Below, piece after piece: positions 1 through 28,610 of a DNA stretch of 28,610 nucleotides. Within the stretch, counting starts at the first letter, position 1. The number at the start of each line of letters is the position of its first letter. Under the pieces are notes generated by a model. It searched no databases. It worked only from the letters and a program-made list of their open reading frames with translations, and had not been told where the DNA came from. The position numbers were made by a program, and so were the translations under genes. The stretch is from IMG/VR virus record IMGVR_UViG_3300047319_000210, positions 1-28,610 of that record. One strand, 5' to 3'. Source of the DNA: a virus.

Positions 1-78
1 AGCGAGTACGGCTCTGTGGATCATGGCTGCTGGTACATCCTGCGCACCGTTTCGTTTGCGGCTATTCCATGGTGCTGA
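1..78 (+). CDS. 3' end of an unidentified early phage gene (partial)
   Basis: Frame 1 is open from the window edge to a TGA at 76-78 and gives a 25-residue C-terminus ending in AAIPWC. The stop overlaps the start codon of the next gene (ATG at 69), the same coupling seen through the rest of this operon, which is why this frame is preferred over the one continuing into the next gene. Too little is present to assign a family. Confidence 0.4.
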   Translation, partial: SEYGSVDHGCWYILRTVSFAAIPWC

Positions 79-251
79 CGCAAGCCGACTGCTTAGCGCG
101 CTTCCTCGCCGCAGTGCGCGACGGGCGAAGCGGCTATTTCGACAAGGCCAAGGCGATTGTCGAGCGCGTGCGGCAGACGGCCGGCGATGCAGCGGCTGAG
201 CGGGCGAAGAAAGAGCTATGGGCATACATCAAATCGGGGAAAAGAGCGTGA
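69..251 (+). CDS. Small hypothetical phage protein (60 aa)
   Basis: This is a 60-aa, alanine- and lysine-rich, probably helical protein with no recognised domain. Its ATG overlaps the end of the preceding frame and its TGA (249-251) overlaps the preferred GTG start of the helicase gene, so it fits a translationally coupled operon. The same frame stays open to the window edge, so a longer N-terminus cannot be excluded. Function unknown. Confidence 0.5.
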   Translation: MVLTQADCLARFLAAVRDGRSGYFDKAKAIVERVRQTAGDAAAERAKKELWAYIKSGKRA

Positions 252-1690
252 TTGCAAGTAACCGAACCGAATTATGCGCGGCCGGCGCAACATATGAACC
301 CGGCAACTATGAGGCGTTCATCGCAAGCAAGCAGTTTGCCGACATTCCGACCGGCTTCGACTGCGACGTACCTGTAGGCCCGCTGTTTGACTTCCAAGCC
401 GCATGCGTAAAGTGGGCACTCAAGCGCGGGCGCGCGGCTCTGTTTGAAGACACTGGGCTTGGCAAAACCGTCCAACAGGTTACGTGGGCGCAGAAGGTTC
501 ACGAGCACACCGGCGGCAACATCATCATCGCGGCGCCGCTCTGCGTGGCTCAGCAGACCGTCGAGGAAGCCGCAAAGATCGGAATCACGATCAAGTATTG
601 CCGGCGCGATTCCGACGTCGAGGACGGAATCACCATCACGAATTACGAAATGCTCGAACACTTCGATCTGGAGTCGTTCGTGGGCGTTGTGCTGGACGAA
701 TCGAGTGTCATCAAATCGTCCAACGGCAAGACGCGGCAATTCATCACCGACGCGTTCCGACGCACGCCATACAAGCTGTCATGCACCGCCACACCTAGCC
801 CGAATGATTGGATGGAACTCGGCAACCAGGCGGAATTCCTTGGCGTCATGACCGCCGTCGAAATGCTCTCGACATTCTTCACGCACGACGGCGGCGACAC
901 CGTCAAGTGGCGGCTCAAGGGGCACGGCAAGGTCAAGTTTTGGGAGTGGATGGCGACGTGGGCAATCTGCATCCGCAGCCCTGCCGATCTTGGCTTTGAT
1001 GGCGCGCGCTATGTGCTGCCGGCGCTTAACCTGCATGAGCACGTCGTATCAGGTGGCGACATTCCAGAAGGCCATCTCTTTCCGATCGTCGCTCAGTCGC
1101 TCACCGAGCGCCGCCAAGCGAAGAAGGCAAGTCTCGACTCACGCCTGCAGCTCGCCGCGCGCCTCGCCAACGAGCACGATGGCCCGGTCATCGTTTGGTG
1201 TCACCTAAACGAAGAATCGGAGCGACTCGCGAAGATGATCGACGGCGCGGTAGAGGTAACTGGCTCGATGACTGTCGAGCAAAAGACCGCGAACGTCATG
1301 GCCTTCACGAATGGCGCGAAGCGCGTGCTCGTCAGTAAGCCATCGATCTGTGGCGCTGGCATGAACTGGCAGCACTGCAACTGGATGATCTTCGCGGGCA
1401 TGAACGACAGCTTCGAGGAGTTCTATCAGGCCGTGCGCCGCTGCTACCGGTTCGGGCAGAAGCGCGAGGTCGGCGTGCACATCATCACGGCCGACACCGA
1501 AGGCGCTGTCAAAGACAACATCAAGCGCAAGCAGGGTCAAGCCAACGTCATGGCCGACGAAATGGTCGCGCATATGATGGAAATCACGAAGAAGCAAATC
1601 CAAGGCGCATCGAGTGGCACAGAAGCCTATCGCCCGTCGATGCCTATCACTATTCCTGCATGGATCGCGAAAAACGTGGAGCGCCACTAA
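248..1690 (+). CDS. SNF2/DEAD-like superfamily 2 helicase
   Basis: This is a 480-aa SF2 ATPase of the SNF2-like group common in phage early regions. From the GTG start, the Walker A motif DTGLGKT lies at about residues 68-74, a Walker B-like LDESS at 149-153, motif III SCTATP at 178-183, and the motif VI arginine region QAVRRCYRFGQ at 394-404. Family knowledge predicts ATP-driven translocation on duplex DNA; the exact role in the phage is not known. An upstream in-frame ATG at 218 would add ten residues. GTG 248 is preferred because it overlaps the previous stop (GTGA) and has a GGGGA stretch about seven bases upstream. The methyltransferase gene begins on the base after its stop, so the two are probably made together. 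Such helicase-methylase pairs recur in phages without a restriction enzyme. Confidence 0.88.
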   Translation: MIASNRTELCAAGATYEPGNYEAFIASKQFADIPTGFDCDVPVGPLFDFQAACVKWALKRGRAALFEDTGLGKTVQQVTWAQKVHEHTGGNIIIAAPLCVAQQTVEEAAKIGITIKYCRRDSDVEDGITITNYEMLEHFDLESFVGVVLDESSVIKSSNGKTRQFITDAFRRTPYKLSCTATPSPNDWMELGNQAEFLGVMTAVEMLSTFFTHDGGDTVKWRLKGHGKVKFWEWMATWAICIRSPADLGFDGARYVLPALNLHEHVVSGGDIPEGHLFPIVAQSLTERRQAKKASLDSRLQLAARLANEHDGPVIVWCHLNEESERLAKMIDGAVEVTGSMTVEQKTANVMAFTNGAKRVLVSKPSICGAGMNWQHCNWMIFAGMNDSFEEFYQAVRRCYRFGQKREVGVHIITADTEGAVKDNIKRKQGQANVMADEMVAHMMEITKKQIQGASSGTEAYRPSMPITIPAWIAKNVERH

Positions 1691-2581
1691 ATGAACGTCA
1701 TCAACCAAGAAATCCAAGACCGTTTCAGCGTTTATAACGCGGATTGCGTGGACCTCGCGCGAACGCTGCCTGACAACTCAATCGACTTCACCGTCTACAG
1801 CCCGCCGTTCGAATCGTTATTCGTGTTCAGCAACTCCGAACGCGACATGGGCAACAACGCATCGAGCGCCGACTTCTGGACGCACTACCGGTTCCTGATC
1901 GCCGAACATATCCGCATCATGAAGCCCGGTCGACTCGTCGCGATCCACTGCATGAACCTGCCGACGTCAAAAGCGCGCGACGGCTATATCGGCCTGAAAG
2001 ACTTCCGCGGGGAAATCATCCGCGCGCATCAAGACGCCGGATTTATCTACCACTCCGAAGTGTGCATCTGGAAAGACCCGGTTGTCGCGATGCAGCGCAC
2101 AAAGGCTCTCGGCCTGCTCTATAAGCAGCTTCGCAAAGACAGCGCCATGAGCCGCCAAGGCATCGCCGATTACCTAGTCATCATGCGCAAGCCCGGCGAC
2201 AACCCGGAGCCGGTCACGCACACGACCGATGGTTTCCCCGTCGATCTGTGGCAGCGCTTCGCCTCGCCGGTCTGGATGGACATTAACCAGTCCAAGACGC
2301 TGCAGTACATGAGCGCACGCGAAAGCGACGACGAGCGGCATATCTCGCCGCTGCAGCTCGAAGTGATCGAGCGCGCCATCGAATTATGGACGAACCCGAA
2401 TGATCTGGTTTATACGCCTTTCCTTGGCATCGGAAGCGAAGTCTATACCGCGCTAAAGATGGGTCGCCGCGGCATCGGCTCCGAGCTAAAGTCTTCGTAT
2501 TACAAGCTCGCAGTCGAGAACTGCAAGGCCGCCATCGCAGATAACCAAGTCGATCTGTTCGCGGGGGAACAAGCCGCATGA
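1691..2581 (+). CDS. Beta-class N4/N6 DNA methyltransferase
   Basis: This is a 296-aa amino-methyltransferase that should transfer a methyl group from S-adenosylmethionine to adenine N6 or cytosine N4 in DNA. The catalytic motif IV, SPPF, is at residues 37-40 and the SAM-binding motif I, FLGIG, is at 244-248. This order (IV before I) defines the beta class. A conserved HISPLQLEVIERAI segment precedes motif I. The length is normal and the frame is intact. The gene starts directly after the helicase stop and overlaps the nuclease gene by an ATGA. No cognate restriction enzyme is visible, so self-protection against host restriction or epigenetic control is the likely role (inference). The target sequence cannot be read from the gene. 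Confidence 0.9.
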   Translation: MNVINQEIQDRFSVYNADCVDLARTLPDNSIDFTVYSPPFESLFVFSNSERDMGNNASSADFWTHYRFLIAEHIRIMKPGRLVAIHCMNLPTSKARDGYIGLKDFRGEIIRAHQDAGFIYHSEVCIWKDPVVAMQRTKALGLLYKQLRKDSAMSRQGIADYLVIMRKPGDNPEPVTHTTDGFPVDLWQRFASPVWMDINQSKTLQYMSARESDDERHISPLQLEVIERAIELWTNPNDLVYTPFLGIGSEVYTALKMGRRGIGSELKSSYYKLAVENCKAAIADNQVDLFAGEQAA

Positions 2582-2874
2582 AATACGCAGCCAAGGCTGA
2601 TCGAAATCAGCCAGAAATCGTCGCAGCCTTACGCAAGATCGGCGCGAAGGTTGTCCCCACGCACACAATCGGCCAGGGATTCCCTGACCTGATTGTCACA
2701 TTCAATGGACGGACTCTCCTGCTCGAGATAAAGGACGGCCAGAAGCCGCCGAGCGCGCGCAAGCTGACGCCCGATCAGGAGACGTTTCACGCTGCATGGA
2801 CCGGCGAGCTGCACGTCGTCGAGTCCATCGAGCAAGCCATCGCCGTTACCACTCAGGGGCGCGCGCATGGATAA
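2578..2874 (+). CDS. VRR-NUC domain nuclease (PD-(D/E)xK fold)
   Basis: This 98-aa protein has the compact stand-alone phage VRR-NUC form. The likely active site is Glu13 in QPEIVAAL, Asp37 in GFPDLIV, and Glu50-x-Lys52 in LLEIKDG, followed by Gln67 in TPDQ. The family includes structure-specific DNA nucleases acting on branched or flapped DNA; Holliday junction activity is reported for some members. The gene overlaps both neighbours and sits beside NinB and a Ref-like nuclease, which suggests a recombination or replication-intermediate processing module. All catalytic positions are present. Confidence 0.88.
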   Translation: MKYAAKADRNQPEIVAALRKIGAKVVPTHTIGQGFPDLIVTFNGRTLLLEIKDGQKPPSARKLTPDQETFHAAWTGELHVVESIEQAIAVTTQGRAHG

Positions 2875-3280
2875 GACAACGATCTTTTTAACGCCGCACA
2901 ATCGCCGCATGGCAGCCGATGCCGTGCACAAGCGGCCGGACGGTCACATGCTCGTACTGCAAGAGCGCACGCGCAGCATCGCACAAAACAGCTATCTCCA
3001 TCACCTGTTCGGAGTCGCAGCAAAAGAGGCGACGTATATGGGGCGCCGCTTCACTGCTCAACAGTGGAAGGTTCTTTTCATCAGCGGTCACGCTATTGCG
3101 GCCGGCATTGGCGCCGACGTCATTCCCGGTCTGGAAGGGGAATTCGTGAACGTCAGGGAGAGCAGCGCAAGCATGGGCCAGAAGCGCATGAACAGCCTTC
3201 TGGAATACGTCCAGTCGTGGTTTGTCGAGAACGGAATCCCGCTCAGTGCGCCGCCCGGATACGAGGACCTGGCAGCATGA
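2867..3280 (+). CDS. ninB: NinB-family recombination protein
   Basis: This 137-aa protein matches the NinB/Orf family pattern: an N-terminal segment with RSIAQNSYLHHLFG, then QQWKVLF, and a C-terminal R-E-S-S-A-S-M stretch followed by a helical tail. In lambda, NinB (Orf) binds SSB and single-stranded DNA and can replace RecFOR in loading recombinase. The usual lambda protein is of similar length. The gene overlaps the nuclease upstream and the HTH gene downstream (ATGA at 3277-3280). Confidence 0.82.
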   Translation: MDKTTIFLTPHNRRMAADAVHKRPDGHMLVLQERTRSIAQNSYLHHLFGVAAKEATYMGRRFTAQQWKVLFISGHAIAAGIGADVIPGLEGEFVNVRESSASMGQKRMNSLLEYVQSWFVENGIPLSAPPGYEDLAA

Positions 3281-3672
3281 CCGGCAAGCTCAACGCCAAC
3301 AGCGTGCGCCACGCCACGCGCAACAAGATCCTCGAACTGCTCCAGCAGGAAGCGCTGACCGCCAAGGAACTCGAAGCGCTCGTCGGCATCGCCGAGACTG
3401 GCGTGCGCCGGCATCTGCGAATCTTGCGCGCCGAGACGCCGAAGAAGGTCTACATCTGCGACTGGCACCGCATGGTCTGCAAGAGCGGATTATGGGGCGC
3501 GGTGTACCGGGCCGGCGACAAGCGCGACAAGCCGCAGCCGGACCTTGTCGATGCACGCAAACAGGCATCGGCTCGTCACTACCGCAAATACTCTGGCGTC
3601 TACAAGGCGCGTAGGACTGCTTGCGATGGTCGCGCGCATCCGTTTGCCGGATTGCTGGCGGGGGCGCGATGA
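3277..3672 (+). CDS. Winged-helix/HTH-like early protein
   Basis: This 131-aa protein has a helix-turn-helix-like N-terminus: the segment NKILELLQQEALTAKELEALVGIAETGVRRHLRIL (residues about 16-50) resembles ArsR/MarR-type domains that read single helices in the major groove. The C-terminal half is basic and contains a WHRMVCKSGLWGAVYRAG segment. The start is the ATG in the ATGA overlap with ninB. The frame is open further upstream (from 3064), but that part is antisense-free shadow of ninB. It may be a regulator or a replication accessory protein. Confidence 0.65.
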   Translation: MTGKLNANSVRHATRNKILELLQQEALTAKELEALVGIAETGVRRHLRILRAETPKKVYICDWHRMVCKSGLWGAVYRAGDKRDKPQPDLVDARKQASARHYRKYSGVYKARRTACDGRAHPFAGLLAGAR

Positions 3673-4100
3673 AGCGCTCTGCATTGAAGCCGAGCGCATT
3701 CAAGCGCAAGCCCTGCGCGTCATTCAGCAGCTTTCGCAGCGCGACGAAGGAGTTGGAGCGCAAGCCGATGAAGAAGCGCGCGCGGAAGGCCGCAACGAAG
3801 GCTGAGCGCGAACACATGGGCGTCGTCGCGGGACTGTGCTGCGTAGTGTGCCGGAATCTTGGCTATGGCGATTCGCCGGCCGAGGTGCATCACGTTCGCT
3901 ACCTCGCCGGCGGGGGCCAGCGCAGCGGCAATCTCGACACGATCCCACTCTGCCCGCAGCACCACCGAATCGGCGGCTATGGAGTCGCCATCCATGCCGG
4001 CCAAGAGGAATGGGAGCGCCTATATGGAACCGAGGCGCAATTGCTCGAACAGACCCGCCGTGAGACAGGCATCACACAACCACAGATGGAGACGACATGA
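3669..4100 (+). CDS. Ref-like RecA-dependent HNH nuclease
   Basis: This 143-aa protein has a lysine- and arginine-rich N-terminal tail (residues 1-45) followed by a zinc/HNH core: CCVVC, then AEVHHVRYLAGGG, then TIPLCPQHHR and GGYGVAIHAGQEEWERLYGTE. This pattern fits the P1 Ref family, whose member cuts DNA at RecA-made displacement loops. The basic tail is also typical of Ref. The gene lies where many lambdoid phages carry NinG or other HNH recombination nucleases, next to ninB. It starts in an ATGA overlap with the upstream gene. Confidence 0.78.
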   Translation: MKRSALKPSAFKRKPCASFSSFRSATKELERKPMKKRARKAATKAEREHMGVVAGLCCVVCRNLGYGDSPAEVHHVRYLAGGGQRSGNLDTIPLCPQHHRIGGYGVAIHAGQEEWERLYGTEAQLLEQTRRETGITQPQMETT

Positions 4101-4327
4101 CAGTTCAACGATTCGGCACAAGTTCGGCGCCCTGCCCCAATGGCTTATACGTGCGCCATTCCGACTATGCAGCGCTTGAGGCTGAGTGCGAGCGTTTGCG
4201 GGCACTGGAAATAGCGGTTCGTGATCACCGGTCAATGTACGAAGGCACCAGTGACGAATACAACATGAGCGCACGTTGCATCGCAAAAGCGCTCGACAAG
4301 ATCGACGCCGCACGAGGCTCCAATTGA
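4097..4327 (+). CDS. Small hypothetical phage protein (76 aa)
   Basis: This is a 76-aa protein with a central YAALEAECERLRALE segment that may form a short coiled coil, and no recognised domain. It overlaps both neighbours by start/stop overlap (ATGA at 4097 and TTGA at 4324), so it is probably translated as part of the operon. Function unknown. Confidence 0.55.
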   Translation: MTVQRFGTSSAPCPNGLYVRHSDYAALEAECERLRALEIAVRDHRSMYEGTSDEYNMSARCIAKALDKIDAARGSN

Positions 4328-4686
4328 AAAACATCGCAATCAGCAGCTCACGCCAAGCCGAAACCGTCGCTCACGAAGAACTGATCGGCGCAATGGTGCA
4401 GAACTACCGCTACACGCAAGACGAGATCTGCGACCTGCTGCATGACAGCCCGCGATCAGCCGTGCGCGACGCTCTGCATGCGCTCGTCGCCAAGGGCGTG
4501 ATCTGGCGCGATTCCGTCAGCCATTCGCGCGTCAAGTATGCGCTGCTCGAAGGCGACGCGTTACGCGAGGCAATCGAACGCAAGACAAAACGTAGTGCAT
4601 CGCCTGCATGGATGCATGCCAACCTTGCCGGATACGACGCGGAACAGCGGCGCTTCCGTGAACTTTGCATGAAAACACGAAATTAG
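4324..4686 (+). CDS. MarR/winged-helix-like protein, last gene of first early operon
   Basis: This is a 120-aa protein with a probable winged HTH: residues about 25-65 contain YRYTQDEICDLLHDSPRSAVRDALHALVAKGVI, and a wing-like VSHSRVKYALLE follows. The preferred start is a TTG whose last two bases begin the stop of the gene before (TTGA); an in-frame ATG at 4276 would add 16 residues but overlaps deeply. It may act in gene control. It ends just before the promoter and operator at 4690-4718, so autoregulation or control of the next block is possible but unproven. Confidence 0.6.
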   Translation: MKNIAISSSRQAETVAHEELIGAMVQNYRYTQDEICDLLHDSPRSAVRDALHALVAKGVIWRDSVSHSRVKYALLEGDALREAIERKTKRSASPAWMHANLAGYDAEQRRFRELCMKTRN

Positions 4687-4689
4687 GTA

Positions 4690-4718
4690 TTGCGTGACGG
4701 ATACTCTTGCGGTATCGT
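4690..4718 (+). promoter_or_regulatory. Promoter with embedded GATAC-N7-GTATC operator
   Basis: A -35-like TTGCGT (4690-4695) is separated by exactly 17 bases from a -10-like TATCGT (4713-4718). The spacer contains the left arm GATAC (4700-4704); the right arm GTATC (4712-4716) overlaps the -10 hexamer. The element lies in the only gap between the two early blocks and would give a leader of about 40 nt before ATG 4767. The arm placement over the -10 suggests repression. The same layout occurs at 11339 and 16640. Confidence 0.65.
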
Positions 4719-4766
4719 TACGCACATAGCAGCAATGATCAAAACCAACAAAAAGGAACGGAAACC

Positions 4767-5099
4767 ATGCTCTACACGAAATTCTCAGCATTATTACGCT
4801 CGCCAGCGAACGCCATCATGGCCGCTCGTGTAAGCGCGTGCTCAGTCATTGCGCGCCGGGCGGCCGCCTTAAAGCGCCACATCGGAACCCGCACGGTGAA
4901 ACAAGACCAGCTTGCCCGCGCGCTCGCTCAGGCAACAGACGCATACCTGCGTTCTATCACGCCGACAAGTCAACTGACGCACAACCTGATCGCGGCAACC
5001 GCAGCCATCCTTGCGCGCGATAACCACGATCAGGTGAGCATTCGCATCGGCAACATACCCGCAATCACACGCAAGCCGATCGCAAGCGCGGCGGCATGA
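4767..5099 (+). CDS. Hypothetical early protein (110 aa)
   Basis: This 110-aa, alanine- and arginine-rich, mainly helical protein starts at ATG 4767 behind an AAGGAACGG ribosome-binding site; the frame is open upstream but has no initiation signal there and crosses the promoter. No family was recognised. It is the first gene after the operator-promoter at 4690 and has a leader resembling that of the outer-membrane protein gene at 16710 (A-rich, then GGAACGG or GAACGGAG just before the ATG), so the two may share regulation. Confidence 0.6.
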   Translation: MLYTKFSALLRSPANAIMAARVSACSVIARRAAALKRHIGTRTVKQDQLARALAQATDAYLRSITPTSQLTHNLIAATAAILARDNHDQVSIRIGNIPAITRKPIASAAA

Positions 5100-5167
5100 C
5101 GAGCGCAGAGCGGCGCAATACTGGCCGCCCGTTTTTTACAACTGTTCGGCTATGCCGGCGAGGGAAT

Positions 5168-5917
5168 ATGAATGAGTTGGCTCTTTTCGCGGGCGCTGGC
5201 GGTGGAGTGCTCGCGGGGCATCTGCTCGGATGGCGAACCGTATGCGCAGTTGAACGTAACGCCTACGCCGCACAAGTTCTGGCGCAACGACAGAATGATG
5301 GAATTCTCGGACCTTTCCCGATTTGGTCTGACGTCACGACTTTTGACGGACGCCCATGGCGAGGGATTGTTGATGTCGTATCTGGCGGGTTTCCCTGTCA
5401 AGACATCAGCGCGGCAGGTAAAGGCGCAGGCATCGACGGAGAGCGAAGCGGTCTCTGGGGATCAATGGCGCGGATCGTTCGCGAAGTTCGACCCCGATTC
5501 GTCTTCGTGGAAAACAGCCCAATGCTCACTTCTCGGGGACTCGGACGAGTTCTCGGAGACCTGGCCGCGATGGGGTTTGATGCGCGATGGGGAGTGCTGT
5601 GAGGACACCATGTCGGAGCCGCCAACCGTCGCGAACGAATCTGGATTCTTGCCGACGCCGAGGGCAAGCGTGGGAACACACGGCATCTGCTGGGCTCGCG
5701 CCAAGACCGGAGAGCACCGCAGCCAACTAGAAGACTTCCTAGGTTGGTTAAGCCTCAATCATGGCGGCCAAGTAGTTTCGGGGCGAACAGTGAATTCGGA
5801 CTTCCAGGACTGGCTGATGGCGTGGCCCACTCAGTGGACCGACTTACAGCCTCTGGGAATGGGCAAATTCCAGTCGTGGCTGCAGCAGCATTCACTATTC
5901 TCTCAAGCTCAATCTGA
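5168..5917 (+). pseudogene. Cytosine-C5 DNA methyltransferase interrupted by an in-frame TGA
   Basis: The frame starting at ATG 5168 (GAGGGA upstream) shows C5-methyltransferase motifs: motif I LFAGAGGGVLAGHLLGW, AVERN, motif IV GGFPCQDIS with catalytic Cys77, and FVFVENS. A TGA follows at codon 145 (5600-5602). Reading on in the same frame gives VGAANRRERIWILADAEG (motif VIII) and later VDRLTASGNGQIPVVAAAAF (motif X), ending at TGA 5915-5917. The spacing around the stop matches the usual family spacing, so a base substitution, not an indel, best explains it. The truncated product would lack motifs VIII-X and is probably inactive. A second gene is overprinted on this one in the +1 frame and remains open. 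Confidence 0.8.
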
Positions 5918-5927
5918 GGCCGCATAG
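5373..5927 (+). CDS. Phage protein overprinted on the C5-methyltransferase gene (184 aa)
   Basis: The +1 frame is open across the methyltransferase. ATG 5373 has a GAGGG at 5361-5365, seven bases upstream. The product has the pattern I associate with a family of stand-alone phage proteins: it begins MSYLAGFPVKTSA, contains SSSWKTAQCSLLGD and EFSETWPRWGLMRDGEC, has a PTPRAS segment, and ends with DWLMAWPTQWTDLQPLGMGKFQSWL. The ATG lies within the codons for the methyltransferase PCQ loop, and its WTDLQPLGMGKF end is read from the same bases as VDRLTASGNGQI. The family recognition is from memory and its function is unknown. The frame could be opened further upstream (ATG 5172), but that part has no such match. 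The intact frame, the ribosome-binding site and the broken partner frame together support a real gene. Confidence 0.68.
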   Translation: MSYLAGFPVKTSARQVKAQASTESEAVSGDQWRGSFAKFDPDSSSWKTAQCSLLGDSDEFSETWPRWGLMRDGECCEDTMSEPPTVANESGFLPTPRASVGTHGICWARAKTGEHRSQLEDFLGWLSLNHGGQVVSGRTVNSDFQDWLMAWPTQWTDLQPLGMGKFQSWLQQHSLFSQAQSEAA

Positions 5928-5938
5928 AGGAACCCGAC

Positions 5939-6616
5939 ATGAATACCACCACTACCAAGATCGCTGGAGAGGCTATGACTGACAAGCAAATCAACACGAC
6001 TGCCCTGCGAGATCACGCGGCGAAAGGCTTCAGCGATGAATGCTTGTTGCCCAAAGCCAGCGCAAATCTAATCGCCGATGAATTGGACTCGCTCCGCGCC
6101 CTGCTTGCAAGCAAGCCTGCCGTGCCCGAAGGATGGAAGCTGGTGCCGGTTGAGCCGACCGACGCTATGATCGATGCAGCCTGCCCTGTTGGCGAGGCCG
6201 TCGATCATTTCGATATGAAAACCGCTCTGCGTGAGGCTATCGCCGCATCCCCCACCGCTCCCGCGCAATCGTGCGGTGACGCCGAGCAAGCAGACGCTCA
6301 AGTCGATGCTGACGAGCGGTCATCGTTCGAGGCAGCATGGCGTCAAGAGTATCCACTGCACAGTGCGACAACCTTCAAGCGTAGCGGGTTCAACCCAGAC
6401 GGCTACGCAACGACTCGGGTGCAAGACGGGTGGCTTATATGGCAAGCGCGTGCTAAGACGGGGCATAAGAATGCTACCCCCCGCCCGGACGCCGCCGAGC
6501 AAGCAGACGAGGCGGTGACGAGGGACGCTCGGGACTGCCCTCATGCAGCGCCACACCGCTATTGTGCGCACTGCCCTGTATCGCCTTGCCCTATCGGCTT
6601 GGGAGATAAGAAATGA
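5939..6616 (+). CDS. Modular hypothetical phage protein with Cys/His-rich tail (225 aa)
   Basis: This 225-aa protein contains PEGWKLVPVEPTDAMIDAA (about residues 62-80), a module found in many small proteins of phages of Gammaproteobacteria and Betaproteobacteria, then an ERSSFEAAWRQEYP module, and a C-terminal tail, CPHAAPHRYCAHCPVSPCPIG, that could bind zinc. ATG 5939 follows GAGGAA at suitable spacing. A second in-frame ATG at 5975 also has a strong GGAGAGG, so two starts are possible. It ends in an ATGA overlap with the next gene. No biochemical function is known. Confidence 0.65.
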   Translation: MNTTTTKIAGEAMTDKQINTTALRDHAAKGFSDECLLPKASANLIADELDSLRALLASKPAVPEGWKLVPVEPTDAMIDAACPVGEAVDHFDMKTALREAIAASPTAPAQSCGDAEQADAQVDADERSSFEAAWRQEYPLHSATTFKRSGFNPDGYATTRVQDGWLIWQARAKTGHKNATPRPDAAEQADEAVTRDARDCPHAAPHRYCAHCPVSPCPIGLGDKK

Positions 6617-7278
6617 TCGATCCGAATAATGACATCGTTCCGACGCTGCGAATGTTCGATGGCTTGATGATGAACATTGCCGCTGACGAGATAGAAATGC
6701 TGCGCGCCCGCGTCAAGGATCTCGAAGCACGCGCCGCTGCCCACGCTCAGCCTATCGGTGAGGACGCCGCCAATGTAGCGATTGGGGAGCGGGAAGCGTT
6801 TGAGGAAGCATTCCGCCGAAATTTCGAGTTCCCCGAACACGCGGATCAATTCACGTTCCGCAAGGGCTGGGAAGCTGGAATTATGCAAGCCCGCGCCGCT
6901 CTCACCGCCGAAAAGGTGGCAGCGGAGCCGGACCTTAGCGCGGAGAACTGGGCGTCCGTATTTCATACCGCGTTTCGTCACGCTGGCGATTCAGAGTCCG
7001 CAAGCGCTGCGCACAGCGCTATCGAGGCGATGGACAATAAGGAATGGCTCCAGATTGTCGATTACATGCTGATCGGCATCCGTCGCAAGCTGGCCGCCCC
7101 ACAACAGCCCGCGCAATCTGCCGAGCAGGACGAGCGGGCAGCGTTTCTTTCCGGGCACGACGTTGAAGAATTGTTTCTGCGCTGGTCCGAGTGGACGACT
7201 GAACTCGGGGAGGCTATCTCGCGCAAGAACATCGACGGATTTGTCAGTGACCTGCGCGCCCTTCTGGGGGAGAAATGA
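6613..7278 (+). CDS. Modular hypothetical phage protein (221 aa)
   Basis: This is a 221-aa acidic protein. It begins with a likely coiled-coil stretch, AADEIEMLRARVKDLEARAA, followed by an EREAFEEAFRR...FRKGWEAGIMQARAAL module related to the EAAW module of the preceding gene, then AEQDERAAFL. Such mosaic proteins exchange modules between phages. Both ends are coupled by ATGA overlaps (6613 and 7275). Function unknown. Confidence 0.65.
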   Translation: MIDPNNDIVPTLRMFDGLMMNIAADEIEMLRARVKDLEARAAAHAQPIGEDAANVAIGEREAFEEAFRRNFEFPEHADQFTFRKGWEAGIMQARAALTAEKVAAEPDLSAENWASVFHTAFRHAGDSESASAAHSAIEAMDNKEWLQIVDYMLIGIRRKLAAPQQPAQSAEQDERAAFLSGHDVEELFLRWSEWTTELGEAISRKNIDGFVSDLRALLGEK

Positions 7279-7748
7279 AGACTGTCGCGGTCGCCAACAG
7301 CATTCCCGCGCTTGTTGATGAGGAAGACTATGACCGAATCTCTGCTTTCAAGTGGTCCAGGAGCGGTAATGGATACCCAGCGAGACACGTGGCTTGTGCT
7401 GGCAGCTATAGCGAGGGTATGCACCGGACAGTTATGGAGTTGGCGAAGGGGGATAAGCGGCATGTGGATCACATCAACGGCGATAAGTTTGATAACCGTC
7501 GAAGCAATTTGAGAGTATGTGAGCCGATTGAGAACTGGTGGAACGCGAAAAAACGATCTGACAATACGTCTGGATACAAGGGCGTTAGTTGGAGCAAGGG
7601 AAACGGCAAGTGGTCAGCTCGAATCAAGCGCAACAAGAAGAGGTTCCACTTAGGCTATTTCGACAAGGCAGAAGATGCATACGCAGCCTACTGCATAGCA
7701 GCCAACGAATTGCACGGCGAATTCGCTAACCATGGGAGCGAATCATGA
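7275..7748 (+). CDS. HNH homing endonuclease with AP2-like DNA-binding domain
   Basis: This 157-aa protein has the common phage HNH-AP2 plan. The HNH part includes MHRTVMELAKGDKRHVDHINGDKFDNRRSNLRV (about residues 49-81). The AP2-like part, NTSGYKGVSWSKGNGKWSARIKRNKKRFHLGYFDKAEDAYAAYCIAA, follows. These enzymes make a site-specific break to copy their own gene. The gene is fitted neatly into the operon: it begins and ends with ATGA overlaps, so it does not disturb coupling. Catalytic and zinc-free HNH residues look intact. Confidence 0.88.
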   Translation: MKTVAVANSIPALVDEEDYDRISAFKWSRSGNGYPARHVACAGSYSEGMHRTVMELAKGDKRHVDHINGDKFDNRRSNLRVCEPIENWWNAKKRSDNTSGYKGVSWSKGNGKWSARIKRNKKRFHLGYFDKAEDAYAAYCIAANELHGEFANHGSES

Positions 7749-7810
7749 ATAAATCGGGCTATAACACCGCCAATCGTAACGCGCAACCTGTGAGCGGAGG
7801 GAAATCGTGA
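7745..7810 (+). CDS. Micro-ORF linking two early genes (21 aa)
   Basis: ATG 7745 overlaps the stop of the HNH-AP2 gene and the TGA (7808-7810) overlaps the GTG start of the next gene, so a 21-residue frame bridges the gap exactly. A GGAGGG lies just before the GTG of the next gene. It may be translated only to carry ribosomes across the gap. The peptide itself resembles nothing known to me. Confidence 0.35.
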   Translation: MNKSGYNTANRNAQPVSGGKS

Positions 7811-8121
7811 GCAAGTACGGATACCGCAAGTCACCTCAATACGTTGCATTTGAAGCGTACATGGGCGCCCCATTTTCCGAGCTACCGAAGAACGACATGG
7901 GACGCAATGACCCGCGCCGTATGTGCTTCATCGACGATATGGGCGTGCCGGAGGAACTGCTGTTCATGCTTTGGCAAGCATCGCGCCGCGGGGCGCTTGA
8001 GGAAGCGGCAAGGGCCGTTGAGCCGCGCAACAGCCCGGATGACTGGACCGATTACGCGGTCATCCGAGCCGGCGCCGCCGCCGCTATCCGCAAACTCGCC
8101 ACGGAGACAAATAATGGTTGA
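7807..8121 (+). CDS. Hypothetical phage protein (104 aa)
   Basis: This 104-aa protein starts at GTG 7807 after GGAGGGAAAT. It contains YVAFEAYMGAPFSEL, then VPEELLFMLWQASRRGALEEAARAVE, a pattern seen in accessory phage proteins with LWQA-SRR-A modules. It overlaps the next gene by eight bases. Function unknown. Confidence 0.6.
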   Translation: MSKYGYRKSPQYVAFEAYMGAPFSELPKNDMGRNDPRRMCFIDDMGVPEELLFMLWQASRRGALEEAARAVEPRNSPDDWTDYAVIRAGAAAAIRKLATETNNG

Positions 8122-9058
8122 AGACCTGAAACTGATAAAGCGCCTGCGTGACGCCGCTGACGCTGATGAAGTAGCGGCCGAAGAACTCGATCCCATGCAT
8201 TACACGGCTGACGATCCCGAGGACATTATTGCGGGCCTTGAATTCAGGGCACGTGAGCGCCGAGAGTGCGCCGACATGATCGAACAGCAAGCCGCCCGCC
8301 TAACCGCCCTTGAGTCCGAGCGCGACGCTCTACTCGCGGCAGCAGGGAAAGAGGCGGTGGCGTGGCAAGTTCGCCGGGCCGATGGTCGGATCGACGGCGT
8401 GCCGATCCAGTGGGAGAACTGCACAAAGGAACTGTACGACGCGACGCTTGCCACGGGTCGCTACGCTGGGTTCGAGCGAGGTCCGAAATGCGAGGTTCGT
8501 GCGCTATACGATGCGCCCACACCCGCCGTTGACACCAGAGTTAAACCTGTGGCGTGGACGCTCGCAGACGAACTTGCGAGGCGTGAGTCTACGTGCAAGG
8601 CGCATCTGTGGTTCTCCGATCCGGTCAATACCGCTTGGATTCCGCTCTACACCGCTCCCACCGCCGCTCTTGAGCCAGTGCCCGCGGCATCGTTCGTCTT
8701 GCGCGCGCTGGTAGCCGCTGGTCACGTATCGCAGGCCAAAGTAGACGAGGCCATCGCGATCGCTCGCAAGACGCCGGGCGTTGACGCCGCCGCTCTTGAG
8801 AATGGAGACGGGCGGGATGCGTGGCAGCCGATCGACACGGCGCCGAAGTTTGGGGAGCCGATTGACGTTTGGGGTCGCTACGGTCGCAAGAGCGAATGCG
8901 TGTTTGGGAGGCCGACCTACGCGGGAGGTCTTCACTGGATTTACGAGGCTGGTTATGACAGCAACGGTCCGGTGTTCGAAATCGTCGTTGACCCGACGCA
9001 CTGGATGCCGCCACCCGCATCGCCTTCCGCAGCTAACGACAAGGAGAAGCAATCATGA
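8114..9058 (+). CDS. Modular phage protein with C-terminal DUF551-like domain (314 aa)
   Basis: From ATG 8114 the product has 314 residues. The N-terminal part contains a coiled-coil-prone MIEQQAARLTALESERDALLAAAG. Two central modules end in ALYDAP and PLYTAP, which are recurring linkers in phage mosaic proteins. The C-terminal part, WQPIDTAPKFGEPIDVWG ... PTHWMPPP, matches the DUF551 pattern. The function of DUF551 is unknown. The frame is open upstream of 8114 but overlaps the previous gene there, so ATG 8114 is preferred. It overlaps the following gene by four bases. Confidence 0.7.
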   Translation: MVEDLKLIKRLRDAADADEVAAEELDPMHYTADDPEDIIAGLEFRARERRECADMIEQQAARLTALESERDALLAAAGKEAVAWQVRRADGRIDGVPIQWENCTKELYDATLATGRYAGFERGPKCEVRALYDAPTPAVDTRVKPVAWTLADELARRESTCKAHLWFSDPVNTAWIPLYTAPTAALEPVPAASFVLRALVAAGHVSQAKVDEAIAIARKTPGVDAAALENGDGRDAWQPIDTAPKFGEPIDVWGRYGRKSECVFGRPTYAGGLHWIYEAGYDSNGPVFEIVVDPTHWMPPPASPSAANDKEKQS

Positions 9059-9462
9059 AATACGGATTTGCCACATGCAAAGACTCTGAACGCTGGGCCA
9101 ACGGCCAAGAAAGCATCCAAGCGACGATTGTTGAAGCCATTGACACGCTTCATGGCGGCGATCATGAGCCTGTAGCCATCTGCGAAGTCTCCGAGCCTGA
9201 CATCAATTACATGTGGCTCGTCAACACAGTCTTGGAACGCGCCAGCGAGCAGCTTTACGAAGAAGTCGGCGAGGTCGCAGAGACCTTCGAGGTAGACGAC
9301 GAGCAAAAAGAAAAGCTGGCGGCGTTGCTCCGCGATTGGATTGCAAAGCACGGCCTCATTTCATGCTGGAAGGCTGACAACGGGCGTATGTACGCGCCCG
9401 GCGACGCTGAGTATGACGCAGCTATCGCCGCCCTGTCACAGAAAGCGGGAGACCAGCAGTGA
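9055..9462 (+). CDS. Hypothetical phage protein (135 aa)
   Basis: This is a 135-aa strongly acidic protein. A region rich in Glu (EQLYEEVGEVAETFEVDDEQKEKLAALLRDWIAKHG) is likely helical. No family was recognised. It has ATGA coupling with the gene before and GTGA overlap with the micro-ORF after it. Confidence 0.55.
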   Translation: MKYGFATCKDSERWANGQESIQATIVEAIDTLHGGDHEPVAICEVSEPDINYMWLVNTVLERASEQLYEEVGEVAETFEVDDEQKEKLAALLRDWIAKHGLISCWKADNGRMYAPGDAEYDAAIAALSQKAGDQQ

Positions 9463-9518
9463 TTGAAGCAGCAGCAAAGCGGGTCATCGACTTGACCCGC
9501 GCAAACTGGAAGGTCTGA
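9459..9518 (+). CDS. Micro-ORF containing a hairpin (19 aa)
   Basis: A GTG at 9459 overlaps the preceding TGA and gives a 19-residue frame that ends two bases before ATG 9520. The message contains a perfect hairpin (9479-9500). Like the frame at 7745 it may serve coupling more than it makes a useful peptide. Translating it would melt the hairpin just ahead of the next gene. Confidence 0.3.
   Translation: MIEAAAKRVIDLTRANWKV
9479..9500 (+). promoter_or_regulatory. Perfect 8-bp hairpin upstream of gene 9520
   Basis: GCGGGTCA (9479-9486) and TGACCCGC (9493-9500) are exact reverse complements around a six-base loop. No T-run follows, so it is not a Rho-independent terminator. It lies about 20 bases before ATG 9520 and could affect initiation or mRNA processing. 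Confidence 0.5.
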
Positions 9519-9519
9519 T

Positions 9520-10029
9520 ATGCCAAGCAACCGCAAACCGCGCAAGGCCCGCAAGTTAGTGATGCCCAAAGACATCGTGTCGACGCTATTCAACGCAGAC
9601 GAGCCGATGCAAGGCGAGGAAAAATTGGAGGTGCTGACAAGCGTTCATATGGCCGCGCTTGCCCTATCCCGCGGCACAGGTACGAAGAACGAATGGGACA
9701 CGCTTGTCGTCACGGGCAATATTGCGATCGTGCTGTGCGAGACGGCTGGCAACCGCAATGTCGGGCTCGAGCCGCTGTATGCCATGCAAAACGCGATGAT
9801 CGCGGTATGCGAGCGATTCCAGGAGATCGGCCGCTTCGTGCTGACCGGCGACGAGCTGCAAGCAATGAATGGCGGCATAGCACTGTTCGAGCAACTGGTC
9901 GACACAGTTAGCCGGCGTCAGTATGTGCGGGCGTGCGCTGAATATACGCGACGCCTTCACGCTGGCAAGGCAGTTCAAATCAAGCGAGGCCAGGCGACAG
10001 AAAGATTCGCGCTGCGCGCCGCGGCATAG
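9520..10029 (+). CDS. Hypothetical phage protein (169 aa)
   Basis: This 169-aa protein has a basic N-terminus (NRKPRKARK) followed by a largely helical region. I believe similar proteins occur in Burkholderia phages near the end of the early region, but no functional family was recognised. It precedes the excisionase-like gene by ten bases. Confidence 0.6.
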   Translation: MPSNRKPRKARKLVMPKDIVSTLFNADEPMQGEEKLEVLTSVHMAALALSRGTGTKNEWDTLVVTGNIAIVLCETAGNRNVGLEPLYAMQNAMIAVCERFQEIGRFVLTGDELQAMNGGIALFEQLVDTVSRRQYVRACAEYTRRLHAGKAVQIKRGQATERFALRAAA

Positions 10030-10039
10030 GGAGAAAGCT

Positions 10040-10267
10040 ATGGAAGAACTCTGGACGCACAAGGAACTGGCGAAGTTTTTAGGCTACAGCCCGGCATCTG
10101 TGGCGACGATGGTCACGAAGAAGCCGGCCAGCCTGCCGCCGCGCGTCGCGGGTCTGGGCCGGCCGCGTTGGGTCCCGTCAGTGGTGAGGGATTGGGTCAT
10201 AGCGCAGAGCACGCAAGCAGCGCCAGCGCAACGTGGGCGCCCGCGCAGGACGCCCACCGTGGTTTAG
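10040..10267 (+). CDS. Excisionase-like HTH protein (75 aa)
   Basis: This small basic protein has an AlpA/HTH_17-like fold: LWTHKELAKFLGYSPASVATMVTKKPASLPPRVAGLGRPRWVPSVVRDWV. Proteins of this kind act as directionality factors for a tyrosine integrase or as small regulators. ATG 10040 follows GGGAG. Its 3' end overlaps the convergent integrase gene by four bases. Transcription from the early promoter would therefore run into the integrase gene in antisense, a simple way to keep excisionase and integrase out of phase (inference). Confidence 0.7.
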   Translation: MEELWTHKELAKFLGYSPASVATMVTKKPASLPPRVAGLGRPRWVPSVVRDWVIAQSTQAAPAQRGRPRRTPTVV

Positions 10268-11274
10268 CCGAGCTTGGCGGCGATGTCCGTCGCCTTCGGC
10301 TCATAGTAGATTTGCAGCATCTTCAGGGTCTTGTGCCCTGTCACCGCCGACAGTTCTAAAACGTTCGGCAGCAACTTAGACATGCGCGTCGCGGCTTCGC
10401 GGCGTGAGTCGTGAAAATGTAGGTCGGTCAAGCCGACCTTTTTTTTCGCCTCGCGGAAAAGCGTGTCGAACGATCCAGCATTCACTGGCACCAGATGATC
10501 GTCAGGCTTTCCCTTTGCGAGCAACGACAGCAGATCAACCGCGCGCGACGACAGCGGCACATTGCGCGCGTCGTCATTCTTTGTCTGCGGAAGATGGATA
10601 TAGCGCTCTGCGATGTTCACGTCGCGATGCCGGATGTTCAGGATTTCGCCGCGGCGCATGGCTGTCTCGACTGCGAATGCGAACGACCACGCGATCAGAT
10701 GCTTCGAGATTTCCGGCGTGGCTTTCATATCCCAACCGAGCGCGTTGCAGATGGTCTGCACTTCGGTATTGTCGACCCGGCGCTTACGCGGGCGCGCGCT
10801 CTTGGGCCGGCGGATCAGATGCACCGGGTTTTCCTTGAGCGGCATGCGCCATTCTTTGATCGAAGTTGTGAAAACGGCTGAGATCAGGTTCAATTCGCGA
10901 TTGACCGATGACGCAGAAACGACGCGCAAGCGATCATCCCGCCAGTCGGCGACGTCTTGCGGCGAGAACCGAGAAAGCGGCTTCTGGAACACCGGGAAGT
11001 TGCGCGCCAGCATTTCAAGGCGCATCACCTCCCACCGCTCACCCCGCTTTGTCGGGCTCACTTCGAGCGCATAGCGGGTCAGCAGTCTGGCAACGGTTGG
11101 CAGCGTGACAGTATTGTCGTCGACCACCTGACCGCCTTCGTTCAGCTTTGCCTCTGTCGCCGTCGCCCACGCCACCGCCTCGGGCTTGGTGTTGAATGAC
11201 GCGCTAATCGGTTTGTGTCCAGCTTTGCGAACTATCGCACGCCAGCTCTCGCCGCGCTTCTGGTATGTCGCCAC
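10264..11274 (-). CDS. int: Tyrosine-family phage integrase
   Basis: This 336-aa site-specific recombinase has an N-terminal arm-binding/SAM-like region and a C-terminal catalytic domain. Counted from the GTG, the catalytic residues are Arg207 (TAMRRGEIL), Lys232 (TKND), His288 and Arg291 (HDSRRE), His314 (GHKTLKM) and nucleophile Tyr323. All are present. The GTG start at 11274-11272 is chosen because AGGAAC lies upstream and homologues usually begin ATYQKR. The frame runs on to 11346, but that extension covers the arm repeats. It should recombine the attP region directly upstream with a host attB. Confidence 0.92.
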   Translation of the reverse strand: MATYQKRGESWRAIVRKAGHKPISASFNTKPEAVAWATATEAKLNEGGQVVDDNTVTLPTVARLLTRYALEVSPTKRGERWEVMRLEMLARNFPVFQKPLSRFSPQDVADWRDDRLRVVSASSVNRELNLISAVFTTSIKEWRMPLKENPVHLIRRPKSARPRKRRVDNTEVQTICNALGWDMKATPEISKHLIAWSFAFAVETAMRRGEILNIRHRDVNIAERYIHLPQTKNDDARNVPLSSRAVDLLSLLAKGKPDDHLVPVNAGSFDTLFREAKKKVGLTDLHFHDSRREAATRMSKLLPNVLELSAVTGHKTLKMLQIYYEPKATDIAAKLG

Positions 11275-11305
11275 GTTTTCGGTTCCTTTTGGTATGGCGA
11301 CCGAC

Positions 11306-11330
11306 CTGGTACATATCTGGTACAGTCGCA
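11306..11330 (+). repeat. Arm-type direct repeat, copy 1
   Basis: Two TGGTACA-type units with an 11-bp period (units at 11306 and 11317) end in a TGGTACAGTCGCA segment. It matches the copy at 11467-11491 at 21 of 25 positions. The one-helical-turn spacing is typical of integrase arm sites. It lies between the int start and the operator at 11349. Confidence 0.65.
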
Positions 11331-11338
11331 CTCTTAAA

Positions 11339-11367
11339 TTGACCAAATGATACCATGATAGTATCCG
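11339..11367 (+). promoter_or_regulatory. Operator-promoter upstream of int, shared frame with 4690 and 16640
   Basis: TTGACC (11339-11344), 17-base spacer, TATCCG (11362-11367). GATAC (11349-11353) and GTATC (11361-11365) form the operator. On + it would fire across attP. On - a weaker TGATTT/TATCAT pair across the same operator could drive int. A partial second operator (GATAC at 11403) lies 54 bases on. Confidence 0.5.
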
Positions 11368-11423
11368 TAAATCACGGTTGCATCAGGGTTTCGGGGCGAA
11401 CGGATACCGGATTAGCGTCCTCT

Positions 11424-11434
11424 CCTGGGCACCA
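11424..11434 (+). other. Candidate att core, like the 3' end of a tRNA (tRNA-Phe type)
   Basis: The sequence CCTGGGCACCA looks like the last acceptor-stem bases, discriminator and CCA of a tRNA. I recall this end from tRNA-Phe of Burkholderia-type genomes. No T-arm or rest of a tRNA precedes it, so it is not a tRNA gene here. It sits between the two arm-repeat copies, where an integration core should be. Confidence 0.5.
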
Positions 11435-11437
11435 AGC

Positions 11438-11456
11438 AGCCTTATAGAATAAGGCT
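11438..11456 (+). repeat. Perfect inverted repeat next to att core
   Basis: AGCCTTAT and ATAAGGCT flank a three-base loop (AGA). There is no T-run. In attP this may help define the strand-exchange region or bind a protein. Confidence 0.5.
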
Positions 11457-11466
11457 CACAAGGCGA

Positions 11467-11491
11467 TTGGTACGAATTTGGTACAGTCGCA
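11467..11491 (+). repeat. Arm-type direct repeat, copy 2
   Basis: The units at 11467 and 11478 repeat the 11-bp period of the copy at 11306 and end in the identical TGGTACAGTCGCA. Further lone units occur at 11636 (TTGGTACAGTTGGCGCA) and 11702 (CTGGTACA). Confidence 0.65.
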
Positions 11492-11514
11492 TGAAATACA
11501 GCAGGAAAACATGC

Positions 11515-11537
11515 AAGCCGGCACCCGTTGCCGGCTT
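11515..11537 (-). terminator. Strong hairpin, possible terminator in attP
   Basis: AAGCCGGCA and TGCCGGCTT form a perfect 9-bp stem with a five-base loop. On the - strand it is followed by a short T-run (GCATGTTTTCC), so it could end leftward transcription before int. On + the following bases are AATTGT, which is weaker. Confidence 0.4.
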
Positions 11538-11744
11538 AATTGTATCTGCTCTCTGAAGTTTAAAGGCACCCTCTTTCACGCCGCTCGGATCACCGGGCGC
11601 GCATCGCTCCGCACTCAATCTCTCTCGCTTCCAACTTGGTACAGTTGGCGCAGTAAATGCGCCTCAAACCATGGCTGGATAGGGATTTCAGCCGGAATAC
11701 CCTGGTACATGCCGATTGCACCAATACCATTGCAGAATTAGTAT

Positions 11745-11772
11745 TTGCTTTGCAATTCCGTTGTGGTATCTT
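11745..11772 (+). promoter_or_regulatory. Putative promoter for the accessory gene block
   Basis: TTGCTT (11745-11750) and TATCTT (11767-11772) are separated by 16 bases, about 30 bases before ATG 11804. It resembles the other promoters of the window (TTGC..., TATC.T) but lacks the GATAC palindrome, so it may be active in the lysogen. Prediction by eye. Confidence 0.4.
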
Positions 11773-11803
11773 TGCTATGAAGCGATAATCGGAATCAGTC
11801 GAC

Positions 11804-12004
11804 ATGGGTCTGTTCAATGCGCCGGAGACGGATCGCCACTGCATCGGCTGCGAGCACTTCGCGGGGTGGCGCGCGGGTGGCTCAGTCATCCTCTGCATGC
11901 ACGAAGGTAAGCCATACGTTCAGGCCCAGCCTAAGCGCGGTTGCGTGCATTGGGTTCGTGCAATCGGCGCCGACGACGAAGAACAACCAAAGGACAAGCG
12001 ATGA
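11804..12004 (+). CDS. Small Cys-rich phage protein, possible zinc-binding (66 aa)
   Basis: The product has CIGC at residues 13-16, then a Cys at 31 and GCVHW around 46-50. This spacing suggests a single zinc site. It is the first gene after attP and overlaps the next gene by four bases. No function known. Confidence 0.6.
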   Translation: MGLFNAPETDRHCIGCEHFAGWRAGGSVILCMHEGKPYVQAQPKRGCVHWVRAIGADDEEQPKDKR

Positions 12005-12345
12005 ACGATAGGGAATTGCTGGATCTGGCCGCGAACGCTGCGGGTATTCCGCTTGAATGGTCGAGCGAACCCGATTGTGGACCGCGCACGACTGGGTGGA
12101 AAACATGGAACCCGCTTGCCGACGACGGCGACGCGCTGCGGCTGGCTGTCAAACTGAAACTTGAGATATTCACCGGCCAAGGGCCTAACGGCGATATAAC
12201 GACGGCCTGCGCGCCGCAAGAGCTTGATCTTGAGTCTTGCGGCGAGCGACATGGCACTGATGCGGCCGCCGCGACGCGTCGAGCCATCGTCCGCGCTGCC
12301 GCTGAGGTCGGAAGGCAAATGGACGCGCCGCAGTCTTCCGCCTGA
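12001..12345 (+). CDS. Hypothetical phage protein (114 aa), ABA-sandwich-like
   Basis: This 114-aa protein begins NDRELLDLAANAAGI and contains WNPLADDGDALRLAVKLKLEI, a pattern recurring in small phage proteins that I associate with the phage ABA-sandwich group. Start ATG 12001 is in an ATGA overlap. Function unknown. Confidence 0.6.
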   Translation: MNDRELLDLAANAAGIPLEWSSEPDCGPRTTGWKTWNPLADDGDALRLAVKLKLEIFTGQGPNGDITTACAPQELDLESCGERHGTDAAAATRRAIVRAAAEVGRQMDAPQSSA

Positions 12346-12395
12346 TCAACGAAGAAGGCCCAATTCATGCTGTCGATCGGACAAGGAGGTGACCC

Positions 12396-12584
12396 ATGTT
12401 CGAGTACCGCAACCCTGAAGCGATTCTGGAAGTCGTGCTGCCCGATCCCGAGAAACGGAATGAGCATGGACATACTGTGTCGGATGACTTCGACCATTTC
12501 TGTGACGTGACGGGCTGCCCAAAAGACGATGCGTGGGCGAAGCTGGCGCTTGCGTGGGCTTGGACGTCTCGCTACCGTGATTGA
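12396..12584 (+). CDS. Hypothetical protein (62 aa) with near-perfect Shine-Dalgarno
   Basis: This 62-aa acidic protein has an AAGGAGGTGA directly before its ATG, the best ribosome-binding site in the window, which suggests strong translation. It contains two Cys in FCDVTGC. No family recognised. Its end overlaps the preferred ligase start. Confidence 0.6.
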   Translation: MFEYRNPEAILEVVLPDPEKRNEHGHTVSDDFDHFCDVTGCPKDDAWAKLALAWAWTSRYRD

Positions 12585-13206
12585 CGCGTCGGATTTGATG
12601 CTGGCGACTCTGCACCCGCGACCGTTCTCCGATCCTGACTGGCTGTTCGAGCTGAAGTACGACGGGTTCAGATGCCTGATCGTCAAAGCTGGCGGAGACG
12701 TGAAGCTCTGGAGCCGCAACGGCAACCTGTTCAACGGATCGTTTCCCGAGGTCGTGCGGGCGGTCGAAGGTGTGCCGGGCGACTTCGTTTGGGACGCAGA
12801 GCTAACTGTGGACGACGAGACGGGCCGATCTGACTTTGACAGGCTCCGGCAACGCGCCGTCACCAAGACGCCGAAGAACGTCCGCGCCGCGGCGAAGTCT
12901 GATCCGGCCCGGCTGTACGTCTTCGATGCGCTATCGATCGACGGCGCCGACATTCGCGGAATGCCGCTCACCGAACGCAAGGTGCATCTTCGAAAATCGT
13001 TCGACAATACCAGCACGCTGATCTACGCGAGCGGGATTGAGGGCGAAGGCAGGCTGGTTTTTGAGCACGTCGAGGAACTGGGCCTTGAAGGGATGATCGC
13101 CAAGCGGATGGATTCAACGTATCAGCGGGGCCGATCGAGGGATTGGCTGAAGATCAAGTACAGTGGTTATGGCCGCCCTGCCGCGTTAGGTTGGGGCAGA
13201 AAATGA
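12577..13206 (+). CDS. ATP-dependent DNA ligase, catalytic (adenylation) domain, LigD-like
   Basis: This 209-aa protein has the nucleotidyltransferase core of ATP-dependent ligases: motif I ELKYDGFR with the lysine to be adenylated, motif III VWDAELTV, YVFDALSIDG, EGMIAKRMDSTYQ (motif IV), and DWLKIK (motif V). It most resembles the ligase part of bacterial NHEJ LigD. It ends shortly after motif V, so the C-terminal OB domain is absent. Such minimal ligases exist, but nick recognition may need a partner. GTG 12577 overlaps the previous stop; ATG 12598 is an alternative start. It is unusual to see it in a lysogeny/accessory block, away from the replication genes. Confidence 0.85.
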   Translation: MIDASDLMLATLHPRPFSDPDWLFELKYDGFRCLIVKAGGDVKLWSRNGNLFNGSFPEVVRAVEGVPGDFVWDAELTVDDETGRSDFDRLRQRAVTKTPKNVRAAAKSDPARLYVFDALSIDGADIRGMPLTERKVHLRKSFDNTSTLIYASGIEGEGRLVFEHVEELGLEGMIAKRMDSTYQRGRSRDWLKIKYSGYGRPAALGWGRK

Positions 13207-13237
13207 CGCGCTGCCGGGTGGCAGGCTGGAGAATGGG

Positions 13238-13489
13238 ATGACTAGACGCAAAGAAGTTACCAAGCACGAATTCGACGCATTTCTAGCGGCATATCCGCGA
13301 CGACTGGAAAAGGATGTCCTGCGTATTTGCGAGCCAGAGCAGATACAGTTTAATGACTTTTCTCTGGGCGATTGGCCGCAATCGGTTGTCGCTTCGTATG
13401 ATGCATGGGGGCACACACCAGACGACATTTGGGGACCGGAACCGGGACGCTGGATGGTATTAATAGACGCGCCGCAGACTGCGGGCTGA
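13238..13489 (+). CDS. Hypothetical phage protein (83 aa)
   Basis: This 83-aa protein starts at ATG 13238 after GGAGAATGGG. No domain recognised. Its C-terminal codons (DAPQTAG) share a 12-base identity with the end of the gene at 12001 (DAPQSSA), suggesting exchange at gene ends. Confidence 0.55.
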   Translation: MTRRKEVTKHEFDAFLAAYPRRLEKDVLRICEPEQIQFNDFSLGDWPQSVVASYDAWGHTPDDIWGPEPGRWMVLIDAPQTAG

Positions 13490-13520
13490 TTGATGTGCGC
13501 CAGTGGGCGCGGGAGGCAGG

Positions 13521-13751
13521 ATGAACCTAGACGACGAACTGAAGCGACTAGGCTTGCTTAGCGATGCCGAGCGGGCATTTAGCGCGAAGCTTGACGAGAT
13601 CGAAAATTATCGGACGCCGCAATTTGTTCGCAAGGTGTCGCACGAGCCGAAGGACGGCTACAACTGGAATGAGTATTTCGAGCACTACGAAGAAGGCGAC
13701 GACCTGTTTCGTGCTCGCATCAATGCGGCTATCCCAAAGAGAGAGCCATGA
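13521..13751 (+). CDS. Hypothetical phage protein (76 aa)
   Basis: ATG 13521 follows GGGAGGCAGG. The product is acidic with a DGYNWNEYFEHYEEGDDLF segment. It overlaps the following gene by four bases. Function unknown. Confidence 0.55.
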   Translation: MNLDDELKRLGLLSDAERAFSAKLDEIENYRTPQFVRKVSHEPKDGYNWNEYFEHYEEGDDLFRARINAAIPKREP

Positions 13752-13999
13752 AACCGCCCGAGCATGAATGCCCGCTCAGTTCGCGCTGCGAGCTGGTCAA
13801 CGACCAGCTGATCGAAGCTCGCGTCGAGTACGTGCGCTCGCTTGAAGAATTGCAGGAGCGACACGACTACTGGCGCGACAAGGCGATGAAGGGGCAAAGA
13901 GCACTTGAACAGATCGGCAAGATGGTCGATTATCGCGAAGATGGCTTGCCAATACATGCGGGTGTACCGGAAGCGGTTCGCGAAGCGCTAGGCAAGTAA
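13748..13999 (+). CDS. Hypothetical coiled-coil protein (83 aa)
   Basis: The N-terminus contains C-P-L-S-S-R-C. A helical LVNDQLIEARVEYVRSLEELQERHDYWRDKAMKGQRALEQI follows and probably forms a coiled coil. No family recognised. It lies 25 bases before the immunity gene. Confidence 0.55.
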   Translation: MKPPEHECPLSSRCELVNDQLIEARVEYVRSLEELQERHDYWRDKAMKGQRALEQIGKMVDYREDGLPIHAGVPEAVREALGK

Positions 14000-14024
14000 C
14001 TACAAGACCAAATACGGGGAAAAC

Positions 14025-14216
14025 ATGAGCGCCATAATCCTGCTGATCGTATCGCTGCTGATCTACTTCATTCCGACTTTCGTCGCGCGATCGCGCCGGC
14101 ACCACAACTACGGTGCGATTGTGGCGCTGAACATCTTTCTTGGCTGGACGTTCATCGGTTGGGTTGCGTCGCTCGTATGGGCGCTGACCGCCACGAAGGC
14201 AGTCAGCGCCGCATAG
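14025..14216 (+). CDS. Superinfection immunity membrane protein (Imm-like)
   Basis: This 63-aa protein has two membrane segments (about residues 3-19 and 29-55) separated by a basic RSRRHHNYGAI loop. The GAIVALNIFLGWTFIGWVASLVWAL segment is the hallmark of the superinfection-immunity family typified by T4 Imm, which blocks DNA injection by related phages at the inner membrane. It lies at the edge of the accessory block and converges on the DUF1353 gene. Expression in the lysogen would give exclusion of other phages (inference). Confidence 0.82.
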   Translation: MSAIILLIVSLLIYFIPTFVARSRRHHNYGAIVALNIFLGWTFIGWVASLVWALTATKAVSAA

Positions 14217-14217
14217 A

Positions 14218-14595
14218 TCAGGCCATCGCGCCATTCCAGTGCGAGCCGCCCCCGCCTACCCTCACCCCGGCCCACATAAGCCATACGCGCCATTTCGGGA
14301 CGCCAGTCAATAGCGACGCCTCTTTTAGAACGGCGTCGGCTGTCGCCCGGTCTACCGGATGCGTGCTGTAGATGAAGTCGTGCACCACGCTGGCTTCGTT
14401 GGAAGTGCCGCCGGCTAGCAGATAGGCGATCGGGATGCGCGGGACCGAAGCCAGATCCGTGATGAAGCCAGCCGGGACCGTGAACGTCATGTTTGCGACG
14501 TCAGATTGATAGACGAGCGGCGCCGTGAGACGCCACAATCCGTCATCGCGCGGCGTGGCGTTCTCCATCTGGAGATCGGTCAGGAACTCGCTCAT
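14218..14595 (-). CDS. DUF1353 family phage protein
   Basis: This 125-aa protein contains FTVPAGFITDLASVPRI, HDFIYSTHPVDRATADAVLKEA and a C-terminal WRVWLMWAGVRVGG, the pattern of DUF1353. Members lie at the end of lysis/late modules in many phages; a lysozyme-inhibitor or structural role is not settled. It overlaps the lipoprotein gene by four bases. Confidence 0.78.
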   Translation of the reverse strand: MSEFLTDLQMENATPRDDGLWRLTAPLVYQSDVANMTFTVPAGFITDLASVPRIPIAYLLAGGTSNEASVVHDFIYSTHPVDRATADAVLKEASLLTGVPKWRVWLMWAGVRVGGGGSHWNGAMA

Positions 14596-15044
14596 TGCAG
14601 CGGCGCACCAGCGAGCGGCGTCGATGCTGCAACCGGCGCCGTGGCCGTGACAGCGGGAGCGAGGCTGATGGCAATGTTGAACGCCAGCATGCCAGTATCA
14701 ATCGCAGCGTCTGCGGCCTTGATCTTGTCAGGCGACAGCGACGACGAATCGACCAAAGACTTGATGAGCGGCAGAGTCGCATTGACGATCGACTGCAAGT
14801 CCGGTTTGGCAACCGACGCGCCGGCAGAGCAAACCTTGTCGACTGCGGGCTGAACGGTCTCGGTCAGCGTCTTTTCTGCGCCGCCAGTGAATACGCCGTC
14901 ACCCTTCAGGATGGCGATTTCGCCGTTAGCAGCGCCGCATGCGATGCTTACCTGCTGAGCGAACGTGAGCGTCGGGGCGCCGGCGCATGCACAGAGAGCG
15001 AGCGCAACGAGGCCAGCCGCAAGAGCGGCGAAAATCTTCTTCAT
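14592..15044 (-). CDS. Phage lipoprotein (150 aa)
   Basis: The N-terminus MKKIFAALAAGLVALALCACAG has a lysine pair, a hydrophobic core and a lipobox ending at Cys18 or Cys20. The mature part is alanine-rich and helical. Its place beside the holin-like and lysozyme genes suggests a lysis-related envelope role, but it is longer than usual outer spanins and the family was not recognised. Confidence 0.7.
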   Translation of the reverse strand: MKKIFAALAAGLVALALCACAGAPTLTFAQQVSIACGAANGEIAILKGDGVFTGGAEKTLTETVQPAVDKVCSAGASVAKPDLQSIVNATLPLIKSLVDSSSLSPDKIKAADAAIDTGMLAFNIAISLAPAVTATAPVAASTPLAGAPLQ

Positions 15045-15083
15045 TGGATGTGTCCAGAGAGTGCCGCGTCGCGGCGTGGGTGA

Positions 15084-15302
15084 TTACTGCGCGGGAGTTG
15101 CGGCTTGCTTGGCGGCGAAACGCGCGTTCACGTAGTTGATGGCAGCATGAGCGCCAGCCACCACGACGCCGGCGACGAGCGACGAAACGCTGGCGGGCAC
15201 CGGCACATGAAATGCCAGGCCGAGCGCCCATTCAATTGCGGGCATGAGAGTAGCGGTCGAGATCGCGACGCCGCCGGTGATGACTGCGGAATTTTGGGCC
15301 AT
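15084..15302 (-). CDS. Holin-like small membrane protein (72 aa)
   Basis: The protein has two hydrophobic stretches (about residues 7-30 and 37-56) and a charged C-terminus (NARFAAKQAATPAQ). The size and position in the lysis cassette fit a class II holin, though a different membrane role is possible. Confidence 0.55.
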   Translation of the reverse strand: MAQNSAVITGGVAISTATLMPAIEWALGLAFHVPVPASVSSLVAGVVVAGAHAAINYVNARFAAKQAATPAQ

Positions 15303-15310
15303 GAATGCTC

Positions 15311-15796
15311 CTATGCTGCGTGGTGGATGACTTCTGCGGCCGAGAACTGGTAGCCCTCTTTGCCGTACTTTTGCGCGATCCAGATGGGGAAAGGCAGCGC
15401 ATGCATGCCCTCATCTTTCCCGATGTGGTGCGCCTTACAGAGCAACATGCCGTTGACGGTCATGTCGTCGACAAACTGCGTCCAGTCGGTGAAGTTGTCC
15501 CAATCGAACGCCTTGATTGCAGCGCCCCATACGCCAGCATGCGCGTCGAGCTTGAAGCGGTCCCAATCGATCATTTCGGCGAATGAGCGCTCGATGGGAT
15601 GGTGATGCGCCTCGAGCGGATGGCCGCTCTGCTCTGCGGTCGCGTTGCAAACGAAGCACCGGCCGCCGTCGCGCGCGATCAATTGCTTGCGCGTGCGCTC
15701 GAATAGAGCCGTCGTCTTGCGTGGCTCGTGGCCTGGAATGTTGACGGCGACGGTCAACGTCTCTTTCTCTTCGTGAATTTGGGTAACGTCGGTCAT
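15311..15796 (-). CDS. HNH-like zinc protein in the lysis cassette (161 aa)
   Basis: The core has CFVC, then EAHHHPIER, and LLCKAHH followed by IGKDEGMHALPFPIW. This is an HNH-type metal site. I recall similar proteins in Burkholderia phages at this place between endolysin and holin. The usual annotation is HNH endonuclease, but no terminase is nearby and a role in packaging or lysis is unproven. A terminator lies just before its start. Confidence 0.65.
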   Translation of the reverse strand: MTDVTQIHEEKETLTVAVNIPGHEPRKTTALFERTRKQLIARDGGRCFVCNATAEQSGHPLEAHHHPIERSFAEMIDWDRFKLDAHAGVWGAAIKAFDWDNFTDWTQFVDDMTVNGMLLCKAHHIGKDEGMHALPFPIWIAQKYGKEGYQFSAAEVIHHAA

Positions 15797-15806
15797 GTGC
15801 GGGCGT

Positions 15807-15830
15807 AAAAAAACCGCCCGGAGGCGGCTT
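15807..15830 (-). terminator. Rho-independent terminator between endolysin and HNH-like gene
   Basis: On the - strand GCCGCC pairs with GGCGG around a four-base loop and is followed by seven T residues. It lies ten bases before the ATG at 15796. Confidence 0.8.
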
Positions 15831-15850
15831 GTCGTGGTGTGGTTGCGCGC

Positions 15851-16309
15851 TTACGCGTTGTCTGGCTTCATGAACAACTGGCGTTCGGCGATCCGGCGCT
15901 TGACGAGGCCGGGCAAGATACGGCCGGCCGCCAGATTCCATCGGTCAAACTGCGTAGACGCGCCGGCGTAGTTGCCGGCGTTTAGCAGTCGCAGAAGCGT
16001 CGACGCAATGAAATTGCCGATGCCGACGTTGAAGCAGAAGTCGGTCAGCGCATCGAACTGGTTTTGCGTGAGCGGAACCTTGACATTGGCGTTCACGCAC
16101 GCGGCAGCTTTCGCAAGGTCGGCACGCAACCATGCGTCGGCTTGCGCTTGCGTGATCTTCATGCCTTTGGTCACGTCTCGCCCCGTATGACCGTACCCGA
16201 TCGTCCAAGGCGCGTCGCCAGTTCCGGGGTCGGGGTACGACACAAGATCACAGCCCTCGAACCGCATCGTCAGGGCAACGCCGTTGTCGGAAACTGTGTA
16301 TGCGGTCAT
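15851..16309 (-). CDS. Endolysin, GH24 lysozyme (muramidase)
   Basis: This 152-aa enzyme should cleave the MurNAc-GlcNAc bond of peptidoglycan. The T4-type catalytic triad can be read as Glu18 (MRFEG), Asp27 (YPDPGTGD) and Thr36 (WTIGYGHTG). There is no signal peptide or SAR segment, so a holin is needed for export. The ATG overlaps the stop of the gene upstream (ATGA). Confidence 0.92.
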   Translation of the reverse strand: MTAYTVSDNGVALTMRFEGCDLVSYPDPGTGDAPWTIGYGHTGRDVTKGMKITQAQADAWLRADLAKAAACVNANVKVPLTQNQFDALTDFCFNVGIGNFIASTLLRLLNAGNYAGASTQFDRWNLAAGRILPGLVKRRIAERQLFMKPDNA

Positions 16310-16581
16310 TTGTCGGCCTTCATTTCAAGGCGGCGATCGAACTTTTCGTCGATCAGTTCAAGTTTCTTGAACACCGCGTCGATTGACACACTGAAGCGGT
16401 CGATGGCCTTCTCAAGCGCGCCCGACGTCACATATGTCTCCGCGCAATGCAGCTTGAAATCAGCAAGCGCCGTCTCCGCGCGCTCAACTCGGGTATGCAC
16501 GGTGCGAAACAGCCACCAGACGACCACTCCTGCGCCGCCGGCAGCCGCAAGCAGCCAACTGTTCAAAACGTTGAGATCCAT
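16306..16581 (-). CDS. Membrane-anchored coiled-coil protein of lysis cassette (91 aa)
   Basis: One membrane segment at residues 8-25 is followed by a charged helical region (HTRVERAETALADFKLHC ... KKLELIDEKFDRRLEMKADK). This resembles DUF2730-like phage proteins and also the plan of an inner-membrane spanin, though it is short for one. The ATG follows GGAAG directly after a terminator T-run. It overlaps the endolysin gene. Confidence 0.6.
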   Translation of the reverse strand: MDLNVLNSWLLAAAGGAGVVVWWLFRTVHTRVERAETALADFKLHCAETYVTSGALEKAIDRFSVSIDAVFKKLELIDEKFDRRLEMKADK

Positions 16582-16590
16582 CGGGCTTCC

Positions 16591-16616
16591 AAAGAAAAAG
16601 CCGCACTAGGCGGCTT
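16591..16616 (-). terminator. Rho-independent terminator before the lysis genes
   Basis: AAGCCGC and GCGGCTT form a perfect 7-bp stem with a five-base loop, followed on the - strand by TTTTTCTTT. It ends ten bases before ATG 16581, leaving the ribosome-binding site directly behind the T-run. It would stop leftward transcription from the tail genes unless antitermination occurs. Confidence 0.8.
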
Positions 16617-16639
16617 GGGGTTGCGATACAAAAAACTGC

Positions 16640-16668
16640 TTGCGTTTGCGATACCGTATTAGTATCCT
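16640..16668 (+). promoter_or_regulatory. Promoter with GATAC-N7-GTATC operator for the outer-membrane gene
   Basis: TTGCGT (16640-16645), a 17-base spacer, then TATCCT (16663-16668). GATAC (16650-16654) and GTATC (16662-16666) take the same positions as in the 4690 promoter. ATG 16710 follows about 40 bases later with GGAG. Confidence 0.65.
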
Positions 16669-16709
16669 TCATATCGTCATAACAACGAACGCAGAACGGA
16701 GCAAACGCC

Positions 16710-17546
16710 ATGAAAAACAAAGCCCACGTCATTTCGACATCTATTGGCCGCCGCAGGGGTGACGCGGCTAAAAAAAATTTGTGCGCCACGGATACTATCC
16801 AAGTATCCGTTGTGCTCGCGGTTCTGGTATGCGCTGCTATATGCCAAAGCGCGCATGCAGAACAGTCGTGGTTTCAGGTTGAAGCGGGACTAGGCGTAAC
16901 GTCAGCCGTCAAACTCGGCGATGGTATGTTCTATAGCAAAGGCTTTTCTCACGACACGCCGAACGGCAGTTACGGCGGTCGCGTTGGTCTCGTGTTCAAC
17001 GCCATTCCAGCGGCGCCCCGTTCATTCGTTCCAGGCGTGCGCGCGCACCTCGACTACTACAACTTCGGCAAGGTGAAGTGGTCGAGCGTGAATCCGCAGG
17101 ACGAGGCGGACTTCTCATCAGTCGGTCAACGCGGCGGCTACAACATCGCCACCCAGAGTTGCGTCGACGGCAATTGCGGCGACTTCCGGCGCTTCGACAG
17201 CACCGGCGGGATACAGGCAATCGCGCTGACCGTCGAGCCGTATTGGGATCTCGGCAGTGGCTGGCAGCTCGGCGTCGAAGCCGGGCCGGCGCTCTATCGA
17301 ACCACGTGGACAAGCGTAGCTACTGCAATGAACGATTCGGCACGCTTCGGCCCTACTGGCACGCAAGAGACGCTCAGCCACCAGCCGCATGTTCAGGTGG
17401 GCGTGCTGGTTGGCGCGTCCGTGAGCAAGGGGCCGTTCTCGGCGCGGCTCAACTATCTGAACGCGCCGGTCGGGTACAGCACGGATAAGGACACGCCGGC
17501 GGGGATCAAAGGCGAATGGATGCTTTCCGTCAATTACACGTTTTAG
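16710..17546 (+). CDS. Outer-membrane beta-barrel protein, probable lysogenic-conversion gene
   Basis: This 278-aa protein has a long positively charged N-region, a hydrophobic core VSVVLAVLVCAAICQSAHA and a cut site before EQSWFQVEAG. Alternating beta-strands follow and the C-terminus ends WMLSVNYTF with a terminal phenylalanine, the signal for barrel assembly. The gene opposes the surrounding late genes and has its own operator-promoter, so it is probably a moron changing the host surface. An intragenic palindrome (16789-16811) lies in its first codons. ATG 16710 has GGAG at good spacing; a later start is conceivable. No named family was recognised. Confidence 0.75.
   Translation: MKNKAHVISTSIGRRRGDAAKKNLCATDTIQVSVVLAVLVCAAICQSAHAEQSWFQVEAGLGVTSAVKLGDGMFYSKGFSHDTPNGSYGGRVGLVFNAIPAAPRSFVPGVRAHLDYYNFGKVKWSSVNPQDEADFSSVGQRGGYNIATQSCVDGNCGDFRRFDSTGGIQAIALTVEPYWDLGSGWQLGVEAGPALYRTTWTSVATAMNDSARFGPTGTQETLSHQPHVQVGVLVGASVSKGPFSARLNYLNAPVGYSTDKDTPAGIKGEWMLSVNYTF
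16789..16811 (+). promoter_or_regulatory. Intragenic perfect operator palindrome
   Basis: ACGGATACT and AGTATCCGT are exact reverse complements with a five-base centre; the inner GATAC-N7-GTATC equals the promoter operators. It lies 141 bases after the one at 16650, inside codons 27-34 of the barrel-protein gene, as an auxiliary operator would. Confidence 0.65.
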
Positions 17547-17583
17547 GCTAGAATCCTTGACTCCTGCAGAGGCGGACAAAAAG

Positions 17584-18285
17584 ATGGCGCAATTTCACTT
17601 TGTCGAAGATTACGAAGCATACGTTCGAGGTCTGATAAAGAATCACCCTATAGACGAAGCAATGGCGATGGCGGTTGGCGGCGGACCTTTCGACGGCATA
17701 GGCAACATCGAGTTGAATATCCTGAAAGAAGCCGGTCTTCAACCAGGCATGTCCATATTCGATCTTGGATGCGGAAGTGGCCGCTTGGCAGCGGCTCTCG
17801 CGAAGTCGGGTCTTGATCTCTCTTACACCGGCACGGACGTAGTGCAAGAGCTTCTTGACTATGCCAGTGAAATATCGCCTTCGAACTATCGCTTTATCCG
17901 TCATCCCCAAATTTCCGTTCCAGTCGAATCGTCGTCCGTCGACATCACATGTGCCTTCAGCGTCTTCACGCACTTGCTGCATCATGAGACGTACATGTAT
18001 CTGACCGACATGCATCGTGCCTTGAAGGTGGGCGGTCTGGTCGTTTTCTCGTTCCTTGAGTACGCTGATCCAGCACATTGGGACGTAATGGAATACACGC
18101 TCGATAAGCAGCGTGACGCCGAACAGATTCCTTTGAACACGTTCATTGAGCGCACTGTGATCGATACGTGGGCGCGGCGTCTTGGTTTCGAAGTGAAGCA
18201 GATCATGAACGGTGGGCATCGTCCCAATGGAGGTGAGCCTTTGGGACAGGCCGTATGCGTGCTTAGCAAGACGCATCCTCGCTAA
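17584..18285 (+). CDS. Class I SAM-dependent methyltransferase (233 aa)
   Basis: The SAM-binding motif I FDLGCGSGRLAAALA lies near residues 57-71, and a Methyltransf_11/25-like fold follows (TGTDVVQELLDYA; VDITCAFSVFTHLLHHETYMYLTDMHRALKVGGLVVFSF). The substrate is unknown; small molecules, lipids or glycans are possible. ATG 17584 with AGAGG upstream is preferred to TTG 17557. It follows the barrel protein in the same direction, so both may form one conversion cassette. It is convergent with the gene at 18313. Confidence 0.82.
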   Translation: MAQFHFVEDYEAYVRGLIKNHPIDEAMAMAVGGGPFDGIGNIELNILKEAGLQPGMSIFDLGCGSGRLAAALAKSGLDLSYTGTDVVQELLDYASEISPSNYRFIRHPQISVPVESSSVDITCAFSVFTHLLHHETYMYLTDMHRALKVGGLVVFSFLEYADPAHWDVMEYTLDKQRDAEQIPLNTFIERTVIDTWARRLGFEVKQIMNGGHRPNGGEPLGQAVCVLSKTHPR

Positions 18286-18312
18286 GAACTACAAACCGGT
18301 GGGCGCGTCCTC

Positions 18313-18498
18313 CTAGTCCGGTCCCGGCAAGTACGGCTGAATCCAATCCGGTTGCGAATCGTAGTAGGCCTTCCAACGCGGATCAGTTGATTCGACCGTA
18401 CCGTAATTAGAAAAGCTGGCCAGGTCTTGAGGACCTCCGAAATAGGTAACGATGACTTCTTCCGCGTCATCGGCAAATTGAACGCTTATGGTCGTCAT
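18313..18498 (-). CDS. Small acidic protein after the tail fibre (61 aa)
   Basis: This 61-aa protein starts two bases after the tail-fibre stop. It is acidic with WKAYYDSQPDWIQPYLPGPD at the end. Its place is that of a tail-fibre assembly or accessory protein, but no family was recognised. Confidence 0.6.
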   Translation of the reverse strand: MTTISVQFADDAEEVIVTYFGGPQDLASFSNYGTVESTDPRWKAYYDSQPDWIQPYLPGPD

Positions 18499-18500
18499 GA

Positions 18501-19943
18501 TCAGAATGTGTACCCGCTCACGTAAATAATGGAGACCGGCGTTCCTGTCCCTGACAGGTTTTTGTAGTAGACGGTCTGGGAGGTCATTATTGGGAAATTG
18601 CTGATCGGCGAGAAGTTACCCTGGTTGGCCACAGAGGCACTGTTCGATATAACCATGTTGCCGATTTCATTCGTTGCATCGGCAGAAAGGTTCAACGAGT
18701 TGATTGACGACCCATTGGCGTTGCAGTTGGCCGACGCGGTACCACTCCACGTTTTTGCATTTTTCGGAACTGCCGACGCAAGCGAGAGCGCCGCGTATGC
18801 TGCTTGTGATGCGGTCGAATTCAACACATTTAAAGTCGCCGTAGAAACTAGACGGTCGCTCTGAATGCATGGGACGATCTGTCCGCTCGAGTTCGTGCGG
18901 ACTATGCTCACGAGCGCATTAGCCGTATAACCAGCCGGCATGTTCGCGCCACCATACACGTTCGGCGCTGCCGCGGCGGTTGCATTCGTCGCCAGAAGTG
19001 CTGCTGTCGCCGTCGTCGGATTGTAGATCGCATACAGCGCGACATAGCCCGATACCGGAGCCGAGCCAGTGTCCATCCCGCCCGCGCCAGTCGTCGCGAG
19101 GTTGATCGTCTTGCTGAAGTTCGGGAGGATGTATGGCTGACCGTTGAGCGCACTCGCAACGACGATCTGGTCTGCCGTAAGCGTTGCCGTGGCAGATGCT
19201 GCGGTAACGCTCATCGCTAGGTTGCGCACCGAGCCAACAGGCGTCGAAAACATCTGCTGCGCCTGGTTCAGCGTCACACAAGCTTGAATTTGGGCAAGCA
19301 GGCTTGCCGTCAAGAACGGTGCGCCGCTGTACTGGCTGATGTTGGCCGACGTGATAGTCGATGCGCCGAACGGCACAGTGACGACCCACAAGCCATTGAA
19401 ACCAGCGTCAGGCGTGGGCGTGATCTGCGAGCCGGTCGTGGCTGCGACGCCGGCCTTCAACTGAAGCTGCACCGTGTTGTCGCGGTACGTGGTGTTCGAC
19501 GTGCCAGTTCCGTTCGGACCGGAGTACGCTTGGGCAGGATTCGAAGCGTTGTAATAGGGCAGAACGGTCGAGCCGCCGTCCACTTCCTGAAACGCGCCCT
19601 GCACGAGGTAGTTGATCGAGAATCCGGCAGTCGTCGGCGCCGGGCAGGAGAAATTCTGCGCGGCGAGCAAGATGCCCTGCTTGACGAGAGGCGTTGCATC
19701 GGCGTTCAGCGACGAGTAAGCGCCGGTGTCGGTCGATTGCAACGAGTACGCGCGACCCGGATTGACGTTGACGGTCATGCCGGCCGGAGCCGTAGGCACA
19801 CAGCCGAGGCCAGAGAACAACGTCGACGTGCCGATCATGTCTTGCAGGACGTGACCGATGGCGATCATGACATTCTTGTTCGTGTTTAAAATGTCGACTT
19901 CCAGCGGCACCTGGCCGGCGAATACTTGAACGCGTTTAATGAT
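18501..19943 (-). CDS. Tail fibre protein with non-standard start codon
   Basis: This is a tail fibre or distal tail protein of about 480 aa. The N-terminal segment IKRVQVFAGQVPLEVDILNTNKNVMIAIGHVLQDMIGTSTLFSGLGCVPTAP matches phage fibres that attach to the baseplate; the rest is rich in Ala, Thr, Ser and Asn, as in fibres. The expected start codon reads ATC (19943-19941) or ATT (19940-19938) behind GGGAG; no ATG, GTG or TTG is there. The nearest in-frame ATG (19991) lies beyond a terminator, directly after the homing endonuclease stop. The longer frame to 20054 overlaps that gene and is unlikely. Confidence 0.75.
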   Translation of the reverse strand: MIKRVQVFAGQVPLEVDILNTNKNVMIAIGHVLQDMIGTSTLFSGLGCVPTAPAGMTVNVNPGRAYSLQSTDTGAYSSLNADATPLVKQGILLAAQNFSCPAPTTAGFSINYLVQGAFQEVDGGSTVLPYYNASNPAQAYSGPNGTGTSNTTYRDNTVQLQLKAGVAATTGSQITPTPDAGFNGLWVVTVPFGASTITSANISQYSGAPFLTASLLAQIQACVTLNQAQQMFSTPVGSVRNLAMSVTAASATATLTADQIVVASALNGQPYILPNFSKTINLATTGAGGMDTGSAPVSGYVALYAIYNPTTATAALLATNATAAAAPNVYGGANMPAGYTANALVSIVRTNSSGQIVPCIQSDRLVSTATLNVLNSTASQAAYAALSLASAVPKNAKTWSGTASANCNANGSSINSLNLSADATNEIGNMVISNSASVANQGNFSPISNFPIMTSQTVYYKNLSGTGTPVSIIYVSGYTF

Positions 19944-19952
19944 CGTGCTCCC

Positions 19953-19981
19953 AAAAAAAGAAAAGCCGCCAGAAAGGCGGC
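19953..19981 (-). terminator. Rho-independent terminator before the tail fibre
   Basis: GCCGCC and GGCGGC form a perfect 6-bp stem with a five-base loop; on the - strand TTTTCTTTTTTT follows. It lies between the homing endonuclease stop and the GGGAG of the tail-fibre gene. Confidence 0.8.
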
Positions 19982-19996
19982 CAATTTGCATGCTGT

Positions 19997-20800
19997 TTAT
20001 CTTTTGCGACGGACAACGAGCAGCGGCGTCGAGAGCGCTCGTTCCACACTCCATCCCGCTTCAATTCGCTTCTTTAGAGTGGCGTAAGCAATGCCCGTCG
20101 ATTCAGACCACTGCATCCACGTCTTCACCTCGCCGTTGAACTCAACAGGTACGCCACCCTCACCGAATTGATTGCGGCCTAGGACCGCTGGGATAGTGAG
20201 CGTCTTTTCTATATCCCATCCGAGCTTGATGCGAGTTTCTATAGCGCCCCTGCTGATCCCTGTCTTTGCGGACCATTGGGCAACGTTCAGGCGCTCACCT
20301 TGCCACTCAAGGATTACTGAATCCTGCTTGTTGTTGACCTGTTCATCGTCAGTGGCCCAACGGCAATTGCTTGGCGAGTACCCTGCGTTGACGTCAAGTC
20401 GATCTAGCGTCATTCCATCTGGCCTGTCGCCCATGTCTGCATAGAAGAACTCGAAGCCAGCACGCCATCGATCGCAAACCGTTATGCCGCGGCCGCCGTA
20501 CTGTTGGTATGTGCGCTGCCTCTCGTTATAGCAGCGAGTCATCATCGCGTGATAGCTGCGCCACGCTGGCGTTCTGCTTTTCCCGTGCGTGACGTTTCCT
20601 GCTCGCTTCATGGTGCGTCTATGGCACCCGCATGACATCGTTTTCCCAACGGCTACGAGATAGCACTGTATTTCTTTTTCGACGCCGCAATCGCACCTGA
20701 ATCGCGCATACAGCCGGTAGTTATCGCGGCGGTACGACTCTCCAATTGCGACGAGTTTATTGAATCGCGCCCCGATTGGGGTAGAATTTGAATCAGCCAT
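19997..20800 (-). CDS. Homing endonuclease-like protein with duplicated C-terminal DNA-binding repeats
   Basis: This 267-aa protein has zinc-type CDC (36-38) and CGC (57-59) pairs, then HGKSRTPAWRSYHAMMTRCYN ... YGGRGITVCDRW ... DMGDRPDGMTLDRLDVNAGYSPSNCRWAT, a pattern of stand-alone phage HNH-related nucleases. Two C-terminal repeats (about 163-207 and 220-262) share W-S-x-x-T-G-I and a GW-x-E-x-x-L-x-x-P end and probably bind DNA. It is inserted between the baseplate and tail-fibre genes. The residues look intact. Confidence 0.8.
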   Translation of the reverse strand: MADSNSTPIGARFNKLVAIGESYRRDNYRLYARFRCDCGVEKEIQCYLVAVGKTMSCGCHRRTMKRAGNVTHGKSRTPAWRSYHAMMTRCYNERQRTYQQYGGRGITVCDRWRAGFEFFYADMGDRPDGMTLDRLDVNAGYSPSNCRWATDDEQVNNKQDSVILEWQGERLNVAQWSAKTGISRGAIETRIKLGWDIEKTLTIPAVLGRNQFGEGGVPVEFNGEVKTWMQWSESTGIAYATLKKRIEAGWSVERALSTPLLVVRRKR

Positions 20801-20873
20801 GTTGACCTCTCGTACAGGTTGGCTTGGTTAGGGAGGCCCGCTCGTGTTAGCGCACGTCGGGCCTTCCGCTATT
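20801..20873 (-). promoter_or_regulatory. Structured leader of the homing endonuclease gene
   Basis: A hairpin at 20835-20863 pairs GGCCCG with CGGGCC outside and CGTG with CACG inside around a six-base loop. A second small hairpin (ACCT with AGGT) would cover the AGAGG ribosome-binding site before ATG 20800. No T-run follows on the - strand. Such a leader could delay nuclease translation. Confidence 0.45.
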
Positions 20874-21539
20874 TTACGACGATATTCTCATCCAAGCTAT
20901 AGTCCCCGCGGGGATAACTGAGGCCACGGCCGCATATATGTCGGCGTCTGTGACCGACTGCTGAACCTGACTCAGGTCTGCATACTCTCCGCGCGAAGCG
21001 GTGCTGTATCCCGATGGCGAACTGCCGTAGCCAGCGACGAACGGGATTCCCGTTCCAGATGGCCGGTACGCAGTCACGAACGCCTGATACTGGTGCAGCA
21101 GCGAACCGTAAGCGCCGTTGATTCCGTAGCCGGTCGTTGGGATGCCGTAGCCTCCAGTATCGAGCGGCCGGCGCGGCTCCACGATGAGCGGCGCGCGTCC
21201 TGTCAGCGTCGTCAGCACTTGCACGACTGCCTTGCGCGTCGCGCGTTCGCGGAACAGGTTCACCGTGATCCGGTTGCGAAACGCGGTGTCGCTCTCGCCA
21301 GTCTTGCGCGGCAGAGTCGTGCCGAAGAAGTCGGCCGATATGATGTCGAGCCAGCCGTCCGTCGCCGTCGCAATGCGCAACTGGAGCCGCGCGTATGAAA
21401 GCACCGCGTAGACGTTCGCGAAGATGGCCGCGAAGCCTGTCAGCAGCGCCGTCAGGATTGGCGGTGCATCGCCGAACCAGCCGCGCGGCAGGAGCGCTTG
21501 CAAGCGCCCCAACATGTCCTGCTGATCGCCAGTCGCCAT
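20874..21539 (-). CDS. Baseplate/tail protein, gpI or DUF2612-like (221 aa)
   Basis: The protein begins LGRLQALLPRGWFGDAPP and contains GWLDIISADFFGTTLPRKTGESDTAFRNRI and LTTLTGRAP, as in proteins that link the baseplate J ring to the tail fibres. Its start overlaps the baseplate J stop by one base. It ends just before the homing endonuclease leader. Confidence 0.78.
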   Translation of the reverse strand: MATGDQQDMLGRLQALLPRGWFGDAPPILTALLTGFAAIFANVYAVLSYARLQLRIATATDGWLDIISADFFGTTLPRKTGESDTAFRNRITVNLFRERATRKAVVQVLTTLTGRAPLIVEPRRPLDTGGYGIPTTGYGINGAYGSLLHQYQAFVTAYRPSGTGIPFVAGYGSSPSGYSTASRGEYADLSQVQQSVTDADIYAAVASVIPAGTIAWMRISS

Positions 21540-22669
21540 TAGGTCACCGTGATAGTTGCCGCTTTCACGACAGTTTTTGCATCGGCGGTCACATCGGACG
21601 TTCCACCGTTCAGCGTCACACCTGTGACGTTCGTCACGCCGGGCGAGGCGTCATACGCGACCTGCGCGAGGCGCGAGTAAGCCAGCGAACTGCCGAGCGG
21701 CAGCGTGTTGATGTAGTTCTGAAGCGCGGTTTGAACCAGCGCCGCGACGGTGCTGTGCGTGTAGCCGGCTGCCGTGGTGATCGCCATTGCGACGGCTGCA
21801 GTCACGACGATCGGCTTCTTCACGTCGAACGTGCTCGTGAATGGCCGCACTGCGTCGATCGCGTTGTAGACGGTCGAAACCAGCGTGTCAGATGGCACGC
21901 CCGAGCCGTCGTCGACCACCGTATAGAAATAGCCTGGCTGGTAGACGCCGCCGTAGGTGTAATTCTCGGTGATCGTGTATGTCAGACCCTGCTGCAGCGA
22001 CGTGATCGCATTGCCGATAGCTGCTTTCGTCGCCTTCGACAGGCTCAGCAGCCACGATTGGAAGCGCGCGAGTGCGTTGGTGTCCGCCTCCGCGTCAACC
22101 GCGTTTGTGAAGGCTGCGGCATTCGTCACCGTATCGACGCCGGGCACCGACTGCGACAGTTGCGAGATCGTGCCAGCGAGCACATTGCCGCCGGTGCCGG
22201 CCGTTACGGCTGTCACCGTGACGCTGAGGCTTGCCGTGCCTGCCGCCAGCACATAGCCGCCGAGCGCCGCACTGTATGCAGGGTTCGTCGTGTCGGTGTT
22301 GACTGTGAATTGCTGCGTGCCATCCGTAGTCTGAACGACAGTGCCGACCGGAACGACCGCCAGCGACGTTGGCGTGAAGCGCGAGAACGTCACCGTGCCG
22401 GTCGCATACGACGCAGCCAGCCGCGCAAAGCCGAAGTCAGCAAACCACGAATCGAGATCCGATCCTGTCGACGTCGATGCCCGCGTGAGCGCAAGCATTT
22501 GCAGGATCATGCCTTGCAGCCAGAGCGCGATTCCTGACGCTGCCTCGCCAAGCGCGCGGAACACGGTGCCGATGTTGAAATTCAGGATCGCGGACGTCAC
22601 CGAACCCTGCACCGTAGACGCAAAGTTTTGAAGCATCTGCGTCAGCGATTGCGTCTGTACGTTTGCCAT
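21539..22669 (-). CDS. Baseplate J-like wedge protein
   Basis: This 376-aa protein shows the baseplate J plan: an N-terminal helical part, SDLDSWFADFGFARLAASYATGTVTFSR, then TVVQTTDGTQQF, and a C-terminal LGSSLAYSRLAQVAYDASPGVTNVTGVTLNGG. In P2 and Mu-like phages it forms the baseplate ring. It is of usual length and lies next to gpW and gpI-like genes as expected. Confidence 0.9.
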   Translation of the reverse strand: MANVQTQSLTQMLQNFASTVQGSVTSAILNFNIGTVFRALGEAASGIALWLQGMILQMLALTRASTSTGSDLDSWFADFGFARLAASYATGTVTFSRFTPTSLAVVPVGTVVQTTDGTQQFTVNTDTTNPAYSAALGGYVLAAGTASLSVTVTAVTAGTGGNVLAGTISQLSQSVPGVDTVTNAAAFTNAVDAEADTNALARFQSWLLSLSKATKAAIGNAITSLQQGLTYTITENYTYGGVYQPGYFYTVVDDGSGVPSDTLVSTVYNAIDAVRPFTSTFDVKKPIVVTAAVAMAITTAAGYTHSTVAALVQTALQNYINTLPLGSSLAYSRLAQVAYDASPGVTNVTGVTLNGGTSDVTADAKTVVKAATITVT

Positions 22670-23071
22670 TTATTGATTGATGTCGAAGGATAGGGTCGAT
22701 ACCTGGCCCGTCACGGCGTCGGCATACTGGATCGTCACCGCGGCGCCGTTGTTGAACGGCGTTACCGTGACAACCGGCGTCGGGGATGTGGCGATGCCTG
22801 CAATCGTCTTGATCGTCGATTGAATCGTGCCGCGCAGCTCGGACACGTTGAGCGTCTTGCCGATGCGCCGCGGAATGCCAGCGCCGAAGTCTGCGTGCCA
22901 GGTGTAATCTGGCGATGCGATCGGGTTGCCGGCCGAGTCGGCTAGTTGCGGGTTCGTCATCAGCGCGCGGAGCAGTTCCTGTTGCGCGAGCGTGTCATCG
23001 TTCGCGACCGACAGATCGCCGTTCGATGCAATCGATAGGTCGTTGCTCCAGAAATGATTCAGGTCTGTCAC
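22670..23071 (-). CDS. Baseplate wedge protein, gp25/W-like
   Basis: The 133-aa protein contains NGDLSVANDDTLAQQELLRALMTNPQ ... DYTWHADFGAGIPRRIGKTLN, a GPW/gp25-type baseplate wedge pattern. The usual gene order (gpV, W, J) is kept. It overlaps the spike gene by four bases. Confidence 0.8.
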   Translation of the reverse strand: MTDLNHFWSNDLSIASNGDLSVANDDTLAQQELLRALMTNPQLADSAGNPIASPDYTWHADFGAGIPRRIGKTLNVSELRGTIQSTIKTIAGIATSPTPVVTVTPFNNGAAVTIQYADAVTGQVSTLSFDINQ

Positions 23072-23712
23072 TGCGGTACTCCACCGAGGCCAGAGCCGCC
23101 GGAATTGACGTGTTTGTGCGTGCTGCCGATGTCGTGGCCGTTGTTCGTGATCGTGCCAGTCGTGTTGAAGTTGCCATTGACGGTTGACGCGTTGCCTGAT
23201 CCGTTGTCGCCACTGATCGCGATGCCGCCGTTACCGGTCAGCGTGTTGTCCATCAGCACCGGGCCGACGAAGTGATGTTGCGTGGCGGTATAGGTGGCGC
23301 CTGCTGCGGCTTTCAACTCGACAGAACCGTCGTTGTGAAACTTCAGCAGCGATCCCGACTTGTGAACGATCCACGTCTCGCCGGCCGGCACCGCCGGCGG
23401 CACGTTCACGTTCGAGAAAAATCGCCCTACTATCTTCGGCGCCGCATTCGATCCGTCAGAAAACGACACCATCACCATGTCGCCGATATTCGGTGCCGTC
23501 AGCACGCCGAAGCCATTTCCCACACCTACCGCGCCGAGCGGAATCCAGCCGGTTTCGGTGAAATCCGAGTCGCCGACGCCCTGAAACGTGACCTTGACCG
23601 AGTGCGTCGACGCGTTGTAGCTGCTGATCTGCGCCATGCGCGGTTTCGGCACGCGCCCGGCAGCCGCTTCAGCATGCGAGCGCATGGTGTTCGCTAGTTC
23701 GTGGTAATTCAT
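23068..23712 (-). CDS. Baseplate spike protein, gpV/gp45-like
   Basis: This 214-aa protein has an OB-fold region (PRMAQISSYNASTHSVKVTFQG ... GWIPLGAVGVGNGFGVLTAPNIGDMVMVSFSDG) and a beta-helical C-terminus ending NGHDIGSTHKHVNSGGSGLGG. The H-x-H tip residues bind iron in Mu and P2 spikes. It would pierce the outer membrane on tail contraction. Confidence 0.88.
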   Translation of the reverse strand: MNYHELANTMRSHAEAAAGRVPKPRMAQISSYNASTHSVKVTFQGVGDSDFTETGWIPLGAVGVGNGFGVLTAPNIGDMVMVSFSDGSNAAPKIVGRFFSNVNVPPAVPAGETWIVHKSGSLLKFHNDGSVELKAAAGATYTATQHHFVGPVLMDNTLTGNGGIAISGDNGSGNASTVNGNFNTTGTITNNGHDIGSTHKHVNSGGSGLGGVPQ

Positions 23713-24881
23713 CAGAGCGGGACCGCCTGTGAGGTTGCAGCGTGGTTCTTGCCGTGTACGGTCATCTCAAAGCCGCCGTCGAACGACATGCGGCGCACGA
23801 TCTGCGACGGGTAATACGTCTGGTCGAATGCCGTGCCGGTGCCCGATACCTGAATGACCGTCTGCGCGTTCAGCGTCACGTCGCCCGGAATGCGGCACGA
23901 GAACTTCATCTCATGCGCAACGATCAGGTCGTATTTCTGCTGTGCGATCTGAAGCGCGCGCTGCTTGTCGATGTTCGGATAGAAGAATGTGAACACCTGG
24001 CCGCCACCGGCCGTCGTCGCCTGGCCCGGTTGCAGGCTGCCAACCTTCTTTGGCGGATATGTGGCGTTGAAACCGTACTGGTTCTTGTCATTCCACGACC
24101 GAACGATGACCGTCACGCCGCGCGAGACCGTCAAGGTGCGCTGAAACTGCATGTCCTCGACATTGCCGGCCATCGCTCGATAGTCAAGCTGCGTCGGATT
24201 GACCTGCGTCCAGACGATCGGGTAAGGCGCAGAATCGGCGGCCGGTGGCGGCCCGAAATACAGCGTCTTGTCCTTCACGGTAACGATGAAGCCTTCCTGC
24301 TGCGCGAGAAATGAGAGGATGTCCCACTCCGTGCGCTCATCCATCAGGTTCACGTGCTCGATGTCGTAGTAAGCGCCGGCTTTTGTCTTGGTGGCGGTCA
24401 CTTGCGGCGTCAGTCCGCGGCGCTTTGCAAGCGTCGCTGCGATCTGGCTCGACGTCTGGTTCTGAAACTTCTCGGTCGTCTTGGTATCGATGAAAACGCG
24501 CGTCAGATCGCGGCCGTGCACGGTAACTGTGTCGCTTGCTATGTCGTAGTCGATCGTGTCGACCTGACCGAAGATCAGCTTCGTCAACTCCTGCGGCGTG
24601 AAATAGTCATAGTCCTCGGGAAAGCCCGCGAATATTTCGACGAACATGTCTTTCTGGCCGCTGAACCAGTTCACGTCAGTGGCTGGCGGCAGTGACGAAC
24701 CCGCGAACCGGATGGAAAACGTGTCCGCAGACGAAAGCGCGTTGTTTTCCACTTCCCAATCGAGCCATGCGGTACACAGCGTCATTTGGTCGGATAGCGA
24801 AGTGCCGAGCGTGACCGCACCTCGCGGCACAGTCACCAATCCGGCAGGCTGTGTCACGAGAATGCGATCAGCACTAGGCAT
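23712..24881 (-). CDS. Baseplate hub protein, gpD/gp27-like
   Basis: This 389-aa protein has the late-control gpD/XkdQ plan: GQVDTIDYDIASDTVTVHGRDLTRVFIDTKT, a middle WDILSFLAQQEGFIVTVKDKTLYFGPP, and a C-terminal PGDVTLNAQTVIQVSGTG. It forms the hub joining tube to spike. It overlaps both neighbours. Confidence 0.85.
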   Translation of the reverse strand: MPSADRILVTQPAGLVTVPRGAVTLGTSLSDQMTLCTAWLDWEVENNALSSADTFSIRFAGSSLPPATDVNWFSGQKDMFVEIFAGFPEDYDYFTPQELTKLIFGQVDTIDYDIASDTVTVHGRDLTRVFIDTKTTEKFQNQTSSQIAATLAKRRGLTPQVTATKTKAGAYYDIEHVNLMDERTEWDILSFLAQQEGFIVTVKDKTLYFGPPPAADSAPYPIVWTQVNPTQLDYRAMAGNVEDMQFQRTLTVSRGVTVIVRSWNDKNQYGFNATYPPKKVGSLQPGQATTAGGGQVFTFFYPNIDKQRALQIAQQKYDLIVAHEMKFSCRIPGDVTLNAQTVIQVSGTGTAFDQTYYPSQIVRRMSFDGGFEMTVHGKNHAATSQAVPL

Positions 24882-25836
24882 TAGGTACTCCGTCTGAAGA
24901 TGCCGCGGTATTCGTTGCCGGCAGAGCGATGTTCTGCGTGCCGCTGATGTTCGGATCGCCGCCGAGCGACGGATTGGCCTTGGAAAGGCTCACCCATCCG
25001 GTCGCATCCTTGTAATACTTTGCTGCGAGGTCATACAGGTTGCCGCCCACGACGGTGATCGTCTTGGACGCAGAGCCGATCTGGCCGATGTTCGTGCCGA
25101 TGCGCGACAGCACGCCTTGCAGTTGCAGCAATTGCGGCTGCTGCGTCATCGTGTTGACCTGCGCGCTGAGTTTCGAAACTTGCTGCGCGATCGGATTGTT
25201 CGGCAGCAGGCCGCCAACCGTTGACACGCTCTGTAATGTGTTCTCGCCGGCGGCGATCAGCGTTGTTACTTGCGCCTGAACCGTGGCGAGCGGCGCGAGG
25301 ACGCTTTGCAGTGTGCTTTTTGCCGCGGTGGCGAAGCTCGAGACAGCGCCGATTGCGCTCGTCAGCGTTCCCATGCTCGACGTAAGGCCAGCATTGCCGA
25401 TCTTCGAGCAGATGCCGTTCGCAGTCGAAATGTCGGCGCCGATCAGCGAGTCAATGCCGGGGGCCGCGTTCGGCCCCTGCGCGGCGTTGTCAGCGACGAT
25501 TTCAAGCCGCAGCCGATAGTAAATCTCGTACTCGCGCTGGAAGTCCTCGACGAACTCGCTGATGACTACCGCATAGCTGTACTCGCTGAACGTCAGCGTC
25601 AGCATCTTCTGCGCAAGCGCCATCTGCTTGAGCGTGCGCGCGCGGTCTAGCGCATTCTCGCCGAGCAACATTCCCGACCACTCAAGCGGCGCCGGGTCGT
25701 AGCCCATCATGTTGACGTTGCGCGCACCGCCGACCATCTTGCGGACGACGGTGCGGATTGCCGTCACCATAGTGATGCGCTCGGGGATTTCGTACTCGGA
25801 AAACGTGAAGTCGCCGAGCTGCAAAACTACAGCCAT
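24874..25836 (-). CDS. Tail protein with C-terminal LysM-like domain (320 aa)
   Basis: The N-terminal 120 residues (AVVLQLGDFTFSEYEIPERI ... LTFSEYSYAVVISEFVEDFQREYEIYYRLRLEIV) match a tail protein found before gpD genes. The C-terminal GGNLYDLAAKYYKDATGWVSLSKANPSLGGDPNISGTQNIALP is LysM/tail protein X-like. Its place is that of XkdP in PBSX-type tails. Confidence 0.78.
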   Translation of the reverse strand: MAVVLQLGDFTFSEYEIPERITMVTAIRTVVRKMVGGARNVNMMGYDPAPLEWSGMLLGENALDRARTLKQMALAQKMLTLTFSEYSYAVVISEFVEDFQREYEIYYRLRLEIVADNAAQGPNAAPGIDSLIGADISTANGICSKIGNAGLTSSMGTLTSAIGAVSSFATAAKSTLQSVLAPLATVQAQVTTLIAAGENTLQSVSTVGGLLPNNPIAQQVSKLSAQVNTMTQQPQLLQLQGVLSRIGTNIGQIGSASKTITVVGGNLYDLAAKYYKDATGWVSLSKANPSLGGDPNISGTQNIALPATNTAASSDGVPNA

Positions 25837-25837
25837 A

Positions 25838-27886
25838 TCAGTGTCCGGTTACGAATTGGTTGATCGGCGACGCGTTCGGGTCGAAGAAGCCGGTTCCGAG
25901 CGTTGAGCTTGTCTTGCGCACAACGGTGCTGACGAACTTGGCGTGCAGCGGCGTGCCGTCAACAGCGACATGGACGTTGAGGTTCGGTGCAGCACTCGCG
26001 CGCCCGGCAACCGTCGTGTCAGTTTTTGCCGGCACGTTGCCATTCGCCCAATCCCATGCCGCGCCGATCTTGCCGAAGATGCCGTGAGCGTTTTGCACGG
26101 CCGCAACGCCAGTCCCCTGCTCGTTGTTGAAGTCGGCAAGTTTCTTGAATAGCTCCGTGCCGCCCTTGAGCACCTGAATGACGCCAGGCAGAACGTTTTC
26201 ACCGAAAACCGTCTTGAAGTCCGTCCATGCAGCCTCGAATTCCTTCTCTTGGCCGGTCAGCGTCTGCTTCGACTTATCGACGGCGGAATCGATGCCCGGC
26301 ACGATTGCGCGCGCATGCAGACCTTCAAGGATCGTCGGCAACTGGACGCCGACCTTATCGAACATCGCACCGCCGGTGCCGCCGAACAGGTCACTGTTCA
26401 GCTTCGACTGCTGGTTGATGTCGTATCCCTTCGCCTTGTAGAACGGCAGGATGTAGTCCGAGTACCACTTGAACGGGTTCTCGCCGAATTCCTTGGCATG
26501 CATCAGGGGAATGCCGTCGCCGGTGAAATGGTCAACGCCGCCAGACTTGTTGAGCACGACCTTGCTCATGTCCCACGCGCCCATCATGCGAATGGTCTGC
26601 AACTGAGCCTTCGTCGCCTTGGTGATACCCATCAGGCGTTTGCGCGCGGTCGCCAACGCCGTACCGGCCGGGCCGCCCTTCAATTCGCCGAGCAGTGGCT
26701 CCGCCCAACCGAGCAAGCCGTCATCGCTGATCGTCATGCCGGCGCCCTGCGATGTACGCATGAATTGGCGCAGGTTCGAGAAGTCAACCTGGCCGCCAGA
26801 CGTCACCGTCGTGCGGTACGCGTTCTCGATGGTCTTGTTGAACAGCGATGGATCGCGGATGGCGCCGCGCTGTTCGGCGAACCGCAGCATGTCCATTTCC
26901 TGCGATTCGGTCAGTTCGTGCCCCGACAGGATGCTGGCGTAGTGGATCTTGGCGAGCATCGGCATCGCCATCTTCGCCGCGCGCAATGCATCCTCGCCGG
27001 CCATGCCAGACTCGCGAAACGCGCCCTGACCTTCGATCATGTAGCGCATCTTGTCCGACAGCGATGCGCCGGGCAGATTCGAGTTTTTCACGAAGTCGAA
27101 CGCGCTTTGATTCTGCGCGCCGCTCATGCCGAACATTTCGAAGCGGCGTTTCTGTAACTCGAAGTCGCCGGCCGCCTCTGCGCTCGACTTGACGCCCGCG
27201 TAAGCCATGTAGCCAGCGGCGAGCGCCCCCATCGTTGCCATGCCGCCCGGCAGGCCGAAGCCTACGCCACCGAGACCTACGCCGCCCGGCCCGATGTGCC
27301 CGCGGGCGTGGATGTTGCCGCCGTGGCCGCCCCTGCGTCCGCCTCCGCCACCACTGCCACCGCGCCCGCCCCCACCGCCCGGCATCACCGGAATGGAAGG
27401 AAGCGCACCGAGCGAGTGAATCGACTTGATCTGATGCGCGAGCGTCGCAGCATTGCTCGACGATGACCGCAGCGCGTCACTGAGCGCCTTTGTCGAGCGC
27501 GCCAACTCGCGCACTTCAGGGTTGAATGCGGAAATCTTGCCGAGGTGGCCAGACAAGCGCCCCGCCGCACCGTCCGACTTGTTCAGTTCGACGAGCAGCT
27601 TGTTCACGCCGTCGATCGCCTTGCCATCGAACGCCGTCAACTTGCCGAACGTCTTGACGAGGATCTTGGCATGCTGGTCGGTCTTGCCAATCGCCTTGTC
27701 GAGCGCGTTGGCGTAATTCGTTGCCTGCTTGATGCCGCCGTTCGCCTTGCCGATCTGCTTGAATTGCCGATCGAGCGCAGCGACCTGCACTTCGACCTTC
27801 AGCATCTGCTTCGACAGTTCGAGCAGCTTGGGCGTTATCAGGTCCGTCAGATGAAGGACTGTGCCTACCTTAAATGCTTCGATCAT
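25838..27886 (-). CDS. Tail tape measure protein (682 aa)
   Basis: The largest product in the window. It has helical repeats at the N-terminus, a very glycine-rich linker (around residues 168-215), hydrophobic GMATMGALAAGYMAYAGV, and a long helical rest. The tape measure sets tail length by scaffolding tube polymerisation and later enters the cell. Its place between the chaperone/gp10 genes and the hub genes agrees. The glycine linker is a notable feature. Confidence 0.85.
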   Translation of the reverse strand: MIEAFKVGTVLHLTDLITPKLLELSKQMLKVEVQVAALDRQFKQIGKANGGIKQATNYANALDKAIGKTDQHAKILVKTFGKLTAFDGKAIDGVNKLLVELNKSDGAAGRLSGHLGKISAFNPEVRELARSTKALSDALRSSSSNAATLAHQIKSIHSLGALPSIPVMPGGGGGRGGSGGGGGRRGGHGGNIHARGHIGPGGVGLGGVGFGLPGGMATMGALAAGYMAYAGVKSSAEAAGDFELQKRRFEMFGMSGAQNQSAFDFVKNSNLPGASLSDKMRYMIEGQGAFRESGMAGEDALRAAKMAMPMLAKIHYASILSGHELTESQEMDMLRFAEQRGAIRDPSLFNKTIENAYRTTVTSGGQVDFSNLRQFMRTSQGAGMTISDDGLLGWAEPLLGELKGGPAGTALATARKRLMGITKATKAQLQTIRMMGAWDMSKVVLNKSGGVDHFTGDGIPLMHAKEFGENPFKWYSDYILPFYKAKGYDINQQSKLNSDLFGGTGGAMFDKVGVQLPTILEGLHARAIVPGIDSAVDKSKQTLTGQEKEFEAAWTDFKTVFGENVLPGVIQVLKGGTELFKKLADFNNEQGTGVAAVQNAHGIFGKIGAAWDWANGNVPAKTDTTVAGRASAAPNLNVHVAVDGTPLHAKFVSTVVRKTSSTLGTGFFDPNASPINQFVTGH

Positions 27887-27889
27887 CGA

Positions 27890-28372
27890 TCACGCCGTCT
27901 GTTTTTTGTGGATAACCGGCTTCTTGGCGCCGCGCCCGGATAGCCACGAGGTAATCATTTTCGACGCGATCAACGCGATTCGCGGCGCGCTGTGGACGCC
28001 TGCCGGTCCCATGACGGGTCGTGGCGGCATCTTGTCCGTGCCTAGCTCGTGCCAGACCATCTTCTGATCGTCGGTGCCGACCACTGCGCTGTTGCCGTCC
28101 GTCGCTACCACGTAAGTGATGCTGTCGCGCATTTCGCCGGTTCTCAGCAGCGGCGCGTCAGGCTCATAGCCGGCCGCAACCTTTGCGGCTTCGTAATCGG
28201 GTGACAAAGCCTGCCAATGCGGGTCGGCATGGTAAAAGCCGATCATTCCCTTCGCCGTTTCATGCACTTCCTCGGCGGCAGCCTCCAGCACTTCATGCTT
28301 GACGACTTTCGTCTCGATGGCGAGAACTTGCAGATGCGTTGCGAACGCGGCGAAGCTATGGAAGGTTTTCAT
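27890..28372 (-). CDS. HK97 gp10-like / tail-completion protein
   Basis: The 160-aa protein has EVLEAAAEEVHETAKGMIGFY, LLRTGEMRDSITYVV and WHELGTDKMPPRPVMGPA, the typical HK97-gp10/virion morphogenesis pattern. The ATG overlaps the stop of the frameshifted chaperone product (ATGA). Confidence 0.8.
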   Translation of the reverse strand: MKTFHSFAAFATHLQVLAIETKVVKHEVLEAAAEEVHETAKGMIGFYHADPHWQALSPDYEAAKVAAGYEPDAPLLRTGEMRDSITYVVATDGNSAVVGTDDQKMVWHELGTDKMPPRPVMGPAGVHSAPRIALIASKMITSWLSGRGAKKPVIHKKQTA

Positions 28373-28610
28373 GTGCGCTCAACGAACTCTTTCTTGTTCC
28401 AGTCGAACGTGCGATTGCTCTGCTGCTCTGAAACGATGATCGACCACGCATAGCGCGTCGTATCGTCGAGCGAGAACGAAACGTCGAATGGAACGTTATG
28501 CTGCGTCAGCCACAGAGCCTCGCGAATCGCCGCGTTGCCGACTATTTTTTTGCCGCTTCCTCGTCGACCTCCACCTTCGAGATGCCGAGAAGTTGCTGAA
28601 TGCCTTCAGT
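28369..28610 (-). CDS. Tail assembly chaperone GT fusion made by -1 frameshift (partial)
   Basis: After the A7 run (28551-28545, - strand) the -1 frame continues without a break as IVGNAAIREALWLTQHNVPFD and onward to FDWNKKEFVERT, ending at TGA 28371-28369. This frame has no start of its own near the run. Slipping by one base joins it to the upstream G frame. In long-tailed phages this G/GT pair acts as a chaperone for the tape measure and tail tube. The N-terminus is outside the window. Confidence 0.78.
28542..28610 (-). CDS. Tail assembly chaperone G, 3' end (partial)
   Basis: The zero frame ends EEAAKK then TAG at 28544-28542 directly after the A7 run. Without frameshifting this is the short product. 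Only 22 residues are in the window. Confidence 0.75.
   Translation of the reverse strand, partial: TEGIQQLLGISKVEVDEEAAKK

Follow-up and report, generated by a model that had tools for sequence, protein, structure and literature searches.

M.EcoHK31I and M.EaeI are C5-methyltransferases composed of two polypeptides, and both target YGGCCR. The ORF for the small chain of M.EcoHK31I lies inside that for the large chain, in another reading frame. The larger M.EcoHK31I polypeptide carries motifs I–VIII and X along with the predicted recognition domain, and the smaller polypeptide carries only motif IX (PMC3404938). M.AquI is split such that one chain holds motifs I–VIII and part of the variable region, and the other holds the rest, with motifs IX and X (PMC3404938). 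Out-of-frame coding is also known inside methylase genes of actinophages, which harbor hidden HNH genes of the ShiLan type (PMC11855218).

The window, by which we mean the whole stretch of viral DNA analyzed here (28,610 nt; IMG/VR record IMGVR_UViG_3300047319_000210), contains a C5-methyltransferase frame (frame A) that is cut by a stop codon, and a second frame (frame B), shifted by +1, that is open across the same DNA. Comparison with relatives leads us to conclude that the locus is quite probably a two-polypeptide C5-cytosine DNA methyltransferase, or the remains of one, encoded by two fully overlapping genes on the same strand. We found no description of such a phage overlap in the literature searched, which included only a minority of subscription papers.

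Results

A broken methyltransferase frame beneath an open second frame

The features of the locus are as follows.

5160..5164, + strand: GAGGG Shine–Dalgarno-like sequence, 3 nt ahead of the frame A start and 7 nt ahead of the frame B start
5168..5599, + strand: first part of frame A, with C5-methyltransferase motifs I to VI (PF00145, 4e-23; phrog_363, 1e-49; alignment with relatives)
5172..5927, + strand: frame B, +1 relative to frame A, 251 aa, start ATGAGTTGG, putative beta subunit for motif IX and recognition (open frame; phrog_1008; conserved across 79 homologues)
5373..5375, + strand: internal ATG, earlier proposed as the start of frame B (Met at this site in only some relatives)
5393-5401, + strand: PCQ (motif IV) of frame A, within its first part
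5600..5602, + strand: TGA in frame A, truncating it before motif VIII (relatives intact at the site)
5603..5914, + strand: remainder of frame A, behind the stop (phrog_363, 1e-6; phrog_32758, 6e-8)
5627-5638, + strand: motif VIII region RRER of frame A, downstream of the stop
5808..5840, + strand: motif IX-like stretch of frame B, DWLMAWPTQWT (family consensus EWLMGWPxGWT; alignments and profile match)
5855-5872, + strand: motif X of frame A, GNGQIP, downstream of the stop and common to aligned relatives

Frame A as a whole spans 5168–5917, and the PF00145 match to its first part comes from a Pfam profile search. The catalytic motifs I, IV (PCQ) and VI are present, and PCQ and ENS are conserved in an alignment with relatives. 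The initial annotation had described both this frame, with its methyltransferase motifs cut by TGA at 5600–5602, and the second frame running open through to 5927, and both descriptions are accurate. Read as a single chain, frame A of the window is incomplete, as it ends before motif VIII and so does not reach the positions of VIII, IX and X. Because the nonsense codon precedes motif VIII, the product should be inactive, as judged from its motifs. Frame A is also open upstream to an ATG at 5096 (5096–5602), where it overlaps the end of the preceding ORF, and a longer A start is possible.

Five close relatives (L011, L013, L015, L016 and L017) read through the TGA position. These intact relatives could suggest that the TGA arose during assembly or sequencing and that the window pair works, a concern raised at the outset. 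Against this, a second contig, IMGVR_UViG_3300046531_000136 (L010), matches the window exactly over 3769 bp, TGA included, although it may not be an independent sample, and other genomes and metagenome bins carry different single nonsense codons in frame A. Given the identity of L010, a base-calling error is unlikely, and a working pair hidden by an artifact of any such kind is highly improbable.

The substitution that creates the TGA also converts a Trp of frame B to Cys at the GECW site, as had been predicted, and Trp is the majority consensus residue there among the 79 homologues. Because frame A keeps its other motifs and the change to TGA also costs frame B this common Trp, the window copy looks like a recent knock-out rather than a case of selective retention of frame B. 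The earlier proposal that the phage dropped the enzyme while keeping the overprinted protein is thus right about the state of the two frames, one broken and one open, and is not supported on selective retention, since the motifs of frame A are otherwise intact.

The window encodes a second DNA methyltransferase-like protein at 1691–2581 (SPPFESLFVFSNSERD), about 2.6 kb upstream of the C5 gene and adjoined by a helicase-like gene at 218–1690. Moonbeam gp66, which resembles the 1691–2581 protein, is encoded immediately upstream of the Moonbeam C5 enzyme.

Start and family membership of frame B

The ATG of frame B at 5172 lies four bases after the start of frame A, and the two starts together (ATGAATGAG) are conserved. 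Across loci, 8 nt is the commonest distance from the Shine–Dalgarno-like core to the B ATG, leaving 4 nt to the A start. The A start varies among ATG, GTG and TTG, and is absent from its usual place in some loci in which the B start is present. The initial annotation had placed the B start at 5373, with an overlap of about 545 bases. We judged ATG 5373 to be an unlikely start, as the frame is open and conserved up to 5172; constraint on frame B extends almost to its start, which favors 5172 as the probable main start over the ATG at 5373. With frame B open from 5172, the overlap spans essentially the entire methyltransferase gene.

Frame B matches phrog_1008 (about 4.5e-19 to 8.4e-19, over residues 4–102 of the B protein, P0001) and phrog_26627 (4e-9). 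Profile searches of Pfam and NCBIfam gave no credible match to frame B, and searches of solved structures with frame B or with a short motif IX–X profile likewise returned nothing credible. In a plasmid collection, one B protein had just four relatives, all of them weak. The view of frame B as a stand-alone phage family therefore holds as far as a recognized family (phrog_1008) is concerned, and its independence is doubtful, since frame B overlaps a C5-methyltransferase frame in every closely examined locus, in scans that mostly used B motifs.

Distribution of the overlap

Relatives gathered by frame A alone comprised 76 distinct phage genes. Stops in frame B, which if common would have counted against it, proved rare: the frame is open nearly to the end of frame A in 74 of the 76 genes and nearly always starts with an ATG four bases after the A start. 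The +2 frame of the same genes contains 8–27 stops. The two exceptions, L162 and L189, have frame changes that place the B ending behind frame A. Sets picked by frame B, from viral contigs and from bacterial genomes, repeat the same anatomy. In sampling that was uneven and relied on motif patterns, the overlap occurred in Pseudomonas, Acinetobacter, Nitrosomonas, Bradyrhizobium, Citrobacter, Pantoea, Verrucomicrobia and others. A few copies also occur in complete E. coli genomes, where only frame A is annotated. Among the loci inspected, no frame B occurred without a methyltransferase frame, intact or nonsense-broken, in scans that mostly used B motifs and with part of the hits inspected.

Six cases combine a nonsense-broken frame A with an open frame B: the window (with L010), viral contig L097, and L201, L202, L207 and L213 from bacterial genomes or bins. 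The latter five carry other single nonsense codons in frame A, and their remaining A motifs are intact. By these signs, the broken cases look like recent loss of a dispensable modification gene. Comparable internal nonsense confined to frame B was absent from the 76 genes picked by frame A, a comparison of small numbers between sets chosen differently. In the prophage of E. coli PCP07014 (L367), each frame has a stop, the two lying only a few codons apart, and RefSeq calls the methyltransferase a pseudogene with an internal stop.

A distant methyltransferase class (of the CPCQPFSAAGKG type) in genomes of the G001 family (L370, L371 and L372) also overlaps a second frame, which contains repeated WPTP and ends in LNPAHSRWLMGxPxEW. 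From these sequences, the overlap principle seems broader than the family of the window.

Selection on frame B

Synonymous-codon shuffling of 130 A genes predicted 594 ± 16 stops in frame B, compared with 23 observed; fully open B frames numbered 120 of the 130, with 0.75 expected from the same permutation. In the variable region after motif VIII, third positions of B codons (first positions of A) differ most, at 0.345 versus 0.189 for second positions of B (third positions of A). Divergence at B third positions exceeded that at A third positions in 23 of 27 informative pairs (23 versus 4; Wilcoxon p = 7e-5). Single-chain controls show the normal order (0.119 versus 0.215), with 12 of 13 pairs opposite to the overlapped loci. 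Changes silent in frame A are milder in frame B than random silent ones over codons 3–75 (z = 4.2 and 4.6); by the same test, z was 0 over codons 75–100, 4.6 over codons 100–125 and 2.6 over codons 125–155.

Could frame B be a passive shadow, held open by conserved A codons and G+C content and yielding no product? Conserved A motifs do force conserved-looking B peptides, and the +1 frame of 41 distinct single-chain enzymes is partly depleted of stops in the region of the B core after PCQ (40 versus 71 expected) and at the end (73 versus 97). Elsewhere these enzymes do not preserve an open +1 frame, with 70 stops versus 75 expected before PCQ and 105 versus 120 in the variable region. The shuffling result and the rank of B third positions as the fastest sites of the variable region are also at odds with a shadow, and we rejected a passive frame B on permutation, substitution and single-chain control tests, leaving it a negligible probability. 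The proposal that two coding frames share the same conserved DNA is borne out by the permutation and substitution tests alike, and the frame-by-frame constraint that had been called for was found, in that A-synonymous changes are conservative in B. Together, these comparisons show, at the level of sequence, that both frames are under selection in relatives.

In the single-chain actinophage methyltransferases of Tweety (L005), PFR1 (L006) and Moonbeam (L192), motif IX lies in frame A, yet a reduced +1 ORF persists that includes the SETWPxxGM core known from frame B.

Motifs divided between the two frames

Using regular expressions, on which all motif counts depend, we found that frame A contains motif X and lacks IX, while frame B has a motif IX-like ending and lacks X, in 148 of 173 distinct loci; none of the 173 had motif IX in both frames by the pattern used. 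A further 19 loci have motif X in frame A and a frame B that fails the strict IX pattern. These include the closest relatives of the window, L011 to L017, which carry LMVWPPAW or LMVFPSAW at the motif IX site of frame B.

Many single-chain relatives have MMGWPxGW in frame A, mostly 24 residues before motif X. In actinophage enzymes such as Tweety gp72, MMGWPxGW is followed by GNGVVP or GNGVCP, an arrangement that agrees with motifs IX and X in order and roughly in distance. In a profile comparison, the B ending matches the in-frame segment of single-chain phage enzymes (probability 96.9). The in-frame motif IX–X piece gave no match to solved methyltransferases in direct sequence comparison, and PF00145 covers it only weakly (E 0.04; 13.8 bits, under the 22-bit cut-off). 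We assigned motif IX by where it lies, by the profile match to single-chain relatives and by the weak Pfam hit. The B sequence EWLMGWPxGWTDL is the +1 reading of RVADGxxxRVDRL in frame A and may therefore be conserved in part only passively. In a third architecture, seen in L029, L086, Mycobacterium phage Dylan gp7/gp6 and Streptomyces phage Samy gp49/gp50, motif X is in frame B as well. Across all three architectures, each motif is present once. These patterns show that the motifs are split in a complementary manner and that frame A is without a small domain.

TIGR00675 matches frame A of the Citrobacter prophage (G001) only at positions 4–166 of 329. A structural model of an intact A protein (from L047) can be superposed on 178 of the 327 residues of M.HhaI (Z 19.6; rmsd 2.4); residues 167–217 of the A protein have pLDDT < 50. 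According to this model, frame A is a large domain without the small domain. Frame B modeled alone (pLDDT 57; pTM 0.23) gives no fold support for a recognition domain; a chain that needs its partner in order to fold could yield such a poor prediction. As frame B holds the motif IX that frame A lacks, it is most likely, on motif content, the partner subunit of A. The complementary motifs, and the fact that single-chain relatives with motif IX in frame A mostly do not keep frame B open, make the pair resemble a two-polypeptide enzyme.

Two other readings also treat frame B as a translated sequence. In the first, it is a real overprinted protein with its own function outside methylation, such as anti-restriction or regulation, which the window phage kept when it lost the enzyme. 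Selection on frame B over most of its length would suit this idea, as would the six loci with frame A broken and B open, set beside the lack of comparable B-only nonsense among the 76 A-picked genes. However, no methyltransferase-free B was found among the loci inspected, B bears a motif absent from A, relatives with motif IX in frame A mostly leave B closed, the broken loci retain their other A motifs, as after recent loss, and the window substitution itself damages a common B Trp. We therefore regard an independent function as unlikely.

The second reading replaces two initiations by programmed frameshifting that fuses A and B into one chain. One-base insertions or deletions do join A to B, in a G-rich stretch after PCQ in L024, L028 and L030, later in L162 and L189, and in the opposite order in L254. 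But frame B has a near-invariant ATG of its own with a ribosome-binding site about 8 nt before it, a downstream shift would leave the constrained N-terminal part of B (z 4.2–4.6) unexplained, and some loci without the usual A start codon still have the B start; a fused product accordingly has very little probability. The joins in L024, L028, L030 and L254 may reflect genuine switches of frame, a site prone to slippage, or errors in sequencing.

Discussion

We favor a two-polypeptide methyltransferase as the explanation of this locus. The start codons of the two frames, spaced by four bases (ATGAATGAG), would share one ribosome-binding site. Frame A would yield the catalytic large domain with motifs I–VIII and X, and frame B a protein ending in motif IX and probably carrying the DNA-recognition surface. 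The two chains would then come together as a single active enzyme, in the manner reported for M.EcoHK31I. Such an orphan phage enzyme would modify the phage's own DNA, most plausibly against host restriction. In the window phage, frame A appears to have been inactivated before motif VIII, and frame B may still be open because the event was recent. From sequence comparison, we infer that both proteins are made, bind each other and methylate DNA.

A more general view is possible, and we hold it tentatively, at somewhat less than even probability: phages may possess a widespread class of methyltransferases in which a single piece of DNA encodes both complementary halves, each in its own frame, and B serves for target recognition. 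With genes that overlap, start four bases apart and share a ribosome-binding site, the halves would be inherited together and made in linked amounts, and lineages appear to move between single-chain, split and fully overlapped forms through frameshifts.

Annotated genomes contain few same-strand gene pairs that overlap over their full length and probably act together. The overlapping phage pair is widespread and under-annotated; it occurs in phages as well as in bacterial genomes, across hosts as different as Pseudomonas, Acinetobacter, Citrobacter, E. coli and Verrucomicrobia. Public annotation retains one frame per pair in L001–L004, L007, L190, L191 and L366, usually frame A as 'DNA cytosine methyltransferase'. 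L366 is an intact pair from a prophage of E. coli PT62. Some records name frame B alone, as 'hypothetical protein' in Pseudomonas phage phPA-G and Vibrio phage 1.236.O. With mostly one frame retained, many 'DNA methyltransferase' records may describe half an enzyme, and cloning of frame A alone may yield an inactive one. The pair also poses a testable general question, the birth of a protein atop an overlapped gene followed by obligate partnership with that gene.

Among known systems, the ShiLan-type genes are mobile insertions that encode an endonuclease, unlike the window pair, in which the codons of the methyltransferase do double duty. phrog_1008 ('DNA methyltransferase', 329 positions) is matched by frame B of the window, L086, Dylan gp6 and Samy gp50; its name is silent on the overlap in another frame with phrog_363 and phrog_116 genes and on the lack of motifs I–VIII. 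The two-chain split of M.AquI is paralleled by L029, L086, Dylan gp7/gp6 and Samy gp49/gp50, which have IX and X in the second chain, whereas window-type pairs have motif X in the first chain and are not of the M.AquI type.

M.EcoHK31I is closer. Compared by published motif layout, its division into a large chain with I–VIII and X and a small chain with IX recurs in the 148 of 173 relatives, and the window has the same anatomy with frame A broken. The phage pair also has an overlapping ORF for the second chain, as M.EcoHK31I does. The small chain of M.EcoHK31I is shorter (about 176 aa) and starts within the large gene, unlike the phage pair, whose starts are four bases apart and whose ends nearly coincide. 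M.EcoHK31I moreover belongs to a restriction-modification system, and its large chain is credited with the recognition domain, whereas selection on the phage pair suggests that the variable region matters more in frame B. By analogy, the phage pair most likely works like M.EcoHK31I.
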